A stretch of 64,000 nucleotides of DNA from Alphaproteobacteria bacterium. GTDB taxonomy: Bacteria > Pseudomonadota > Alphaproteobacteria > Reyranellales > Reyranellaceae. Position 1 is the stretch's first letter, and every line of letters begins with the position of its first letter. A model generated the notes under the pieces. The model was not told the origin of the DNA, did no database searches, and saw only the letters and a list, made by a program, of their open reading frames with translations. The stretch lies in the NCBI GenBank assembly GCA_019635875.1, contig JAHBYP010000002.1, positions 310,001 through 374,000 of the forward strand, read 5' to 3'. Shown here piece by piece: positions 1-64,000 of the stretch. The position numbers and the translations under genes are program-made.

Positions 1-1086
1 GGCGACGCCGGCCAGGCTGTCGCCATCCTCGCCGCGCAGATCGGCGAGGCCCTCCATCCGGCTGGTGCCGGCGGCGCAGGCGGCGGCCATGGCGAGCGCC
101 GGGTACTCGTCGATCATGGTCGGCGCCCGGCTCGCCGGCACGTCGACGTGGCGCAGCTCGCCGCCCTTCACCCGGATGTCGGCGACCGGCTCGCCGCCCA
201 TGCTGCGGCGGTTGGTGAAGGTCAGGTCGGCGCCCATCTCGCCCAGCGTCTCGAACAGGCCGGCGCGCAGCGGATTGACGCCGACATTCATGACGGTGAC
301 ATCGCTGCCCTTGACCATCGCCGCCGCGACCACGGCGAAGGCGCCGATCGAGGGGTCGCCGGGCACGACCAGGGCGCGGCCCTTCAGCTCGGGCTGGCCG
401 ACCACGGTGATGGCGAGCGCGCCGCCCTCGAGGCGCTGGCGGCGCAAGGTGGCGCCGAAGCCCTCCATCAGCAGCTCGGTGTGGTCGCGTGTCGGCTCGG
501 GCTCGATCACCGTGGTCTCGCCGGGCGCGTTGAGCGCGGCCATCAGGATCGCCGACTTCACCTGGGAGGACGTCGCCGACATGCGGTGCTCGATCGGCAT
601 CGCCATCTGCGGCCCGACGATCGCCATCGGCAGGCGCCCGCCGCTGCGGCTGACGAAGCGCGCGCCCATGCGCGTCAGCGGCTCGATCACCCGGGCCATG
701 GAGCGCCGCTGCAGATAGGGCCCGCCGGTGACGAAGCTGGTGAAGTCGTGCGTGGCCAGCAGGCCGCTCAGCATGCGCGCCGGGGTGCCCGAATCGCCGA
801 GATGGACGATGTCGTCGGGCTCGTGCAGGCCGCCGACGCCCACGCCATGGATCCGCCATTCACCGCCGCCCCTGTGCTCCAGGCTGGCGCCGAGCTGGCG
901 CAGCGCCGTCGCGGTCGCGACCACGTCGTGACCCTCCCTGGTGCCCTGGATGGTGGTCTCGCCGACCGCCAGCGCCCCCAGCATCAGGGCGCGATGCGAG
1001 ATCGCCTTGTCGCCGGGCAGCCGCGCGCGCCCCTCGAGCCGGGGCACGGGCGAGGACTTCAGCTTGTGCGCGGCGGCGGCACGCAT
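1..1086 (-). CDS. aroA: EPSP synthase (3-phosphoshikimate 1-carboxyvinyltransferase), 3' end cut by window
   Basis: Cytoplasmic shikimate-pathway enzyme that transfers the enolpyruvyl group of PEP to shikimate-3-phosphate. The 362 codons in view carry PGDKAISHR at residues 24-32, LGDSGT at 96-101, SSQVKSA at 173-179, TRDHTE at 199-204 and DEYP at 326-329, all landmarks of the family. Roughly the last 80 residues of a ~440-residue protein lie left of the window. ATG at 1086 is chosen because AAGGGAG lies about 11 bases upstream and it leaves the usual ~20-residue lead before PGDK; in-frame TTG or GTG codons further upstream are possible. It diverges from the zinc-ribbon gene at 1260, a pairing common in Alphaproteobacteria. 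Confidence 0.96.
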   Translation of the reverse strand, partial: MRAAAAHKLKSSPVPRLEGRARLPGDKAISHRALMLGALAVGETTIQGTREGHDVVATATALRQLGASLEHRGGGEWRIHGVGVGGLHEPDDIVHLGDSGTPARMLSGLLATHDFTSFVTGGPYLQRRSMARVIEPLTRMGARFVSRSGGRLPMAIVGPQMAMPIEHRMSATSSQVKSAILMAALNAPGETTVIEPEPTRDHTELLMEGFGATLRRQRLEGGALAITVVGQPELKGRALVVPGDPSIGAFAVVAAAMVKGSDVTVMNVGVNPLRAGLFETLGEMGADLTFTNRRSMGGEPVADIRVKGGELRHVDVPASRAPTMIDEYPALAMAAACAAGTSRMEGLADLRGEDGDSLAGVA

Positions 1087-1259
1087 CGCGTCGATGACTC
1101 CCTTCGCCGAGGCGTTTCCGCCGGCCGGGCGGGCGGAAGGGCGCGGCAATTTGCTTTTGACAGGGACCGGCACGCATGGCAAACGCGCGGACCTGCCGCC
1201 GGGAGCCATGCTGCCGCTCCGGGCGAGCCATCCAATTCCGCATCGAGCAAGAGGCCGAG

Positions 1260-1628
1260 ATGGTCAAAGCCGCGTGGGGAACCAAGCGCACCTGCCAGAG
1301 CTGCGGTGCTCGGTTCTACGACCTGAACAATTCACCGATCGTCTGCCCGAAGTGCCATCATGCGCACGATCCGGAGGATTTCGTGAAGACGCGCCGCAGC
1401 CGGGCCGCCGCCGGCGCCGCCGCGGCAGCCGCCGCCAAGGCCGCCGCGGCCAAGAGCAAGGTCAAGGAGGTCGTGGACGGCGTCGCGCTCGACGGCGGCG
1501 ATCTGCCCGAGGTCGAGGGCGACGAGGCGGCGGATGACGCCGCGCTGGAGGATACCGACGACCTGGCCGAGGAGGATGCGGCGCTCGAGGTCGACATCGA
1601 GGAGAAGCAGAGCGACGAGGAGACCTGA
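1260..1628 (+). CDS. TIGR02300 (FYDLN acid) family zinc-ribbon protein
   Basis: A 122-residue protein of unknown function. The N-terminus has two CxxC pairs (C12/C15 and C29/C32) around the family signature FYDLN (19-23), so it probably binds one zinc. A basic and alanine-rich linker (about 45-70) follows, then a strongly acidic Asp/Glu tail to the end, as in family members of this length. ATG at 1260 is the family start (MVKAAWGTKRTC) and has a GAGGCCGAG ribosome-binding stretch upstream; an in-frame ATG at 1176 would add 28 unsupported residues. Identification rests on the CxxC-FYDLN-CxxC layout and acidic tail; the molecular role is not known. Confidence 0.93.
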   Translation: MVKAAWGTKRTCQSCGARFYDLNNSPIVCPKCHHAHDPEDFVKTRRSRAAAGAAAAAAAKAAAAKSKVKEVVDGVALDGGDLPEVEGDEAADDAALEDTDDLAEEDAALEVDIEEKQSDEET

Positions 1629-1714
1629 TCGGTCGCCGAATCCGCTTGCGCGCCGCGCGGACGCTTCATATCTAGTCGCGCATCGTCGGCGCCCCAGCGC
1701 CGGCCGGGAGTTTC

Positions 1715-1790
<76 letters not shown>

Positions 1791-1822
1791 ATTGAAACAA
1801 GGGCTTAGCGGGCGACCGCTAG

Positions 1823-3461
1823 CCCGGATATCTCACAGGGAAGAAGTGAGAGAGTGGAGTGATGGGCGCAGGGTGTGTGGCGTGATGGTCTGAGTGATAT
1901 CGGTGATTTTGGCCGGATCGCGAGCGCGGATGAAGGCCGCCGGAAGCGGTGAGCGGAAGGTATGTCGGCTGTGCGGTGTCTGGTTCGTGTCAGGCGTCGG
2001 CGGCCATGGCGTGGTAGGCGATGGCCCAGTCGCGCTGCCAGGGATGGCCTGAGGCCATGGCGATCCTGACCCTGCGGACGGAGACGCGGACGAGGGCGCC
2101 GATCTTGAGCAGCTTCAGCCGGATCGAGCCGCAGGTGGCATCGGCCAGGGCGGTGGTCTTCAGGGCGATGCGGCGCAGGCCGTCGAGCAGGACATAGGCG
2201 AACGAGGCGAACCACAGGCGCAGCTGGTTGGCGCGCATGGTGGCGCTGGAGGTGCGGTCGGCGAAGAGGTCGAGCTGGCACTCCTTGATGCGGTTCTCCA
2301 TCTCGCCGCGGGCGCAGTAGAGGCCCTCGTAGAGAGCGCGGGCGCCGGCGCGGTCGGGGCCAAGCGAGGTGACGACGAAGCGCGGGTTGGCCTCGTCCTG
2401 GGTATGCTCGGCCTTGCCGACGACGCGACGCCTGCGGCTCCAGCTGTCGCGCGTCGTCCACAGGAAGTCCTTGAAGCGGCGCGCCGGGGCGCCAGTGATG
2501 GTGCTCTCGGCAGCGGCCATGGCCAGTTCCGCGGCGATCTCGCCGACCAGGCGGGCGTTGCGCGCCAGGCCGAACAGATAGTCGACGGCGTTGGCCTCGC
2601 ACCAGGCCATCAGCGCCTCGCGGGCGAAGCCGGAGTCGGCGCGCAGCACGATGCGCACCGCGGGCCAGCGGGCGCGGATCTGGGCGACGATGCGCGCGAT
2701 CTCCTCCTGTGCGCCGGCCGCGGCGTCGATGTTGGCCGGCCGCAGCTTGGCCGCCAGCAGGTGGCGGCCGCAGAAGACGTAGAGCGGCAGGTAGCAGTAA
2801 TGGCCGTAATAGCCGTGGAAGAAGCGGCCTTCCTGCGCGCCGTGCAGCGGATCGTCGGTGGCATCCAGGTCGAGCACGATCTCCTCGGGCGCCTTGGCAT
2901 GCGCCTCGAGGAAGACCTCGACCAGCAGCGCCTCGATCGCCGCCGCGTCGTGGCCGATCTTGTGGTAGCGCGTCGGCTCCGGCCGGCTCAGCTCCAGCCG
3001 GTTCAGCGTCGACTTGCCGGCCACCGCCGCACAGTCCTTGCGCCGCGCCGCAAGCTTGCCCGCCAGCACCGCCATCACAGGGTCGTGCCGCAGCCAGTCG
3101 TGGTCGTTCAGATCCTCGTAGCCCAGCGCCAGGCCATAGACGCGCTGCCCGACCAGGGTACGAACCTCGTGCTCGATCAACTCGCGGTTCCGACGATCGA
3201 CGAAGCAGCCGGCAAAGCGCTCGATCAGACCCAGCGCCCGGTCCGTCGCCCCCAGCAGCAGCCCGCCGGCATCCGACGTCATCGACCCGCCGTCGAACGA
3301 CGCCGCGACCACGCGTCTTTCCACGGCTGCAAAGCCAAACAATTCCGCGATACACTCTGTCGGCATCGGGGTTCTTTCCTCTGTTCGCGAAAGTCGTTGC
3401 GGCACAACAACTTTCTCAGAGGCAGGACTCCGATGCACCCTTTACCTTTGAGATATCCGGG
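1823..3461. mobile_element. IS1380-family insertion sequence
   Basis: A 17-bp perfect inverted repeat, CTAGCCCGGATATCTCA, lies at 1819-1835 and inverted at 3449-3465, bracketing one transposase gene. IS1380-type elements are known to duplicate about 4 bp, and the outermost CTAG at both ends could be that duplication, because the next flanking bases (ACCG left, GCCC right) do not match. On that reading the element is 1823-3461, 1.64 kb, close to the classic IS1380 length. If CTAG belongs to the element, it has no visible duplication. Intact ends and an open transposase suggest recent or still active insertion. Confidence 0.88.
1990..3366 (-). CDS. IS1380-family transposase (DDE)
   Basis: Cut-and-paste DNA transposase, about 458 residues and full length for the family, with no internal stop. 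The N-terminal part has the family block SFDGGSMTSDAGGLLL. DDE candidates are the first Asp in VLDLDATDDP, the second in LRADSGFA and the Glu in EMENRIKE, which is the IS4/IS1380-type spacing. ATG at 3366 (MPTECIAELFG) is preferred: GAGGAAAG lies about 10 bases upstream, whereas the in-frame start at 3438 would run close to the right inverted repeat. It fills nearly all of the element and acts on the two inverted repeats. Confidence 0.93.
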   Translation of the reverse strand: MPTECIAELFGFAAVERRVVAASFDGGSMTSDAGGLLLGATDRALGLIERFAGCFVDRRNRELIEHEVRTLVGQRVYGLALGYEDLNDHDWLRHDPVMAVLAGKLAARRKDCAAVAGKSTLNRLELSRPEPTRYHKIGHDAAAIEALLVEVFLEAHAKAPEEIVLDLDATDDPLHGAQEGRFFHGYYGHYCYLPLYVFCGRHLLAAKLRPANIDAAAGAQEEIARIVAQIRARWPAVRIVLRADSGFAREALMAWCEANAVDYLFGLARNARLVGEIAAELAMAAAESTITGAPARRFKDFLWTTRDSWSRRRRVVGKAEHTQDEANPRFVVTSLGPDRAGARALYEGLYCARGEMENRIKECQLDLFADRTSSATMRANQLRLWFASFAYVLLDGLRRIALKTTALADATCGSIRLKLLKIGALVRVSVRRVRIAMASGHPWQRDWAIAYHAMAADA

Positions 3462-3509
3462 CTAGGCCCTTTGGTTTTTTCCTGGTACGCAGCCGGCGGA
3501 TCCTCGGTC

Positions 3510-3776
3510 CTACCGCTCGCGGCGGATGTCTGCCCGCGACAGGGGTGGTGCGCCATCGCCTGGGCCATCCATCTCTTCAAGGGCGGCTGACAGCGCGGGG
3601 TCTTCGGTGCATTCCAGGCGCATCGACGCCCTCAGTCGCGGCTTTTCGGCGGCCAGCGCCACCTTGCACTGCTCGCGGCTCAGCGCGTAATCCACCGCCC
3701 GCGTCTCGCAATAGCTGCCGTCGGCCAGCGGCGTCGCCGAGCAGACGATCAGCGACAGGACCCAAGCGTTCAGCAT
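3510..3776 (-). CDS. Small cysteine-containing protein, probably exported, unknown function
   Basis: An 88-residue protein I do not recognise. It begins with a hydrophobic stretch (about residues 3-18, MLNAWVLSLIVCSATPLADG) that could be a short signal or anchor. Cysteines at about 12, 19 and 33 are followed by a charged, coiled-coil-like middle and a polar tail ending RRER. The start at 3776 is supported by AAGGAG 8 bases upstream; longer in-frame extensions run into the repeat at 4003-4096 and are unlikely. It sits alone beside the right end of the IS1380-type element. Confidence 0.6.
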   Translation of the reverse strand: MLNAWVLSLIVCSATPLADGSYCETRAVDYALSREQCKVALAAEKPRLRASMRLECTEDPALSAALEEMDGPGDGAPPLSRADIRRER

Positions 3777-4002
3777 CGGGGCTACTCCTTGGCTCACGTG
3801 ACGGGCGCGCCGTGCACGTCGTCGAGGAGGGCAAGGTATCGGCCGAACGTCTCGCGCAGATTTCGCGGGCCGGGGGAATTTGTAACGTGTGTCTCGGCCG
3901 CAGGCCCGGCCGACCGGCGCCGACCGGGCCCCGCCGGCCACCAGGCTCACGCCGCGCGCCGTGAGCACGGCCTCGATCCCCGCGTGGCACCCATCGGCCA
4001 TC
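3777..4002. other. Gene-free stretch with possible coding debris
   Basis: No intact gene is seen between the small protein and the palindromic element. On the minus strand about 30 codons ending near 3790 read like a real protein terminus (LRETFGRYLALLDDVHG), but the frame is closed by a stop upstream and has no start or ribosome-binding site. I take it as debris of a lost gene, possibly disrupted when the adjacent repeat arrived. The source gene is not recognised. Confidence 0.4.
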
Positions 4003-4096
4003 GGTGTCAGGCTTGCGTTATTGCGTTGTTTCTCGGCAACCGGCACGCACACGCCAGAGCGAGGTCCGGAAAACGCAATAACGCAAGCCTGACACC
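4003..4096. repeat. 94-bp palindromic element with 25-bp perfect inverted termini
   Basis: The first 25 bases (4003-4027, starting GGTGTCAGGCTTGCG) are repeated as an exact inverted copy at 4072-4096, separated by 44 bp. No coding capacity is visible. It lies between coding debris on one side and the abrupt end of the SRPBCC remnant on the other, so it looks like a mobile palindromic element or MITE inserted in a gene. No second copy is present in this window. Confidence 0.75.
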
Positions 4097-4321
4097 AGAT
4101 GCGGACTCGAAAGTGTGCGGCAGGAAGCCCCTTCTGTGGAGGCGAACGCTGAGTCCGGCGAAATCGGGGCCGCGGGGCACGAGCAGCTCAACGCGCAGGA
4201 AGACCGCCGACCACCATGCCGCCATCGACAGCGGATCGCGCACCACATCAAACCGCTCACGCAGGCTGGCATCGATCGCCCGGCTCGATACGAAGCGGAA
4301 TTGCCCGGCTGTCGCGCCCAT
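4097..4321 (-). pseudogene. N-terminal fragment of an SRPBCC (START/polyketide-cyclase-like) gene
   Basis: About 75 codons from ATG 4321 read like the start of an SRPBCC ligand-binding protein: a first strand, then the helix segment VVRDPLSMAAWWSAVFLRVE, then strand residues LVPRGPDF and RLHRRGFLPHTF. Family members run to about 150 residues, but here similarity ends where the palindromic element begins at 4096, and the remaining beta-sheet and long C-terminal helix are missing. I call it a truncated, non-functional gene. Assignment is by pattern recognition only. Confidence 0.55.
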
Positions 4322-4394
4322 CGCGGAAGTTCCCCGAAGCGGCTCGGGGGCAGGGATGATCGCGGCTATGGCGCTACGGAACAGGGACCCTTCC

Positions 4395-4949
4395 CTATGC
4401 GCCGGCCAGCCCGAAGCGCGCGCCGGCGTCGCGGAACTGCTGGGCCCGCTGCGCCACGTCATAGGGCTCCTCGCGCAAGGTCTCGGGATCCCACTGGCTG
4501 CGCGGCGCGGCAAAGAAATCGCCGCCGTAGAGCTGCAGCGCGCACGACATGCGCGGCAGCGGATTGGTCACGGTGTGGATGATGTCGCGGCCCAGCGGAT
4601 GCGCGTCGCGCACGCGCAGCGCCCGGGCACCCGCCGCCTCGATCACCTCGCCCTGGCGCCGCCAGAAGATGTTGTCCTCGCAGCCGGAGTACACGCCGAT
4701 CACCGCCCACATGTTGTGATTGTGCGGGGTGACCGTCATGAACGGCGGCCAGTTGATGTTGAGGATGGTGAGCTTCTCGCTGCGATGGAGCGTGACGATG
4801 CCGCTTCTGGTCGGCTCGCCCAGCGCAGCGATCACCTCGCCCGGCTCCGACACCGCGCGGGCGACGATCTCGCGTACCGCCCCGTGGCTGTCGTCGCTTT
4901 CGACGGCCTCGCGGCACGCCTCGATAAAGCGGTCCCTGTCGAAGCGCAT
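4395..4949 (-). CDS. Cupin-fold cysteine dioxygenase-like protein
   Basis: A 184-residue protein of the cysteine dioxygenase / 3-mercaptopropionate dioxygenase type: a non-haem iron cupin that oxidises small thiols with O2. The likely iron ligands are H76 and H78 (PHNH) and H135 (RDIIHTV), the three-His set of this superfamily. The first 45 residues are helical, followed by the beta barrel. ATG 4949 is chosen over GTG 4961 because GGAGG ends 5 bases upstream of it. The substrate is not determined: many such predicted metal-dependent double-stranded beta-helix proteins have no tested activity. It stands alone between decayed DNA and a palindromic repeat. Confidence 0.78.
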   Translation of the reverse strand: MRFDRDRFIEACREAVESDDSHGAVREIVARAVSEPGEVIAALGEPTRSGIVTLHRSEKLTILNINWPPFMTVTPHNHNMWAVIGVYSGCEDNIFWRRQGEVIEAAGARALRVRDAHPLGRDIIHTVTNPLPRMSCALQLYGGDFFAAPRSQWDPETLREEPYDVAQRAQQFRDAGARFGLAGA

Positions 4950-5033
4950 GGCCACCTCCACCGGTGGGAACTCCGCCTACCGTAGAACGGGCCGACCCTC
5001 TTGTCATGCCGGGCACGGGATTGGATCTGTCCT

Positions 5034-5157
5034 CCCTTCCCCCGGAGGGGGAAGGTGGCGCGCAGCGCCGGAAGGGGGATGTCGAAGACGGACTCCTCAG
5101 TTCGTCTTCGACATCCCCCTTCCGCCCTTCGGGCACCTTCCCCCTCCGGGGGAAGGG
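5034..5157. repeat. Intergenic nested palindrome, family A copy 1
   Basis: Outer arms CCTTCCCCCGGAGGGGGAAGG and CCTTCCCCCTCCGGGGGAAGG are themselves palindromic, and inner arms GGGGGATGTCGAAGACGGA and GTCTTCGACATCCCCCTTCC pair with each other. Between the two parts are variable links (GGTGGCGCGCAGCGCCGG, CGCCCTTCGGGCACC). Related copies lie at 8745, 28573, 48634 and 60414, with a half copy at 62232. It separates two minus-strand genes and could act as a strong RNA hairpin or terminator. Confidence 0.9.
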
Positions 5158-5178
5158 AGTGATGACCATGACCGGGGG

Positions 5179-6006
5179 CTATGGCCGGCGACGGGCAACC
5201 AGGTTGCGTTCGTGCGATTGTTCCGCCTCGGCCAGCTGCTCGGGCGACATCCTCGCGGCGACCATCTCGCGCAGCCTGTCGGCGATGCCGTCGCCCTGTG
5301 CCGCGGCCCGCGCGAACCAGCGATAGGCCAACACGTCGCTCTGCGGCACGCCCCGGCCGTTGTAGTGCATGAGACCGAGATTGACCTGTGCGCCGACATC
5401 GTCCTGGTCGGCGGCGAGCCGATACCATCTCACCGCTTCGGCGTCGTTGCGCGGCACGCCCTTGCCGAGCGCATAGGCGTAGCCGATGGCGAATTGCGCG
5501 CCGGGCTCGTCCTGCGCCGCCGCCAGCCGGTACCAGCGCAAGGCCTCGGCCTGGTCCTGCGGCAGGCCGCGGCCCTCGGCGTGGAAGTCGCCCAGCGCGC
5601 TCTGGGCGCTGGCGTGGTCCTGCGCCGCCGCCAGCCGGTACCAGTGCAGCGCCTCGGCGACGTCCTCGTCCACGCCATGGCCGTTGTCGTACAGGAAGCC
5701 CACGCTGTATTGCGCCAGCGCATCGCCCAGCAGCGCGATGGGCAGCCACAGCCGCATCGCCTCGGCATGGTCCTGCGGCACGCCGTGGCCGTTGAAGTGC
5801 ATCAGGCCGATGTTGAACTGGGCGTAGACATCGCCCTGCTCGGCGAGCGGCTGCCACAGGCGCAGCGCCGTGGCGTAGTCGCCACGACGCGCAGCCGCGT
5901 CGGCGTCCTCGAACGGTCCCGCGCCCGCCGGTGCCGACAGGCACAAGGCCGCCGCGACCAGCGCGGCTGCGAGAGCATCCCTCATGGCTGGCTTCGGCAG
6001 CCCCAC
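5179..6006 (-). CDS. Secreted Sel1-like repeat protein
   Basis: A protein of about 275 residues with a signal peptide (hydrophobic core LAAALVAAALCLSAPAGA, cleavage near AGA-GPFED) and then about five Sel1-type repeats of 36 residues. The recurring pattern is AQ..IG..Y..G.GVP.D..EA..WYRLAA, from about residue 40 to 245. Such alpha-solenoids are periplasmic or envelope scaffolds for protein contacts; no partner is indicated. GTG 6006 has GGGGAG about 8 bases upstream, while ATG 5985 is the alternative and would place the signal peptide closer to the N-terminus. The flanking genes are unrelated. Confidence 0.85.
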   Translation of the reverse strand: MGLPKPAMRDALAAALVAAALCLSAPAGAGPFEDADAAARRGDYATALRLWQPLAEQGDVYAQFNIGLMHFNGHGVPQDHAEAMRLWLPIALLGDALAQYSVGFLYDNGHGVDEDVAEALHWYRLAAAQDHASAQSALGDFHAEGRGLPQDQAEALRWYRLAAAQDEPGAQFAIGYAYALGKGVPRNDAEAVRWYRLAADQDDVGAQVNLGLMHYNGRGVPQSDVLAYRWFARAAAQGDGIADRLREMVAARMSPEQLAEAEQSHERNLVARRRP

Positions 6007-6223
6007 GCTGCCGCTCCCCCGATGGTAGGCACGTCCGACGAGAACGTGCAGTCAGGGTTTCACAACCTCACCGACGAGTCGAGTCGCGATGGCTTCAGGG
6101 GACCGGCGAAAAGCCGAGCCGATGCGTCCCGAGCGCAGTGAGGAACCTCCTTGGGGCCGCCGGTGTCGCGCCGGCACGTGGGAGGATGTCGGCGAGCCGC
6201 CGGCGCTCCCAGACGGCAGGAAA

Positions 6224-6481
6224 TCAGGGCGCGTAGACGCAGGTGGCGTGGGAATCCTCGCGCCGGCCGATCCAGCACCGGCCGCTGTGGCTGACATAGC
6301 CCAGCTCGTGGCCGTCCTCGTCGCACAATGCCGGACCGGGCACCGCGTCGAGCGGGCCCTCCCACGACTCGAGCGCGGCGCGGAACATCGTCGACGCCTG
6401 TTCGTAGCTGTCGATCGGATAGAGGCGGTCGCCCACGCGCATGTGGGTGACGCGGGTGAAGATGGCGCAGTCCAGTGGCAT
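6224..6481 (-). CDS. Small conserved-looking protein of unknown function
   Basis: An 85-residue soluble protein I do not recognise. It contains a beta-rich middle with DAVPGPALCDEDGHELGYVS, three cysteines (one near the N-terminus, CAIF, and two late) and ends HATCVYAP. ATG 6481 follows AAGGGGGC at a normal distance; an in-frame upstream start at 6607 would add 42 residues of low-quality sequence. Codon use matches the surrounding genes. The 217 bases between it and the Sel1 gene hold no recognisable gene. Confidence 0.55.
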   Translation of the reverse strand: MPLDCAIFTRVTHMRVGDRLYPIDSYEQASTMFRAALESWEGPLDAVPGPALCDEDGHELGYVSHSGRCWIGRREDSHATCVYAP

Positions 6482-6686
6482 CGGTGCCCCCTTAAGGCAC
6501 AACAGGCTCGGTGCAGGCAACGTGTTGAATCTTCGACCGTTGCAGCGTCGGAATTGCGGCGTGAATCGCCGTTTTGCCGACTCAATCGACCACGAACGCC
6601 GTTGCATGCGGTTCCCGCTTGGCTCCCCGGGCGCAGCGAGGGGTCTCGAGACGGCTGAAAAGATCCCTCGCGACGCTCGGATGGGT

Positions 6687-7802
6687 TCAATCCAGCGTCT
6701 GGCGGAAGCGGGTGACGGCGATGGTCATGGCCACCAGCATCAGGCCGGTGAGCGCCAGCGCCTCGGTGCCGAGATCGGCCATGGTCGCGCCCTTGAGCAG
6801 GATGCCGCGCACGATGCGGAGATAGTGCGTCACCGGCAGCGCCTCGCCGATCCACTGCGCCCAGCGCGGCATGCCGGCGAAGGGGAACATGAATCCCGAC
6901 AGCAGGATGTTGGGCAGGAAGAACATGAACGACATCTGGATCGCCTGCAGCTGGTTGCCGGCGACGGTCGAGAAGGTGTAGCCGATCGACAGGTTCACGG
7001 TGATGAAGAGCGTCGTCAGCAGGGCCAGCAGCCAGACATTGCCGACCACCGGCACGTCGAAGATGAAGACGCCGGCGACCAGGATGAGCAGCGCCTGCAG
7101 GAAGCCGACCACGACATAAGGTGCGATCTTGCCCAGCATGATCTCGACCGGGCGGATCGGCATCGACAGCAGGCTCTCCATCGTGCCGCGCTCGATCTCT
7201 CGCGTCACCGAGAGCGCGGTGAAGATCAGCATGGTCATGGTCAGGATGGTGCCCAGCAGGCCGGGCACGATGTTGAGCTGCGTCGAGCCCTCGGGGTTGT
7301 AGCGCCGGTGCTGGCGCACCTCGAACAGCCTGGTGCCCTCGACGATCCGCGGCAGGCCGCGATCGCGCGACAGCGCGCCGCTCACCGCCGTCTCCAGGGC
7401 GCTGAGCGCGCCGCCGGTGGCCACGGGATCCGAGGCGTCGGCGATCACCAGCAGCGACGGCGCATCGCCGCGGCGCACCGCGCGCGCGAAGCCGGCCGGA
7501 ATCTCGACGACGAACAGCACGGCGCCGGACTTCAGCAGATGGTCGATCTCGCTTTCGCTGCGCGCCACACGGCGCACGTCGAAATAGGCGGTGTTGCGCA
7601 GGCCGGCGAGGATCGAGCGCGCCAGGTCGCTGTCCTCCTGCATCAGCACGGCGGTCGGCAGGTTGCGTGGCGTGGTGTTGATGGCGAAGCCGAACAGCAG
7701 CAGCTGGATCAGCGGGATCGCGATCATGGTGGCGAAGGTGATGCGATCGCGCCGCAGCTGCAGCAGCTCCTTGGTGAACATCGCCAGCACGCGGCCCAGC
7801 AT
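6687..7802 (-). CDS. ABC-2 type transporter permease (YbhR/YhhJ-like)
   Basis: A 371-residue inner-membrane permease of an ABC exporter. The topology is typical of the ABC-2 family: one N-terminal membrane helix (about 20-40), a large periplasmic domain of about 130 residues, then five C-terminal helices. The family segment REIERGTMESLLSMPIRPVEIMLGK precedes the second helix, and MFFLPNILLSGFMFP lies in the membrane core. Its ATG overlaps the stop of the ATPase gene (TGATG), so the two are co-translated. With the HlyD and TetR genes on the far side of an inserted IS it forms a drug-efflux or envelope-export operon; the substrate is unknown. Confidence 0.92.
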   Translation of the reverse strand: MLGRVLAMFTKELLQLRRDRITFATMIAIPLIQLLLFGFAINTTPRNLPTAVLMQEDSDLARSILAGLRNTAYFDVRRVARSESEIDHLLKSGAVLFVVEIPAGFARAVRRGDAPSLLVIADASDPVATGGALSALETAVSGALSRDRGLPRIVEGTRLFEVRQHRRYNPEGSTQLNIVPGLLGTILTMTMLIFTALSVTREIERGTMESLLSMPIRPVEIMLGKIAPYVVVGFLQALLILVAGVFIFDVPVVGNVWLLALLTTLFITVNLSIGYTFSTVAGNQLQAIQMSFMFFLPNILLSGFMFPFAGMPRWAQWIGEALPVTHYLRIVRGILLKGATMADLGTEALALTGLMLVAMTIAVTRFRQTLD

Positions 7803-8740
7803 CAGAAATTGTCCTCGGCGTGGGCCATGAGGTCGATGAACACGTCCTCCAGGGTCGCCTCGCCCGGCGTCCAGCGCCAGCGCGGGTCGTGGCGAAAGGG
7901 CTCGATCGCCCGATCGAGCGCCTCGGCGTCGCGGCCGCTGACATGCAGTGAGGTTCCGAAGGGCGCCACCATGTCGATGCCCGGCAGCCGCTCGAGCCGG
8001 TCCGCGAGCTCGTTGAGGCCCTCGCCGGCGACCGTCCACGTCGTCAGCCCGGCCGCCGCCACCACCTCGTCGACCGTGCCCTGCGCCAGCAGGCGGCCAT
8101 AGGCGATGTAGGCCAGCGCGTGGCAGCGCTCGGCCTCGTCCATGTAGTGCGTCGAGACCAGCACGGTCAGGCCGTCGGCGGCGAGGTGATGGATCTGGGT
8201 CCAGAACTCGCGCCGCGCCTTGGGATCGACGCCGGCGGTGGGCTCGTCGAGCAGCAGCAGCTCGGGCTCGGGCAGGATGCAGGCGCCCAGCGCCAGGCGC
8301 TGCTTCCAGCCGCCCGACAGATTGCCGGCGAGCTGTTCCTCGCGGCCCCGCAGGCCCAGCCGCTCGATCGCCGCGCGCGCGCGTTGCCTGGGCCTGTCGA
8401 GGCCGTAGACGCGGCCGACGAACTCGAGGTTCTCGCGGATCGACAGGTCCTGCCACAGCGAGAAGCGCTGGGTCATGTAGCCGACGCGGCGCTTGATCAG
8501 CGCGCTTTGCGTGATGATGTCGTAGCCCAGGCAGGTGCCGCGGCCGGAATCCGGCGTCAGCAGGCCGCAGAGCATGCGGATGGTCGTGGTCTTGCCCGAG
8601 CCGTTGGGTCCGAGGAAGCCGTAGATCTGCCCGCGCCGGACCTGCATCGACAGGTCGCCCACCACGACGCGGCCGTCGAAGGACTTGGTGAGTCCCTGCA
8701 CGTCGATGACGACATCACCGTTCATGACGCGACCCGACAC
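7802..8740 (-). CDS. ABC transporter ATP-binding protein (exporter)
   Basis: A 312-residue nucleotide-binding subunit powering the adjacent ABC-2 permease at the inner face of the membrane. Walker A is GPNGSGKTT (about 44-52), the signature is LSGGWKQRL, Walker B is LLLLDEPTAGVD, and the switch is STHYMDEAE. The C-terminal ~80 residues form the extra domain seen in YbhF/CcmA-type exporters. GTG 8740 has GGAAGG just upstream, contributed by the palindromic repeat; ATG 8725 is a good alternative. The original operon was tetR-hlyD-ATPase-permease, but an IS now sits between hlyD and this gene and may reduce its read-through transcription. Confidence 0.93.
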   Translation of the reverse strand: MSGRVMNGDVVIDVQGLTKSFDGRVVVGDLSMQVRRGQIYGFLGPNGSGKTTTIRMLCGLLTPDSGRGTCLGYDIITQSALIKRRVGYMTQRFSLWQDLSIRENLEFVGRVYGLDRPRQRARAAIERLGLRGREEQLAGNLSGGWKQRLALGACILPEPELLLLDEPTAGVDPKARREFWTQIHHLAADGLTVLVSTHYMDEAERCHALAYIAYGRLLAQGTVDEVVAAAGLTTWTVAGEGLNELADRLERLPGIDMVAPFGTSLHVSGRDAEALDRAIEPFRHDPRWRWTPGEATLEDVFIDLMAHAEDNF

Positions 8741-8744
8741 TTAA

Positions 8745-8857
8745 CCTTCCCCCGGAGGGGGAAGGTGGCGCGCAGCGCCGGATGGGGGATGTCTCAACAA
8801 GGCCGGTGTCCGTCTTCGACATCCCCTTCCGCCCTTCGGGCACCTTCCCCCTCCGGG
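8745..8857. repeat. Intergenic nested palindrome, family A copy 2 (split by an IS)
   Basis: This is the same element as at 5034-5157, running from CCTTCCCCCGGAGG to CCCCTCCGGG, where the ISAs1-type element begins. The missing right end resumes at 10035 as CCCCTCCGGGGGAAGG. The ten bases CCCCTCCGGG are present on both sides of the IS, so the repeat was whole before insertion. It lies between hlyD and the ATPase gene. Confidence 0.92.
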
Positions 8858-10034
8858 CAGGGGAATCGCATATGAATAGAGGGAAGGAATTGCGCCGGAG
8901 AAAGAAAAAGATTCTTTGGCTCTCGACTGCGGAAGGAGAGCCAGTTGGAAGAGTTTCGAGAGTTTTTCTCGGCGGTTCCCGATCCCCGGGCGCTGAACGC
9001 GCGACACGAGTTGTCCGAGGTGCTGTTCATCGCCCTGGCAGCGACGCTGTGCGGAGCGGAGAGCTGCGCCGACATGGCGCTGTTCGGCCGAGCCAAGGAG
9101 GGCGCGTTGCGCCAGGTGCTGCGGCTCAAGTACGGCGTACCGAGCCACGACACCTTCAGCCGCGTCTTTCGCCTGCTCGATCCCAAGGCCTTCGAGGCCG
9201 TCTTCCGGCGCTTCACGCTGGCGATGGGCGCCATCTCGGCGGTGTGGTGGCGATCGACGGCAAGGCGGTGCGCGGCGCCTATACGCGCGGCAAGCGGACC
9301 TCGCCGCTGCACCTGGTCAACGTCTGGGCGGTCGATGCCCGCCTGGCGCTGGCGCAGTACACCGCGCCCGGCCGCAACGAGGTCGCCGGCGCCTTGCGCG
9401 CCCTGCGCCTGCTGTCGCTCAAGCACTGCATCGTCACCGCCGATGCCCTGCATTGCCGCCGCGACATCGCCGCCGCCATTCTCGCCCAGAACGGCCACTA
9501 CGCCCTGGCGCTCAAGGACAACCAGCCCACCCTGATCGCCGCCGCCCAGCGCCTTCTCGCGCGGCGCGGCGGCGATCGTGCCGTGCAGCGTCCCTCGATC
9601 GCTCACGATCGTCGCGAGAGCCGGCGCGCCCTCGTCGCCGCCGATCCCACCCTGGCCAGCACGCTCAACTTCCCGGGCCTCGCCGCCGTCGCCCGCATCG
9701 ACACGCGCCGGCAGCCCGCCGGCAAGCCTGCCGAAACCATCACCCGCTACTTTCTGCTCTCCTCGCCGCTCTCCGCCGAGCGCCTGCTGCGCGTCGTGCG
9801 CGATCACTGGTCCATCGAGAACCAACTCCACTGGGTCCTCGACGTCGTTCTCAACGAGGACGCCGCCAGGAACCGTGCCGGGCATGGGCCAGAGAACATC
9901 GCCATCGTCAGAAAGCTCGCTCTCAACGCACTCAGAGCCCATCCCGACAAGACCTCTCTGCGCGCCAAGATCAAACGCGCCGGATGGGAAGATGCCTTTC
10001 TCTTCAGCCTCTTCGCTCATATGCGATAACCCTG
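8858..10034. mobile_element. ISAs1-family insertion sequence with perfect 10-bp target duplication
   Basis: A 1177-bp element. The left end CAGGGGAATCGCATATGA (from 8858) and the right end, read inverted from 10034 as CAGGGTTATCGCATATGA, form imperfect terminal repeats. CCCCTCCGGG at 8848-8857 is repeated exactly at 10035-10044, a 10-bp target duplication. The single transposase gene fills the element but is frameshifted. The target is the palindromic arm of a family A repeat between hlyD and the ABC ATPase gene. The exact duplication implies a recent insertion. Confidence 0.95.
8945..10029 (+). pseudogene. ISAs1-family transposase, frameshifted near 9240
   Basis: The first ~98 codons from TTG 8945 (GGAGAG upstream) match the N-terminal helical part of ISAs1 transposases: FREFFSAVPDPR, then SHDTFSRVFRLLDP. 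Near 9240 the reading frame shifts by -1, and the family continues as VVAIDGKAVRGAY, ADALHCRRD, ALKDNQP, DHWSIENQLHWVLD and NIAIVRKLALN to the stop at 10029. The result is equivalent to a one-base loss. Family members normally use a single uninterrupted frame, so this copy is probably inactive unless a frameshift signal is used. Confidence 0.88.
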
Positions 10035-10070
10035 CCCCTCCGGGGGAAGGAAAGAGCCTGGGTTCCTCCA

Positions 10071-11045
10071 TCACGGCACCACGAACACCGAGACCGGCTG
10101 GCCGACGCGCAGCGCTTCGGGCTGCTGGGGATACGCCTCGACGCGGAACACCAGCTTGGCACGCTCGTCGCGGCTGTAGATCACCGGCGGCGTGAACTCG
10201 GCCTGGCTGGCGACGAAGCTGATGCGCGCGGTGAGGTCGGCCGGGCAGCCGTCGCAGGCGATGCGCACGCTCTGGCCGGCGGCGATGCCCGGCAGCTTCG
10301 CCTGCGGCACGAAGAAGCGCAGCTTCACGTTGGCCGGCGGCAGCAGCGACACCACCGGCCGACCGGCCGGCACGACCTCGCCCGGACGATAGAAAACCTC
10401 GTGCACCAGGCCGGCGACCGGCGCCATCACGGTGCGCTGCTTCAGCCTGGTCTGCGCCGACTCCACGCGGGCCTCGGCCATCGCCACCGCGCGCCTGGCC
10501 GCCTCGATGTCCTCGGCCCGCCCGCCCAGGCCCGCGACCTGGATCTGGCGCTGCACCTCGGCCAGCGCCGCGCGGTCGCGATCGCGCGCCGCCTCGGCCT
10601 GCTCCAGCCGCGCGCGGGTGGCCACGCCCTGCGCCACCAGCGATTTCGAGCGCTCGTACTCGGCCTCCGACAGGTCGGAAGCGGCCTTGGCGCGCGCCTC
10701 GCTGGCGCGCAGCACGGCAATCTCCTCCGGCCGCTGCGCCGCCGCCTCGATGCGCGCCAGCCGGGCGCGGGCCTCGGCCAGCGCCGCCTGCGCCGCCAGC
10801 AGATCGGCGTCCTGCAGCGCGTGCTCCATGGCGAAGAGCGGCGCGCCGGCTGCGACGCGGCGGCCTTCGCCGACCGCGAGATGCTCGAGGCGGCCGGCCT
10901 CGTCGGCGCCGACGAAGACGAAGTCGGCTTCGACCCAGCCCTGCCAGCCGGCCTCCGGCGCGGCACGCTTGAGCCACCACCAGGCGCCGCCACCCAGCAC
11001 GGCCAGCAGCACGACGACCACGACGATCACGCGGGCGCGCTTCAT
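10071..11045 (-). CDS. HlyD-family membrane fusion protein of the ABC exporter
   Basis: A 324-residue periplasmic adaptor linking an inner-membrane ABC exporter to the outer envelope. It has one N-terminal membrane helix (about 5-24), a first half-lipoyl segment (GWVEADFVFVGADEAGRLEHLAV), a long alpha-helical hairpin (about 75-195, Ala/Glu/Arg-rich with clear heptads), the second half-lipoyl MAPVAGLVHEVFYRPGEVV, and a C-terminal beta barrel. It resembles YbhG. Its ATG overlaps the tetR stop (ATGA at 11045-11042). Downstream the ATPase and permease genes belong to the same operon, now interrupted by the ISAs1-type element. Confidence 0.93.
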   Translation of the reverse strand: MKRARVIVVVVVLLAVLGGGAWWWLKRAAPEAGWQGWVEADFVFVGADEAGRLEHLAVGEGRRVAAGAPLFAMEHALQDADLLAAQAALAEARARLARIEAAAQRPEEIAVLRASEARAKAASDLSEAEYERSKSLVAQGVATRARLEQAEAARDRDRAALAEVQRQIQVAGLGGRAEDIEAARRAVAMAEARVESAQTRLKQRTVMAPVAGLVHEVFYRPGEVVPAGRPVVSLLPPANVKLRFFVPQAKLPGIAAGQSVRIACDGCPADLTARISFVASQAEFTPPVIYSRDERAKLVFRVEAYPQQPEALRVGQPVSVFVVP

Positions 11046-11692
11046 GACGCGGCCCCCCCTTCCCCCAGCAGCAGGCCGACATGCGCCTCGATCAGGCCCT
11101 CGACATCGAGCGCCGCGATGCGGCCGAACAGCATGTCCCAGACCACCGCCAGCAGGAGCGGCGCCATCACCAGCTGCGGGAAGCGCGCCGGCGCATCGCT
11201 GGCGATCTCGCCGCGCGCGGCGGCGCGGTCCATCAGCCCGCGCATCAGCGCCAGGCCGGGGGTGACGATCTCGGCGTGGTAGAAGCTCACCAGGCGCGGG
11301 AAGCGCGCGCCTTCGGTGATCAGCAGCCGCAGCAGCAGCTTGCGGTCGCTGCCCAGCACCTCGCGCGCGAAGGTCGCGAACAAGAGCTTCAGCACCTGGC
11401 GCGTGGGCACGTCGGGCAGATCGGCGACGCGCTGCAGCCTGTCGAGCAGCGGCCGGATCGAGCCCTGCACCAGCGCCTCGAACAGCGCCTCCTTGTCGGC
11501 GAAGTAGAGATAGAGCGTGCCCTTGGCGATGCCGGCGCGGCGCGCCACGTCGTCGAGCCGCGCGGCGGCGAAGCCATGGGCGGCGAACTCGACCAGCGCG
11601 GCATCGAGGATTGCCTGCCGCCGCGCCTCACTCTCCTGCGGGGCGCGGGGCGGCCGGCCACGGGGCCGGGGCTTGCTCGTGCGACGTTCCAT
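11042..11692 (-). CDS. TetR-family repressor of the efflux operon
   Basis: A 216-residue one-component regulator. The N-terminal helix-turn-helix is clear at about residues 25-70 (ILDAALVEFAAHGFAAARLDDVARRAGIAKGTLYLYF, cited here by its ends), with a basic arm before it. The C-terminal ligand-binding helices start LRLLITEGARFPRL, as in CecR/YbiH-type regulators. It is the first gene of the operon tetR-hlyD-ATPase-permease, and a perfect 16-bp palindrome lies 10 bp upstream of its start, so autorepression relieved by an efflux substrate is likely. The inducer is unknown. Confidence 0.93.
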   Translation of the reverse strand: MERRTSKPRPRGRPPRAPQESEARRQAILDAALVEFAAHGFAAARLDDVARRAGIAKGTLYLYFADKEALFEALVQGSIRPLLDRLQRVADLPDVPTRQVLKLLFATFAREVLGSDRKLLLRLLITEGARFPRLVSFYHAEIVTPGLALMRGLMDRAAARGEIASDAPARFPQLVMAPLLLAVVWDMLFGRIAALDVEGLIEAHVGLLLGEGGAAS

Positions 11693-11702
11693 GGCATTTC
11701 TC

Positions 11703-11718
11703 GACTGACCGGTCAGTC
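11703..11718. promoter_or_regulatory. TetR operator (perfect 16-bp palindrome)
   Basis: GACTGACCGGTCAGTC is an exact palindrome just upstream of the tetR start codon at 11692. The TGACYRGTCA-type core is the classic form of TetR-family sites. Its position implies repression of the tetR-hlyD-ABC transcript; nothing on the divergent side is close enough to be an obvious second target. Confidence 0.8.
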
Positions 11719-11859
11719 ATATAAATCATCGCAGCCCGGCGCACAAGGCCGCTGTTGGAGAAAAGGGGTTCATGGCCATCGCGCACCAGTCCGATCGGCA
11801 TAGCCTCAAGCTATCGACGCGACCTATGCTGCGGTCCAGGCAAGGCGAGGGGGAACGCG

Positions 11860-12903
11860 ATGGCCCATCCCGGCGTGCATCTGATCGGCAGCGTCGCCAT
11901 GGCCGATGCCGAGAGCGTGTTCCGCGCCGTCGCCGGCGAGCTCGGACCGTGGCTGAAGCGCATCCCCGACGGCGAGACCGGCAAACGCCACCGCTGGATC
12001 TTCTGGCAGCAGCAGATGCTGCTCGATCATCCCGCCATGCAGATCGACAAGGACGCCGAGACGCTCAAGCTCTACCAGTGGGACGGCCAGCTGATCCGCG
12101 AGAGCGAGCGCATCGGCTTCAGGCCCGGCGTCGATCCGAAGACCGTCGAGTACGAAACCGGCTACGCCCCGGCGGCGATCGAGTCCTACGCCGTGTTCAG
12201 GCGGCTGCGCGACGCCGGCGCGATTCCCGAGGGCGTCCGCTTCCAGGTGGCGCTGCCGACGCCAATGGCCTCGGGCTACATGTATGTCAGTCCCGCCGCG
12301 CTCGCCGACTACCTGCCGGCCTACGAGCGCTCGCTGCTCAAGGCGCTCGGCGAGATCTGCGCGGCGATCGCGCACCAGGACCTGTCGATCCAGTGGGATG
12401 TCTGCCAGGAAGTGCTGGTGTTCGAGAACTACTTCAAGCACCGGCCGGCCGACTACAAGGCGCAGATCAACGCGCAACTGGCGCGGTTGGGCAACGCGGT
12501 GCCCGCCGGTGTCGAGATGGGCGTGCATCTGTGTTACGGCTCGCCGCGCGACGAGCACCTGGTGATGCCCCGGGACACGGCGATCCTGGTCGAGATGTCC
12601 AACGACTTCATCCCGCTTCTGGCGCGCCCGCTCGACTTCCTGCACCTGCCCGTGCCGAAGGACCGCAGCGACGATGCCTACTTCGCGCCGCTGCAGGATC
12701 TGAAACTGCCCAGGCAGACCGCGCTCTATCTCGGCCTGATCCACTACGACGACCATCGCGGCGACATGCTGCGCGCGTCAGCAGCGCGCAAGGTGGTGCC
12801 CAGCTTCGGCCTGTCGAGCGAGTGCGGCTGGGGCCGCACCGATCCCGAGCGGGTGCCCGGCCTGATCGCCGCCCACCGCCGGGCGATGGAAGCGCAGGGC
12901 TGA
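11860..12903 (+). CDS. MetE-like (cobalamin-independent methionine synthase C-terminal domain-like) protein
   Basis: A 347-residue TIM-barrel protein of the UROD/MetE superfamily, half the size of true MetE. It keeps a plausible zinc set: HLCYG (His and Cys), the acidic strand after it, and SSECGWGR (Cys) near the C-terminus, which correspond to the H-C-E-C ligands that activate a thiol. DGETG near residue 40 is typical of this short subgroup. Such proteins are likely methyltransferases or lyases acting on thiols, but the substrate is unknown. ATG 11860 follows GAGGGGGAACGCG. The enoyl-CoA hydratase gene starts 2 bases after its stop, suggesting a shared transcript. Confidence 0.75.
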   Translation: MAHPGVHLIGSVAMADAESVFRAVAGELGPWLKRIPDGETGKRHRWIFWQQQMLLDHPAMQIDKDAETLKLYQWDGQLIRESERIGFRPGVDPKTVEYETGYAPAAIESYAVFRRLRDAGAIPEGVRFQVALPTPMASGYMYVSPAALADYLPAYERSLLKALGEICAAIAHQDLSIQWDVCQEVLVFENYFKHRPADYKAQINAQLARLGNAVPAGVEMGVHLCYGSPRDEHLVMPRDTAILVEMSNDFIPLLARPLDFLHLPVPKDRSDDAYFAPLQDLKLPRQTALYLGLIHYDDHRGDMLRASAARKVVPSFGLSSECGWGRTDPERVPGLIAAHRRAMEAQG

Positions 12904-12905
12904 CC

Positions 12906-13685
12906 GTGGCCGGCGCCGCCATCCGCCGACGGACCGAGAACCGCGTCGCCTGGCTCGAGTTCAACCGCCCGCCGGTCAACGCCTTCACCCAGCCGATGGT
13001 CGAGGAGGCGCGCGCCGCCATCGCCGCCGCGCTCGCCGATCGCGACGCGCGCGTACTGGTGCTGGCCAGCGCGGTCGACGGCTATTTCAGCGCCGGCGCC
13101 GACCTGAAGGCCTTCGCCACCATGAAGGGCCCGCAGATGCGCGCCTGGGCCGAGCTGTGCCACGACATCGTGCGCCTGCTGCGCAATGCGCCCAAGCCGC
13201 TGCTGGCGGCGATCCACGGCACGGCGGTGGGCGGCGGGCTGGAGATGGCGCTGCATTGCGATATCCGCTTCGCCGCGGCCGACGCCAAGCTCGGCCAGCC
13301 CGAGATCAGGATCGCCTTCATCCCGCCGATCGCCACGACGCAGGCGCTGGTGCGGCTGATCGGCCGACCGCGCGCCATCCGCTATCTCTACGACGGCACC
13401 ATGGTCGAGGCGGCGCGGGCGCTCGAATGGGGCCTGGTCGACGAGATCGTCGCCCCGGCCGATCTGCGGCGCCACGTGCAGGCCTATGCCGAGACGTTGG
13501 CCGCCAAGCCGGCCGCGGCGCTGGCCGCCATCCGCCGCACCATTACGCTGGGCGGCGGCATGAGCTTCGAGGAGGGCCTGGCGATGGAGCTCGAGGCCGT
13601 CGAGCAGCTGGCTGACTCGGCCGACTTCGCCGAGGGCGTCGACGCCTTCCTCAACAAGCGCACGCCGAAATGGTCGGACGGATGA
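12906..13685 (+). CDS. Enoyl-CoA hydratase/isomerase family protein
   Basis: A 259-residue crotonase-fold enzyme acting on acyl-CoA thioesters in the cytoplasm. The oxyanion-hole strand SAGADLKAF (about 60-68) and the GTAVGGGLEMALHCDIR helix are present. Both glutamates of the hydratase pair appear to be kept: E in GGGLEMAL and E in LGQPEI, favouring true hydration rather than isomerisation. GTG 12906 lies just after the MetE-like stop and is preceded by AGGG at a normal distance. The stop overlaps the next start as ATGA. The physiological substrate cannot be read from context. Confidence 0.88.
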   Translation: MAGAAIRRRTENRVAWLEFNRPPVNAFTQPMVEEARAAIAAALADRDARVLVLASAVDGYFSAGADLKAFATMKGPQMRAWAELCHDIVRLLRNAPKPLLAAIHGTAVGGGLEMALHCDIRFAAADAKLGQPEIRIAFIPPIATTQALVRLIGRPRAIRYLYDGTMVEAARALEWGLVDEIVAPADLRRHVQAYAETLAAKPAAALAAIRRTITLGGGMSFEEGLAMELEAVEQLADSADFAEGVDAFLNKRTPKWSDG

Positions 13686-14032
13686 GCACGGCGCTGCGTC
13701 GCGCGCTGCCTTACGCATTCGGCGTCTGCCTGCTGCTGCTGGCTGTGCTGTCATGGCTGCCGGGCGAGGAGCTGCCGCGCACCGGGCTTGCCGGCAAGAT
13801 CGAGCACTTCGTCGCCTACGCCGGCACGATGCTGCTGGGCGGCCTCGCCTGGCCGGCGCGTCGCCATGCGCCGCCGCTGATCGGCGGCCTTTGCGCCTAC
13901 GCCGCGATGATGGAGCTGGGCCAGCTCGTGGCGCCGGGGCGCCATGCCTCGGTATGGGACTTTCTCGCCGGCGCCGCCGGCGTCGTCACGACGGCCGTCC
14001 TGCTGCGCCTGTTGACGCCGCGCCCCGCATGA
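13682..14032 (+). CDS. VanZ-like family membrane protein
   Basis: A 116-residue inner-membrane protein with about four hydrophobic helices. It begins with a helix at about 10-28, then the family features KIEHFVAYAGTMLLG (conserved H-F), AAMMELGQLVAPGRHASVWDFLAGAAGV and a final helix. VanZ-like proteins are widespread with no settled function outside teicoplanin resistance. ATG 13682 overlaps the hydratase stop (ATGA), so it is co-translated with that gene; the in-frame ATG at 13670 would overlap more without a better binding site. Confidence 0.82.
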   Translation: MSTALRRALPYAFGVCLLLLAVLSWLPGEELPRTGLAGKIEHFVAYAGTMLLGGLAWPARRHAPPLIGGLCAYAAMMELGQLVAPGRHASVWDFLAGAAGVVTTAVLLRLLTPRPA

Positions 14033-14181
14033 ACCAACCGCTTTTGGGCATCACGCGCCTCGAGGTCGACGACCCGCACACGACAGCCTTTCCGGTGGGG
14101 CGGCTCCCGCTGGCGCCTCGTGTCGCCTTCGGCGCGACGCTTGCGATGACTCGATACTCCGGCCCGCATCTGGCGAGGACT

Positions 14182-14206
14182 TGTGGTAGGATTTTATCCT
14201 ACCACA
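14182..14206. promoter_or_regulatory. Palindrome upstream of parD, likely antitoxin operator
   Basis: TGTGGTAGGAT and ATCCTACCACA are exact inverted arms around TTT, centred about 40 bases before the ParD start. Type II toxin-antitoxin operons are normally autorepressed at such sites by the ribbon-helix-helix antitoxin. It also folds as RNA, so a terminator role for the upstream VanZ operon is an alternative, though no T-run follows. Confidence 0.65.
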
Positions 14207-14233
14207 TAGGTGCTCACAGCCGAGGACCGCCAG

Positions 14234-14509
14234 ATGTCGAGTGCCGCCAAAGTCAGCATTACGCTACCACCGGAGATGCTGCGGCTGATCCGGAGGAAGG
14301 TGCGGTCCGGCGCCTATGCTTCGACCAGCGAGGTAGTGCGCGAGGCGATGCGCGACTGGCAGCACCGAGAGGACGAGCGTGAGCGCAGGCTCGCTGCCCT
14401 CGATGCATCGATTACCCGCGGGATCGCTGACGCCGACGCCGGCAGGACGAGGTCGATAGCGGCAGCGCGAGCCGTCCTGAGACGAACCCCTCGCCGCTCG
14501 GCATCGTGA
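14234..14509 (+). CDS. ParD-like ribbon-helix-helix antitoxin (orphan)
   Basis: A 91-residue antitoxin of the ParD/CC2985 type. The ribbon strand AKVSITLPPEMLRLIRR (residues 4-20) is followed by SGAYASTSEVVREAMRDW, the standard RHH DNA-binding fold, then a charged helical tail that would wrap the toxin. ATG 14234 fits the family start. The stop overlaps a GTG that opens what looks like parE, but only a stub of that toxin remains, so the antitoxin has lost its partner in cis. An upstream perfect palindrome is its likely binding site. Confidence 0.85.
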   Translation: MSSAAKVSITLPPEMLRLIRRKVRSGAYASTSEVVREAMRDWQHREDERERRLAALDASITRGIADADAGRTRSIAAARAVLRRTPRRSAS

Positions 14510-14550
14510 GAGTCATTGTCACCGATGCCGCGATTCCCGGAAGAGTCGTG
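14506..14550 (+). pseudogene. Stub of a ParE-type toxin gene
   Basis: GTG 14506 overlaps the parD stop in the usual parD-parE arrangement, and the first codons read VRVIVTDAAI, very like the beginning of ParE/RelE-type toxins. After about ten codons the similarity ends (PGRVVTGRRR) and the frame runs into the convergent transporter gene. I interpret it as a toxin gene deleted after its first strand. The stub is short, so chance resemblance is possible. Confidence 0.5.
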
Positions 14551-14576
14551 ACGGGTCGTCGGCGCTACTCTGACTG

Positions 14577-14942
14577 TCACCCGATCGGGCCCTTGAAGAC
14601 GAAGAACGCGCCCAGCGCGATGAAGGCGAAGCCGATGACGTGGTTCAGCGTCAGCGTTTCCTTCAGATAGAGCACCGAAAAGACGGCGAAGACCGCGAGC
14701 GTGATGACCTCCTGCATGGTCTTGAGCTCGGCGGCGCTGTAGGTGGCGTGGCCGACGCGGTTGGCCGGCACGGCGAAGCAGTACTCGATGAGGGCGATGC
14801 TCCAGCTCGCCACCACCACCAGCCACAGCGGCTTGTCGGTGAATTTCAGGTGGCCGTACCACGCGAAGGTCATGAAGACGTTGGAGATCAGCAACAGGAC
14901 GACAGGCGCGACCTGCGCCCAGGAGACGGAAGCGGGAAACAT
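14577..14942 (-). CDS. DMT-superfamily small membrane protein (DUF486)
   Basis: A 121-residue inner-membrane protein with four transmembrane helices: VAPVVLLLISNVFMTFAW, a second helix at about 45-62, a third around ITLAVFAVFSVLY, and VIGFAFIALGAFFVF. The segment FAWYGHLKF and the YCFAVPANRVGH loop are typical of the DUF486 DMT family. Half-size members are presumed to work as dimers, with unknown substrate. ATG 14942 follows GAGGTTCC at a short distance. It converges with the parD remnant and diverges from the Na/Pi transporter. Confidence 0.87.
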   Translation of the reverse strand: MFPASVSWAQVAPVVLLLISNVFMTFAWYGHLKFTDKPLWLVVVASWSIALIEYCFAVPANRVGHATYSAAELKTMQEVITLAVFAVFSVLYLKETLTLNHVIGFAFIALGAFFVFKGPIG

Positions 14943-15007
14943 GGAACCTCGTGCGCGGCATTGCGCTGGACAGTCATAGCAGAACCCGCGCCATCGCCAC
15001 TTTTTGG

Positions 15008-15025
15008 TCGTAACAAAATTGTAAC
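15008..15025 (+). promoter_or_regulatory. Pho-box-like direct repeat upstream of the Na/Pi transporter
   Basis: TCGTAAC-AAAA-TTGTAAC is a pair of near-identical 7-mers separated by 4 bases, an 11-base periodicity that is the layout of PhoB sites (CTGTCAT-N4-CTGTCAT type). It ends 50 bases before the transporter start, in an AT-rich island unusual for this genome. The half-site sequence differs from the enterobacterial consensus, so the call rests on spacing and position. Confidence 0.5.
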
Positions 15026-15075
15026 GAACGATTCCGGAGCGTATACGTCGCTGCAAGGAGGGACCCGGGACGATC

Positions 15076-16773
15076 ATGCAGGGTCTTCGGCTGGTCATCG
15101 ATCTCATCGGCGCGGTGGCGCTGCTGCTGTGGGGCGTGCGCATGGTGCGCACCGGCATGACGCGCGCCTTCGGCGCCATGCTGCGCCGCGCCATCCAGGC
15201 CTGCGGCCGCAACCGGGTGACCGCCTTTGGCTCGGGCCTGTTCGTCACCGGCCTGCTGCAGAGCTCGACCGCCACCGCGCTGCTGCTGTCGTCCTTCGCC
15301 GGCCGCGGGCTTATCGCCCTTCCGGTCGCATTGGCAGTGATGCTGGGCGCCGATGTCGGCTCGACAATCGCCGCACAGGTCTTCTCCTTCGACATCGGCT
15401 GGGTCTCGCCGCTGCTGATCGCGGCCGGCGTCTTCGCCTTCCTCGGCTCCGAATCGGATCGCTTCCGGCACATCGCGCGCATCGCCATCGGCCTGGGCCT
15501 GATCCTGCTCGCCCTGCGCCTGCTGGGCACTGCCGCCGAGCCCCTGAAGCACTCCTCGGCCTTCGCCGTCGTCGCCGGTGCGCTGGGCGAGGAGCCGGCC
15601 CTGGCGCTGCTGCTGGCGGCGATCATCACCTGGCTGGCGCATTCCAGCCTGTCGATCGTGCTGCTGGTGATGTCCTTCGCCGCCGCCGGGCTGATCCCGC
15701 TGACGACAGCCCTGGCGATGGTGCTGGGCGCCAATCTCGGCGGCGCCATCGCGCCCTTCCTCGACCAGGCGGGCCAGACCGCCAAGGCGCGGCGCGTGCC
15801 GTTGGGCAATGTCGCGATGCGCGCCATCGCCGCCGTGATCGCCCTGCCCTTCCTGACGCTCGCCGCACACTATCTCGCGCAGCTCGAGCCCGAGCCGGCG
15901 CGCGTCGTGATCAACTTCCATACCGGCTTCAACCTCGCCACGGCGCTGATCTTCCTGCCGCTCACCGGCCTGGTCGCGCTGCTGGTGTCGCGGCTTCTGC
16001 CCGAGAAGCCCGTGGCCGAGGACGCCGGCGCGCCGCGCTATCTCGACGCCGCCGTGCTCGACACGCCGAGCGAGGCGCTGGCCTGCGCCATGCGCGAGAC
16101 GCTGCACCTGGGCGACAACGTCGAGCGCATGCTGCGCCAGACCATGGAGGCGATCGAGCGCGCCGACCTGAAGCTCACCAAGGAGATCGAGAACGCCGAC
16201 GACTCGGTCGACAAGCTCTACGAGTCGATCAAGCTCTACCTGATCGGCGCCTCACGCACGGAGCTGTCGCTCGAGGAGAGCCGCCGGGCCGCCGAGATCC
16301 TGACCTTCGTCACCAACCTCGAGCATGTCGGCGACATCATCGACAAGAACCTGATGGAGCTGTCGGCCAAGAAGGCCAAGAACCGCCTGTCGTTCTCGGC
16401 CCAGGGACTGGCCGAGCTGCGCGCCTTCCACCAGCTGGTGATGGACAATCTGCGGCTGGCCTACAACGTCTTCGCCACGCGCGACATCGTGCTGGCGCGG
16501 CGCCTGCTGGCGAGCAAGGCGACGATCCGCGAGGCCGAGCAGCGCGCCGCCGAGAGTCATTTCGCGCGGCTGCGCGAGGGAAGGCCGGAATCGCTCGAGA
16601 CCAGCTCGATCCACATGGACATCGTGCGAGATCTGAAGCGCATCAACGGCCATCTGACCTCGGTCGCCTATCCCATCCTCGAGGAGGCCGGCGAGCTGGC
16701 CGCCTCGCGCCTGCGCGATCGCGAGCCGGCAACCGAGGCATCGCCCAGCGGCAAGCCCGCGACGCAGCTGTAG
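15076..16773 (+). CDS. Na/Pi cotransporter family protein with PhoU-like C-terminal domain
   Basis: A 565-residue inner-membrane protein. The first ~310 residues contain two inverted Na/Pi-cotransporter repeats: QSSTATALLLSSF (about 63-75) with VMLGADVGSTIAAQ, and AHSSLSIVLLVMSF with VLGANLGGAIAPF. From about 340 a soluble helical PhoU-like domain follows (LHLGDNVERML, NLEHVGDIIDKNL, LKRINGHLTSVAYPILE), as in YjbB-type transporters, which modulate phosphate export. ATG 15076 follows AAGGAGGGACC. A Pho-box-like repeat lies upstream, matching a phosphate role. Confidence 0.93.
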   Translation: MQGLRLVIDLIGAVALLLWGVRMVRTGMTRAFGAMLRRAIQACGRNRVTAFGSGLFVTGLLQSSTATALLLSSFAGRGLIALPVALAVMLGADVGSTIAAQVFSFDIGWVSPLLIAAGVFAFLGSESDRFRHIARIAIGLGLILLALRLLGTAAEPLKHSSAFAVVAGALGEEPALALLLAAIITWLAHSSLSIVLLVMSFAAAGLIPLTTALAMVLGANLGGAIAPFLDQAGQTAKARRVPLGNVAMRAIAAVIALPFLTLAAHYLAQLEPEPARVVINFHTGFNLATALIFLPLTGLVALLVSRLLPEKPVAEDAGAPRYLDAAVLDTPSEALACAMRETLHLGDNVERMLRQTMEAIERADLKLTKEIENADDSVDKLYESIKLYLIGASRTELSLEESRRAAEILTFVTNLEHVGDIIDKNLMELSAKKAKNRLSFSAQGLAELRAFHQLVMDNLRLAYNVFATRDIVLARRLLASKATIREAEQRAAESHFARLREGRPESLETSSIHMDIVRDLKRINGHLTSVAYPILEEAGELAASRLRDREPATEASPSGKPATQL

Positions 16774-16786
16774 CCAGCGCGCTCCG

Positions 16787-16813
16787 TCATTCCGAGCGAA
16801 ACCAGGAATCGTT
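16787..16813. repeat. Half copy of intergenic repeat family B
   Basis: CGTCATTCCGAGCGAAACCAGGAATCG matches only the left arm of the TGTCATTCCGAGCG...GGAATGACA repeats found complete at 45941, 47316, 52272, 58754, 59782 and 63227. The right arm is missing, so this looks like a decayed copy. It lies between two convergent genes. Confidence 0.55.
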
Positions 16814-16831
16814 CGCCGAGGACCGCATGCT

Positions 16832-17614
16832 CTACGACAGCGCCGAGAAATCCGGCGCGCGCTTCTGCGTGAAGGCGGTGATCGCCTCGCGGACTTCGGG
16901 CGAGGCGAGCTGGGCGCCGAAGTGGCGCGCCTCCTCGGCCATGCGCGCGGCCACCGGCTCCGGCTGACGCTTCATCAGCGCCTTGGTGAGGCGCACGGCG
17001 TTGGGCGCCTTCGCCGCCAGCGCCCTGGCGCGGTCCGTCGCCTCCGTCGCCAGCGCGGCATCATCGAACACCGCCGTGACGAGTCCCGCAATCTCGGCGC
17101 CGGCTGCGTCCAGCCTGGCCCCGAGGAGGAAAAGTTCGGCCGCCTTGGCGTGGCCGATGCGCTGCGGCAGCAGCAGCGAGGACGCGGCCTCGGGCACCAG
17201 CGCGAGGTTGACGAAAGGGGCGGTGAAGGTGGCCGAACGTGCGGCGTAGACCAGGTCGCAATGCAGCAGCATGGTCGTGCCGACGCCCACCGCCAGGCCG
17301 TTGACGGCGGCGATCACCGGCTTGGACGCAGAGGAGATGGCGCGCAGGAAGCGGAACACCGGCGCATCCTCGCCCTGCGGCGGCGCCGACATGAAATCGC
17401 CGAGATCGTTGCCGGCGGTGAAAGCGTCGCCGGTGCCCGTCACCAGGGCGACCCGAACCTCCGCCTCGCGCTCGGCCCGCTCCAGCGCGTCCGCCATGGC
17501 GGCGTACATCGCGTGGGTGAGCGCATTCTTCTTGTCGGGACGGTTCATGACGATCGACAGCACGCCGGCTTCGAGCGCGATGGTGACGGCAATGGACAAG
17601 GAAATCTCCGGCAT
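16832..17614 (-). CDS. Enoyl-CoA hydratase/isomerase family protein (isomerase-like active site)
   Basis: A 260-residue crotonase-fold protein. The oxyanion strand is TAGNDLGDF (about 65-73), and the second block is GLAVGVGTTMLLHCDLVYA. The first catalytic glutamate of hydratases is absent (G-V-G-T-T instead of GGGxE), while the second is present in LALVPEAAS. This pattern points to a delta3-delta2 enoyl-CoA isomerase or PaaG-like enzyme rather than a hydratase. ATG 17614 starts MPEISLSIAV; the first residues are weakly conserved in the family. Monocistronic between a transporter and the heat-shock genes. Confidence 0.87.
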   Translation of the reverse strand: MPEISLSIAVTIALEAGVLSIVMNRPDKKNALTHAMYAAMADALERAEREAEVRVALVTGTGDAFTAGNDLGDFMSAPPQGEDAPVFRFLRAISSASKPVIAAVNGLAVGVGTTMLLHCDLVYAARSATFTAPFVNLALVPEAASSLLLPQRIGHAKAAELFLLGARLDAAGAEIAGLVTAVFDDAALATEATDRARALAAKAPNAVRLTKALMKRQPEPVAARMAEEARHFGAQLASPEVREAITAFTQKRAPDFSALS

Positions 17615-17686
17615 CGGGGACAGGACTTGAGCCCCTGTACCACAGTCTGGTTTCGTGATTCATGGCAATGGCGACCAGGCAAGACC

Positions 17687-17714
17687 CTTGAATCGCCACC
17701 ATACGGGGCCACAT
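17687..17714 (+). promoter_or_regulatory. Candidate heat-shock (sigma-32) promoter of hsp20
   Basis: CTTGAA at 17687-17692 and CCACAT at 17709-17714 are separated by 16 bases, roughly the CTTGAA-N16-C.(T/A).T layout of alphaproteobacterial sigma-32 promoters. The -10 half is only a partial match. The position, about 65 bases before the hsp20 start, is reasonable. The leader in between contains GGGG...CCCC arms that could fold over the AGGAGGAGGGG ribosome-binding site. Confidence 0.35.
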
Positions 17715-17778
17715 TCAACATGTGGGGATGCCAGATTTGGGTCCCCGCTTGACTGCCCGCTCTAGGAGGAGGGGTGTC

Positions 17779-18270
17779 GTGACGACACGGGTCTCGCTGT
17801 TCAGTTCGCCGTTGCTGCTGGGTTTCGACCAGCTCGAGCGTACGCTTGATCGTCTGACCAAGCATCCGGCCGATGGCTATCCGCCCTACAACATCGAGCG
17901 GATTGGCGAGAACGGCTTGCGCATCACGCTGGCCGTCGCCGGATTCACCTCGGACGATCTGACGATCGAGCTCGCCGAGCACCAGCTGATGGTTCGCGGC
18001 AAGCAGCAGGAGGACCCCGACCGGGTCTACCTGCACCGCGGCATCGCGGCGCGACAGTTCCAGCGCAGCTTCATGCTGGCAGAGGGCATCGAGATCGCCG
18101 GCGCAAGGCTCGACAACGGGCTGCTGTCGATCGACCTGGTGCGACCGAAGATCGAGCCCAAGGTGCGCTCGATCCCGATCGAGACCGCGTCGAAGGCCGG
18201 TGGCAAAGCTGGCACAGCCCGTGCATCGGGCGTGCAGACCATTGATGTCGGCCCGCAGAGCACCAAGTAG
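17779..18270 (+). CDS. Hsp20 small heat-shock protein
   Basis: A 163-residue holdase chaperone that binds unfolding proteins in the cytoplasm. The alpha-crystallin domain runs from about residue 35 to 130 (YNIERIGENGLRITLAVAGF, LTIELAEHQLMVRGKQ, HRGIAARQFQRSF, ARLDNGLLSIDL). The LDNGLLSIDL strand and an extended tail are typical of IbpA/HspD-class members, though the IxI motif is not obvious. GTG 17779 is chosen because AGGAGGAGGGG lies just upstream and the family starts here. A DUF1150 gene follows after 55 bases, a standard alphaproteobacterial pairing. Confidence 0.94.
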   Translation: MTTRVSLFSSPLLLGFDQLERTLDRLTKHPADGYPPYNIERIGENGLRITLAVAGFTSDDLTIELAEHQLMVRGKQQEDPDRVYLHRGIAARQFQRSFMLAEGIEIAGARLDNGLLSIDLVRPKIEPKVRSIPIETASKAGGKAGTARASGVQTIDVGPQSTK

Positions 18271-18325
18271 TCAGTCCCCCGCGTTGAGCAGGCGTACCAG
18301 CGAGCGCCCAAGGAGGGCTCCAACC

Positions 18326-18547
18326 ATGATTGCGACAGCTGCCCCCAAGACCAATCTGACGCCCGCGGAGTTCGCGGCCTTCGGCCTCGAGCAGGTCGCC
18401 TATCTCCGTCCCGTCCAGCTGCCCGACGGCATGCACGCGATCGGCGTCTTCGCCGCCGACGGACGCCCGCTGGCGACCGCGCCCTCGACGGAACTCGCCC
18501 AGGCGCTGGTGCGCCAGAACGATCTCGAGCCGGCCCTGGTTCACTGA
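18326..18547 (+). CDS. DUF1150 family protein
   Basis: A 73-residue protein matching the alphaproteobacterial DUF1150 pattern: an N-terminal helix LTPAEFAAFGLEQVAYLRPV, then a beta strand pair including GMHAIGVFAADGRPLATAPS and a closing helix. Its function is unknown. The consistent position directly behind hsp20 suggests a stress-related role. ATG 18326 is preceded by AAGGAGGG. The upstream in-frame ATG at 18200 lies inside hsp20 and is rejected. Confidence 0.88.
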   Translation: MIATAAPKTNLTPAEFAAFGLEQVAYLRPVQLPDGMHAIGVFAADGRPLATAPSTELAQALVRQNDLEPALVH

Positions 18548-18593
18548 GGAATGCGCCCGCCGTCTGCCCGCCCTGGCGCGGGGAGACGGCGGC

Positions 18594-19058
18594 TCAAGCC
18601 GCCTGCGAGCGGGCGTAGCCAGTCAGCAATGCGTAGATCGCGTCCGCGTTCGACGAGGCGCGAACCTTCTCCACCAATCCCCTGTCCCGCATCGCCCGTG
18701 ACACCCGCGCCAGCGCCGTCAGGTGGTCAGCTCCGGCGCCTTCCGGTGCGATGAGCATGAAGATCAGGTCGACCGGGCGGTCGTCGACCGCGTCGAAGTC
18801 GATCGGCGTCACCAGCCGCGCGAACACCCCGTGCAGCGTGTCCAGGCCGGCGATGCGCGCATGCGGGATGGCGATGCCGCCGCCCAAACCGGTCGAGCCC
18901 AGCTTTTCGCGTTCCCACACCGCGTCGATGATGGTGCGTTCGTGCAGGCCGCTGGCGGCGGCGGCGCGATAGGCCAGCTCCTGCAGGGCCTGCTTCTTGG
19001 CGGTGGCGCGCAGCTCGGCGATCACCGAGCGTGGACTGAGCAGCGTGGCGATATCCAT
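18594..19058 (-). CDS. ptsN: PTS IIA-like nitrogen regulatory protein (EIIA-Ntr)
   Basis: A 154-residue regulatory phosphoacceptor of the nitrogen PTS. The phosphorylated histidine is H66 in GGGIAIPHARI. The fold continues with LVTPIDFDAVDDRPVDLIFMLIAPE and LARVSRAM, full length for the family. ATG 19058 (MDIATLLSP) is the usual family start and has AAGGAA about 10 bases upstream; an in-frame ATG at 19127 would add 23 polar residues. It follows hpf and rpoN on the same strand, the classic rpoN-hpf-ptsN arrangement linking sigma-54, ribosome hibernation and nitrogen/potassium signalling. Confidence 0.95.
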   Translation of the reverse strand: MDIATLLSPRSVIAELRATAKKQALQELAYRAAAASGLHERTIIDAVWEREKLGSTGLGGGIAIPHARIAGLDTLHGVFARLVTPIDFDAVDDRPVDLIFMLIAPEGAGADHLTALARVSRAMRDRGLVEKVRASSNADAIYALLTGYARSQAA

Positions 19059-19145
19059 CCGCTTGCATTCCTTCTCGCCCGGGGGGTGGGCGGCCGAATC
19101 GGTCTTGCTCTTGTCGTCAGAGGCCATCGAACACGAACCCTGGAC

Positions 19146-19727
19146 TCAATGCGGGGCGTTGGCGGGATCGACCCAGCCGACGTTTCCGTCGCGACGCCGG
19201 TAGACCATGTTCATCAGACCGTTGGCGCTGTTGCGGAACATCAGCGCGGGTTCGTGCGCGAGATCAAGCCGCATCACCGCCTCGCCCACGGTCAGGGTGG
19301 GGATATCCACGCGCATCTCGGCGACCACCGCCGGGCCGGGCTCGACCGGCTCGCGCTCCGGCACGTCGTCCGGCTCGGACGCCAGCACGACATGCCGCGC
19401 CGACAGGTCCTGGCCGTTGCGGCCGACGCGCTGATGATGGTCGCGCAGGCGCCGCTTGTAGCGCCGCAGGCGCTTGGCGACATGGTCGCCGGCGATCTCG
19501 TAGGCGGCATAGACGTCGGTCGCCATGCCCTGGCCCTGCACGAGGATGTTGCGACCGATATGCACGCTGACATCGGCGCGGAAGCGATAGCCGTCGCGCG
19601 AGAAGACGACGGATCCCTCGACCGCCGTGCCGAAGTACTTGCCGACCGATGTCACGAGTTCACGCTCGACGTGCGTGCGCAGCGAATCGCCGACATCGAT
19701 CTGCTTGCCGCTGATGGTGAGATTCAT
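19146..19727 (-). CDS. hpf: Long ribosome hibernation-promoting factor
   Basis: A 193-residue protein that binds the 30S decoding region and dimerises ribosomes to 100S in stationary phase. The N-terminal domain (about 1-100) has MNLTISGKQIDVGDSLRTHV and VYAAYEIAGDHVAKRLRRYKRRLRDH (cited by parts). A linker is followed by the C-terminal dimerisation domain (about 138-193) with EAVMRLDLAHEPALMFRNS and NVVYRRRDGNVGWVDP-type residues, so it is the long form. ATG 19727 is the family start. A sigma-70-like promoter (TTGACT-N17-TATGGT) lies upstream at 19805-19777. Confidence 0.95.
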   Translation of the reverse strand: MNLTISGKQIDVGDSLRTHVERELVTSVGKYFGTAVEGSVVFSRDGYRFRADVSVHIGRNILVQGQGMATDVYAAYEIAGDHVAKRLRRYKRRLRDHHQRVGRNGQDLSARHVVLASEPDDVPEREPVEPGPAVVAEMRVDIPTLTVGEAVMRLDLAHEPALMFRNSANGLMNMVYRRRDGNVGWVDPANAPH

Positions 19728-19776
19728 GCCACACCTGGTGACGTTAAAGGGGACGTCCCCGGCCGGAAGGCGGCGG

Positions 19777-19805
19777 ACCATAGGGAGGTGACCCTATTGA
19801 GTCAA
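19777..19805 (-). promoter_or_regulatory. Candidate sigma-70 promoter of hpf-ptsN
   Basis: On the minus strand TTGACT (19805-19800) and TATGGT (19782-19777) are separated by 17 bases, about 50 bases before the hpf start. The spacer carries the inverted repeat ATAGGG-N6-CCCTAT, and downstream the leader has a perfect GGGGACGTCCCC palindrome (19749-19760), either of which could bind a regulator. This would let hpf and ptsN be expressed apart from rpoN. Confidence 0.5.
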
Positions 19806-19867
19806 GGAACGCCGCAAGCCACCGGTAGACGCATTTCACCGGCCAATGCACGCCTCATGTCACCATT

Positions 19868-21424
19868 TCACCTCCCGTTCATGTGAATAGAAGCTGCCGC
19901 CGGGATCTGGATGGACTTCTCCCGCCGGCGCTGTACCGAGGAGGGAATGCGCATGGCCTCGCGGTACTTGGCCACCGTGCGGCGGGCGATGTCGATGCCC
20001 TCGCCGCGCAGCAGCTCGACGATGCGATCGTCCGACAGGGTCTCGTTCGCCGGCTCGACGGCGATCAGGCCGCGGATGCGCGAGCGCACCGACTCCGCCG
20101 ACACCGACTCGGCGCCGCCGCGCGAGGGAATCGCCGCGGTGAAGAAGTACTTGAGCTCGAAGGTGCCGCGCGGCGTCGCCATGTACTTGTGCGAGGTCAC
20201 GCGGCTGACCGTGCTTTCGTGCATCTCCACCGCGATGGCGATGTCGCGCAGCACCAGCGGCCGCAACGCCGAGACGCCCTTGCGGAAGAAGCCCTCCTGC
20301 TGGCGCACGATCTCCTTCGCCACCTTGAGGATGGTGGTCGCGCGCTGGTCGAGCGCCTTGACCAGCCAGTTGGCCGATTGCAGCCGCTCGGCGAGGAATT
20401 CCCTCGCCTCCTTGTCGCGCGCCGAGCGCGACAGCGTCGTGGCGTAGCGCCGGTCGACCAGCACCTTGGGCAGCACGTCGCTGTTGAGCTCGATCTCCCA
20501 GATCTCGCCCTGCTCGGGATGACGCGCCGGACGCAGGAAGAGATCGGGAATCACCGTCACGCTGCCGGTCGAATCGAACTTGAGGCCGGGCTTGGGATCG
20601 AGCGCGCGCAGCTCGGCGATCATGTCGGCGAGATCCTCGGCGTCGACGCCGCAGCGCCGCTGCAGGGCGGCGAGGTCGCGCCGGCCGAGCAGATCGAGAT
20701 TGTCGAGCAGCGCCGTCATCGCCGGATCGAGCCGGTTGCGATCGGCAAGCTGCGCGCCCAGGCACTCCGCCAGCGTGCGGCTGAACAGGCCGGGCGGGTC
20801 CATCCGCCTCAGGCGCGCCAGGATGGCCTCGAAACGGTCACGCTCGACGGCCAGCGCCAGCCGCACCGCTTCCGCCTCGTCACCGCCCAGCCAGCCCGAA
20901 GGCTCGAGCAGATCGGCCAGCCCCGCCGCCACCAGCCGCTCCGTCGGGTCGGTGAACTCCAGCGAGATCTGGCGCAGCGCGTGGCGCACCAGCGAGTCTT
21001 CCTCGTCGGGCAGGCGCGCGAGCGGGTCGGTCCAGTCCTCGGCGCCGCCATGGCCGCCGCCGGCGCCGACGCCGCTCCAGATCGAGCCGTCGCCGCCGAG
21101 GTCGCGATGCTCCTCGCCGTCATGCGCCACCGGACCGTCGTCCAGCGCCGCGTTGCCGTCGCGCAGCATCGTCGCGGAGTCGGCCGACGGCATCGGCTCG
21201 ACCGGCGCGGGCGCCTCGGGCTCGGGCGCGTCCGACAGGGCGGCGCCGTTCAGCTCGGTGAGCAGCGGATTGCGTTCCAGCTCGCCCTCGACATAGGTCG
21301 CGAGCTCGATCTGCGAGAGCTGCAGCAGCTTGATCGCCTGCTGCAGCTGCGGCGTCATCACCAGCGACTGGCGCTGGCCCAGCTCCAGGCGCGGGCCGAG
21401 CGACATGCGTCCCATGCCGCTCAT
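19868..21424 (-). CDS. rpoN: RNA polymerase sigma-54 factor
   Basis: A 518-residue alternative sigma factor requiring AAA+ activators. Region I is clear (LELGQRQSLVMTPQLQQAIKLLQLS, cited by ends; residues about 13-40), followed by an acidic region II (about 60-130), the core-binding domain, the helix-turn-helix (VEMHESTVSRVTSHKY), and the RpoN box ARRTVAKYRE near residue 485. About 25 extra residues follow the box, slightly longer than usual. ATG 21424 overlaps the lptB stop (ATGA), so it is translationally coupled to the LPS-export genes, as in most Alphaproteobacteria. Confidence 0.97.
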   Translation of the reverse strand: MSGMGRMSLGPRLELGQRQSLVMTPQLQQAIKLLQLSQIELATYVEGELERNPLLTELNGAALSDAPEPEAPAPVEPMPSADSATMLRDGNAALDDGPVAHDGEEHRDLGGDGSIWSGVGAGGGHGGAEDWTDPLARLPDEEDSLVRHALRQISLEFTDPTERLVAAGLADLLEPSGWLGGDEAEAVRLALAVERDRFEAILARLRRMDPPGLFSRTLAECLGAQLADRNRLDPAMTALLDNLDLLGRRDLAALQRRCGVDAEDLADMIAELRALDPKPGLKFDSTGSVTVIPDLFLRPARHPEQGEIWEIELNSDVLPKVLVDRRYATTLSRSARDKEAREFLAERLQSANWLVKALDQRATTILKVAKEIVRQQEGFFRKGVSALRPLVLRDIAIAVEMHESTVSRVTSHKYMATPRGTFELKYFFTAAIPSRGGAESVSAESVRSRIRGLIAVEPANETLSDDRIVELLRGEGIDIARRTVAKYREAMRIPSSVQRRREKSIQIPAAASIHMNGR

Positions 21425-22209
21425 AGCCGGAAGCCCCTGCCGAGATAGGTGTCGATCACCCGTTCGTCGGCGACCAGCTCGGCCGGCGGACCGGCGGCCA
21501 GCACGGCGCCCTCGTGCAGCACATAGGCGCGGTCGACCAGCTCCAGCGTCTCGCGCACCTTGTGGTCGGTGATCAGCACGCCGATGCCGCGCTCGCGCAG
21601 CGTGCCGATCAGGCCGCGCATCTCGGCGACGGCGATCGGATCGACGCCGGCCAGCGGCTCATCGAGCAGGATGAAGCGCGGCCGCGCCGCCAGCGCGCGC
21701 GCGATCTCGACGCGACGGCGCTCGCCGCCCGACAGCGCCGCCGCCGGCGTATCGCCCAGGCGCTCGAGGTCGAACTCCTCGAGCAGGGCCGCGATCGTCG
21801 CCTCGCGCTCGGCGCGATCGGGCTCGGTGAGCTCGAGCACCGCGCGCAGATTGTCGGCGACGCTCAGGCCGCGGAACACCGAGGATTCCTGCGGCAGGTA
21901 GCCGATGCCCAGGCGCGCGCGGCGGAACATCGGCAGCTTGGTGATGTCGCGCCCGTCGAGCAGCACGGCGCCGGAATCGGCGGAGATCAGGCCGCAGAGG
22001 ATGTGGAAGGTCGTGGTCTTGCCGGCGCCGTTGGGACCGAGCAGCCCGACCACCTCGCCGCGCCGCAGGCTGAGCGACAGATCACGCACGACGGGACGGC
22101 GGTTGTAGCGCTTGTCGAGGCGCACCGCCTCGAGCCCGCTATCCGTCGATACCGCGCGCAGCGTCGGTCCGCCCGGTGTCCCGGGCCCAGCCCGCCTAGC
22201 CCACTCCAT
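21421..22209 (-). CDS. lptB: LPS export ABC transporter ATP-binding protein
   Basis: Cytoplasmic ATPase of the LptB2FGC complex that extracts LPS from the inner membrane. Walker A is GPNGAGKTTT, Q-loop GYLPQESSVFRGLSV, signature LSGGERRRVEIARAL, Walker B FILLDEPLAGVDP, and H-switch LITDH, all in LptB form. ATG 22209 is preferred because GGGAG ends 7 bases upstream; GTG codons at 22212 and 22215 are alternatives. The N-terminal ~20 residues before LEAVRLDKRYNRRPVV are poorly conserved. It lies between lptA and rpoN and overlaps the latter. Confidence 0.96.
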   Translation of the reverse strand: MEWARRAGPGTPGGPTLRAVSTDSGLEAVRLDKRYNRRPVVRDLSLSLRRGEVVGLLGPNGAGKTTTFHILCGLISADSGAVLLDGRDITKLPMFRRARLGIGYLPQESSVFRGLSVADNLRAVLELTEPDRAEREATIAALLEEFDLERLGDTPAAALSGGERRRVEIARALAARPRFILLDEPLAGVDPIAVAEMRGLIGTLRERGIGVLITDHKVRETLELVDRAYVLHEGAVLAAGPPAELVADERVIDTYLGRGFRL

Positions 22210-22246
22210 CACCACGCTCCCGCGACCCAGGACATCTTCATCGTCG

Positions 22247-23047
22247 TCACCGGCACGGCGCGCCCTTCGGCGCGCCGCCCTTGTCCAGCACCACCGCGAC
22301 GCGCCCGCGCGGCGCGGAGGTCACGCGCATCGAGCCGTCCCTGGTATTGATCTCGGCCGCCGCGCCCTCAAGCCGGTCGTTGCCGCGCGTCAGCCGCACC
22401 TCGCCCGAAAGCTGCGCATCGCCGCTGCGCGGGTCGTAGACGATGCGGTTCGCCTGCACCGTGCCGGCGCAGGAGGTGACCCGCACGTTGCCTTCGGCCT
22501 CGACGCGCGCCAGCCGCGTGCGGCCGCGGCCACCGGTCTCGACCGGCTCGAAGTGCAGGCTCAGCAGGTCGGCGCGCAGCTCCTCGCCGGGACGCGCCAG
22601 CCGCACGCCGCCGCGCGCGATCACGACGCGCCGGTCCTCGTGCAGCTCGATGAACTCGCCGGCACTCAGCCGCGCGTCGCCGCTGCTCACGGCGAGCCCC
22701 GCGCCGCTCAGCCGGCCGACGCGCTTGTCGGTGTCGTAGGTGCCGCGGCCGCCGGTGGCCACCAGATCGTCGCGCGTGAAGCGCACATCGCCCTCGGCCT
22801 CGACGCTGTAGACCTGGCCGCGCATCGAGCCGTCGTCGCGGTACCACGCGCGCAGGATGCCGGCGGCGATCGAGGTGCGGCCGCGCGTCAGCCGGGCATT
22901 GCCGCGCGCGATGTAGAGCTTCTGCGTCTTGTCCCACTCGAGGCCCTGGTCGGCGGTGACCTCGATGGCCCGTTCGCCCGACTGCGCCGCGACGCCGCCG
23001 GGGATCATGGCCCAAAGGCAGGCGAGGAGCAGGACGGGCCAGCGCAT
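22247..23047 (-). CDS. lptA: LptA/OstA-family LPS transport periplasmic protein
   Basis: A 266-residue periplasmic bridge protein carrying LPS to the outer membrane. It has a signal peptide (MRWPVLLLACLWAMIPGGVAAQ) and then repeated beta-jellyroll strands with family phrases such as ARGNARLTRG, YSVEAEGDVRFTRDD, GTYDTDKRVGRL and ANRIVYDPRSGDAQLSGEVRLTRG. It is longer than E. coli LptA (185 residues), as usual in Alphaproteobacteria, apparently by extra strand repeats. It starts 1 base after the lptC stop, so the two are coupled, and lptB follows. Confidence 0.92.
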   Translation of the reverse strand: MRWPVLLLACLWAMIPGGVAAQSGERAIEVTADQGLEWDKTQKLYIARGNARLTRGRTSIAAGILRAWYRDDGSMRGQVYSVEAEGDVRFTRDDLVATGGRGTYDTDKRVGRLSGAGLAVSSGDARLSAGEFIELHEDRRVVIARGGVRLARPGEELRADLLSLHFEPVETGGRGRTRLARVEAEGNVRVTSCAGTVQANRIVYDPRSGDAQLSGEVRLTRGNDRLEGAAAEINTRDGSMRVTSAPRGRVAVVLDKGGAPKGAPCR

Positions 23048-23048
23048 C

Positions 23049-23744
23049 TCAACGCTCCTCGTCGCCCGGACGCAGCAGCAGGCGCACCCGGCCGGTGAAG
23101 ATCACGCGTTCGCCATGGCCGCGCACCTCGATGCCCTCGGCGTCGACCTCGCCGTCCGGCCCGTCGCCGCGGATCGGCCGGTCGCTGACCATGCTGCCGG
23201 CGCGCGGATCGACGCGCAGGCGTTCGGCGACCACGGTATTGCCGCGGGCGTCGCGCGCCGTGACGTGGCCGGCGAATTCCATGTGGCTCTCGGTGCGGTC
23301 GAAGCGGCCGGTGTCGGACCAGACCTCGATGCGTCGCCCGTTGCGCGCCGTCAGCTCGATGCGCGGCGCGGTCAGGTCGATGACCGTGTCGTCCCGGCCG
23401 CGCTGGGTGGCGCGCTCAGCGGCCAAGGAATAGGGCTGGTCGGCACGATCCACGCCGCTCAGTCGCGGCCGCTCGAGGCTGGCATAGTCCGTGCGATCGC
23501 CGGTCAGCGGCGCGCGGCCCACCGGCATGCGCACGACCTCGCCGTCCATCAGCGGCCAGACCAGCCCGGCCATGACGATGAACAGGGCGAAGAACGGCAG
23601 GGCGATCTGGAGGTGGGTGCTGTAGCGGACCAGAAAGGGAAGCGGCGCGGCAGGCCGAGCGACGAATCGCTGGCGGCGCGCTGTCCGGCGATCCACCGGC
23701 GGCGTGGCGACGTCCGAGGCGTCCATCCCGCTCATGCCGGCCAT
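23049..23744 (-). CDS. lptC: LPS export ABC transporter periplasmic protein
   Basis: A bitopic LptC subunit, up to 231 residues, that receives LPS from LptB2FG. A cytoplasmic lead is followed by one membrane helix (about 46-66, IALPFFALFIVMAGLVWPL) and a periplasmic jellyroll with PRLSGVDRADQPYSL, the alphaproteobacterial LptC signature. Late strands include MEFAGHVTARDARGNTVVAERL. The start is uncertain among ATGs at 23744, 23735 and 23726; none has a strong binding site. First gene of lptC-lptA-lptB-rpoN, with the RNase D gene 74 bases upstream on the same strand. Confidence 0.92.
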   Translation of the reverse strand: MAGMSGMDASDVATPPVDRRTARRQRFVARPAAPLPFLVRYSTHLQIALPFFALFIVMAGLVWPLMDGEVVRMPVGRAPLTGDRTDYASLERPRLSGVDRADQPYSLAAERATQRGRDDTVIDLTAPRIELTARNGRRIEVWSDTGRFDRTESHMEFAGHVTARDARGNTVVAERLRVDPRAGSMVSDRPIRGDGPDGEVDAEGIEVRGHGERVIFTGRVRLLLRPGDEER

Positions 23745-23818
23745 CTAGCCGGCTGTGTCAATCCGATGTCAAAGCAATTTTCACGCCAACTTGTCTCATC
23801 CCCTGGGCGTTTTTGTTT

Positions 23819-24430
23819 CTAATGGGCGAAAATATCCGTCTCGGACCAACCGTCGAGGTCGAGCTGGGCGCGCGCCGGCAGGAAGCGGAAGGCCGCCTCG
23901 GCCAGCGTCATGCGCCCTTCGCGCTGCAACATGACGTCGAGCCGGGCCTTCAGCTTGTGCAGGTGCAGCACGTCGGAGGCGGCGTAGGCGATCTGCTCGT
24001 CGCTCAGGGTATCGGCGCCCCAGTCGGAGGATTGCTGCTGCTTGCTGAGTTCGACGCCCAGCAGCTCCTTGCACAGATCCTTCAGGCCGTAGCGGTCGGT
24101 ATAGGTGCGCACCAGGCGCGCGGCGATCTTGGTGCAGTAGACCGGCTGGGTGACGACGCCGAGATAGTGGCGCATCACCGCGATGTCGAAGCGCGCGAAA
24201 TGGAACAGCTTCAGCCGGTCGGGATCGGCCAGCAGGGCGGCGAGGTTGGGCGCGTGGTACTGGCCGCGCGCGAACTGCACGAGATGGGCATCGCCGTCGC
24301 CCGACGAGAGCTGCACCACGCAGAGCCGGTCGCGATGGGGGTTCAACCCCATGGTCTCGGAATCGATGGCGACCACCGGGCCAAGGTCGAGACCGGCCGG
24401 CAGGTCACCGCGGTGAAGATGGTTTGTCAT
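23819..24430 (-). CDS. Ribonuclease D family 3'-5' exonuclease (short form)
   Basis: A 203-residue DEDDy exonuclease for RNA 3'-end maturation or turnover. Metal-binding residues lie in AIDSETMGL (Asp, Glu), HFARFDIAVM (Asp) and YAASDVLHL (Tyr, Asp). The HRDC domains of E. coli RNase D are missing, which is normal for this alphaproteobacterial short subgroup. ATG 24430 is used; an upstream in-frame start at 24481 would lie within the tRNA-Leu gene. The tRNA sits immediately upstream on the same strand, so the two may be cotranscribed. Confidence 0.92.
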   Translation of the reverse strand: MTNHLHRGDLPAGLDLGPVVAIDSETMGLNPHRDRLCVVQLSSGDGDAHLVQFARGQYHAPNLAALLADPDRLKLFHFARFDIAVMRHYLGVVTQPVYCTKIAARLVRTYTDRYGLKDLCKELLGVELSKQQQSSDWGADTLSDEQIAYAASDVLHLHKLKARLDVMLQREGRMTLAEAAFRFLPARAQLDLDGWSETDIFAH

Positions 24431-24439
24431 GGCGGTCGG

Positions 24440-24524
24440 TGGTGCCCTGGAGAAGACTCGAACTTCCACGCCTCGCGGCACTAGTACCTGAAACTAGCGC
24501 GTCTACCAATTCCGCCACCAGGGC
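24440..24524 (-). tRNA. tRNA-Leu (CAG)
   Basis: An 85-nt class II tRNA on the minus strand. Acceptor GCCCTGG pairs with CCAGGGC, the D arm carries TGGCGGAATTGGTAGACGC, and the anticodon loop TTTCAGG has anticodon CAG. A long variable arm (GTGCCGCGAGGCGT) follows, then a T arm GAAGTTCGAGTCTTC, discriminator A and encoded CCA. It lies just upstream of the RNase D gene. Confidence 0.97.
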
Positions 24525-24570
24525 ACGGACCGCCGACCGGCGCATCGGTTAATGGCCGGGCCCAGCAATG

Positions 24571-24930
24571 TCAACCATTCATCGATTTCTCGTCCCACAG
24601 GCGGACGGCGTAGCCGTCGGGATCGAGCAGCTCGGCGCCGAAGCCCCAGAAAACCTTCTTCGGCGGATGGCCGTCGCGGGCGCCCCTGGCGGTCATTGCC
24701 GGGTAAGACGCATGCACGTCGTCGACCTGGAAGTAGAGCGCGAAGGCCTCGGGATGCGCCGGCACCGGGCCCTCGGCCAGGAAGATCGTGAAGTCGTGCT
24801 CGTCGCGCACCGCCACCGAGCGGCGGTCGGGCATCTCGAACTCGACGCTGAGCCCCAGCACCTCGACGTACCAGCGACGCGAGGCCTGCCAGTCGGAGAC
24901 CGCCAGGCTCAGGTGATCGAACCTCAACAT
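24571..24930 (-). CDS. VOC (glyoxalase/bleomycin-resistance) superfamily protein
   Basis: A 119-residue single-module vicinal oxygen chelate protein: FDHLSLAVSDWQASRRWY at the start gives the first metal-ligand His and the strand-helix unit. FALYFQVDDVHASYPAM begins the second beta-alpha unit, and the last strand ELLDPDGYAVRLWDEK supplies the usual Glu. Possible roles are lactoylglutathione lyase-like, extradiol dioxygenase-like or thiol-conjugate chemistry; nothing nearby selects one. ATG 24930 follows GGGAGG at 8 bases. It converges on the tRNA-Leu and diverges from the NDUFA9-like gene. Confidence 0.87.
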   Translation of the reverse strand: MLRFDHLSLAVSDWQASRRWYVEVLGLSVEFEMPDRRSVAVRDEHDFTIFLAEGPVPAHPEAFALYFQVDDVHASYPAMTARGARDGHPPKKVFWGFGAELLDPDGYAVRLWDEKSMNG

Positions 24931-25017
24931 CGTCGCACCTCCCTGCCCCGCCTGTTCCGTCACGGCCGCGGCTGTACTATACGCCCGCCAGCAAGGCATT
25001 CGGCAGCGGGGCGGTCC

Positions 25018-25971
25018 ATGGATATCCGGCAGGTCACGGTTTTCGGCGGAACCGGCGTCATCGGCCGCTACATCGTGCGCGCGCTGGCGGCCCGCGGCTA
25101 TCGCGTGCGCGTCGCGGTGCGCCATCCCCAGCTGGCGGATTTCACCAAGCTGGCCGGCGATGTCGGCCAGGTGATGGCCGTGCTGGCCAACGTGCGCTAC
25201 CCGCAGTCGGTGCGCGCGGCGATCGCCGGCAGCCAGGCCGTGGTCAACGCCTGCGGCATCCAGATCCAGCGCGGCCGACAGAAATTCAAGGCGGTGCACG
25301 ACGACGGCTCGCGCCACATCGCCGAGGCGGCGCGCGACCTGGGCGTGGCGCGCGTGATCCACATCTCCGGGCTGGGCGCCGACAACCACCGCCCGGGCAA
25401 CCGGCTCGTCGCCTCGAAGGCGATGGCCGAGCACCAGATGAACCGCGCCTTCCCCAGCGTCACCATCCTGCGGCCCAGCGTCGTGTTCTGCCCCGAGGAC
25501 AAGTTCTTCAACCGCTTGGCGCTCAGCGCGCGCATGCTGCCCGTCGTGCCGGTGTTCAACGGCGGCACCGCGCGCTTCCAGCCGGTGCATGCCGGCGACA
25601 TCGCCGAAGCCGTCGTGCGCGCGCTGGCCGAGGAGCGCACGCAGTTCGCCGTCTTCGAGCTGGGCGGCCCGCGCATCTACACCTATCGCGAGCTGGTCGA
25701 GCTCACGCTGCGCATGACCGGGCTGAAGCGCCGCATCGTAAGCCTGCCGGCCTTCCCGGTGCGCATCGGCGCCTTCTTCGCCGAGTTCCTGCCCAGCCCG
25801 CCGATCACCCGCGACCAGCTCGACCTGCTGCTGCGCGACAACGTCGTGCGGCCGGGCAGCCAGGGCTTCGCCGAGCTCGGCATCCAGCCGCGCAGCGCCG
25901 AGGCGATCCTGCCGATGTACCTCGACCGCTTCCGCGTCGGCGGCCGCTACGACATCGCGGCGCCGGCGTGA
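25018..25971 (+). CDS. Complex I NDUFA9-subunit-family protein (atypical SDR)
   Basis: A 317-residue protein with a Rossmann fold: VTVFGGTGVIGRYIVRAL at residues 6-23 binds NAD(P), and SGLGADNHRPGNRLVASKAMAE carries the modified active-site area. In mitochondria the relative NDUFA9 is an accessory complex I subunit and in Alphaproteobacteria it is thought to associate with NADH dehydrogenase at the membrane. RFQPVHAGDIAEAVVRAL and the C-terminal helices (SPPITRDQLDLLLRDNVV) are family features. ATG 25018 is the family start. Its stop overlaps the LysR start. Confidence 0.9.
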   Translation: MDIRQVTVFGGTGVIGRYIVRALAARGYRVRVAVRHPQLADFTKLAGDVGQVMAVLANVRYPQSVRAAIAGSQAVVNACGIQIQRGRQKFKAVHDDGSRHIAEAARDLGVARVIHISGLGADNHRPGNRLVASKAMAEHQMNRAFPSVTILRPSVVFCPEDKFFNRLALSARMLPVVPVFNGGTARFQPVHAGDIAEAVVRALAEERTQFAVFELGGPRIYTYRELVELTLRMTGLKRRIVSLPAFPVRIGAFFAEFLPSPPITRDQLDLLLRDNVVRPGSQGFAELGIQPRSAEAILPMYLDRFRVGGRYDIAAPA

Positions 25972-26897
25972 GCAGGCGCGTCGAGCTCAATCGCACAGCC
26001 CTCCCGGATTTCACCGCCCGCCAGCTCGAGGCGGTGCTGGCCCTGGTCGAGTACGGCAGCTTCGTCGCCGCCGCCGCCCGGTTGCGCATCTCGCAGCCGG
26101 CGCTGACGCGCACCGTCGCCCATCTCGAGGCCGAGCTCGGCGTGCGGCTGTTCGACCGCACGACGCGGCGCGTGCAGGTCACGCCCGCCGGCCGCGAGTT
26201 CGCCGCGGTCGCCGACCGCATGCTGAACGATCTGCGCATCACCGTGCAGAGCGTGCGCGAGGTGGCGCAGGAACGCCGCGGCCTGGTCGTCGTGTCGAGC
26301 GTCATGTCGGTGGCGGGTGCGGTCCTGCCGCGCCTGATCGCGCGCTATCGCGCCGACCGGCCGGGCGTCGAGATCCGGGTGCGCGAGAGCGTGCACGGCT
26401 CGGTGCTCGAGGACGTGCGCAGCGGCGTGGCCGATTTCGGCATCGGCTATATCGACGAGCTGCCGGATTTCGCGATCGGCACGCCATTGGGCCAGGAGAC
26501 CTTCTGCGTCGTCCTGCCGGCGCGCCACAAGCTTGCCGCGCGCCGCACGCTCGGCCTGTCGGCGATCTCCGGTGAACCCATCGTCGCGCTGCCCGGCGAT
26601 TCGCGAACCCAGCGCACCATCGACGCAGCGGCGGCGATGGCGGGCGCGCCGCTGCGGCAACTGGTGGTGGTGACGCAGATCGCCACCTTGCTGAGCTTCG
26701 TCGCGGCCGGCGTCGGGCTGGGCATCGTGCCGCGCGGCGCGGTGCGCGGGCCGCTCGGCCGCCAGTTGCGGGTGGTGCCGCTCGAGCCGCGGCTGATGCG
26801 CCGCATCGGCCTGATCGCGCTGCGCGAGCGTGAGCCGACGCCGGCCGCGTCGGGCCTGCTGGCGCTTCTGCGCCAGCGATGGTCGCGCTCGGATTGA
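25968..26897 (+). CDS. LysR-family transcriptional regulator
   Basis: A 309-residue regulator. The winged helix-turn-helix is at about residues 15-75 (FTARQLEAVLALVEYGSF, AAAARLRISQPALTRTVAHLE), followed by the periplasmic-binding-protein-like effector domain with VVVSSVMSVAGAVLPRLIARY and GLGIVPRGAV. GTG 25968 overlaps the TGA of the preceding gene (GTGA). The next genes on the same strand, 71 bases on, form the UGSC selenoprotein module, which has its own candidate promoter and is a plausible target. No LysR T-N11-A box was identified with confidence. Confidence 0.92.
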   Translation: MSRRVELNRTALPDFTARQLEAVLALVEYGSFVAAAARLRISQPALTRTVAHLEAELGVRLFDRTTRRVQVTPAGREFAAVADRMLNDLRITVQSVREVAQERRGLVVVSSVMSVAGAVLPRLIARYRADRPGVEIRVRESVHGSVLEDVRSGVADFGIGYIDELPDFAIGTPLGQETFCVVLPARHKLAARRTLGLSAISGEPIVALPGDSRTQRTIDAAAAMAGAPLRQLVVVTQIATLLSFVAAGVGLGIVPRGAVRGPLGRQLRVVPLEPRLMRRIGLIALREREPTPAASGLLALLRQRWSRSD

Positions 26898-26934
26898 TGC
26901 CGTAACCGCAACAATCGGCGGCATCGGGTTCCGA

Positions 26935-26962
26935 TTGGCATATCGCCGGCGGGCGCTATGCT
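26935..26962 (+). promoter_or_regulatory. Candidate sigma-70 promoter giving a leaderless transcript
   Basis: TTGGCA (26935-26940) and TATGCT (26957-26962) are separated by 16 bases. The ATG of the next gene begins only 6 bases after the -10 element, where transcription would start, and no Shine-Dalgarno sequence is visible (CTTGCCGG before ATG). The module would therefore be read from a leaderless mRNA. Confidence 0.5.
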
Positions 26963-26968
26963 TGCCGG

Positions 26969-28042
26969 ATGCAGCTCGCCTCGCGCATCTACGAAGCCGA
27001 CAGCATCGCCTCGGTGCAGGAGCTCTACCACGCCAACGGCTGGACCGACGGGTTGCCGATCGTGCCGCCGACCGAGGACGCGGTGCTGGCCTGCCTCGAG
27101 CGGGTGATGATGACGCCCGATCAGCTGATCGGCATCGAGCCGGTGCGCGGCCTGCCGATCGTCGCCGAGAAGCTCGCCATCAACGCCGTGATGGCCGGCT
27201 GCCTGCCGATGCATTTTCCGGTCGTCGTCACCGCCTGGATGGCGATGATGCGCGAGGAGTTCCTGATGCACGGCGCCACGGCCAGCACCGGCGGCTGCGC
27301 CGTGCTGGTGGTGATCAACGGCCCGATCCGCCAGGAGATCGGCGCCACGGGCAGCTTCAACGCGCTGGGCAACAGCGACCGCGCCACGGCGGTGATCGGC
27401 CGCGCCATCCGGCTCTGCCTGATCAACCTGATGGACGTGCGCCCCGGCGCGATCGACCGCTCGACCCTGGGCCACCCCGGCAAGTTCAGCTACTGCGTCG
27501 CCGAGGACGAGGACGACCTCGCCTGGACGACCTTGGCCGAGCAGCGCGGCCTGCCGCGCGAGGCCTCGGCGGTGACCGTGATGGCCGCCGGCGCGCCGCG
27601 CCAGATCATGAACGAGTGGACGACGAAGCCCGAGGAGATCCTCGAGACCTTCGCCGCCGAGATGCGCGCCAATCTGCGCCACTACTCGATCCATCCCGGC
27701 AATTACGCGCTGATCATCCCGCGGCAGCTGCGCGAGCATCTGCAGACGGCGAACTGGAGCAAGAGCGACATCGCCGCCTTCATCCACGAGCGCGCGCGCA
27801 TCCATCGCCGCGAATGGGCCGATGTCGGCAAGGGCAACGTCGTGCGCGACCGCGGCGACAGCGTCTATCCGGCAATGCAGTCGGCCGACCAGTTGCTGGT
27901 GATCGCCGCCGGCGGGCCGGCCGGCGGCTTCGGCGCCGTGATCCCGCCCTGGCTCGGCGACAAGAGCCACGCCGTCACCCTGCCGATCGGCGCCTGCGTC
28001 GATTGCGAGCCGCCGCCTTCAGTCAAGGGAAGCGTCCCATGA
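26969..28042 (+). CDS. Conserved protein paired with the UGSC selenoprotein, function unknown
   Basis: A 357-residue protein of a family I recognise by WTDGLPIVPPTEDAVLACLE near residues 25-45. Members occur beside or fused to UGSC proteins and are usually labelled hypothetical. Other conserved-looking blocks are AEKLAINAVMAGCLPMHFPVV (about 66-86), VINGPIRQEIGATGSFNALGNS, and a Gly-rich VIAAGGPAGGFGAVIPPWLG near 310-335. A C-terminal pair of cysteines (GACVDCEPP) lies before the end. No membrane segment or signal is seen. Its stop overlaps the selenoprotein start (ATGA), implying coupled translation and probably a joint redox complex. Confidence 0.75.
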   Translation: MQLASRIYEADSIASVQELYHANGWTDGLPIVPPTEDAVLACLERVMMTPDQLIGIEPVRGLPIVAEKLAINAVMAGCLPMHFPVVVTAWMAMMREEFLMHGATASTGGCAVLVVINGPIRQEIGATGSFNALGNSDRATAVIGRAIRLCLINLMDVRPGAIDRSTLGHPGKFSYCVAEDEDDLAWTTLAEQRGLPREASAVTVMAAGAPRQIMNEWTTKPEEILETFAAEMRANLRHYSIHPGNYALIIPRQLREHLQTANWSKSDIAAFIHERARIHRREWADVGKGNVVRDRGDSVYPAMQSADQLLVIAAGGPAGGFGAVIPPWLGDKSHAVTLPIGACVDCEPPPSVKGSVP

Positions 28043-28560
28043 TCATCCGCGTCCTCGATCCCACGCCCGAGAAGACCGCGCCCGTGGGCCAGAAGGCGCC
28101 GCGGCTGGACACGCTCAGGGGCAAGACGGTGGGCTTCATCTCCAACGGCAAGGAAGGCAGCAAGGCCTTCTTCGCCCACATGGAGGATGTGCTGCGCAAG
28201 GAGTACGGCGTCGCCAATGTGGTGCTGCGCACCAAGCCCAACTACAGCGCACCGGCGCCGGCCGGCATCGTCGGCGAGATCCGAAGCTGGGACGCGGTGA
28301 TCTCGGGCATAGGCGATTGAGGCTCCTGCTCATCGTGCAGTCTGCACGACGCTGTCTCCGCCGAGCGCCAGGGCGTGCCCGCCTTCGGCGTGATGACCAC
28401 CAACTTCGTCAGCGCCGCCGAGCTGATGGCCAAGGTGCTGGGCATGCCCGGCTATGCCTTCGCCATCATCGACCACCCCGTCAGCAGCGCGACCGACGCC
28501 GGCCTGCGCGAGCGCGCCATCGCCGCGCTGAAGCAGGGCAGCGGGCTTCTGGTGAGGTAG
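28039..28560 (+). CDS. UGSC-family selenoprotein (in-frame UGA = Sec94)
   Basis: A 173-residue protein if UGA at 28318-28320 is read as selenocysteine. Before it the frame reads IRSWDAVISGIGD, and after it GSCSSCSLHDAVSAERQG and VPAFGVMTTNFVSAAELM, ending at TAG. UGSC-family proteins have a conserved C/U-G-S-C redox motif right after a ...GD segment and an H-D-x-x-x-x-E-R-x-G-x-P stretch after it, all present here in one frame. A 17-nt hairpin follows the UGA by 12 nt, matching bacterial SECIS elements. Conventional calling stops at residue 93 and would leave a spurious fragment from 28375. ATG 28039 overlaps the partner gene stop. The function is probably a thiol/selenol oxidoreductase; substrate unknown. 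Confidence 0.88.
28333..28349 (+). promoter_or_regulatory. Bacterial SECIS hairpin of the UGSC gene
   Basis: UCGUGCA-GUC-UGCACGA forms seven perfect base pairs around a 3-nt loop containing G, beginning 12 nt after the UGA codon. The E. coli fdhF SECIS upper stem-loop is likewise 17 nt, 11 nt downstream, with a GCAGGUCUGC core that this sequence closely resembles (GCAGUCUGC). It would bind SelB-Sec-tRNA and direct recoding. Confidence 0.85.
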
Positions 28561-28572
28561 GAGAGGGCCTTC

Positions 28573-28726
28573 CCTTCTCCCCGCGAAGGCGGGGAGAAGG
28601 TGCCGAGCGTCAGCGAGGCGGATGAGGGGCTTCCTCGCGCAATGACAAGCACCGTCGCTGTCGAGACTCCGCGAAGCCCCTCATCCGCCCTTCGGGCACC
28701 TTCTCCCCGCCGTCGCGGGGAGAAGG
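28573..28726. repeat. Intergenic nested palindrome, family A variant copy 3
   Basis: The outer units CCTTCTCCCCGCGAAGGCGGGGAGAAGG and its right-hand counterpart with loop GCCGTCGC are each hairpins. Inner arms GAGGCGGATGAGGGGCTTC and GAAGCCCCTCATCCGCC pair. The shared links (GGTGCC, CGCCCTTCGGGCACC) tie it to the other family A copies, although the sequence has diverged. It lies between convergent genes and could terminate both. Confidence 0.88.
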
Positions 28727-28733
28727 AAAGGCG

Positions 28734-29543
28734 TTACTTCTTCGCCGGCTGGGTCGGCCTGCGTGGCGGCGGCGCTGGCTGCTTCGCCAGCGCGGCGCCG
28801 CGCATCGCGTCCTTCGCGCGCCTGCCGAGGTCGCTGTCCTCGCCTGCCAGCGCGATCACCCGCTTGAGATCGGCATCGGAGCCGGCGCGGTCGTTGCGCA
28901 GGCGGCGTGCCAGGCCGCGCTCGAGCAGCGCATCGGGATAGTCCTTCTCCAGCTTCAGCGCCGCCTCGGCGTCGGCCAGCGCCTTGGCGGAATCGCCGGC
29001 GTTGCGCCAGGCCGCGGCGCGCAGGACCAGCACATCGGGACGGTCGGGCGACAGTTGCAGCGCGCGCGAGAGGTCGGACGCCGCCTCGCGCCAGGCCGAC
29101 ACCGCGGCGAAGGTGATGCTGCGGTCGACCCAGATGTCGGCGTTGCGCGGGTCGAGCAGGATGGCGGCATTTTGCATCGACAGCGCCTTCTCGCCAAGGC
29201 GCGCCGCCTGGTAGGCCTGTCCCGCCTGGGCGAAGGCCTCGGCGCGCAACTGCGCGCTCTGCCCGGTCATCTCGCGGCCAAGCTGCTCGAGTTGCGCGCC
29301 GGCCTCGACGAACTGGCCGGCGCCGTAAAGCGCGATGGCGATGCAATGGCGCGCGGCCATGCCGCCACCGTCCTTGAGCCATTCCTGCGCCGCGTTCAGC
29401 GCCTTGACCGGCTCGGCCCGCGCCTGGGCCATGCAGGCGCTGTAGCGCCGCGCCGGATCGAGCGACGGCCCCTGCGCCCAGGCAGGCGCGGCCGGCGCGG
29501 CGAGCGCGGCGATGAGGGTGAGGACGAGCGGACGCGCGATCAT
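28734..29543 (-). CDS. Exported TPR-repeat protein
   Basis: A 269-residue protein with a signal peptide (PLVLTLIAALAAPAAPAWAQ) and about four tetratricopeptide repeats between residues 95 and 225, including AAILLDPRNADIWVDRSITF, LSRALQLSPDRPDVLVLRAAAW and ALKLEKDYPDALLERGLARR. The C-terminus is Pro/Lys-rich (PPPRRPTQPAKK). It is probably a periplasmic scaffold for protein assembly; no partner is encoded next to it. ATG 29543 has only a weak binding site (TGCGGCA). The gene diverges from the epimerase gene and ends against a palindromic repeat. Confidence 0.85.
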   Translation of the reverse strand: MIARPLVLTLIAALAAPAAPAWAQGPSLDPARRYSACMAQARAEPVKALNAAQEWLKDGGGMAARHCIAIALYGAGQFVEAGAQLEQLGREMTGQSAQLRAEAFAQAGQAYQAARLGEKALSMQNAAILLDPRNADIWVDRSITFAAVSAWREAASDLSRALQLSPDRPDVLVLRAAAWRNAGDSAKALADAEAALKLEKDYPDALLERGLARRLRNDRAGSDADLKRVIALAGEDSDLGRRAKDAMRGAALAKQPAPPPRRPTQPAKK

Positions 29544-29588
29544 TGCCGCACACTTGCGCCAGGACGGCGCGCCGGGCAAGGGTGACGC

Positions 29589-30470
29589 ATGACCTCCCGC
29601 CTTCTTTGCTTCGGCCTCGGCTACAGTGCGCGATATCTCGCCGCTCGCCTGCGGCGACGTGGATGGAGCCTCGTCGGCACCTGTCGCACGCCCGAGAGCA
29701 CGGCGGCGCTCAGCGATGCCGGCATCGAGCCGCTGCTGTTCGATGGTCGGCAACCCGTCGCTCAGGAAGCATTCGCCGGTGTCACCCATGTCCTGTCCTC
29801 GGTTCCCCCCGACCACGACGGCGATCCGGCGTTTCGGCTGCATCGCGACTGGCTCGATGCTCATGCAGGCACTCTCGCCTGGATCGGCTACCTCTCGACC
29901 ACCGGCGTCTATGGCGACACCGCCGGCGGCTGGGTCGACGAGACCTCGCCGCTGGCGCCGTCCAACGACCGCTCGCAATGGCGCGTGGTCGCCGAGCAAC
30001 AATGGCTGGGATTGTGGCAGGGCCACGGCGCGCCGGTTCACGTCTTCCGCCTGCCCGGCATCTACGGTCCGGGCCGCAGCGCCATCGACCAGGTGCGCGC
30101 CGGCACGGCGCGGCGCATCGACAAGCCCGGCCAGGTCTTCTCGCGTATCCACGTCGAGGACATCGCCGCGACACTCGCGGCTTCGATCGAGAAGCCGCGC
30201 GGCGGCGCGCTCTACAATGTCGCCGACGACGAGCCGGCGCCCAACGCCCTCGTCATCGCCCATGCCTTCGAGTTGCTCGGCCAGCCGGTACCGCCGGCCA
30301 TCCCCTACGACCGGATCGCGCCGTCGCTGACACCGATGGCGCGCTCGTTCTACGCCGACAGCCGGCGCGTGCGGAACAGGCTGATCAAGCAGGAGCTCGG
30401 CGTGCAACTGACCTATCCGACCTATCGCGAAGGCCTGCGCGCGATCCTTGCAGCCGCGCCGGTGCCATAG
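29589..30470 (+). CDS. NAD-dependent epimerase/dehydratase (YeeZ-like extended SDR)
   Basis: A 293-residue atypical extended SDR. The nucleotide-binding stretch is LLCFGLGYSARYLAARLRRRGW (residues 5-26, GxGxxA form typical of YeeZ). LSTTGVYGDTAGGWVDE carries the Thr/Tyr region, though the usual YxxxK is not clear (next comes RVVAEQQW), so catalysis may be altered. FRLPGIYGPGRSAIDQVRAG and SRIHVEDIAATLAASI are standard family blocks. ATG 29589 follows a short GGGTGACGC. Substrate unknown; monocistronic, divergent from the TPR gene. Confidence 0.85.
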   Translation: MTSRLLCFGLGYSARYLAARLRRRGWSLVGTCRTPESTAALSDAGIEPLLFDGRQPVAQEAFAGVTHVLSSVPPDHDGDPAFRLHRDWLDAHAGTLAWIGYLSTTGVYGDTAGGWVDETSPLAPSNDRSQWRVVAEQQWLGLWQGHGAPVHVFRLPGIYGPGRSAIDQVRAGTARRIDKPGQVFSRIHVEDIAATLAASIEKPRGGALYNVADDEPAPNALVIAHAFELLGQPVPPAIPYDRIAPSLTPMARSFYADSRRVRNRLIKQELGVQLTYPTYREGLRAILAAAPVP

Positions 30471-30525
30471 ACTCCCGCCGCCGCCGGCGTGTAGCCTCTC
30501 GATTCTTCGAGGGGGAGATCCAGCG

Positions 30526-31209
30526 ATGACGGATCGCGAAGACGACCTCGCACGCCTGCGCAAGGACAGCTTCAAGCGTCTGCGCGGCGGGACGTGGACG
30601 ACCGATGCGACCGTGCTCAAGGCGATTGCCGACAGCAGCGCCAAGTTCCAGACCTTGGCCGATGGCAGCGGCACCTACGTCTACGACGAGTATACCGTCA
30701 CCATCCTGAAAATGCCCGCTGACCTCAGCCCCGAAGAGTACATGCTGGAGTTCGCCAAGAGCCCCAATGCGGCGGTGAACAATGGCGCGTTCAACACCAT
30801 CAACAAGTTCACCAAGCGAACGTCGACAGATCCGAAGATCGGCGACATCTACGACATCGACATCTTGGGACCCGACAACGGCTCGATCGCGCTGGTCGCG
30901 TTGTCGAAGGGCTTCGGCGAGACATCGGGCGACAGCTACTTCGACATCCAGACGATCAGTTGTGACAAGTACGGATCGCATCCGGAGAATGGCGCCCGCG
31001 AGTTCGGCTTCCACTACGTGGAGGAGGGCGTGATGTTCTACACGAGGGGCGTGTCGCGTCCCGGCAACTTCGTCCTGCGCTTGGCCGGCGCCGGCCCGCA
31101 GATGGCGAGCTGGACCGCCATGATGAAGGGCATCAGCGAGGCGATTCGCCTGCGCGGCGGCACGCCGAAGCAGAACTCCTTTACCGCGACGAAGTTCGAG
31201 AAGCCCTGA
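30526..31209 (+). CDS. Uncharacterised protein, 227 residues
   Basis: I do not recognise this protein. It is predicted soluble, without a signal peptide, and alternates strands and short helices, with DGSGTYVYDEYTVTILKMP, DIYDIDILGPDNGSIALVAL and HYVEEGVMFYTRGVSRPGNF as the most structured parts. The composition is polar, with one Cys. GGGGGAG lies about 10 bases before ATG 30526; the in-frame start at 30448 lies within the upstream gene. It converges with a hydrolase gene 13 bases downstream. Confidence 0.7.
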   Translation: MTDREDDLARLRKDSFKRLRGGTWTTDATVLKAIADSSAKFQTLADGSGTYVYDEYTVTILKMPADLSPEEYMLEFAKSPNAAVNNGAFNTINKFTKRTSTDPKIGDIYDIDILGPDNGSIALVALSKGFGETSGDSYFDIQTISCDKYGSHPENGAREFGFHYVEEGVMFYTRGVSRPGNFVLRLAGAGPQMASWTAMMKGISEAIRLRGGTPKQNSFTATKFEKP

Positions 31210-31222
31210 ACGGGACAGCCTG

Positions 31223-31990
31223 TCAGTCGGCCCGCCGACACATCCCCTCGACCGCGGCGAGCAAACGATCGATGTCCGATGGTGTCGACAGGCGGTGATC
31301 GCCGTCTTTGGTCAGGGTAAAGGCGATGTCGGGCGCCTCGATGTGCTCGAGCAGGCGCTGCGACAGCTGCCACGGCACGTCGGGATCCTTCATGCCGTGG
31401 AACAGGTGCACCGGACAGTCGAGCCGCAATGGCGAGGTGAGCACGAGGTGGTTGCGGCCTTCCTCGATCAGCGTGCGCGTCAGGATCGTCGGCTCTGGCG
31501 AGTACTGGCTGGGGCGCACCAGGCGGCCGTCGCGCTCGAGCTCGGCGCGGTCGGCCGGCGAGAGATTGGCCAGCAGCAGCTTCTCGGTGAAGTCCGGCGC
31601 GGCGGCGATGCCGATCCAGCCGGCGACGCGCGCACCCAGCCGCCTGGCCGCGAGCAGCGACAGCCAACCGCCCATGCTGGAGCCGACCAGCACGAGCTTG
31701 CCGCGCGCGGCCCTCTCGATCACCGCCAGCGAATCCTCGAGCCACACGCCGATCGTGCCGTCGGTGAACTCGCCGCCCGACTGGCCGTGGCCCGAATAGT
31801 CGAAGCGCACATAGGACTGGCCGGTGCGCCGCGCCCAGGCGTCGAGCGACGTCGCCTTGGTGCCGGTCATGTCGGAGCGGAAGCCGCCGAAGAAAATGAC
31901 TGTGGGCAACTGCCCGCCGACGACATGGTACGCGATTGTCGCGCCGTCGGCCCGTGTTAGTGTTTGCGGATGGTCGCTGCCTGTCGTCAC
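31223..31990 (-). CDS. Alpha/beta hydrolase (ABHD10/palmitoyl-thioesterase-like)
   Basis: A 255-residue alpha/beta hydrolase. The nucleophile elbow is GSSMGG with S105, preceded by DYSGHGQSGGEF (about 64-75), a signature of the ABHD10-like group of thioesterases. The acid is likely Asp in HGMKDPDVPW and the base His in TKDGDHRLS. No signal peptide, so it is cytoplasmic. The substrate is an ester or thioester of unknown type. ATG 31990 is the likely start. It diverges from the glycosyltransferase gene, with only 44 bases between them. Confidence 0.88.
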   Translation of the reverse strand: MTTGSDHPQTLTRADGATIAYHVVGGQLPTVIFFGGFRSDMTGTKATSLDAWARRTGQSYVRFDYSGHGQSGGEFTDGTIGVWLEDSLAVIERAARGKLVLVGSSMGGWLSLLAARRLGARVAGWIGIAAAPDFTEKLLLANLSPADRAELERDGRLVRPSQYSPEPTILTRTLIEEGRNHLVLTSPLRLDCPVHLFHGMKDPDVPWQLSQRLLEHIEAPDIAFTLTKDGDHRLSTPSDIDRLLAAVEGMCRRAD

Positions 31991-32034
31991 GGCTTCGTTC
32001 TCTCAAGCGATGATCGTACCGGGCGGATGCGCCC

Positions 32035-33207
32035 GTGAGCGACGTTCCTACCATCTCCGACGTAACGACGGCGAGCCGCCCGCCCAGCGTGCTGCAGCTC
32101 GTGCCGGCGCTCGACCGCGGCGGCATCGCGCGTGCGGCCATCGACACCGCCGCCGCGCTCGTCGCCGCCGGCGGCAAGGCGCTGATCGCCGGCGGCGGCC
32201 AGGCGATGGCCGGCGAGCTGCGCCGCCTGAAGATCACGCATCTCGACGTGGCGCTCGACGCCGACGGCCTGGTCGCCGCCTATGCCGGCCTGCGCCGGCT
32301 GCGCGAAGCCATGGCCGGCCGCGAGATCGACATTCTCCACGCGCGCTCGCCCGCGACGGCGTGGATGGCACGTCGCCTGGCGCGCGAGCATGGCAGGCGC
32401 TACGTCGCAACTGCACACGCGCCCAGTGGCGCCGGTGCCTGGACGCATCGCTGGCTCGACGAGGCGCAGGCGGCGGCCGACCGCGTGATCGCCGTGTCGG
32501 ACCACGTCGCGCACGACCTGCGCCAGCGCCATCGTCTTCCCGAGGCGCGACTGCTGACCATCCGCCCCGGCATCCACCTCGATCGCTTCGATCCGGCGAC
32601 CGTGCGGCCGGACCGCGTGATCCGGCTGGCGACTCAATGGCGCCTGCCGGACGATCGCCGGATCGTGCTGTTCCCGGCGCGGCTGAGCGAGGACCGCGGC
32701 CAGGCGCGCCTGGTCGACGCTCTGCGCGAGCTCGACCGCGACGACGTCCATTGCCTGTTCGTCGGCGGCGAGACTCCGGCCACGGCCTTCGAGCGTCGCC
32801 TGCAGGCGCTGATCGAGGCCAAGGGACTGGGTGGCCGCGCCGCCATCGCGTCCTACTGCGAGGACATGCCGGCGGCCTACATGCTGGCCGATGTCGTCGT
32901 CGCCGGCGGCGATGGCGAAGGCTTCAGCCGCGTCATCGCCGAGGCGCAGGCGATGGGTCGCCCGGCGGTCTGCGACGCCGCCGGCGGCGCGGTCGAGGCG
33001 ATGGTCGCGCAGGTGACCGGCTGGAGCGCGCCGCCGGGCGTCGCTTCGGCCCTGGCCCGCAGCCTGGAGCGCGCGCTGTCGCTCGACGCCGAGGCGCGCG
33101 CCCAGCTGGCGTCCCGAGCCCGCGCCCATATCCGCGAGCGCTTCAGCGTCGAGCGCATGGGGCGCGAAACCGTGGCGCTCTATGCCGACATGATGGCCGT
33201 GCCCTGA
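32035..33207 (+). CDS. GT4-family glycosyltransferase
   Basis: A 390-residue GT-B glycosyltransferase for envelope polysaccharide or lipopolysaccharide sugars. The N-terminal half starts LQLVPALDRGGIARAAIDTA (acceptor domain), with HARSPATAWMARRLA and VIAVSDHVAHDL. The donor half has IVLFPARLSEDRGQARLVDAL and the EX7E region GEGFSRVIAEAQAMGRPAV (about 301-319). GTG 32035 is the start; no ATG fits. No sugar-nucleotide genes are adjacent, so donor and acceptor are unknown. The LRR gene follows after 19 bases. Confidence 0.92.
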   Translation: MSDVPTISDVTTASRPPSVLQLVPALDRGGIARAAIDTAAALVAAGGKALIAGGGQAMAGELRRLKITHLDVALDADGLVAAYAGLRRLREAMAGREIDILHARSPATAWMARRLAREHGRRYVATAHAPSGAGAWTHRWLDEAQAAADRVIAVSDHVAHDLRQRHRLPEARLLTIRPGIHLDRFDPATVRPDRVIRLATQWRLPDDRRIVLFPARLSEDRGQARLVDALRELDRDDVHCLFVGGETPATAFERRLQALIEAKGLGGRAAIASYCEDMPAAYMLADVVVAGGDGEGFSRVIAEAQAMGRPAVCDAAGGAVEAMVAQVTGWSAPPGVASALARSLERALSLDAEARAQLASRARAHIRERFSVERMGRETVALYADMMAVP

Positions 33208-33226
33208 TGGGACCGCCGGCACCCCC

Positions 33227-33886
33227 ATGTCGATGACCGGCAAGCACGTCTCGTTGCGCCAGCAAAGCCTTCGCGCGGTACCCGAACCGCTGTGGGATCG
33301 GAGCGATCTCGAAACCCTCGTCCTGTCGGAGAACGAGCTGTCGCAGGTGCCGGACGGTGTCGGCCGCCTGAAGCGGCTGCGCATGCTCGATCTTGGCCAC
33401 AACCAGCTCACGAGCCTGACCGAGGCGCTGGGCGAGATCGAAGGCCTGAGCGACTTCCTCTATCTCCACAACAATCGCCTCAGCGATCTGCCGCGATCGC
33501 TCGCGCGGCTGACCCGGCTGCGCTACCTGAACATCAGCCAGAACGCCTTCGCGGCCCTGCCCGAAGCGGTGACCGGCATGACCGGCCTGGTCGAGCTGCG
33601 CGTGACCGACAATCCCCTGACGTCGCTGCCCGAAGCGATCGGCCGGCTGACGAGCCTGCGCGAGCTGCACCTGCGCAACGATGCGCTGTCGTCCTTGCCG
33701 CAGGCCGTGGGCGACCTGCGCGAGCTGCGGCTGATCGATCTGCGCGGCAATCCGCTGGCCCATCTGCCCGCGGCCCTGGCCACGCTGCCGCGTCTGGAGA
33801 AGATCGATCTGCGTTGGGTGACCACGCTTCAGGCGCCTTCCTGGTTCGCCGATCTCGAGGCGCGCGGCTGCCTGATCTATCGCTGA
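33227..33886 (+). CDS. Leucine-rich repeat protein
   Basis: A 219-residue protein built of about seven LRRs of 23 residues from residue 15 to 195, pattern L..L..L.L..N.L..LP..., for example LRMLDLGHNQLTSLTEALGE and LRELHLRNDALSSLPQAVGD. There is no signal peptide, membrane anchor or catalytic domain, so it is a soluble binding scaffold of unknown partner. ATG 33227 starts MSMTGKHVSLRQQSL; a second ATG two codons later is equally possible. The short gap suggests cotranscription with the glycosyltransferase. Confidence 0.88.
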   Translation: MSMTGKHVSLRQQSLRAVPEPLWDRSDLETLVLSENELSQVPDGVGRLKRLRMLDLGHNQLTSLTEALGEIEGLSDFLYLHNNRLSDLPRSLARLTRLRYLNISQNAFAALPEAVTGMTGLVELRVTDNPLTSLPEAIGRLTSLRELHLRNDALSSLPQAVGDLRELRLIDLRGNPLAHLPAALATLPRLEKIDLRWVTTLQAPSWFADLEARGCLIYR

Positions 33887-33934
33887 GGATCGGCCTGCGA
33901 CACCTTGACAGCGCTGAGGGCCATCAGTACCTCC

Positions 33935-34012
33935 ATGCCCATGATCGACTTTGACCGAGCCATCGCGCGCCTGTGGGGTGCGCACCGTCGAACGTCGACC
34001 GACCGAACTTGA
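33935..34012 (+). CDS. Candidate thrS leader peptide (25 codons, Thr near end)
   Basis: ATG 33935 opens a 25-codon frame ending RRTSTDRT before TGA, so three of the last seven residues are threonine. It lies upstream of a hairpin followed by five Ts (34056-34086) and of thrS, the layout of translation-coupled attenuation. The ribosome-binding site is weak (GAGGG 12 bases or more upstream; a second ATG at 33941 is in frame), and the Thr run is short, so this remains a suggestion. Confidence 0.35.
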   Translation: MPMIDFDRAIARLWGAHRRTSTDRT

Positions 34013-34055
34013 GGCGGCCGGACCCTTTGGCATGTCCAGGGGACAGACCGGCCTG

Positions 34056-34086
34056 GCGCGCAACTCCTTGAGACGGCGCGCTTTTT
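34056..34086 (+). terminator. Terminator/attenuator hairpin before thrS
   Basis: GCGCGC (34056-34061) and GCGCGC (34076-34081) pair around a 14-nt loop and are followed directly by TTTTT, 57 bases before the thrS start. Just upstream, GGCCGG (34015-34020) and CCGGCC (34048-34053) could pair, forming a competing arrangement. It may terminate the upstream LRR transcript or control thrS. Confidence 0.5.
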
Positions 34087-34143
34087 CAGGGTGATGCCAT
34101 CAGGCACGCCCGTTCCTTGCCTCCCGTTCTCCGAGTTCATCCC

Positions 34144-36087
34144 ATGATCAATCTGTCTTTGCCGGATGGCAGTATCCGGTCGTTCGACAAGCCCGTCTCC
34201 GGCGCCGAGCTCGCCGCCAGCATCGGTCCCGGCCTCGCCAAATCGGCGCTGGCGGTGAAGGTCGATGGCGAGATGCGCGACCTTGGCCGGCCGATCGAGC
34301 GCGACGCCAAGGTCGCCATCGTCACGTCGAAGGATCCCGACGCGCTCGAATTGCTGCGCCACGACGCCGCCCATGTGCTGGCCCAGGCGGTTCAGGAACT
34401 CTATCCCGGCACGCAGATCACCTTCGGCCCGGCGACGGAGAGCGGCTTCTACTACGACTTCGCGCGCGCCGAGCCGTTCACGCCCGAGGATTTCGAGAAG
34501 ATCGAGAAGCGGATGGCGGAGATCGTCGACCGCGACCTGCCGATCGAGCGCGAGGTCTGGGACCGCGCCCGGCTGAAGGCGTTCTTCGTCGAGCACGGCG
34601 AGAGCTTCAAGGCCCAGTGGTCCGACGAACTGCCGGCCAACGAGGAGATCACGGTCTATCGCCAGGGCACGTGGCAGGACATGTGCAAGGGCCCGCACCT
34701 GCCCTCGACGGGCAAGCTCGGCAAGGCGTTCAAGCTGATGCGCGTCTCCGGCGCCTACTGGCGCGGCGACGCCAGGAACGCCCAGCTGCAGCGCATCTAC
34801 GGCACGATCTTCTTCAGCGACAAGGAGCTGAAGGCGCACCTCACGCAGCTCGAGGAGGCGGAGAAGCGCGACCATCGCCGCATCGGCAGGGAGATGGCCC
34901 TCTTCCACCAGCAGGAAGAGGCCGCCGGCATGGTGTTCTGGCATCCCAAGGGATGGCAGCTCTGGCGCACGCTCGAAGCCTTCCTGCGCCGGCGTCTGGA
35001 CGCCGGCGGCTATGTCGAGGTCAAGACACCGCAGCTCGTGGATCGCCGTCTCTGGGAGGCGTCGGGCCACTGGGAGAAGTTCCGCGAGAACATGTACATC
35101 TCGGAGAACGAGGAGGGCCTGCGCGCGTTCGTCGCCAACCCGAACGAGCGCATCTTCGCGCTCAAGCCGATGAACTGCCCGTGCCACGTGCAGATCTTCA
35201 ACCAGGGCCTCAAGAGCTACCGCGACCTGCCGCTGCGCCTGGCCGAGTTCGGCTCGTGCCACCGCTTCGAGCCGGCCGGCGCGCTGCACGGCATCCTGCG
35301 GGTGCGCAACTTCACGCAGGACGACGCGCACATCTTCTGCACCGAGAAGCAGATCGAGGCGGAGACGATCCGCTTCTGCGACCTGCTGCGCGGCATCTAC
35401 CGCGACCTCGGCTTCCCCGAGTTCTTCGTGAAGTTCTCGGACCGGCCGCCGGTGCGCGCCGGCAGCGACGCGGTGTGGGACCAGGCGGAGGCGGCACTGC
35501 GCGACGCGTCGAAGGCCGCCGGCATCGAGCTGATCCTCAATCCCGGCGAGGGTGCGTTCTACGGGCCCAAGCTGGAGTTCGTGCTGCGCGACGCCATCGG
35601 CCGGGACTGGCAGTGCGGCACCTTGCAGGTCGATTTCCTCATGCCGGAACGTCTCGACGCGTCCTATGTCGGCGAGGACGGCGCGCGCCATCGTCCCGTC
35701 ATGCTGCATCGCGCCATATTCGGCTCGATGGAGCGCATGATCGGCATCCTGATCGAGAACTACGCCGGCCGTTTCCCGCTGTGGATGGCACCGACGCAAG
35801 CGGTGGTATGCACGATCGTCAGCGACGCCGATGGGTATGCGCAGGAGGTGGCGCAGGCGTTGGCCGAAGCCGGGTTGCGGGTCGAGACCGATCTGCGCAA
35901 CGAGAAGATCAACTACAAGGTCCGCGAGCATTCGCTGGCCAAGACGCCGGTGCTGATCGCCGTCGGCAACCGCGATGTCGGGGGCCGCACGGTTTCCATC
36001 CGCAGATTGGGCAGCGATCGGCAGGAAACCCTTGCGCTGGCGGACGCCGTCCATAGATTGAAGGAGGAGGCGCGCGCGCCGCTGTAA
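34144..36087 (+). CDS. thrS: Threonyl-tRNA synthetase
   Basis: A 647-residue class II synthetase charging tRNA-Thr. The domains in order are TGS (1-62), the second additional (editing) domain with [11 protein letters not shown] as its metal/His site (about 75-85), the catalytic core with [10 protein letters not shown] (zinc Cys), [19 protein letters not shown] (motif 2) and [16 protein letters not shown] (motif 3), and the anticodon-binding domain from about 545. It is full length. ATG 34144 ([10 protein letters not shown]) matches the family; an upstream in-frame start at 34117 is less likely. It is followed by infC after a hairpin at its stop codon. Confidence 0.97.
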
Positions 36088-36101
36088 CGGCGCGCCCTTT
36101 C
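36074..36101 (+). terminator. Hairpin overlapping the thrS stop codon
   Basis: GCGCGCCG (36074-36081) and CGGCGCGC (36088-36095) form an 8-bp GC stem whose 6-nt loop contains the thrS TAA; CCCTTT follows. The T-run is short, so it may act as a partial terminator or as an mRNA end-protecting structure between thrS and infC. Confidence 0.5.
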
Positions 36102-36163
36102 GTGCGTTGTGTGAGAGCTGCCGGCGATATCCGCCGGCGGCAACCGGAGATGGAGATGCAGCG

Positions 36164-36700
36164 ATAGCCAGGCCGATGCAGCAATCCGCGCCGACCCGCG
36201 ACGGGCCGCGCGTGAATCGAGAGATCCGGGCCCAGCGGGTCCGCCTGATCAACGAACTCGGCGAGATGGTGGGCGTCCTCGACGTCCGCGAGGCCGAGGA
36301 GATGGCGATGGAAGCCGGTCTCGACCTGATCGAGATCTCGCCCAACGCCGATCCGCCGGTGTGCAAGATCGGCGATTACGGCAAGTACAAGTACGAGGCG
36401 CAGAAGAAGGCCAACGAGGCGCGCAAGAAGCAGAAGGTGATCGAGGTCAAGGAGATCAAGCTCCGCCCCGGCATCGATGACCACGACTACGACGTCAAGA
36501 TGCGCCAGATGCGCTCGTTCCTTGAGGAAGGCGACAAGGTCAAGGTCACGCTGCGATTCCGCGGCCGCGAGATGGCGCACCAGGATCTCGGGGTGAAGGT
36601 GCTCGAGCGCGTACGCGACGAGCTCGCCGACCTGTCCAAGATCGAGACCTATCCCCGGCTCGAGGGCCGGCAGATGGTGATGGTGCTGACCACCAAGTAA
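36164..36700 (+). CDS. infC: Translation initiation factor IF-3 (probable AUA start)
   Basis: IF-3 binds 30S subunits and proofreads initiation. The product is about 178 residues: N-domain [19 protein letters not shown], ending at [20 protein letters not shown], a basic linker, and C-domain [19 protein letters not shown] to MVMVLTTK. The best-placed Shine-Dalgarno, GGAG, is 8 bases before an in-frame ATA at 36164 (giving [10 protein letters not shown]), whereas the first suitable ATG at 36176 is 20 bases away. infC is known for rare start codons (AUU in E. coli) that IF-3 itself discriminates against, an autoregulatory device. If ATG is used, the gene begins at 36176. Confidence 0.93.
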
Positions 36701-36755
36701 CGCTCAGCGCCGAGAGGCGCCGGACCATGCCGGCGCCTTCCAGGCGGACGCGACC

Positions 36756-37172
36756 TCAGACGATCTTCAGCCGCACATCGACATTGTTGCGGGTCGCGTT
36801 CGAGTACGGGCACACCCGATGGGCCTTCTCGACCAGCGCCTGCGCCTCATCCGCCGGCAGGCCGGGCAGCGACACCGCCAGATCGATGTCGAGACCGAAG
36901 CCGCCCTCCGAGCGCGGGCCGATGCCGACCGACGCGGTGACCTTCGCATCCGCCGGCACCTTGCCGCCGGCGACGGCCTTCATGGCGCCGATGAAGCAGG
37001 CGGCATAGCCGGCGGCGAAAAGTTCCTCCGGGTTGTTGCCAGGGCCACCCGCGCCGCCCAGTTCCTTGGGCGTGGCCAGCTTGACGGCAAAGCTGCCGCT
37101 TTCGGTAGCGGCTTGGCCATCTCGACCGCCGGTGGCGGTGGCGGAAGTGCGGTACAGAACCTTCACGGACAT
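36756..37172 (-). CDS. ohr: Organic hydroperoxide resistance protein Ohr
   Basis: A 138-residue thiol peroxidase of the OsmC/Ohr fold that reduces organic hydroperoxides using lipoylated partners. The two catalytic cysteines are C59 in AAGYAACFIGAM and C121 in RVCPYSNATRNNVDV, both in Ohr form, with Glu at 49-50. ATG 37172 follows GAGGAGATATCCA. It is divergent from ohrR, and a near-perfect OhrR operator lies between the two starts, so induction by organic peroxides is expected. It is inserted between infC and rpmI. Confidence 0.94.
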   Translation of the reverse strand: MSVKVLYRTSATATGGRDGQAATESGSFAVKLATPKELGGAGGPGNNPEELFAAGYAACFIGAMKAVAGGKVPADAKVTASVGIGPRSEGGFGLDIDLAVSLPGLPADEAQALVEKAHRVCPYSNATRNNVDVRLKIV

Positions 37173-37216
37173 TGGATATCTCCTCGGGCAGAAACGATGC
37201 CCGGTATATAGCGCCA

Positions 37217-37240
37217 AATTAGATTGTGTACAATTTAATT
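37217..37240. promoter_or_regulatory. OhrR operator between ohr and ohrR
   Basis: AATTAGATTGT-GT-ACAATTTAATT is an inverted repeat with 10 of 11 matching positions in an AT-rich stretch otherwise foreign to this genome. It agrees with the TACAATT...AATTGTA-type boxes bound by OhrR and lies 45 bases from ohr and 77 from ohrR, suited to control both. Confidence 0.8.
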
Positions 37241-37316
37241 GGACATCATATAACCGTGATTGACCCAAGCACAAATAAATGGTGCGCAATAGAATTGACG
37301 ACGACATATTACCGAC

Positions 37317-37775
37317 ATGACCAAGATGTCCGCCCTCAGCCTGTCCAACCAGATGTGCTTCGCGGTCTATTCCACGGCGCATGCGCTGAACCGCGTCTAC
37401 AAGCCCCTGCTCGAGCCGCTGGGCCTGACTTATCCGCAGTACCTGGTGATGCTGGTGCTGTGGGAGGCCGATGGGCTTTCGGTGAAGGAGATCGGCCAGC
37501 GCCTGCGCCTCGACTCGGGCACGCTGACGCCGCTTCTCAAGCGGCTGCAGGCGGCCGGCTTGGTGCGCCGCGAGCGCGACACCAGCGACGAGCGCCAGGT
37601 CCGCATCGGCCTGACCGTCAAGGGCGAAGCGCTGCGCAAGAAGGCCGAGGCGGTGCCGCACGGCCTGCTCGGCGCCACGGGCTGCACGCTGGAGGAGGTG
37701 CAGGCATTAAAGGCGGAGCTGGAGCGGCTACGCGAGCGGCTCGATGAGGCGGAAGCCACCAGCACTCGGGGATGA
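37317..37775 (+). CDS. ohrR: MarR-family organic-peroxide sensor OhrR
   Basis: A 152-residue dimeric repressor. The reactive cysteine is C14 in [16 protein letters not shown], the position oxidised by organic hydroperoxides in OhrR. The winged helix spans about 45-100 ([20 protein letters not shown], then [17 protein letters not shown]). A helical C-terminus serves dimerisation. ATG 37317 gives [12 protein letters not shown] 37326 is the alternative. The divergent ohr gene and the shared operator define the function. Confidence 0.95.
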
Positions 37776-37835
37776 AAAGCCGTCCCGCCCCGTAGAGCTG
37801 CATGACGATGCAGTCATACACGCGGAGCTTGCACT

Positions 37836-38237
37836 GTGAAGCGGCTTGTCATCATCGTACTGGCTGGCGCGGCGTCGGCGTGCGCACCAACGCCCGAGAG
37901 CATCCAGCCAGCCTACGTCAGCGAGGTGCCGTACCAGAGCTGGTCGTGCCAGCAGCTCGGCGAGGAAACGCTGCGGCTGCACGCGGCGCTGGCCACGGCA
38001 TCGCACCAGCAGAGCACGGCCCGCTCCAACGACATCGCCGGCGTGATTCTGCTCGGCCTGCCGGTGGCATCGATGTCGGGCCAGAGCATCGCGCCGCAGA
38101 TCGCCCGCTATAAAGGCGAGCAGGAAGCAATTGTCCGGGCCATGCGCGCCAAGGGATGCCCGGCGATCTACCTGCCGCCGCCGCCATCGCCGCCGCCCGC
38201 CACGCCGCAACCGCCGGCTGACAACACCAGGGTCTGA
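37836..38237 (+). CDS. Small lipoprotein, unknown function
   Basis: A 133-residue predicted lipoprotein: MKRLVIIVLAGAASAC ends in an ASAC lipobox with C16 as the lipidated residue. The mature part holds EVPYQSWSCQQLGEETLRL, a helical segment with a Gly-rich hydrophobic stretch (AGVILLGLPVASMSG, about 68-82), QIARYKGEQEAIVRAMRAKGC and a proline-rich tail (PPPPSPPPATPQPP). The WSC..L..E..RL core resembles small uncharacterised alphaproteobacterial lipoproteins. The start is supported by the signal sequence rather than by a strong binding site. Confidence 0.78.
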   Translation: MKRLVIIVLAGAASACAPTPESIQPAYVSEVPYQSWSCQQLGEETLRLHAALATASHQQSTARSNDIAGVILLGLPVASMSGQSIAPQIARYKGEQEAIVRAMRAKGCPAIYLPPPPSPPPATPQPPADNTRV

Positions 38238-38352
38238 GCCGTGCAGAGGGTGCCTCGGGCGTCTTGCGCCCCCCTCCCCGCCTCTGTATAACCCCGCGTC
38301 CTTTCGGACGGCCTGGCGTAAAGGGCATGCCATGGCGGTTCGGAAACATCCC

Positions 38353-38390
38353 GCCGACGAGCACGTCGGCAGCGCCCCCAGAGGGGCGCT
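38353..38390 (+). promoter_or_regulatory. Two tandem hairpins in the rpmI leader
   Basis: GCCGACG-AGCA-CGTCGGC (38353-38370) and AGCGCCCC-CAGA-GGGGCGCT (38371-38390) are adjacent perfect stem-loops of 7 and 8 bp ending 22 bases before the rpmI ATG. In other bacteria the L35/L20 mRNA leader is bound by L20 to shut off its own synthesis; this structure is placed for such control or for attenuation, though no long T-run follows. Confidence 0.55.
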
Positions 38391-38412
38391 AACTATTTGA
38401 ACGAGGATGCAA

Positions 38413-38613
38413 ATGCCCAAAATGAAGACGAAGAGCGCTGCCAAGAAGCGCTTCTCGCTGACGGCCACCGGGAAGGTGAAGATTCCCGTCGCCGGCAAGC
38501 GTCACGGCATGCGCAAGCGGTCCAACCGCTTCCTGCGCCAGGCCAGCGGCACGGTGATCGCTTTCGAAGGCGACGCGCGCAAGATCAAGCGCAACTTCCT
38601 GCCCAACGGCTGA
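38413..38613 (+). CDS. rpmI: 50S ribosomal protein L35
   Basis: A 66-residue, highly basic ribosomal protein: [20 protein letters not shown] at the N-terminus and [16 protein letters not shown] in the middle are the family pattern. ATG 38413 is used; the ATG two codons earlier would add MQ. It heads the rpmI-rplT-pheS-pheT part of the translation cluster, separated here from thrS-infC by ohr, ohrR and a lipoprotein gene. Confidence 0.97.
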
Positions 38614-38629
38614 GCGGAGGACACCCAAC

Positions 38630-38983
38630 ATGGCACGCGTCAAACGGGGCGTTACCGCCCGCGCCGCCCACAAGAAGGTTCTCGATCTCGCCAAGGGCTA
38701 TCGGGGCCGCTCCAAGAACGTCTTCCGCGCCGCCGTCGAGAAGGTCGAGAAGGGCCTTCAGTACGCCTACCGCGACCGCCGCGCCAAGAAGCGGAACTTC
38801 CGCGCGCTGTGGATCCAGCGCCTGAACGCCGCGGTGCGCGAGCACGGCATGACCTACTCGCAGTTCATCCACGGCGCGCAGAAGGCCGGCATCGAGCTCG
38901 ACCGCAAGGTGATGTCCGACATCGCCGCGCGCGAACCCGAGGCTTTTAAGGCCCTGGTCGAACAAGCCCGGGCCGCGCTCTGA
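38630..38983 (+). CDS. rplT: 50S ribosomal protein L20
   Basis: A 117-residue 23S-rRNA-binding protein essential for early 50S assembly and, in several bacteria, a translational repressor of its own operon. [53 protein letters not shown] and [14 protein letters not shown] are standard blocks. It starts 16 bases after rpmI with GAGCGGAGGA as ribosome-binding site. Confidence 0.98.
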
Positions 38984-39021
38984 ACCTCGTACCCGGCCCT
39001 GCGCCGGGTCCATCCGAAGCG

Positions 39022-39054
39022 AAGGGGAGCGCCGGGCGACCGGCCTCCCCTTTT
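39022..39054 (+). terminator. Hairpin with T-run between rplT and pheS
   Basis: AAGGGGAG (39022-39029) pairs with CTCCCCTT (39045-39052), and the loop itself contains GCCGGG/CCGGC; TTTT overlaps the 3' arm. It lies 34 bases before pheS, so it can separate ribosomal-protein from synthetase transcripts. No Phe-rich leader peptide was seen nearby. Confidence 0.65.
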
Positions 39055-39087
39055 CGTGTCCTGACCTCAGCGTTTGAGGATCCTGCC

Positions 39088-40188
39088 ATGGACGATCTCT
39101 CCACCATCCGCGACGAGACGCTGGCCGCCATCGGCGCTGCCGGCGATCTGCGTGCGCTCGACGCCGTGCGCGTCGCCGCCCTGGGCAAGAGCGGGCGCGT
39201 CACCGGCCAGATGAAGACCTTGGGCAGCCTGACGCCGGACCAGCGCAAGCATTTCGGAGCGCGCGTCAACACGCTGAAGAGCGAGATCGAGGTGGCGATC
39301 TCGGCGCGCAAGATCGAGCTCGACCGCGCGGCGCTTTCCGCAAAGCTCGAGAACGAACGCATCGATGTCAGCCTGCCGACGCGGCCCGAGCGCACGGGCC
39401 ACATCCATCCGCTGAGCCAGACCATGGACGAGGTCTGCGCCGTGTTCGGCGAGATGGGCTTCGTCTGGGCCGAGGGTCCGGACATCGAGGACGACTGGCT
39501 CAATTTCGAGTCGCTGAACTTCCCGCCCGACCATCCGGCGCGGCAGATGCAGGACACCTTCTTCCTGCCGCCGCGCGAAGACGGCATGCCCATGGTGCTG
39601 CGCACCCACACCTCGCCGGTGCAGTCGCGCACGTTGCTCGATCCCGAGACCAAGAAGATGCTGGCCGCCGGCGGCTCGTTGCGCGTGATCGTGCCGGGCC
39701 GCACCTATCGCGTCGACAGCGACCAGACGCACTCCCCGATGTTCCACCAGGTCGAGGGCCTGGTGATCGACCGCGTCACGCACATGGGCCACCTCAAGGG
39801 CTGCCTCACTGATTTCTGCCGCGCCTTCTTCGAGATCGACGATCTGCCGCTGCGCTTCCGCCCGTCCTACTTCCCGTTCACCGAGCCGTCGGCCGAGGTC
39901 GATATCGGCTGCTCGTGGAAGGGCGGCGAGCTGCGTATCGGCGCAGGCGACTCGTGGCTCGAGATCCTGGGCTGCGGCATGGTGCATCCCAACGTGCTGA
40001 GCAATTGCGGTGTCGATCCCGGCGAGTTCCAGGGCTTCGCCTTCGGCATGGGCATCGAGCGCATCGCGATGCTGAAATACGGCATCCCCGATCTGCGCAC
40101 CTTCTACGAAAGCGACCTGCGCTGGCTGCGCCACTACGGCTTCAACCCGCTGGACGTGCCAAGCCTCACCGGAGGGCTGGGACGATGA
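39088..40188 (+). CDS. pheS: Phenylalanyl-tRNA synthetase alpha subunit
   Basis: A 366-residue catalytic subunit of the (alpha-beta)2 enzyme charging tRNA-Phe. The N-terminal coiled coil (about 1-85) is followed by the class II core: [33 protein letters not shown]-type motif ([15 protein letters not shown]), the motif 2 segment [21 protein letters not shown] and motif 3 [21 protein letters not shown] 39088 is the family start. The stop overlaps pheT (ATGA), giving stoichiometric expression. Confidence 0.98.
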
Positions 40189-42584
40189 AGTTCACGCTCT
40201 CCTGGCTGCGCGAGCATCTCGATACAGAGGCCTCGCTGGAGCAGATCACGCAGACGCTGACCATGCTCGGCCTGGAGGTCGAGCAGGTGATCGATCGCGC
40301 CGAGAAGCTCAAGGGCTTCGTCACGGCCCATGTCGTCGAAGCCAAGCCGCATCCCAACGCCGACAAGCTCAGGGTCTGCAAGGTCGACGCCGGCAACGGC
40401 GTCGTGCAGGTCGTCTGCGGCGCGCCCAACGCGCGCACCGGCATGAAGGGCATCTTCGCCGCGCCGGGCCTGTACATCCCGGGCACCAGGCTGGATCTCA
40501 AGCCGGGCAAGATCCGCGGCGAGGACAGCAACGGCATGCTTCTGTCCGAGCGCGAGCTGGAGCTGAGCGAGGATCACGACGGCATCATCGATCTGCCTGA
40601 AGACACGCCGATCGGCCTGCCGGCAGCGCGGGCGCTGGGCCTCGACGATCCGGTGATCGAGATCAAGGCCACGCCCAACCACGCCGAGGCGCTGGGCGTG
40701 ATCGGCATTGCGCGTGATCTCGAGGCTGCCGGCATCGGCCGCCGCAAGCTGCCGGATCTCGCCAAGGTCGCCGGCGGCTATGCCAGCCCGGTGAAGTGGA
40801 CGCATGGCTACGAGGTCAAGCCGGGGTCGCCCTGCCCGATCGTCGTCGGCCGCTACTTCCGCAATGTCAAGAACGGCCCGAGCCCGGCCTGGCTGCAGAA
40901 GCGGCTGCGCGATATCGGCCTGCGACCGATCTCGGCGCTGGTCGACATCACCAACCTGGTGACCTTCGACCTCAACCGCCCGCTGCACGTCTTCGACGCC
41001 GCCAAGCTGTCGGGCGACCTCGTCATGCGCCAGGCGCGCGACGGCGAGACCATCCTGGCGCTCGACGGCAAGACCTACACGCTCGATTCGACCATGGCAG
41101 TGATCGCCGATTCCAAGGCGGTGCACGGCATCGGCGGCATCATGGGCGGCGAGCATTCCGGCGTGTCGGAGACGACGACCGAGTTGTTCCTCGAGGTCGC
41201 CTACTTCGATCCCAAGAGCGTCGCGGCCACCGGCCGCAAGCTCGGCATCATGTCCGACGCGCGTTACCGCTTCGAGCGCGGCATCGATCCGGAGTCGGTG
41301 TGGTGGGGTGCCGAGGTCGCCGCACGCCTGATCCTCGAGCTGTGCGGCGGCGAGACCAGCGAGCTCACATCGAGTGGCACCATGCCGGCCTGGCAGCGCA
41401 GCTACATGCTGCGGCCCGATCGCATCACCAGCCTCGGCGGCCTGGTGGTCGAGCCGGCGACGCAGGTCGATATCCTGCGCAAGCTCGGCTTCGAGCCCTC
41501 GGGCAGCGGGCCGTGGACCGTCGCTGTGCCGTCGTGGCGCGGCGACGTCGAGGGCGAGGCCGATCTCGTCGAGGAGATCGCGCGCGTCTTCGGCTTCGAT
41601 CACCTGCCGGCGGTGTCGATGCCCAAGGTGGCGACCATGCCCAAGCCGGTGCGCGACGCCATGCAGCGCCGCGTGCCGCAGGCCAAGCGCGCGCTGGCCG
41701 CCCGCGGCATGGAAGAGGCGATGAGCTTCTCGTTCATGTCCTCGGCGCTGGCGGCGAGGTTCGGCGGCGTGCCCGACACCCTGAGGCTGCTCAATCCGAT
41801 CGCCTCGGACCTCGACGTGATGCGCCCGTCGATCCTGCCCAACCTGCTGCAGGCCTGCGGCCGCAACGAGGCGCGCGGCCTGCGGGACGCCGCCCTGTTC
41901 GAGGTCGGCCCGACCTACCAGGACCCGACGCCCAGGGGGCAGCGCTTCGTCGCGACGGGCGTGCGCTACGGCCGCGCGGTGCAGCGTGGCTGGACCGGCC
42001 CGGAGCGCAACGCCGACGCCTTCGACGCCAAGGCCGACGCGCTGGCGGCGCTGGCGGCGATCGGCGCGCCGGTCGAGAACCTGCAGACCAAGGCGGCGGC
42101 GCCTTCCTGGTACCACCCCGGGCGCAGCGGCACCCTGCTGCTGGGCGACCGGCCCTTCGCAATCTTCGGCGAGATCCATCCCGAAATCCTGGCCGACCTC
42201 GACCTGCGCGGACCTGTGGCCGCCTTCGAGGTTTTCATCGACGCACCGCCGCCGCCCAAGGCCAGGGGCAGCAAGGCGCGCAGCATGCTAAAGCTCTCGC
42301 CGCTGCAGCCGCTGGACCGCGACTTCGCCTTCATCGTCGATGCGGCGGTGGCGGCCGAGACGCTGAGCCGCGCCGCGCGCGCCGCCGACCGCCAGATGAT
42401 CGTCGCCGCGCAGGTCTTCGACGTCTATGCCGGCACCGGCGTGCCCGATGGCAAGAAATCGGTGGCGCTGTCGATCACCATCCAGCCGATCGACAAGACG
42501 CTGACCGACGCCCAGATCGAGGCCATCGGCCAGAAGGTCGTGGCCCAGGTGGCGAAGCAGGCCGGCGGGACGCTGCGCGGATAG
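40185..42584 (+). CDS. pheT: Phenylalanyl-tRNA synthetase beta subunit
   Basis: A 799-residue subunit carrying editing and tRNA-binding functions. The order of parts is [13 protein letters not shown], the EMAP-like tRNA-binding domain (about 40-150, [19 protein letters not shown]), the B3/B4 editing domain with [13 protein letters not shown], the B5 domain, the class II-like core ([14 protein letters not shown] to about 690) and the C-terminal ferredoxin-fold anticodon domain ([15 protein letters not shown] to [15 protein letters not shown]). Full length. ATG 40185 overlaps the pheS stop. Confidence 0.98.
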
Positions 42585-42669
42585 ATCCGCGCGGTCTGGC
42601 GCAGTCGTTGCAGTGCGTGTGAATGTCCCCTAGGCTTCTCGGCGTGAGCGTGACCGGGGGAGACGGACC

Positions 42670-43161
42670 ATGATCAAGTTTGCGCGCATATGGGGTGTCG
42701 GCTCGCTCGTTGGCATCGCCGGCATCCTGATCGGCTTCAGCGGCGCCACGCCGGCGCTCGCGCAGGACAAGCCCGTCGAGTGGAAGGCCACGTGCCTCTG
42801 CGAGAGCGGATTGAACCAGCAGTCGATCACGGCGATCATCGAGATCAACGACCGCAATCGCGAGGCCTACGGCAAGCAGATCCTCGGCGGCGGGGCCGAG
42901 CTGCGGGCGACCGTCACGTTGGTGGGCGGTGCCTGCACCTGGCCCAGAGGTTGCGGCAAGACTTCGTCACGCAAGCCCAAGGGCGACGGCACGTTCATCA
43001 GCGAGACCGTCGACAACAAGACGATCCAGGGCACCTTCCGGGTCCGGATCAACGGAACCGGCGACATTCCTCGCAAGACCGTCGATGGCAAGCGCATGTT
43101 GGACGAGGAACGCTGGAAGACAGCCAAGGTCATCAGCATCACGGGCCTCAAGCAGCCCTGA
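42670..43161 (+). CDS. Secreted protein of unknown function
   Basis: A 163-residue protein with a signal peptide (hydrophobic core about 10-25, cleavage at ALA-QDKPVEW). The mature part looks like an immunoglobulin- or lipocalin-type beta sandwich with four cysteines (CLC near 42, CTW and CGK near 97-103), likely forming disulfides in the periplasm. I recognise no family. ATG 42670 follows GGGGGAGACGG. It converges with the selenoprotein gene; only 19 bases separate the stops. Confidence 0.75.
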   Translation: MIKFARIWGVGSLVGIAGILIGFSGATPALAQDKPVEWKATCLCESGLNQQSITAIIEINDRNREAYGKQILGGGAELRATVTLVGGACTWPRGCGKTSSRKPKGDGTFISETVDNKTIQGTFRVRINGTGDIPRKTVDGKRMLDEERWKTAKVISITGLKQP

Positions 43162-43180
43162 TCGGATGCCAGGGAAGGCG

Positions 43181-43942
43181 TCAGCCGTCCCAGACGTTCT
43201 GTGGCATCGGCAGCCTGGCGAAATCGGCGTCACCCAGCGGGGGCGCGTGCGGCACGCCCTCGCGTTCGAGCAGCATCATCCATTGGCGTACATGCTGGCC
43301 GCAGTGCCAGGTCGTGCGCTCGAACAGCTCATGCATGGTCTGCGGGCCGTAATAGGTGTCGAGCGTGCCCGTGCCGTCGCGGTCCGACGTCTTCGCCCAC
43401 CAGGCGTCGAGCCGTTGCCTCACCTGGGCACCGTAGTCGGCGACCCATTCCATGGTGGCGTCCTCGGCCGGCACCTCGCGGAAGGCGTCCTGCACCAGGG
43501 TGATGCCGTCGATCGCGTCGAGGAAGGCCGCGACCACCCGGAACATGTGGAACGACAGGTGGCGGTAGCTGCGCGGCCGGCCCGGAACGTGGATGTCCAG
43601 GCGGTCGGCCGGCATCAGCGGCAGGAGCGCGATGGCCGCGTCCATGAACCTGTCGAGCCGCGCATGCAGCTCGGCCGGCGTCAGGTCGGGGCTCGTCTTC
43701 TCGTCCAGGCCGACGAACTCGACGATCGCCTTCAGGCTCTGGGCGTAGGTGTACTTGTCGCCGCGCGAGAGCACCGGCACCGAGCGCGCGCCCAGCGCCT
43801 TGAGCTCGGCCAGGCCGGCTTCGTCATCGAGCACATTGACGGATACATAGTCGACCGCACGGGCCGATAGAAACTCCTTGAGTCTCAGGCAGCTGGTTCA
43901 ACCAGGCTGCCAGAAAACCTTGAAGGGAGGCTGGGTCTGCAT
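43181..43942 (-). CDS. Glutaredoxin-DinB fusion selenoprotein (in-frame UGA = Sec15)
   Basis: A 253-residue protein if UGA at 43900-43898 is read as Sec. ATG 43942 has GGAGGG close upstream and the frame begins QPPFKVFWQPG, then UGA, then TSCLRLKEFLSARAVDYVSV. This is a glutaredoxin first strand and active site with Sec at the first Cys of CxxC (U15-T-S-C18), and ARSVPVLSRG supplies the cis-proline. From about residue 90 a DinB-fold four-helix domain follows, with candidate metal histidines in YRHLSFHMF and TTWHCGQHVRQW. A 17-nt hairpin starts 11 nt after the UGA. Gene callers would begin at an internal start (43834) and lose the redox centre. The substrate is unknown; mycothiol/bacillithiol-S-transferase-like chemistry is known for some DinB proteins. 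Confidence 0.85.
43870..43886 (-). promoter_or_regulatory. Bacterial SECIS hairpin of the glutaredoxin-DinB gene
   Basis: On the minus strand GAGACUC-AAG-GAGUUUC forms seven pairs (one G-U) with a 3-nt loop containing G. Exactly 11 nt (43897-43887) separate it from UGA 43900-43898. This is the size and spacing of the minimal bacterial SECIS upper stem-loop and matches the other hairpin in this window in geometry but not sequence. Confidence 0.8.
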
Positions 43943-44128
43943 GGTGCCCTCCGGGGTCGCCCAGGAGCCTCGCGCGCCGGCGGCGGCGGCGCAAGCCACT
44001 ATCCCTTGTGTTTTCGGCGTCCCTGCCCCACTTCCAGACCGGCCCGGCGGTTGCGGCGGCGGCCCGATCCCGCTACACCCCGCGCGCCCCCTTGATCCTG
44101 AACCCCGGCCACGGAACCCCAGCCCGCG

Positions 44129-45928
<1,800 letters not shown>

Positions 45929-45940
45929 TCTCCCTTCTCC

Positions 45941-45999
45941 GTCATCCCGAGCGACAGCGAGGGATCTTCAAGGATTCCTCGCTGCGCTCGGAATGACAG
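45941..45999. repeat. Intergenic inverted repeat, family B copy 1
   Basis: The left arm GTCATCCCGAGCGACAGCGAGGGATC is inverted at the right as ATTCCTCGCTGCGCTCGGAATGACAG with mismatches. Other copies are at 47316, 52272, 58754, 59782 and 63227. It lies between the convergent lepA and membrane-protein genes. Confidence 0.85.
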
Positions 46000-46010
46000 C
46001 GGAGGCGGCC

Positions 46011-46346
46011 TCACCGCTTGCGGTGATAGAAGATGCGCGCCAGGCCTTCCTTCGGCTTGCGCCGGCGGAAGCCGCGCCACAGGCAGAACAGCGCGGGGAT
46101 CGCGAACAGAGGCGCCGTCGGCACGAGGAACAGCGGCTCGACCACCCAGGCGATGGCCTCGTCGGGCAGATTGCGGCGCAGGAAATGCTGCGTCGCCTCC
46201 AGCGCCCGGGGGCTGACGGCGAACCATGATTCGGAGAACGAGGAGAGGCGGAACCCGCCGCCCTTCGTCCGGTTGAAGAGATCCGCCGCGAGCGCGCCCA
46301 GCGCCACGGCAGCGAAGGCGAGCCCGAGCAGCCGCCAGATCCACAT
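46011..46346 (-). CDS. Small two-helix membrane protein, unknown function
   Basis: A 111-residue inner-membrane protein: first helix at residues 3-22 (IWRLLGLAFAAVALGALAAD), a polar loop with SFSESWFAVSPRALEATQHFL, a second hydrophobic stretch at about 68-92 (VEPLFLVPTAPLFAIPALFCLW), and a basic tail (RRRKPKEGLARIFYHRKR) that should face the cytoplasm. It resembles petrobactin-type small hypotheticals only in layout; I assign no function. ATG 46346 is the only reasonable start. Confidence 0.72.
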   Translation of the reverse strand: MWIWRLLGLAFAAVALGALAADLFNRTKGGGFRLSSFSESWFAVSPRALEATQHFLRRNLPDEAIAWVVEPLFLVPTAPLFAIPALFCLWRGFRRRKPKEGLARIFYHRKR

Positions 46347-46419
46347 GGCGCCCTCCGGTCGGGGCGCAGACTAGCATCCCATCCACAGTCGCGAAGCGGG
46401 AAATGCCCCGGGCGACTGT

Positions 46420-47292
46420 TCAGCGCACACGTGCGAGCAGACGCCGCGCCCGCTCGGCTACTGGCAGGTCGATCATCGCGCCCTCGAAGGCCACGGCGCC
46501 CTGCCCGTCCGCGACCGCAGCGTCGAAGGCCGCCAGCAGCCGGCGCGCGCGATCGGCCTCGGCGACGCTCACCCCGTATTCTTCATTGATGATCGGCACG
46601 TGCAGCGGGTGGATGCAGGCGGTGCAGGCGAAGCCCAGGCCGCGCGAGCGCTTCAGGCTCTCGCGATAGCCCTCGAGGTCGGAGAAATCGGCGAAGCGGC
46701 CGACCGAGCCCAGCGGCAGAATGCCGGCGCCGCGCGCCGCCGCCACCACCATCATGGCGTAGACATAGAGCGCGTCGCCCGTCGGCGCGCCGCCCAGCTC
46801 GGTCGACAGATCCTCCGCGCCGATGCCCAGCGCCACGACCCGCGGATCGGCCGCGGCGATGGCGCCCAGCGACGGCAGCGCCTCGGGCGTCTCGACGATG
46901 GCGATGAAGCGCGTGTGGCCGGGCTTCAGCCCGAGCGCCGCCTCGCGCACGGCGACGATCTCGGACAGCAGCTTGACGTGCTCCGGCCCCATCACCTTGG
47001 GCAGCATCAGCGCGGCCACGCCGGGCATGATCGCCGCGGCGATGTCGGGCACCGACATCTCCATCGGCCGGTTGATGCGCACCACGACATCGGCGCCGGC
47101 CTGGGCCACGGTCCCGGCCGCCTCGGGCAGCGCGCGGCGCGCGAGCTCCTTCTCGTTGGGCGCGACCGAATCCTCGAGGTCGAGGATGATGGCGTCGGCG
47201 CCGCGCGTGTGCGCCTTGGCGATGAAGTTCGGCTTGGTCGCCGGCACGAACATCAACGAGCGCCAGGTCGGCAGGTCGGGGCGGGGCGGCAT
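46420..47292 (-). CDS. HpcH/HpaI-type CoA ester lyase (CitE-like), probable citramalyl-CoA lyase
   Basis: A 290-residue TIM-barrel lyase that splits beta-hydroxyacyl-CoA esters. RSLMFVPATKPNFIAKA, DAIILDLEDSVAPNEK (acidic metal residues), VVRINRP, MLPKVMGPEHV, AIVETPEAL (Glu ligand) and GAEDLSTELG (Asp) are the CitE/citramalyl-CoA lyase pattern. ATG 47292 has GGGAG about 8 bases upstream; ATGs at 47310 and 47307 are alternatives. With the CaiB and MaoC genes upstream on the same strand it would convert citramalyl-CoA to acetyl-CoA and pyruvate. Confidence 0.9.
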   Translation of the reverse strand: MPPRPDLPTWRSLMFVPATKPNFIAKAHTRGADAIILDLEDSVAPNEKELARRALPEAAGTVAQAGADVVVRINRPMEMSVPDIAAAIMPGVAALMLPKVMGPEHVKLLSEIVAVREAALGLKPGHTRFIAIVETPEALPSLGAIAAADPRVVALGIGAEDLSTELGGAPTGDALYVYAMMVVAAARGAGILPLGSVGRFADFSDLEGYRESLKRSRGLGFACTACIHPLHVPIINEEYGVSVAEADRARRLLAAFDAAVADGQGAVAFEGAMIDLPVAERARRLLARVR

Positions 47293-47315
47293 TCGGAGGA
47301 CTCCCATCAAGCAGA

Positions 47316-47413
47316 CGTCATCCCGAGCGAAGCGAAGGATCTCTCGGTGCGACGACCAAACGGAGGCGTTCGTCTTCGAACACCGCCGGGTCCTTCGCTG
47401 CGCTCAGGACGAC
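47316..47413. repeat. Intergenic inverted repeat, family B copy 2 (long, diverged)
   Basis: CGTCATCCCGAGCGAAGCGAAGGATC on the left and GGTCCTTCGCTGCGCTCAGGACGACGA on the right are imperfect inverted arms around a longer than usual centre (about 45 bp). It lies between the CitE and CaiB genes, and the last codons of the CaiB gene run into its right arm. Confidence 0.75.
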
Positions 47414-48612
47414 GAAAAGGCATGCGCCGCGCCCGATGCGATCATCGAGTCGATCTCCTCGCGCGTGTAGCCGATCTCGGCCAGCACGTCGGCGGTGTGC
47501 TCGCCCATGACCGGCGCGTGGCGTTCGTCGCTGCGCGCGCCGCCGGAGAAGGTGTTGGCCACCCGGGTGCGGCGGATCCTTCCCTGCGAGGGATGCTCCT
47601 CGGCGCGGAAGAAGCCGACATCGTCGAGATGCGGATCCGACAGCAGATCGTCGATCGAGTTGTAGCGCGCGGCCGGCACGTCGAGCGTCTCGAAGATCGC
47701 CAGCCATTCGGCCGTGGTCTTCTGCGCCAGGCCCTCCATGCGCACCTTGAAGTAGGCCGCGGCATTGGCGGTGCGCGAGGCGGCGCTGTCGAAGCGCGGA
47801 TCGGTCTTGAGCTCGGGCCGGCCGATGGCGTCGAAGAAGGCGAAGGCCTGCGGGTTGGTGTTGGGCCCGACGGTGATGTAGCCGTCTTTCGTCGGCAGCG
47901 GCCGGTAGTCGGGGCTGAGCAGCCTGCCGTCGCCAGTGGGCCCGACCGGCGGATCGAAGGTTGCGGCGCCGAGATGCTCGCTCATCACGAAGGAGGCCAT
48001 GTTCTCGAACATCGGGACGTCGATCGCCTCGCCGACGCCGGTCTTCTCGCGGCGATAGAGCGCGAAGCCGATGCACTGCGCGGCGATCAGCCCCGTCGTG
48101 TGGTCGGTCATCACCATGGGCACGAAGCGCGGCTCGCCGATGGCGCGCTCGAAGGTGCCGGCGACGCCCGACAGCGACTGCACGATGGGATCGTAGGCCG
48201 GCCGGTTGAAGTAGCGGCCGCCGCGGCCGAAGGCGAGGATCGAGCAATGGATCAGGCGCGGGTTGTCCTTCGACAGGCTGGCGTGATCGAGCCCGGCGCG
48301 TGTCAGGCCCTCGGGCCGCACGTTGCTGACGAAGACATCGGCGCCCGCGATCAGGCGGCGCATCGCTTCGATGCCCGGGGCCTGCTTGAGGTCGAGGCAG
48401 ATCGAGCGCTTGTTGCGGTTGAAGTTGATGAACTTGCCGGACATGCCGGGATGGCGGCTGCCCTGCGCCATGGTGCGCAGCAAATCGCCGCCGGGCGCCT
48501 CGACCTTGATCACGTCGGCACCCTGGTCGGCCAGGGTGCGGGTGCAGATCGGCCCGACGACGACGGTGGTGAGGTCGACGACCCGCACGCCGTCAAGCGG
48601 CCCGCCGGTCAT
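47404..48612 (-). CDS. CaiB/BaiF-type (family III) CoA-transferase, probable itaconate/mesaconate CoA-transferase
   Basis: A 402-residue family III CoA-transferase. The nucleophilic aspartate is D141 in NRPAYDPIVQSLSG. LDGVRVVDLTTVVVGPICTRTLAD opens the Rossmann half (cited by ends), and LDLKQAPGIEAMRRLIAGADV follows as in formyl-CoA and succinyl-CoA transferases. It overlaps the family B repeat at its 3' end, so the last few residues (AFSSS) are repeat-derived. Placed between genes for a MaoC hydratase and a CitE lyase, it fits activation of itaconate or mesaconate, with succinyl-CoA as the usual donor. Confidence 0.9.
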   Translation of the reverse strand: MTGGPLDGVRVVDLTTVVVGPICTRTLADQGADVIKVEAPGGDLLRTMAQGSRHPGMSGKFINFNRNKRSICLDLKQAPGIEAMRRLIAGADVFVSNVRPEGLTRAGLDHASLSKDNPRLIHCSILAFGRGGRYFNRPAYDPIVQSLSGVAGTFERAIGEPRFVPMVMTDHTTGLIAAQCIGFALYRREKTGVGEAIDVPMFENMASFVMSEHLGAATFDPPVGPTGDGRLLSPDYRPLPTKDGYITVGPNTNPQAFAFFDAIGRPELKTDPRFDSAASRTANAAAYFKVRMEGLAQKTTAEWLAIFETLDVPAARYNSIDDLLSDPHLDDVGFFRAEEHPSQGRIRRTRVANTFSGGARSDERHAPVMGEHTADVLAEIGYTREEIDSMIASGAAHAFSSS

Positions 48613-48633
48613 GGCCGTTCCTCATATCGCCTA

Positions 48634-48757
48634 CCTTCCCCCGGAGGGGGAAGGTGCCCGAAGGGCGGAAGGGGGATGTCGAAGACGGACACCGTCGGTG
48701 TTGAAACATCCCCCATCCGTCGCGCTTCGCGCGCCACCTTCCCCCTCCGGGGGAAGG
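48634..48757. repeat. Intergenic nested palindrome, family A copy 4
   Basis: CCTTCCCCCGGAGGGGGAAGG at the left and CCTTCCCCCTCCGGGGGAAGG at the right flank inner arms GGGGGATGTCGAAGACGG and ACATCCCCCATCCG. Same architecture as 5034-5157. It lies between the MaoC and CaiB genes of one presumed operon. Confidence 0.9.
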
Positions 48758-48775
48758 TAAGAGCCGACGCAACCA

Positions 48776-49642
48776 TCAGCCGAACTCCAGATCCATCTCG
48801 CCGCACAGCGTGGCGTTCTTGTCGGCGACGAAGACGCGCATTCTGCCGTCGCGGGGCTCGAAGCCGCAGATCGTCGCCGTATCGCCGACGAAGAGCGGCG
48901 AGGTCAGCCGCGCGGTGAGCCCGCGCAGCTCGCCCGGCGCGCGCTTCAGCGCCGCGTCGATCATCAGGTGCATGGTCAGCCCGCCGTTCTGCACGGTGTG
49001 CGGATAGCCCTCGACCTGGCGGCAATAGTCGGAATCGTAGTGGATGCGATGGGCGTTCCAGGTGATCGCCGAGTAGCGGAAGTTCAGCGTCTCCGACAGC
49101 AGCACCGGATCGGCCCAGGTCTGGTCGGTCGGCGCCTTCACCGGCACGGTGGCGGTGGTCTTCTGCCCCGGTGGCGTCGCCTCGCGATAGATCGCGTCGA
49201 ACTCGTCGATGCCCAGCACGCGGCCGCCCTGCTCGTAGGTGTTGCGCAGGGTGAGCACGTAGATGCTGCCCGAGCGACCGGTCTTGGGCACGATGTCGAC
49301 CACTTCCGAGCGCCGCACCGCCTTCTCGCCGGCGCGCAGCCGCGCCATCAGCTTCAGCCGCCGCCCGGCGCCCATGCGGCGCGGCATCGGGATCGGCGGC
49401 AGCACCACGCCGCCCTGGGCATGGCCGTCCTCGCGCAGCTGGCCCTGCCTGGCGATGTCGGCGAAGAACACCGAGAACCAGTGCGGCGGCAGCTCGGCGC
49501 CCTGCTTGATGGAGTCCGGATCGATGTCGAAGGTGGCCGCCACGCGCCTGACCATCGGCAGCGCCACATCGTCCTCGATCACCCGCACGCTGCCGATCCA
49601 CGGCCGCAGGGTCTTCATGGCTTCTTCGATAACATCAATCAT
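48776..49642 (-). CDS. MaoC-family FAS1-like dehydratase, probable itaconyl-CoA or mesaconyl-C4-CoA hydratase
   Basis: About 288 residues forming a double hotdog. The N-half has GAELPPHWFSVFFADIARQGQL, and the C-half has the hydratase segment SAITWNAHRIHYDSDYCRQVEGYPHTVQNGGL (cited by ends) with the Asn/His/Tyr signature of Meh/Ich-type hydratases. It ends GEMDLEFG. The start is uncertain: ATGs at 49651, 49642 and 49618 are all in frame and none has a strong binding site; 49642 is a compromise. It is the first of three genes (hydratase, CoA-transferase, lyase) that complete a C5-dicarboxylate route. Confidence 0.87.
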   Translation of the reverse strand: MIDVIEEAMKTLRPWIGSVRVIEDDVALPMVRRVAATFDIDPDSIKQGAELPPHWFSVFFADIARQGQLREDGHAQGGVVLPPIPMPRRMGAGRRLKLMARLRAGEKAVRRSEVVDIVPKTGRSGSIYVLTLRNTYEQGGRVLGIDEFDAIYREATPPGQKTTATVPVKAPTDQTWADPVLLSETLNFRYSAITWNAHRIHYDSDYCRQVEGYPHTVQNGGLTMHLMIDAALKRAPGELRGLTARLTSPLFVGDTATICGFEPRDGRMRVFVADKNATLCGEMDLEFG

Positions 49643-49758
49643 GCTTGGCATACGCAATGCTGTTCCAGATGCGCCGAATCGTATCAGCCGAGCGCAGAAC
49701 AAGCCACCGACGAAGGAGTCGCCTGCGTTTTCTGGTCTCGTTCAGACACGGCACTCGA

Positions 49759-50892
49759 CTACACCTCTTCGGCGAAGTCCTCGTACTCTTCCAAGATTGA
49801 TTCATTCATGTGTGCAAGGAAGCGCTCGGCAGCGATGCTTTCGATTGCGGAATATGGAATGTAAGAACAGCTCTCGTAGAGCGGACCGCTCTCCAATAGT
49901 GAGAAGACTGGGCGCTTGATTTCCTTCAGCACTTTCTCCCGGCGGGCATCCGGCGCAACGATACTAACCGCGATGTCCATGTTTGGCTGAAGAGCAAGGA
50001 GATCCGCCATCCGAAGCAGTCCGGAATAAATTGCCGTCGTGTGCTCGATCTCGAAAGCTCTGGTCATAGACCGATTGCGAAGCCAGATCACATCGATTTG
50101 CTCGATCGTACGCAGAGTGGCATCGTCATAATTCAACGGAAGCTCCTCAAGAAACGCCGCATGGTGCGCGGCCCCTACAATCGCCTTTACTTTCTGCCTA
50201 TCGTTCCGCGGAATCCAAATACGGAAATTCATCTTTGCGCCAATCTCAGCCACCTTGGCCTGTACCAGATGGGACTCGCGCGTACTTTCTACATCGACTT
50301 CGACTTCCAACGCTTCTTCAGGTCGATCTTCGGGTACCTCTACCAGTACCTTTCGATCAAGCGTCCGTACTTCAGATTGCCCGCCGACTCGACGCAATTC
50401 CTGTGGCGTCAGCTCAAATAGCCGCTGCTCTATGGCTTGGCGCTGCAGTCGACTAATCAGGAATGACCCATCCGCCTCTGTTAGGGGGCGAAGTGATCCT
50501 CGCAGATTTGCATGTTGTGCCCAGCTCTGGCTTCGAATCGGCAGATCACGCGTGATCTGGAGACCATTCCAAACGTCCGGCTCAAAGATCGGAATGGCAA
50601 ATTGGGGCTTCAGAGCAACAATGGGCTTAACTCGAAACCGCAATACAAAGGGATCTGGATCAGCAAAAATAGGGGTCCGATCCTCAAACATGGCTGAGAC
50701 AATCTCGAACACACCACACCACCTTGACACGTGGACAAGATAACAGATGAAGCGATCGCCGGGCTGAATCTTCAGAGCTGTAGTGCGTTGCCGTTCGCGG
50801 AAGCCGCTAATGTTGGAGCCATGGCTTTCGAAGGCCGCCCAGGTTTCTACAGTGAAGAGGTTTGACCAGTAGGAAGTCACGAGCAACCTCAT
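49759..50892 (-). CDS. EVE-like domain plus PD-(D/E)xK nuclease-like protein
   Basis: A protein of about 377 residues. The N-terminal ~130 residues resemble an EVE/PUA-fold module (WAAFESHGSNISGFRERQ, then LKIQPGDRFICYLVHVSRWCGVFEIVS), known to read modified bases. From about residue 205 a restriction-endonuclease fold appears: VQAKVAEIGAKMNFRIWIPRNDR, then EQIDVIW with D267 and AFEIEHTTAIYSGLLRMADL with E281 and E283 as the D...ExE core. This pairing suggests a modification-dependent nuclease or defence gene. The region is about 53% G+C against about 70% beside it, a sign of transfer. ATG 50892 is used; a TTG one codon upstream is possible. No methyltransferase or partner gene is adjacent. 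Confidence 0.7.
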   Translation of the reverse strand: MRLLVTSYWSNLFTVETWAAFESHGSNISGFRERQRTTALKIQPGDRFICYLVHVSRWCGVFEIVSAMFEDRTPIFADPDPFVLRFRVKPIVALKPQFAIPIFEPDVWNGLQITRDLPIRSQSWAQHANLRGSLRPLTEADGSFLISRLQRQAIEQRLFELTPQELRRVGGQSEVRTLDRKVLVEVPEDRPEEALEVEVDVESTRESHLVQAKVAEIGAKMNFRIWIPRNDRQKVKAIVGAAHHAAFLEELPLNYDDATLRTIEQIDVIWLRNRSMTRAFEIEHTTAIYSGLLRMADLLALQPNMDIAVSIVAPDARREKVLKEIKRPVFSLLESGPLYESCSYIPYSAIESIAAERFLAHMNESILEEYEDFAEEV

Positions 50893-51065
50893 CAATCAGG
50901 CCGAACGAAAGGCTCACGCTAGCAAAGTATGCCAGCACCCCGGGCCAATAAAGACTCCTTTTGCTTCAGCACGGCCCTCTCCCGGCACGCGAAACGTCAC
51001 GCACGACGGTGTTGCCTGTGTTGCACGAGCGCCCGACTCTCGCGCCAGCACCGAGGGAGGCGCGC

Positions 51066-52244
51066 ATGCAGGTCGGCGTGATGGTCACGAGCTACAATCA
51101 CCGTGACTGGGACCGCATGCTCGCCGGCGACTACCACAAGCCGCCCGCCACCAGCGACATCGAGATCCACGAGGAGACGATGAAGCTCGGCGCCATGGTC
51201 GAGCCCCTGGGCTTCGACGCGATCTGGTGCGCCGAGCATTACGGCTCGCCCTATTCGATGCAGGGCAATCCGCTGCAATGGCTGGCCTACTGGGCCGGCC
51301 GCACTGAGCGCGTCGACATGGGCACGGCGGTGATCGTCGCGCCGTGGTGGCAGCCGGTGAAGCTGGCGCACGAGATCGCCATGCTCGACCTGCTGCTCGA
51401 CGGCCGACGGCTGCATATCGGCATCGGCCGCGGCATCTCCAGCCACGAGTATGCCGGCTTCAACGTGGCGCGCGAGGAGTCGCGCGAGCGCTTCGCCGAG
51501 ATGATCCAGATCCTCAAGCGATCGGATTCGGATCGCTTCGAGTTCAAGGGCAAGCACTACACCGTGCCGCCGACCACGGTGCGGCCCGCGGCGCGCCATC
51601 GCGGCTCGCTGTTCGGCGACATCAGGGGCGCCTTCAACACGCCGTCCTCGATGCAGGTCGCGGCCGAACTCGGGCTGGGCCAGATGTTCGTCACCGCGAC
51701 GTCGCTCGACGTGATGGCCAAGGGCGTGGGCCGCTTCAACGCGATCAGGCGCAAGAACGGCCTGCCGCCCAACCAGCCCACCGTGATGATGTACCTGCAC
51801 TGCTCGACCGACAAAGCCGAGATCGCCCGCGCCCGCACCTACGCCGCCGAGCAGGGCTGGGCGGCGCGCAATCACTACGCGGTGTGGAATGCCGAGGCGT
51901 TCGAGAACGTGCCGGGCTACGAGGACTACGCCAAGGCCTTCCGGCAGGGCCGCGAGCTGCAGGAGAACGAGAGCATCCTCAGCGAGGATTCACATCTCAT
52001 CGGCACGCCCGAGGAGATCCTCGAGAAGATCGCGCGCGTGCAGGAGCGCATCAGCCTGGAGTACCTGATCCTGCATCCCCAGCACGGCTCGAAGCCGGCC
52101 TCCGAGGCGCGCGCCAGCCTCGAGTTGTTCGCGAAGACGGTGCTGCCCGAGGTTCAGGCGATGGCGACGCCGCTGCATGCGCACTCGCTGGGCACCGCCG
52201 AGACGGTGCCGGGCGAAGGCGCGATGGGCGGCGCCGTCGGTTAG
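51066..52244 (+). CDS. LLM-class (luciferase-like) flavin-dependent oxidoreductase
   Basis: A 392-residue TIM-barrel F420- or FMN-dependent monooxygenase of the bacterial luciferase type. GFDAIWCAEHYGSPYSMQGNPLQ, TAVIVAPWWQPVKLAHEIAMLD, DGRRLHIGIGRGISSHEYAGF and LIGTPEEILEKIARVQE are the family blocks. ATG 51066 follows GGGAGGCGCGC; the upstream in-frame start at 50961 is rejected. The substrate is unknown, and a reductase partner is not adjacent. Confidence 0.92.
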   Translation: MQVGVMVTSYNHRDWDRMLAGDYHKPPATSDIEIHEETMKLGAMVEPLGFDAIWCAEHYGSPYSMQGNPLQWLAYWAGRTERVDMGTAVIVAPWWQPVKLAHEIAMLDLLLDGRRLHIGIGRGISSHEYAGFNVAREESRERFAEMIQILKRSDSDRFEFKGKHYTVPPTTVRPAARHRGSLFGDIRGAFNTPSSMQVAAELGLGQMFVTATSLDVMAKGVGRFNAIRRKNGLPPNQPTVMMYLHCSTDKAEIARARTYAAEQGWAARNHYAVWNAEAFENVPGYEDYAKAFRQGRELQENESILSEDSHLIGTPEEILEKIARVQERISLEYLILHPQHGSKPASEARASLELFAKTVLPEVQAMATPLHAHSLGTAETVPGEGAMGGAVG

Positions 52245-52271
52245 AGGAGGCGCGTGTGGTCAGATTCGCTC

Positions 52272-52337
52272 TGTCATCCCGAGCGAAGCGAGGGATCTAC
52301 GGCGGACCTGGATCCCTCGCTGTGCTCGGGATGACAG
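52272..52337. repeat. Intergenic inverted repeat, family B copy 3
   Basis: TGTCATCCCGAGCGAAGCGAGGGATC and GGATCCCTCGCTGTGCTCGGGATGACAG are inverted arms with two mismatches around ACGGCGGACCT-like centre bases. It separates the LLM gene from the convergent small secreted protein gene. Confidence 0.9.
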
Positions 52338-52368
52338 CTGCCTCCGGGCTTGCGCTCGGTGCCCTGAA

Positions 52369-52617
52369 TCAGAACGGCGAGCCGAAGCCGCGCGAGCGGC
52401 GCGGACGCCGGGTCTCGCGCACGGGCGCCGAATAGGCGGCCTCGTAGGCGGTCTGATGCTGGACGTGCACCTTCGGCACATAGGACGCGGATGCCGATTT
52501 GGGACAGGCGCCACGGGGCATGGCGCCGTAGCTCTGCGCGAAAGCGGGTGCTGCCAAAACGCCGGAAAGAACAATGCCAGAAGCCAAAATAATCGAAGTA
52601 AATGAGCGCTTAATCAT
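52369..52617 (-). CDS. Small secreted protein, unknown function
   Basis: An 82-residue protein with a clear signal peptide (KRSFTSIILASGIVLSGVLAAPAFAQ, cited by ends; cleavage AFA-QSYGA). The short mature part has one cysteine (RGACPKS) and ends in an arginine-rich tail (VRETRRPRRSRGFGSPF). It shares with the next gene a mature GxxxxxxCPK start (GAMPRGACPK here, GAIATWNCPK there), so the two may be related. ATG 52617 follows AGGAGAGACTT. Confidence 0.75.
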   Translation of the reverse strand: MIKRSFTSIILASGIVLSGVLAAPAFAQSYGAMPRGACPKSASASYVPKVHVQHQTAYEAAYSAPVRETRRPRRSRGFGSPF

Positions 52618-52711
52618 TAAGTCTCTCCTTCCGACGTTATCTCGCCGGAAGTTGGTGAGGGCCTATGTCGACAGTTTGACAGCATAGAGGATTCAGTAAG
52701 GCTGTTAAAGC

Positions 52712-52978
52712 TTAGCGTGAAGACCGTGCCCGCTTTGATCGTAAACGCTCACTTTTAGCCAGTTCGGCCTGGAGCTGGGCGACGTAGCGCTCCAGTTCCT
52801 GCACGGCCTGGTACTGGGCCGGCGCCGGCGACGGCGTGGTCGCGCGCGCATGGGCCAGGCGCTTGGGACAGTTCCAGGTCGCGATCGCGCCTTGGGCGTA
52901 GGCTGATGCGGGGATTGAGAAAATACCTGCAAATAACAGCGCGCAGGCGATAATTGCCTGCATCCGGGGAAAATTCAT
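52712..52978 (-). CDS. Small secreted protein with C-terminal coiled coil
   Basis: An 88-residue protein with a signal peptide (MQAIIACALLFAGIFSIPAS, cleavage near AYA-QGAIA). The mature part begins GAIATWNCPKRLAHARATT, similar to the neighbouring secreted protein, then a helical coiled coil AVQELERYVAQLQAELAKSE and a basic end. ATG 52978 has GGAG 5 bases upstream; ATG 52963 is the alternative. Function unknown. Confidence 0.72.
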   Translation of the reverse strand: MNFPRMQAIIACALLFAGIFSIPASAYAQGAIATWNCPKRLAHARATTPSPAPAQYQAVQELERYVAQLQAELAKSERLRSKRARSSR

Positions 52979-53154
52979 GTAGACTCCATAAACGGCCGAT
53001 CGGCCCAACAAGACAATCGCCGACAACCCCCTCCCTGCGCGAGCCATGAACGATCCGCTCCGGACCCGACCCGGATTCCCGCCGGCTCCTGCGTCCTGCA
53101 TCTTGCGCTCGCCGCCGCCCTCCATCCCGGCGGCGCGAATTCGAGGCCTCGGAC

Positions 53155-53619
53155 ATGCCTAGACCCTGGCGATTTGCCCTGCTTGCTTCAGCCTTCATCG
53201 CCTTGGGCGCGCTGGAAGCCGCGGCCCAGGCCAACCGGTCGGGCTCGGTGCCGCTGAGCGTGCTCACGCCCTCGGGCCGGGTCCACAACACGACCGTGAT
53301 GTGGCGCGCCAACGAGCGCGAGCTGGTGGTCACCAACGTCACCAGCCATGTCGATGCCAGCGACGTGCCGGACCTGTTCGACACGCTGCGCATGCAGCTG
53401 GCGCGCGCCACGGCGATCAGCCTGCGTCCGGCCACTGCCAAGCGCCAATGCTGCGCCACGATGAGCGGCAGCGGCGTCGGCTTCGCCGGCAACGTCCGCG
53501 CCAATCTGCACATCGAGCAGCGTCTCGAAGGGCCGGATCGCGTCGTGCAGACGGTGGTGATCCGCGGCTACAACGGCCCGCCGCTGGACGGCTACACCGC
53601 CCGCTTGCTGTTCCAGTAG
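53155..53619 (+). CDS. Secreted protein of unknown function
   Basis: A 154-residue protein with a signal peptide (FALLASAFIALGALEAAAQA) and a beta-rich mature part. It contains a Cys-Cys pair (KRQCCATMSGSGVGF) and ends QTVVIRGYNGPPLDGYTARL then LFQ. No family is recognised. The start lies about 12 bases after a GAGGCCTCGG stretch. It precedes tRNA-Ser by 71 bases. Confidence 0.75.
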   Translation: MPRPWRFALLASAFIALGALEAAAQANRSGSVPLSVLTPSGRVHNTTVMWRANERELVVTNVTSHVDASDVPDLFDTLRMQLARATAISLRPATAKRQCCATMSGSGVGFAGNVRANLHIEQRLEGPDRVVQTVVIRGYNGPPLDGYTARLLFQ

Positions 53620-53690
53620 GGCGCCCCTCGGACCGCATCCTCGGCCGCTTGGCAGGCCGGCGCGCGATGTGTAGGTTGCGCCCGCCTGCG

Positions 53691-53780
53691 GGACAGGTGG
53701 CCGAGTGGTTTAAGGCACACGCTTGGAAAGCGTGCGTGGTGTAACAGCCACCGCGGGTTCGAATCCCGCCCTGTCCGCCA
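53691..53780 (+). tRNA. tRNA-Ser (GGA)
   Basis: A 90-nt class II tRNA. Acceptor GGACAGG pairs with CCTGTCC, D arm GGCCGAGTGGTTTAAGGC, anticodon stem ACGCTT...AAGCGT with anticodon GGA, long variable arm (GCGTGGTGTAACAGCCACC), T arm CGGGTTCGAATCCCG, discriminator G and encoded CCA. Confidence 0.97.
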
Positions 53781-53890
53781 TCCTGCTTCGCGCTCTCGCG
53801 CTTCGCAGCACAGGTCCCGCGCTCCGTCGCAAATCGGCGCCTCGCGACCTACATCCACTCTTGTCGCCCTCACGTGACAGGAGAATCCGC

Positions 53891-55174
53891 ATGGTCGCGC
53901 CCCGTCCGTCGAAGACACGCATCGGCAACCACGTCCTGAAGCCCGAGACGCTGATGCTGAGCTACGGCTACGATCCGGCCCTGTCGGAAGGCGCGGTCAA
54001 GCCGCCGGTGTTCCTCACCTCGACCTTCGTGTTCCGCTCGGCCGAGGAGGGCCGCGACTTCTTCGACTATGTCGCGGGGCGCCGGCGGCCGCCCGAGGGC
54101 ACGGCGCCCGGCCTGGTCTATTCGCGCTTCAACCATCCCAACAGCGAGATCGTCGAGGACCGGCTGGCGGTCTACGAAGGCGCGCAGTCCTGCGTGCTGT
54201 TCTCCTCGGGCATGTCGGCGATCTCCACTACCATCCTCGCTTTCGCGCGGCCCGGCGACGTCATCCTGCATTCCCAGCCGCTCTATGGCGGCACCGAGAC
54301 CTTGCTGGCCAACACCATGGCCGGCTTCGGCATCGCCGCCGTCGGCTTCGTCGACGGCGTCGACGAGACGGTGATCCGCGCCGCCGTGGACGAAGCGCGC
54401 GGCAAGGGCCGCATCTCGGTGATCATGACCGAGACGCCGGCCAACCCGACCAACACGCTGGTCGACATCCAGCTGCTGCGCCGGATCGCCGACGAGATCG
54501 GCGCCGCCCAGGGCTTCCGCCCCGTGCTGGTGTGCGACAACACCCTGCTCGGACCGGTGTTCCAGCGTCCGCTCGACCACGGCGCCGACGTCTCGGTCTA
54601 CTCGCTGACCAAGTATGTCGGCGGCCATTCCGATCTGATCGCCGGCGCCGCGCTCGGCAGCCAGGCGACCATCGCGCCGATCAAGGCGCTGCGCGGCAGC
54701 CTCGGCACGCAGCTCGATCCGCATTCCTGCTGGATGCTGGGCCGCTCGCTGGAGACCCTGGGGCTGCGCATGGAGCGCGCCGACTCCAATGCGAGGCTGG
54801 TCGCCGAGTATCTGCGCGACCACCCCAAGGTCGAGAAGGTGCACTACCTGGCGTTCCTCGAGCAGGCTTCGCCGGCGCAGGCGGTCTTCGCCCGGCAATG
54901 CACCGGCGCCGGCTCGACCTTCTCCTTCGACATCAAGGGCGGCCAGAAGGAGGCCTTCGCCTTCCTCAACGCGCTGCAGATCTTCAAGCTGGCGGTCAGC
55001 CTGGGCGGCACCGAGTCGCTGGCCAGTCACCCCGCCGCCATGACGCATTCCGGCGTGCCGGCCGCCGTGCGCGATCGCATCGGCGTGCTCGACACGACGA
55101 TCCGCCTGTCGGTCGGCATCGAGCATCCCGACGATCTGATCGCCGACCTGACGCAGGCGCTGGCGGCGAGCTGA
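53891..55174 (+). CDS. Cystathionine gamma-synthase/lyase family PLP enzyme
   Basis: A 427-residue fold-type I PLP enzyme of sulfur amino acid metabolism. [65 protein letters not shown] and the Schiff-base lysine in [16 protein letters not shown] are present. The lyase-type ending [20 protein letters not shown] matches the Cys/Met metabolism family. It could be a methionine gamma-lyase, cystathionine lyase or homocysteine-forming synthase; the sequence does not decide. ATG 53891 follows AGGAGAATCCGC. It converges with the IclR gene, 1 base apart. Confidence 0.9.
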
Positions 55175-55175
55175 G

Positions 55176-55943
55176 TCAGGCGCCGCCGAGGCTTCTGGAC
55201 AGCGCCTTCGCCTCGCGCCTGAGCAGCCTAGCGCTCTCCTGCTGCGTCGCCGCGTTCAGGCGCACCGCCGGCCCGAAGATGCCGAGCGAGCCGGCGACCG
55301 CACCGTGCCGGTCGAAGAACGGCACGCCGATCGCCACGGCGCCGTCGATCAGCTCGCCGGCGCTGGTGGCGTAGCCGCGCTGGCGGGTGCGCGCCAGCTC
55401 CGCCTCCAGCCGGGCGGGCTCGATGCCGGCCTGCTCGGCCCAGCGGCGGCGCTCCGGCGCGCCGACCTCCATGAAGGCGAGGATGGCGCGACCGGTCGCG
55501 CCGCGCACGATGCGCTCGGTGTAGCCCACGCCGCGCTTGTAGTTCAGCGGCTGCGGGCTGGGCAGCTCGGCGAGGCACAGGCGCAGCGAGCCCTGCGGCA
55601 CGAACAGCGCCACGGTCTCCTGCGTGCGGCTCCACAGGCGGCGCAGGACGGGCTGGGCGATCGCCGGGAGATCGGCGCCGGACGACCAGGCCTGGGCCAG
55701 CTGGCCGACCTTGGGTCCGAGCCGGAAGCGCTGCGGCTCGCCTCTGGAAGCCAGGAAGCCCTGCTGCTCGAGCGTGTAGAGCAGCCGGTACAGCGTCGGC
55801 CGCGAGAGATCGACGCGCTTGAGCAGGTCGGCCGGCGACAGCTCGAAATCCTGCGGCGTGAAGGCGAGCAGGATCTCCAGCGCGCGCCCGACCGCCCGTA
55901 CGTTGTCGGCCTTCTCCGCCGTCTGGCCCATCGGTTGACTCAC
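55176..55943 (-). CDS. IclR-family transcriptional regulator
   Basis: A 255-residue regulator. The winged helix (about 15-80) includes RALEILLAFTPQDFELSPADLL and LSRPTLYRLLYTLEQQGFL, and the GAF-like effector domain starts near 85 with VLRRLWSRTQETVALFV and includes AAGSLGIFGPAVRLN-type residues (VAGSLGIFGPAVRL). GTG 55943 or ATG 55931 is the start. It is divergent from the Rieske dioxygenase genes, and two inverted repeats lie between them, so it is probably their local regulator responding to the aromatic substrate or a product. Confidence 0.92.
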   Translation of the reverse strand: MSQPMGQTAEKADNVRAVGRALEILLAFTPQDFELSPADLLKRVDLSRPTLYRLLYTLEQQGFLASRGEPQRFRLGPKVGQLAQAWSSGADLPAIAQPVLRRLWSRTQETVALFVPQGSLRLCLAELPSPQPLNYKRGVGYTERIVRGATGRAILAFMEVGAPERRRWAEQAGIEPARLEAELARTRQRGYATSAGELIDGAVAIGVPFFDRHGAVAGSLGIFGPAVRLNAATQQESARLLRREAKALSRSLGGA

Positions 55944-55954
55944 GCCGCCCTTAG

Positions 55955-55989
55955 TCCATACAATGGATCACATGTCCATCTGACGGACA
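55955..55989. promoter_or_regulatory. Tandem inverted repeats between iclR-type gene and Rieske operon
   Basis: TCCAT-ACA-ATGGA (55955-55967) and TGTCC-ATCTGAC-GGACA (55973-55989) lie side by side in the 71-base divergent intergenic region. IclR regulators bind such short palindromes near their promoters, so these are likely operator sites for the catabolic operon and the regulator. Confidence 0.6.
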
Positions 55990-56014
55990 AGAGAATTCGA
56001 ACGGCAGGTGCCCG

Positions 56015-57382
56015 ATGATCGCCAACGAGCCCGGCTCGCGTTACGACGCGATGATCGATCTGCGTCGCGGCATGATCGCCCGCGAGATCTTCTCGGCGCG
56101 CGACGTCTTCGAGGACGAGCTCGAGAAGCTGTTCACCCGCGCCTGGCTGTTCGTCGGCCACGAGAGCCAGGTGCCCGAGCCCGGCGACTTCTTCACCTCG
56201 CGCATGGGCGCGGAGTCGGTGATCCTGACCCGCGACCGCGAGCGCAGGCTGCACGTGTTCCTCAATTCGTGCCGGCATCGCGGCATGAAGGTCTGCCTCT
56301 ACGACCACGGCAACACGCTGTCCTTCACCTGCCCCTATCACGCCTGGTCGTACTCGACCGACGGCACGCTGTTCGGCGTGCCGCAGTACCAGCAACTCTA
56401 CGAGGGCCATCTCGACAAGGCGCAATGGTCGCTGATCGAGGTGGCGAAGATGGCCGTCTACAAGGGCACGGTGTGGGCGACCTGGGACAAGGACGCGCCC
56501 GACTTCCTCACCTACCTGGGCGACGCCAGGGCGCATCTCGACCTCGCGCTGGATTGCCGCGACGGCCGCGAGGGCGGCTCGGAGGTGCTGTTCGGGGTGC
56601 ACAAATGGGTGATCCCCTGCAACTGGAAGTTCGCCGCCGAGAATTTCCTCGGCGACACCTATCACAACGTCAGCCACCGCTCGGTCGACATGGTCGGCAT
56701 CGGCCCCAGCGCCGAGGCCGGCGTGAAGGGCCGCCGCGACAACGAGCTCGACAGGGCGCAGCACGTCTGGGTGAACTTCCCGGCCGGCCACGGCGTGCAC
56801 AGCGCGCTGATGCCGGAGCGCACCGAGTTCATCGACACCTACCAGAACAATCCGGTGGTCGCGGCCTACTTCCGGCACTGCCACGAGGAGCGCAAGCGCC
56901 GCCTGGGCGCCGAGCGCAACCGGCTGGTGCCCTTCGTCGGCACGATCTATCCCAACGTCTCCTTCCACGGCAACCAGCCGCGCAATCTCTGCCTGTGGCA
57001 TCCGCACGGGCCGGAATCGACCGAGGCCTGGCGCTTCTTCCTGGTCGACGCCGACGCGCCGCAGGAGGTCAAGGATTTCCTGCGCCGCTACTACATGCGC
57101 TACTCCGGTCCCGCCGGCATGACCGAGCAGGACGACATGGAGAACTGGAACTACGCCACCGCGGGCAGCCGCGGCGTGATCGCCCGGCGCTATCCGTTCA
57201 ACTACCAGCAATCGCTGGGCAAGGTGCGCACCGGCGGCCCGGTGCCGGGCAATGTCAGCCTGCAGGTCAGCGAGGAGAATCCCCGGCAGTTCTATCGCCG
57301 CTGGCGCGACTACATGAACGGCGCCGGCTGGGACGCCCTGCTCGGCCGCGACGATCAGGCGCCGGCGAGCGTCGCGGACTGA
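56015..57382 (+). CDS. Rieske aromatic-ring-hydroxylating dioxygenase, alpha subunit
   Basis: A 455-residue oxygenase subunit that cis-dihydroxylates an aromatic ring. Rieske [2Fe-2S] ligands are C86 and H88 (NSCRHRG) and C106 and H109 (FTCPYHAWSY). The catalytic iron site appears in NWKFAAENFLGDTYHNVSHRS, with the bridging Asp and two His. Full length for the large-subunit family. ATG 56015 follows a CGAACGGCAGG stretch. The operon continues with an SDR and the beta subunit; ferredoxin and reductase genes are not nearby and must be elsewhere. Substrate unknown. Confidence 0.94.
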   Translation: MIANEPGSRYDAMIDLRRGMIAREIFSARDVFEDELEKLFTRAWLFVGHESQVPEPGDFFTSRMGAESVILTRDRERRLHVFLNSCRHRGMKVCLYDHGNTLSFTCPYHAWSYSTDGTLFGVPQYQQLYEGHLDKAQWSLIEVAKMAVYKGTVWATWDKDAPDFLTYLGDARAHLDLALDCRDGREGGSEVLFGVHKWVIPCNWKFAAENFLGDTYHNVSHRSVDMVGIGPSAEAGVKGRRDNELDRAQHVWVNFPAGHGVHSALMPERTEFIDTYQNNPVVAAYFRHCHEERKRRLGAERNRLVPFVGTIYPNVSFHGNQPRNLCLWHPHGPESTEAWRFFLVDADAPQEVKDFLRRYYMRYSGPAGMTEQDDMENWNYATAGSRGVIARRYPFNYQQSLGKVRTGGPVPGNVSLQVSEENPRQFYRRWRDYMNGAGWDALLGRDDQAPASVAD

Positions 57383-57387
57383 TCGCC

Positions 57388-58200
57388 ATGGCCAGCGTCA
57401 TCGTCACCGGCGGCACCTTCGGGCTGGGCCAGTCGATCACCGTCGACCTGGCGCGCCGCGGCCACCAGGTGGTCGCGCTGGGGCTGAGGCAACGCCAGCC
57501 CTCGAGCATCGCCGAGGGCTTCGACTCCGTGCTGGCCGAGCTCGACCGCGCCGGGGTCGCGGCCGACGTGCTCGAAGCCGATGTCTCGCGGGCGGCCGAC
57601 GTGCAGCGCGTCGTCGATCACACCTTGCAGCGCTTCGGCGCCATCGACGGGCTGGTGAACAACGCCGCGATCGGCCCGCTGGGCACGGTGCTGGACACCG
57701 ACGAGGCGATGTTCGAGCGCATCGTCGCGGTGAACTTGAAAGGCACCTACCTGATGTGCCGCGCGGTGCTGCCGCACATGATCCGCCGGGGCGGCGGCTC
57801 GATCGTCAACATCGGCTCGGGCGCGGGCTGGGGCAAGCCGAACATGGCCGCCTATGCCGCGAGCAAGGGCGCCATCGCGTCGCTGAGCGCCGCCATGGCC
57901 TACGACCATTTCCATCAGGGCGTGCGGGTGAACGTCGCCATCCCGGGCGGCGGCGGCATCGTCTCGGGCATCGGCGTCGGCCGCTCGGGCGGCGATCTCG
58001 CCGCGTACCGGCGCCGGCCGGCCCCCGGCACCGTGGCCGGCCGGCCGATGGACGGCCAGGACCTCGCCAACGCCGTGGCCTTCCTGCTGTCGGACGAGGC
58101 CGCCACCATATCGGGCACGGTGATCGACGTCGGCTGCTTCGCGCAGCAGGGCGGCCCGATTCCGCCCAGACCTTCCAGCAACGCCGGAGGATCCTCATGA
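57388..58200 (+). CDS. SDR-family oxidoreductase, probable cis-dihydrodiol dehydrogenase
   Basis: A 270-residue classical short-chain dehydrogenase. The cofactor motif is TGGTFGLG (7-14), followed by NNAAIG (91-96), catalytic S144 in NIGSGAGWG, and Y156/K160 in AAYAASKGA. A Gly/Arg-rich insert (GGGGIVSGIGVGRSGG) replaces the usual substrate loop near residue 185. Situated between the dioxygenase subunit genes, it likely re-aromatises the dihydrodiol with NAD+. ATG 57388 lies 5 bases after the alpha-subunit stop, and its own stop overlaps the beta subunit start. Confidence 0.9.
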   Translation: MASVIVTGGTFGLGQSITVDLARRGHQVVALGLRQRQPSSIAEGFDSVLAELDRAGVAADVLEADVSRAADVQRVVDHTLQRFGAIDGLVNNAAIGPLGTVLDTDEAMFERIVAVNLKGTYLMCRAVLPHMIRRGGGSIVNIGSGAGWGKPNMAAYAASKGAIASLSAAMAYDHFHQGVRVNVAIPGGGGIVSGIGVGRSGGDLAAYRRRPAPGTVAGRPMDGQDLANAVAFLLSDEAATISGTVIDVGCFAQQGGPIPPRPSSNAGGSS

Positions 58201-58748
58201 CGAGGACGCTCGCCCGCGACGCGCGCTACTACGAGACCAAGCGCGAGATCGAGGAGTTCCTGTTCGACGAGGCCAACCTGCTCGACGAGCGCCGCTTCGA
58301 GGACTGGCTCGACCTCTTGGCCGAGGATCTCGAGTACTTCATGCCGATGAGCTTCAACGTGAAGGCCGGGCAGCACGCCTCGCGCGAGCACACCACGCGC
58401 GATCGGCACATGAGCTGGTTCCACGAAGGCAAGTGGACCCTGGGCAAGCGGGTGGCGCAGATCGCCACCGGCGTGCACTGGGCCGAGGAGCCGCTGTCGC
58501 GCGTCTGCCGCATGGTCAGCAACGTGCAGCTGAGCGCGATCGGGACCAATGCCGGCGGCGAGGTCGAGGTCGACGTCGTCAGCCGCTTCCTGATCTACCA
58601 GAACCGCTGCGAGCACGAAGAGTACATGTTCGTCGGCGACCGCCGCGACCGCATCCGCCGCACCCCGGCCGACTGGAAGCTCGCCCGGCGCGAGATCCAC
58701 ATCCACCAGAACGTGCTGCTGGCCAAGAACCTCACGGTGTTCTTTTAG
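58197..58748 (+). CDS. Aromatic-ring-hydroxylating dioxygenase, beta subunit
   Basis: A 183-residue small subunit with the SnoaL-like cone fold that stabilises the alpha3-beta3 hexamer. EIEEFLFDEANLLDERRFEDWLDLLAEDLEYFMP (cited by ends) is the family opening, and LIYQNRCEHEEYMFVGDRRDRI and WKLARREIHIHQNVLLAKNL close it. ATG 58197 overlaps the SDR stop (ATGA). Together with the gene at 56015 it forms the oxygenase. A family B repeat follows immediately. Confidence 0.93.
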   Translation: MTRTLARDARYYETKREIEEFLFDEANLLDERRFEDWLDLLAEDLEYFMPMSFNVKAGQHASREHTTRDRHMSWFHEGKWTLGKRVAQIATGVHWAEEPLSRVCRMVSNVQLSAIGTNAGGEVEVDVVSRFLIYQNRCEHEEYMFVGDRRDRIRRTPADWKLARREIHIHQNVLLAKNLTVFF

Positions 58749-58753
58749 GATCT

Positions 58754-58818
58754 GTCATCCCGAGCGCAGCGAGGGATCCAGGGCCAGCCTGGATCCCTCG
58801 CTGCGCTCGGGATGACAG
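58754..58818. repeat. Intergenic inverted repeat, family B copy 4
   Basis: TGTCATCCCGAGCGCAGCGAGGGATCCAGG and CCTGGATCCCTCGCTGCGCTCGGGATGACAG are nearly perfect inverted arms with a short GCCAG centre. It lies between the convergent beta-subunit and aminotransferase genes and could serve as a bidirectional terminator. Confidence 0.92.
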
Positions 58819-58819
58819 G

Positions 58820-59749
58820 TTACGCGTACGCCACCGGCGTGGTCTCGCCGGGATCCTGGTGCCAGGCCCAGTAGAGTTCGCGGATGCGCGAGGTGAGCGC
58901 GCCGGGGGCGCCGTTGCCCAGGATGCGGCCGTCGAGCTTGGTCACCGGCATCACGCCACCGGCGGTCGAGGCGGCGAAGATCTCGTCGGCGTCGCGGAAC
59001 TCGGCCACCGTCACCGGCCGCACCTCGATCGGAATGCGCCCGCGCCGGCACAGATCGATCACCGCGCCGCGGGTGATGCCCTCCAGGACCCCACTGTCCG
59101 GCGTCAGCACGGTGCCGTCGCGCACGGCGAAGACATTGAAGCCCGGCCCTTCGGTGACGGTGCCCTCGAGGCTGGGCAGGATCACCGTGTCGGCGCCGGC
59201 ATCGTAGGCCTCGAACAGGCTCATCTCCATGTCGAGCCAGTGATAGTTCTTCACCGTCGGATCGACCGAGACCGCCGGGATGCGCGGGCGCGAGGCGATC
59301 ACCGCCGACAGCCCGGTGCGCTGCTTCTCCTCGCTGGCGATCCAGACGAAGGGAATCGCGTAGGCCATGAAGCGGTTGCGGCATTGCCGGATGTCGCGCA
59401 CGCCGGGCGGCGGGCGGCCGCGCGTGCAGACCATCGCGACGTAAGCCTCGCGCAGCCCGGTGCGGCGCACGCATTCCATGAGGATCGCGCGCAGCGCCGC
59501 GCGGTCGTGGCCCGGATCGAGGCGCAGCCTGGCCATCGAGGCGGTGAAGCGATCGAGGTGATGCTCCAGCCGGAAGAAGCTTCCGTTCCAGACATGCACC
59601 ACGTCGTAGGTGACGTCGGAACGGGTGAAGCCGTAGTCGAGCGCCGAGACGCTGAGCTGCTCGACCGGCATGTAGGCACCGTCAGCGAAGGCGACGCCGG
59701 AGGGGATCAGGGCGTCCGACGCAGATGTGTTCGCCTCAACAATCGACAT
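58820..59749 (-). CDS. Class IV aminotransferase (BCAT/D-amino-acid transaminase family)
   Basis: A 309-residue fold-type IV PLP aminotransferase. The Schiff-base lysine is K167 in DPTVKNYHWLD, LDYGFTRSDVTYDVV is the N-terminal signature, and EGPGFNVFAVRDGTVLTPDSGVLEGITRGAVIDL (cited by ends) is the phosphate-cup region with the GITR motif. EIFAASTAGGVMPV completes the site. It could be a branched-chain, D-amino acid or (R)-amine transaminase. ATG 59749 has AAGGAGGG at good spacing. It stands alone between two family B repeats, perhaps moved as a unit. Confidence 0.92.
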   Translation of the reverse strand: MSIVEANTSASDALIPSGVAFADGAYMPVEQLSVSALDYGFTRSDVTYDVVHVWNGSFFRLEHHLDRFTASMARLRLDPGHDRAALRAILMECVRRTGLREAYVAMVCTRGRPPPGVRDIRQCRNRFMAYAIPFVWIASEEKQRTGLSAVIASRPRIPAVSVDPTVKNYHWLDMEMSLFEAYDAGADTVILPSLEGTVTEGPGFNVFAVRDGTVLTPDSGVLEGITRGAVIDLCRRGRIPIEVRPVTVAEFRDADEIFAASTAGGVMPVTKLDGRILGNGAPGALTSRIRELYWAWHQDPGETTPVAYA

Positions 59750-59781
59750 CGTCGACCCTCCTTGCGTGATCGAACGCGCTC

Positions 59782-59848
59782 TGTCATTCCGAGCGCAGCG
59801 AGGAATCCACGGAAGCCGCCTGGATTCCTCGCTGCGCTCGGAATGACA
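59782..59848. repeat. Intergenic inverted repeat, family B copy 5
   Basis: TGTCATTCCGAGCGCAGCGAGGAATCCACGG and CTGGATTCCTCGCTGCGCTCGGAATGACA are near-perfect inverted arms. The variant base pattern (ATTCC) differs from copy 4 (ATCCC), so the two copies flanking the aminotransferase are not recent duplicates of each other. The right arm supplies an ATG used or overlapped by the next gene. Confidence 0.92.
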
Positions 59849-60409
59849 ATGACAATACCCGATATCGCCTGGGTCATCGTAGTGCGTCGGCTGGCGCAGC
59901 AGCACCACGCCGGCAGGTCGCGCACCTATGGGCGCTACGAGACGTTCCTGAACGGCACGCCGATCGCGGGCCTGGCCGGCTTCGTCTGCGAGGCGATCGG
60001 GCCGGGCGACAACGGCACGCCCAACAACGGCAGGCGCATCGCGCCGGGCCGCTATCCGCTCTACACCCACTGGCACGGCGTGAAGTACGCCTCGGTCGGC
60101 TATTCGCTCGACCTCGAGATTGCCGGCGCGCTCAGGATGCCGGCGATCCGCGTCGGCGACACCGAAGCGCGCACCGACATCCTGATCCATCCCGGCCATC
60201 CGCCGACGCCGTATTTGTCGAGCGTGGGCTGCTTCAACCTGACCGCGCCGCTCCTCGCGACGCAGGAGATGGATTTCTGGGAGTCGCGCACCCGCGTCAT
60301 CGCGCTGATCGACAGCCTGCGGGCCTTTGCGCCCGACGCCTTCGCCGCCACCGACATCACCCGCATCCCCGACGCCTGGCTGCTGGTCGAGGGCGAGCCG
60401 TCGGATTGA
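59849..60409 (+). CDS. DUF5675-like protein
   Basis: A protein of about 186 residues with VIVVRRLAQQ early, then NGRRIAPGRYPLYTHWHGVKY and DILIHPGHPPTPYLSSVGCFNL, the His and Cys of which resemble the conserved H..G....S.GC pattern of DUF5675 and L,D-transpeptidase-like folds. No signal peptide. DUF5675 domains often occur in phage and toxin-like proteins, with no known activity. The start is ATG 59849 or, two codons earlier, 59843 inside the repeat arm; neither has a good binding site, so the repeat may have replaced the native 5' region. Confidence 0.7.
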   Translation: MTIPDIAWVIVVRRLAQQHHAGRSRTYGRYETFLNGTPIAGLAGFVCEAIGPGDNGTPNNGRRIAPGRYPLYTHWHGVKYASVGYSLDLEIAGALRMPAIRVGDTEARTDILIHPGHPPTPYLSSVGCFNLTAPLLATQEMDFWESRTRVIALIDSLRAFAPDAFAATDITRIPDAWLLVEGEPSD

Positions 60410-60413
60410 TCTC

Positions 60414-60533
60414 CCTTCCCCCGGAGGGGGAAGGTGCCCGAAGGGCGGAAGGGGGATGTCTCTACGAAATCGATGTCCGTCTTCGACATCCCCCATCCGG
60501 CGCTGCGCGCCACCTTCCCCCTCCGGGGGAAGG
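60414..60533. repeat. Intergenic nested palindrome, family A copy 5
   Basis: CCTTCCCCCGGAGGGGGAAGG on the left and CCTTCCCCCTCCGGGGGAAGG on the right, with inner GGGGGATGTC and GACATCCCCC arms and centre TCTACGAAATCGATGTCCGTCTTC-like variable bases (60458-60485). It lies between convergent genes. Confidence 0.9.
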
Positions 60534-60541
60534 GAGGAGAA

Positions 60542-62173
60542 TCACCGTGCGTCGGCGAGCACCATGTCGGCGGCCTTCTCGCCGATCATGATCGCCGGGG
60601 CGTTGGTGTTGCCCGAGGTCAGGGTCGGCATGATCGAGGCGTCGGCGATGCGCAGGCGCTCGATGCCGTGAACGCGCAACCGGTCGTCGACCACCGCCAA
60701 GGCATCGTGGCCCATCCGGCAGGTGCCGACCGGGTGATAGGTGGTCTCGGCGGTGCGCCTGACCCAGTCGAGGATCTCATCGTCGCCCTGCGCCGCCGGC
60801 CCGGGGCTGAGCTCGCTGAGCTTCAAGGGCGCCATCGCCGGCGCGTGCATGATCGAGCGCGCGATGCGGATGGCGCGCACGGTGAGCTCCGCATCCACAG
60901 GCGCGGAGAGGAAGTTGAAACGGATCGAAGGCGGCTGGCGCGCGTCGGCCGACGTGATGTGCACCGTGCCGCGGCTCTCCGGCCGCATCGGATGGGCGTA
61001 GCAGGTCATGCCCGATTGCCGGCTGATGCGCGGGCCCCTTGGCCCGGGCTCGGTCAGCATCATCACCCAGCCGAGCAGCAGGTCGGGCGCCGCCAGGCCC
61101 TCGCGCGAGCGCACGAAGGCGCGCAGCGGCGCGCCGACCGAGGCCAGCAGGCCGCGGCTGAGGAAGGCGAAGCGCAGCGCCTGGTGCACCATGCGCAGCC
61201 CGCGCGCGGTGTCGTTGTAGGTGTAGCCCTTCGCGCCGACCTGCCAGCGCGTGCGCGGCGCGTAATGGTCGCGCAGATTCTCGCCGACGCCGGGCAGCGC
61301 CTGGCGCACGGCGATGCCCAGCGCGGCGAGCCGCTCGGGCTGGCCGATGCCGGAAAGCTCCAGCAGCTGCGGCGAGTTGATCGTGCCGCCGCAGACCACG
61401 ACCTCGCGCGCCGCCCGGGCTTCGCGCCCAGAGAATCGCACGCCGATGCAGCGCGTGCCATCGAACAGCAGCGCCTCGGCCAGCGCGTCGGTCTCGATAT
61501 GCAGATTGGCGCGCTTGCGGATCGGATCGAGATAGCAGCGCGCCGTGCTCATGCGCCAGCCGCGCGATATCGACGCCTGGCTCATGGCGATGCCGTCCTG
61601 CGTCGCGCCGTTGTAGTCGGGGTTGTGGGCGATGCCGATTTCGGCCGCGGCCTTGATCAGCGCCTGGAAGATCGGCTCGCGCGGCTTGGGATTGGTCACC
61701 GGGATCGGCCCGTCGCGGCCGCGCAAGCGGTCATCGCCCTCGCCGCCCTGGTAGGCCTCCATGCGCCTGAAGAACGGCAGCACGTCCTCGTAGGCCCAGC
61801 CCCGGCAGCCCATCTGCGCCCAGGTGTCGAAGTCCTGCGCCTGGCCGCGCACGAAGGCCATGCCGTTGATCGCGCTCGAGCCGCCCAAGAGCTTGCCGCG
61901 CGGCACCGGGATGCGGCGGCCGTTGGTCGTGGCCTCGGGCTCGGCGCTGTAGAGCCAGTTGGCCGCGGGATTGGTGATCAGCCGCGCCGAGCCGACGGGG
62001 ATGCGCGTCCAGGGATGGCTGGCGCGGCCGGCCTCGAGCAGCAGCACCCTGTGGCGCGGATCGGCCGACAGGCGATGCGCCACCGCGGCACCGGCCGAGC
62101 CGGCGCCGACGACGATGAAATCGTATTGTGCGGAGGAAGAGGACGCGGCAACCACGATTACCCGGCAAGTCAT
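60542..62173 (-). CDS. GMC-family FAD oxidoreductase (choline/alcohol dehydrogenase type)
   Basis: A flavoenzyme of up to 543 residues oxidising an alcohol. The FAD dinucleotide motif is YDFIVVGAGSAGAAVAHRL (17-35). PRGKLLGGSSAINGMAFVRG is GMC signature 1, GGTINSPQLLELSGIG is signature 2, and the active-site His lies in TTYHPVGTCRMG with a second conserved residue in SGNTNAPAIMIGEKAADM. Full length. ATG 62173 gives a short hydrophobic lead (MTCRVIVVAASSSSA); a later start is possible. It diverges from the hydroxyacid dehydrogenase gene across a half family A repeat. Confidence 0.93.
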   Translation of the reverse strand: MTCRVIVVAASSSSAQYDFIVVGAGSAGAAVAHRLSADPRHRVLLLEAGRASHPWTRIPVGSARLITNPAANWLYSAEPEATTNGRRIPVPRGKLLGGSSAINGMAFVRGQAQDFDTWAQMGCRGWAYEDVLPFFRRMEAYQGGEGDDRLRGRDGPIPVTNPKPREPIFQALIKAAAEIGIAHNPDYNGATQDGIAMSQASISRGWRMSTARCYLDPIRKRANLHIETDALAEALLFDGTRCIGVRFSGREARAAREVVVCGGTINSPQLLELSGIGQPERLAALGIAVRQALPGVGENLRDHYAPRTRWQVGAKGYTYNDTARGLRMVHQALRFAFLSRGLLASVGAPLRAFVRSREGLAAPDLLLGWVMMLTEPGPRGPRISRQSGMTCYAHPMRPESRGTVHITSADARQPPSIRFNFLSAPVDAELTVRAIRIARSIMHAPAMAPLKLSELSPGPAAQGDDEILDWVRRTAETTYHPVGTCRMGHDALAVVDDRLRVHGIERLRIADASIMPTLTSGNTNAPAIMIGEKAADMVLADAR

Positions 62174-62231
62174 TGAGCGCCTGAAGCGCCGCGCCGATAG
62201 TGCACGCCCATGCGCGGATCGCAAAATCATA

Positions 62232-62252
62232 CCTTCCCCCGGAGGGGGAAGG
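62232..62252. repeat. Half copy of family A palindrome
   Basis: CCTTCCCCCGGAGGGGGAAGG occurs alone as a 21-bp palindrome, lacking the inner arms and the second end. It sits 15 bases upstream of the hydroxyacid dehydrogenase start and its GGAGG part could influence ribosome access. This shows the end unit can exist independently of the long form. Confidence 0.85.
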
Positions 62253-62266
62253 ACAAGAGGCAGACC

Positions 62267-63289
62267 ATGAAGATCGCCTTCGCCGGATCCTTCGCCGTGC
62301 GCTTCGCCGAGGCGGTGCAGGCGCGGCTGTCGATTCCGTCGGCCGTCGTCGCCGGCGACGAGACCGGGATCCTGAAGCACCTGCCCGACGCCGACGTGCT
62401 GGTGTCGATGGGCTTCACCGCGGCGATGGCGCAGGTGGCATCCAAGCTGAAGCTGGTGCAGGTGCCGGGCGCCGGGCTCGATCGCATCGAGCGCGCGGCG
62501 CTGCGGCCCGGCATCCATCTCGCCAATGCCTATGGCCACGACGCCGGCATCGCCGAGTACATCATCGGCGCGATGATCGCGCTTTCCCGCTCCTTCGCCC
62601 GGCTCGATGCGCGGCTGCGCGAGGGTGTGTGGGACAGCCAGTGGGCGATCGGCACGCCGGCGCCGCCCCTGTGGCCGGAGCTCGGCGGCAAGACGCTGGG
62701 TATCCTCGGCTTCGGGCATATCGGGGAGGCGCTGGCCAAGCGAGCGCGGGCCTTCGATATGCGGGTGTGTGCCGTCAGGACGCGCGCGCAGGAGAAGCCG
62801 CCCGCGGGCGTCGATTTCGTCGGCGGGCCGCAGCGGCTCGACGAGGTGCTGCGCGCCGCCGACTACCTCGCCATCACGCTCTCGCTCTCCGATGCGACGC
62901 GCGGCCTGCTCGACGCGCGCCGGCTGGCGCTGATGAAGCCGGGCGCGCATCTGATCAACGTCGCGCGGGCGGAGATCGTCGAGGAGGCGGCGCTGCACGA
63001 TGCCCTGAGCAGCGGCAGGCTGGGCGGCGCGGCGCTCGATGTGTGGTATCGCTATCCCCAGGCGCCGGGGCCGGCCGCGCCGGCGACCAGGGAGTTCCAT
63101 GCGTTGAGCAACGTGATCATGACGCCGCATGTCTCGGGCTGGACCGAGGGCATGATCGAGGCGCGCACGGCGGTGATCGTCGGGAACATCGAGCGCGTCG
63201 CGCGCGGTGAAGCGCCGCTGCACCTCTGTCATCCCGAGCGTAGCGAGGGATCTACGGCCGGCCTGGATCCCTCGCTGCGCTCGGGATGA
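62267..63289 (+). CDS. D-2-hydroxyacid dehydrogenase (NAD-binding)
   Basis: A 340-residue oxidoreductase converting 2-oxoacids and D-2-hydroxyacids. The Rossmann motif is GILGFGHIGEALAKRA (about 142-157), catalytic Arg in NVARAEIVEEAAL, and the His in NVIMTPHVSGWTEGM. VQVPGAGLDRIE and AEYIIGAMIALSR are typical of the substrate domain. The last ~22 residues (CHPERSEGS..., ending DPSLRSG) are encoded by a family B repeat that replaced the native stop, giving an abnormal tail after EAPLHL. ATG 62267 is chosen by family start. MFS transporter gene follows 5 bases later. Confidence 0.92.
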   Translation: MKIAFAGSFAVRFAEAVQARLSIPSAVVAGDETGILKHLPDADVLVSMGFTAAMAQVASKLKLVQVPGAGLDRIERAALRPGIHLANAYGHDAGIAEYIIGAMIALSRSFARLDARLREGVWDSQWAIGTPAPPLWPELGGKTLGILGFGHIGEALAKRARAFDMRVCAVRTRAQEKPPAGVDFVGGPQRLDEVLRAADYLAITLSLSDATRGLLDARRLALMKPGAHLINVARAEIVEEAALHDALSSGRLGGAALDVWYRYPQAPGPAAPATREFHALSNVIMTPHVSGWTEGMIEARTAVIVGNIERVARGEAPLHLCHPERSEGSTAGLDPSLRSG

Positions 63290-63292
63290 CAG
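63227..63292. repeat. Intergenic inverted repeat, family B copy 6 (within a gene end)
   Basis: TGTCATCCCGAGCGTAGCGAGGGATC and GGATCCCTCGCTGCGCTCGGGATGACAG are inverted arms around TACGGCCGGCCT-like centre bases. The left arm is translated as CHPERSEGS in the preceding gene, whose TGA stop falls in the right arm. The MFS start codon lies 3 bases after it. Confidence 0.92.
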
Positions 63293-63294
63293 GG

Positions 63295-64000
63295 ATGAAC
63301 TGGCCCCAGCGCCTGCCGTTCTACTACGGCTGGGCGATCATCCTGATCGCCTTCGTCACCATGGCGGTGGCGGTGACGGCGCGCACCTCGTTCTCGCTGC
63401 TGCTGCCGCCGCTGATCGACGAGTTCGGCTGGGATCGCGGCCTGGTCGCCGGCGCCTTCTCCTTCGGCTTCCTGGTGTCCTCGATCATCAGCCCGATCAG
63501 CGGCCGCGTGATGGACCGGCGCGGCCCGCGCGTGCTGATCCTGCTCGGCGTCGCCGTGGTCACCGCCGGCCTGCTGCTGGCGCGCTACATCGCCAATCCC
63601 TGGCACTTCTACCTGCTGCTCGGCGTCGCCGTCGGCGCCGGCGCCAATTTGATGAGCTTCACGGTCCATTCGCAGTTCCTGCCCAACTGGTTCGCCCGCA
63701 AGCGCGCCATGGCGATCGGCATCGCCTTCTCCGGCGTCGGCGTCGGCGCCATCGTGCTGCTGCCCTGGCTGCAGGCGATCATCGAGCGCGCCGGCTGGCG
63801 CGAGGCGTGCTGGACCATGGGCATCCTGGTGCTCTGCCTGCTGGGACCGCTGAACCTGCTGGTCTGGCGCAAGCCGGAGGATATCGGCCTGCTGCCCGAC
63901 GGCGACAAGGTCGCGGCGGCCGCGGCGAAGCGCAACGCCGGCAACATCGTCGACGCGCAATGGGCGGGCACGCAATGGACGCTCGGCAGCGCGGCGCGCA
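63295..64000 (+). CDS. MFS transporter, 3' end cut by window
   Basis: The first 235 residues of a major facilitator superfamily carrier, open at the right edge. Six transmembrane helices are visible, beginning YYGWAIILIAFVTMAVAVTA, with the family loop GRVMDRRGPRVLILLG between helices 2 and 3 (D-R-R-G motif) and FARKRAMAIGIAFSGVGVGAIV in helix 4-5. This pattern fits the monocarboxylate or oxalate/formate antiporter-like group. Only ACAGGG precedes ATG 63295, because the upstream DNA is a repeat. It may transport the acid handled by the neighbouring dehydrogenase. Confidence 0.9.
   Translation, partial: MNWPQRLPFYYGWAIILIAFVTMAVAVTARTSFSLLLPPLIDEFGWDRGLVAGAFSFGFLVSSIISPISGRVMDRRGPRVLILLGVAVVTAGLLLARYIANPWHFYLLLGVAVGAGANLMSFTVHSQFLPNWFARKRAMAIGIAFSGVGVGAIVLLPWLQAIIERAGWREACWTMGILVLCLLGPLNLLVWRKPEDIGLLPDGDKVAAAAAKRNAGNIVDAQWAGTQWTLGSAAR

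Follow-up and report, generated by a model that had tools for sequence, protein, structure and literature searches.

A predicted selenocysteine-containing glutaredoxin–DinB fusion protein in Reyranellaceae and other Alphaproteobacteria

Introduction

Does an in-frame UGA near the 5′ end of a minus-strand gene in a Reyranellaceae genome (GenBank assembly GCA_019635875.1, contig JAHBYP010000002.1) close a reading frame, or is it decoded as selenocysteine (Sec) in the active site of a glutaredoxin (Grx) fused to a DinB-type domain? The gene lies in the 64,000-nucleotide stretch of DNA analysed here, hereafter the window (positions 310,001 to 374,000 of the contig; G000:C2:310001-374000 in our coding of genomes and contigs). 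A preliminary description, made from the letters of the window, had favoured the second answer and had pointed to a hairpin just downstream as a minimal bacterial SECIS.

Both halves of the proposed protein have well-studied relatives. The Sec glutaredoxin (PF00462, with a UxxC active site) is an experimentally verified selenoprotein family (PMC13188914), and the DinB/STL superfamily includes metal-dependent bacillithiol, mycothiol and glutathione S-transferases (PMC10950700), relatives that transfer thiols with the help of a metal and conserve three His residues (PMC5815605; PMC10950700)—H67, H160 and H164 in the metal site of BstA/YfiT (PMC5815605).

Materials and Methods

Homologues were sought using tblastn, with UGA read through, in 101 near genomes (61 from the same family). 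Some genomes were fetched twice from two collections, and the 69 loci with TGA correspond to 51 distinct 75-nt sequences. Hairpins were compared with the published rules for bacterial SECIS elements: a loop of 3–9 nt with G in one of its first two positions, a stem of 4–16 bp, a spacing of 16–37 nt and a minimum free energy ≤ −7.5 kcal/mol (PMC13188914).

Results

The window sequence bears out the gene structure given in the preliminary description: the opening ATG 43942, the GGAGGG ahead of it, the in-frame TGA and, beyond it, 238 open codons ending at TGA 43183-43181 (Table 1). From the ATG, the minus strand reads MQTQPPFKVFWQPG up to the TGA, which as codon 15 stands in the context VFWQPG-U-TSCLRLKEF. 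Standard annotation had been expected to begin at 43834 and so to delete the active site; a mechanical ORF caller did pick GTG 43834, opening a frame at 43181-43834 from which the active site is lost, and the gene is prone to misannotation of this kind.

Table 1. Features of the grx-dinB locus and the Sec decoding genes. Positions are those of the window, except for the sel genes, which are placed on contig C2.
Feature	Position	Strand	Evidence or remark
grx-dinB, predicted selenoprotein gene	43181..43942	minus	253 residues with U15; homologues full length on both sides of the TGA
Ribosome binding site GGAGGG	43947..43952	minus	4 nt 5′ of ATG 43942; sequence
UGA codon 15, putative Sec, first position of UxxC	43898..43900	minus	TGA in 69 loci, TGC/TGT in 11, same column
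Cys18, putative resolving Cys of UxxC	43889..43891	minus	invariant
First-noted hairpin GAGACUC-AAG-GAGUUUC	43870..43886	minus	lineage-specific, possibly accessory
SECIS candidate hairpin UCGGCC-CGUGC-GGUCGA	43851..43867	minus	RNAalifold, pairing, covariation; loop begins 36 nt past the UGA
Glutaredoxin domain, residues 7-80	43703..43924	minus	Pfam PF00462, E 7e-10; U15, C18, Pro56 (cis-Pro position)
DinB/S-transferase-like four-helix domain, residues 89-245	43208..43678	minus	Pfam DinB_2 in 32/35 members; fold match
His132, putative metal ligand	43547..43549	minus	invariant
His213 and His217 (HxxxH), putative metal ligands	43292..43306	minus	invariant; YfiT-like pattern
selA	C2:265623-266732	minus	E 3.5e-156
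selB	C2:263492-265375	minus	457 bits (cut-off 242); E 1e-136
selC	C2:263159-263250	plus	72 bits; ARAGORN: tRNA-SeC, anticodon TCA (UCA)
selD	C2:282513-283421		E 6e-79

The Grx-DinB protein was found in 56 of the 101 near genomes, 55 of which carry it with exactly one internal TGA; within the family itself, this single in-frame TGA is present in 54/61 genomes, and named relatives with the TGA form include Reyranella massiliensis, R. aquatilis, Vineibacter terrae and Desertibaculum subflavum. A class-wide sample (385 genomes) contributed further TGA forms from families coded f13, f55, f68, f81, f94, f96 and f114, as well as stop-free forms from f27, f31, f58, f59, f82, f88, f126 and others. Outside the class, the phylum sample yielded no Sec form, and neither did 368 genomes of another class.

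When the loci were read base by base, the 69 with a stop all had TGA in the same column, codon 15, with neither TAA nor TAG among them, while the alphaproteobacterial loci without TGA had TGC or TGT there in 11 out of 11 cases. Plasmid homologues from Roseomonas, Variovorax, Caballeronia and Rhizobium likewise have Cys (5/5 checked). A column without a conserved Cys had been named in advance as grounds for doubting the proposal; instead, the homologues keep Cys at this position, and on these alignments UGA 43900 is where the predicted catalytic Cys of the homologues stands. Two genomes, G053 and G364, each hold a Sec copy plus a Cys paralogue; the paralogues (G053:C372:1398-2141 and G364:C25:5253-6014) share about 40% identity with the window protein.

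Absence of the Sec decoding genes had likewise been named as grounds for doubt; selA, selB, selC and selD were all found, on the same contig as the window and within about 50 kb upstream of it. The minus strand carries selA and selB as neighbours, and selC follows on the plus strand immediately beyond the 3′ end of selB; the three lie some 43–47 kb upstream of the window. The genome holds a second Sec gene on contig 8, encoding a formate dehydrogenase of the FdhG type with the motif VUHGPTVSSLGPTFGRG (G000:C8:102984-103760); its presence alongside the four sel genes indicates that this genome decodes UGA as Sec. Across the class sample, 13 of the 14 genomes bearing the TGA form have a selB match that clears the cut-off, versus 3 of the 13 that bear only the Cys form (Fisher p 3.4e-4, indicative only because the genomes are not phylogenetically independent), the one exception, G072, being 77% complete. 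Among the near genomes, selB accompanied the TGA form in 53/55, the exceptions being G033 (89% complete) and, again, G072.

Applied to the distinct Sec sequences, RNAalifold identified a hairpin of consensus UCGGYC-CGUGN-GRUCGA at offsets 33–49 from the first base of the TGA, which in the window is 43867-43851. Across the 51 sequences, every one of the 306 cells in its six-pair stem holds a standard pair, with compensatory changes (U-A to C-G, U-A to G-C, G-U to A-U and G-C to G-U), whereas in Cys forms just 38% of cells are paired and the stem is fully paired in 0/11; when the partner strand was slid as a control, pairing fell to 62% or less. In 18 diverse rows, none of 5,000 shuffles, which ignore relatedness, matched the observed pairing or covariation. 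Counting from the U, codons 11–14 (TCG or GCG, NNC, CGT, GNG) have third positions that never change among the Sec sequences; among the Cys sequences these positions vary and the amino acids SVRG are not retained either, which argues that the constraint acts on RNA.

The window hairpin falls within the published SECIS rules, with a 6-bp stem, a 5-nt loop (CGUGC, G second), a spacing of 36 nt—close to the top of the published range—and −7.6 kcal/mol in 22 nt. All four rules hold for 44 of the 51 distinct sequences; the other seven miss the −7.5 kcal/mol threshold and so fail on energy, as stem and loop G are present in all 51. Rfam gave only chance-level matches in the region. A search with the hairpin pattern returned one perfect match in the genome, the grx-dinB copy; matches with one mismatch occur at G000:C5:351875-351891 and G000:C8:225835-225851. 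From its pairing and covariation, we consider it very likely that the candidate hairpin at 43867-43851 is the SECIS.

The window protein matches PF00462 with 39.4 bits (cut-off 22.9), as do all 35 members of a diverse homologue set, its Grx domain lying nearest to YruB, NrdH and mycoredoxin-type profiles. It scores 24.0 bits against DinB_2, just below the curated cut-off of 24.8; across the homologues, 32/35 match at E ≤ 0.01 (best 1.1e-8). Residues invariant over the 35 proteins are W11, U/C15, S17, C18, P56, H132, W181, Y197, G199, R209, H213, Q216, H217, R219 and Q220, within which H132...H213xxxH217 repeats the H67/H160/H164 pattern of YfiT. An AlphaFold2 model built with 35 sequences has a mean pLDDT of 95 and a pTM of 0.90. 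Foldseek matched its DinB domain to 6iz2 (DR0053 DinB/YfiT; TM 0.81) and 2p1a (0.76, target-normalised) with probability 1.00, with further matches to 2f22, YfiT (1rxq) and the mycothiol-dependent maleylpyruvate isomerase MDMPI (2nsf), and its first domain to 3zit, a thioredoxin-like protein of Grx/NrdH size (TM 0.88).

Multiple independent gains of Sec were considered and set aside: the free tree of 45 proteins needs at least two Sec/Cys changes, yet a topology with all Sec forms in one clade is not rejected (p-AU 0.295), which, together with a homologous SECIS, suggests one or few Sec/Cys transitions within Alphaproteobacteria.

Gene neighbours were also set aside as a clue to the substrate, which they leave unconstrained, as no neighbour of grx-dinB is conserved among 21 stretches. 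Cys homologues sit in differing catabolic or transport clusters, with aromatic dioxygenase, TPP enzyme and acyl-CoA genes in Variovorax SRS16 and amidase and isochorismatase genes in Roseomonas. Near grx-dinB, genes for a CitE-like (HpcH_HpaI) lyase and an adjoining family III CoA transferase occur in the window (46420-48612, beyond lepA) and again in a genome of another family (G346, L123:10132-12278), a recurrence that could be due to chance because both families are common. On the plus strand at 42670-43161, convergent with grx-dinB, the window encodes a small secreted-looking protein of 163 aa with a signal peptide-like start and no Pfam match.

Discussion

The paired Sec and Cys forms, the TGA in multiple families, the sel genes, the co-occurrence with selB and the covarying hairpin all uphold the central proposal of the preliminary description, Sec at the first UxxC position of a Grx-DinB fusion: judged from sequence comparison, grx-dinB almost certainly encodes a selenoprotein, with Sec predicted at residue 15. 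If the UGA were instead a genuine stop, with a shorter DinB protein made from GTG 43834 by a pseudogene or after N-terminal truncation—as the mechanical ORF call implies—that start would halve the Grx fold, but every Sec form read retains the first Grx strand and the active-site motif, the stop never differs from TGA or leaves the Cys column, and the Sec forms track selB; we hold this reading to be very improbable. The chance that the TGA is a sequencing or assembly error, for which nothing speaks beyond the general possibility, is negligible given its recurrence in more than half of the near genomes, isolates and metagenome-assembled genomes (MAGs) alike; the many independent genomes effectively exclude this third ground for doubt named at the outset.

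The choice of SECIS is where the preliminary description needs amending. The 17-nt hairpin that it placed 11 nt past the TGA is present, at 43886-43870, and could be the operative SECIS of the selenoprotein: it is stable in the window sequence, and its perfect 7-bp stem is 100% paired in all 36 Reyranella-like sequences. However, the stem is not kept in more distant Sec homologues, where 15 sequences have 51% of cells paired, the same level as slid controls, and the loop lacks G in its first two positions. Intact in close relatives only, this hairpin is an improbable candidate for that role and is probably not the conserved SECIS, although it may contribute locally; the conserved hairpin is its downstream neighbour. 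The selenoprotein and the SECIS at 43867-43851, taken together, make a combination that we regard as likely, with good confidence.

Under this combination, SelB would bind the hairpin at 43867-43851 and insert Sec at codon 15. With less certainty, the DinB domain would bind a divalent metal through His132, His213 and His217, and the metal would activate a low-molecular-weight thiol (glutathione, GSH) to add to an electrophilic substrate, exchange with it or isomerise it, after which the U-x-x-C selenol would resolve the mixed disulfide or thioether, or re-reduce the product. GSH is the likely thiol partner because the genome encodes the glutathione synthase GshB. We see about an even chance that the protein is a metal enzyme of this kind, a thiol-dependent transferase or isomerase whose selenol is redox-coupled.

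A plainer role, that of a general disulfide or peroxide reductase of Grx or mycoredoxin type in which DinB contributes no metal catalysis and acts only as a structural part or as an adaptor for the substrate, is plausible and somewhat less probable; Sec-Grx enzymes with UxxC are known as redox enzymes (PMC13188914), and the profiles closest to the Grx domain point the same way, but the DinB domain keeps its three His and an RTxWHxxQHxRQ-like motif with little or no variation across the 35 diverse sequences, beyond what would be expected of a passive adaptor. A further reading, which we think rather unlikely, joins the Grx selenol and the three-His metal site of DinB in one composite active site: the metal would activate GSH, or a different thiol, on an electrophilic metabolite, and the conjugate would be cleaved directly by Sec15. 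Were this true, the protein would be an isomerase or reductive transferase that depends on selenium, uses a thiol cofactor and is complete in itself, and we know of no enzyme of this type.

How new, then, is this protein? A 2026 inventory of 119 prokaryotic selenoprotein families has Sec-Grx, Grx-like and UXX-star proteins and no DinB or Grx-DinB entry, Grx-DinB is not among the new families in the main text of deep-Sep, and no model in NCBIfam release 20 scores over its cut-off for the window protein. Among the published papers searched, none reports a Sec Grx-DinB or Sec in any DinB/STL-domain protein. The family would thus be an addition, widespread in Reyranellaceae-like and other alphaproteobacteria and missing from both inventory and NCBIfam, that would link selenium to metal-dependent low-molecular-weight-thiol chemistry; single genomes can hold a Sec copy beside a Cys paralogue and the division between the two forms follows selB, which makes the advantage of Sec directly testable.

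Among known systems, the Sec glutaredoxin shares Sec at the first Grx UxxC position and a bacterial SECIS downstream of the UGA (predicted here), but the Grx of the window protein is fused to DinB and is nearer in sequence to YruB/NrdH types. The UXX-star families (NF041212, NF041211, NF047338) and the HUGP/GUXX-star fusion (NF045501) have a small Grx-like domain in common with it, yet their weak matches (best 27.9 bits) are all far under cut-off (66–325 bits) and span the Grx domain only, without DinB. With BstA/YfiT, mycothiol S-transferase and maleylpyruvate isomerase, the shared features are the four-helix bundle and H...HxxxH; to our knowledge, these named DinB/STL proteins carry neither a Grx domain nor Sec. 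Closest are the Cys-form Grx-DinB proteins of Roseomonas, Variovorax, Caballeronia and Rhizobium plasmids, annotated as ‘DinB family protein’ or ‘glutaredoxin domain-containing protein’, which have the same two-domain architecture end to end at 30–43% identity; Cys forms differ in having Cys for Sec, and the SECIS hairpin is missing in the 11 chromosomal ones tested. Set against these systems, the predicted protein is a new selenoprotein family in which the known Sec-Grx module is joined to a DinB domain.
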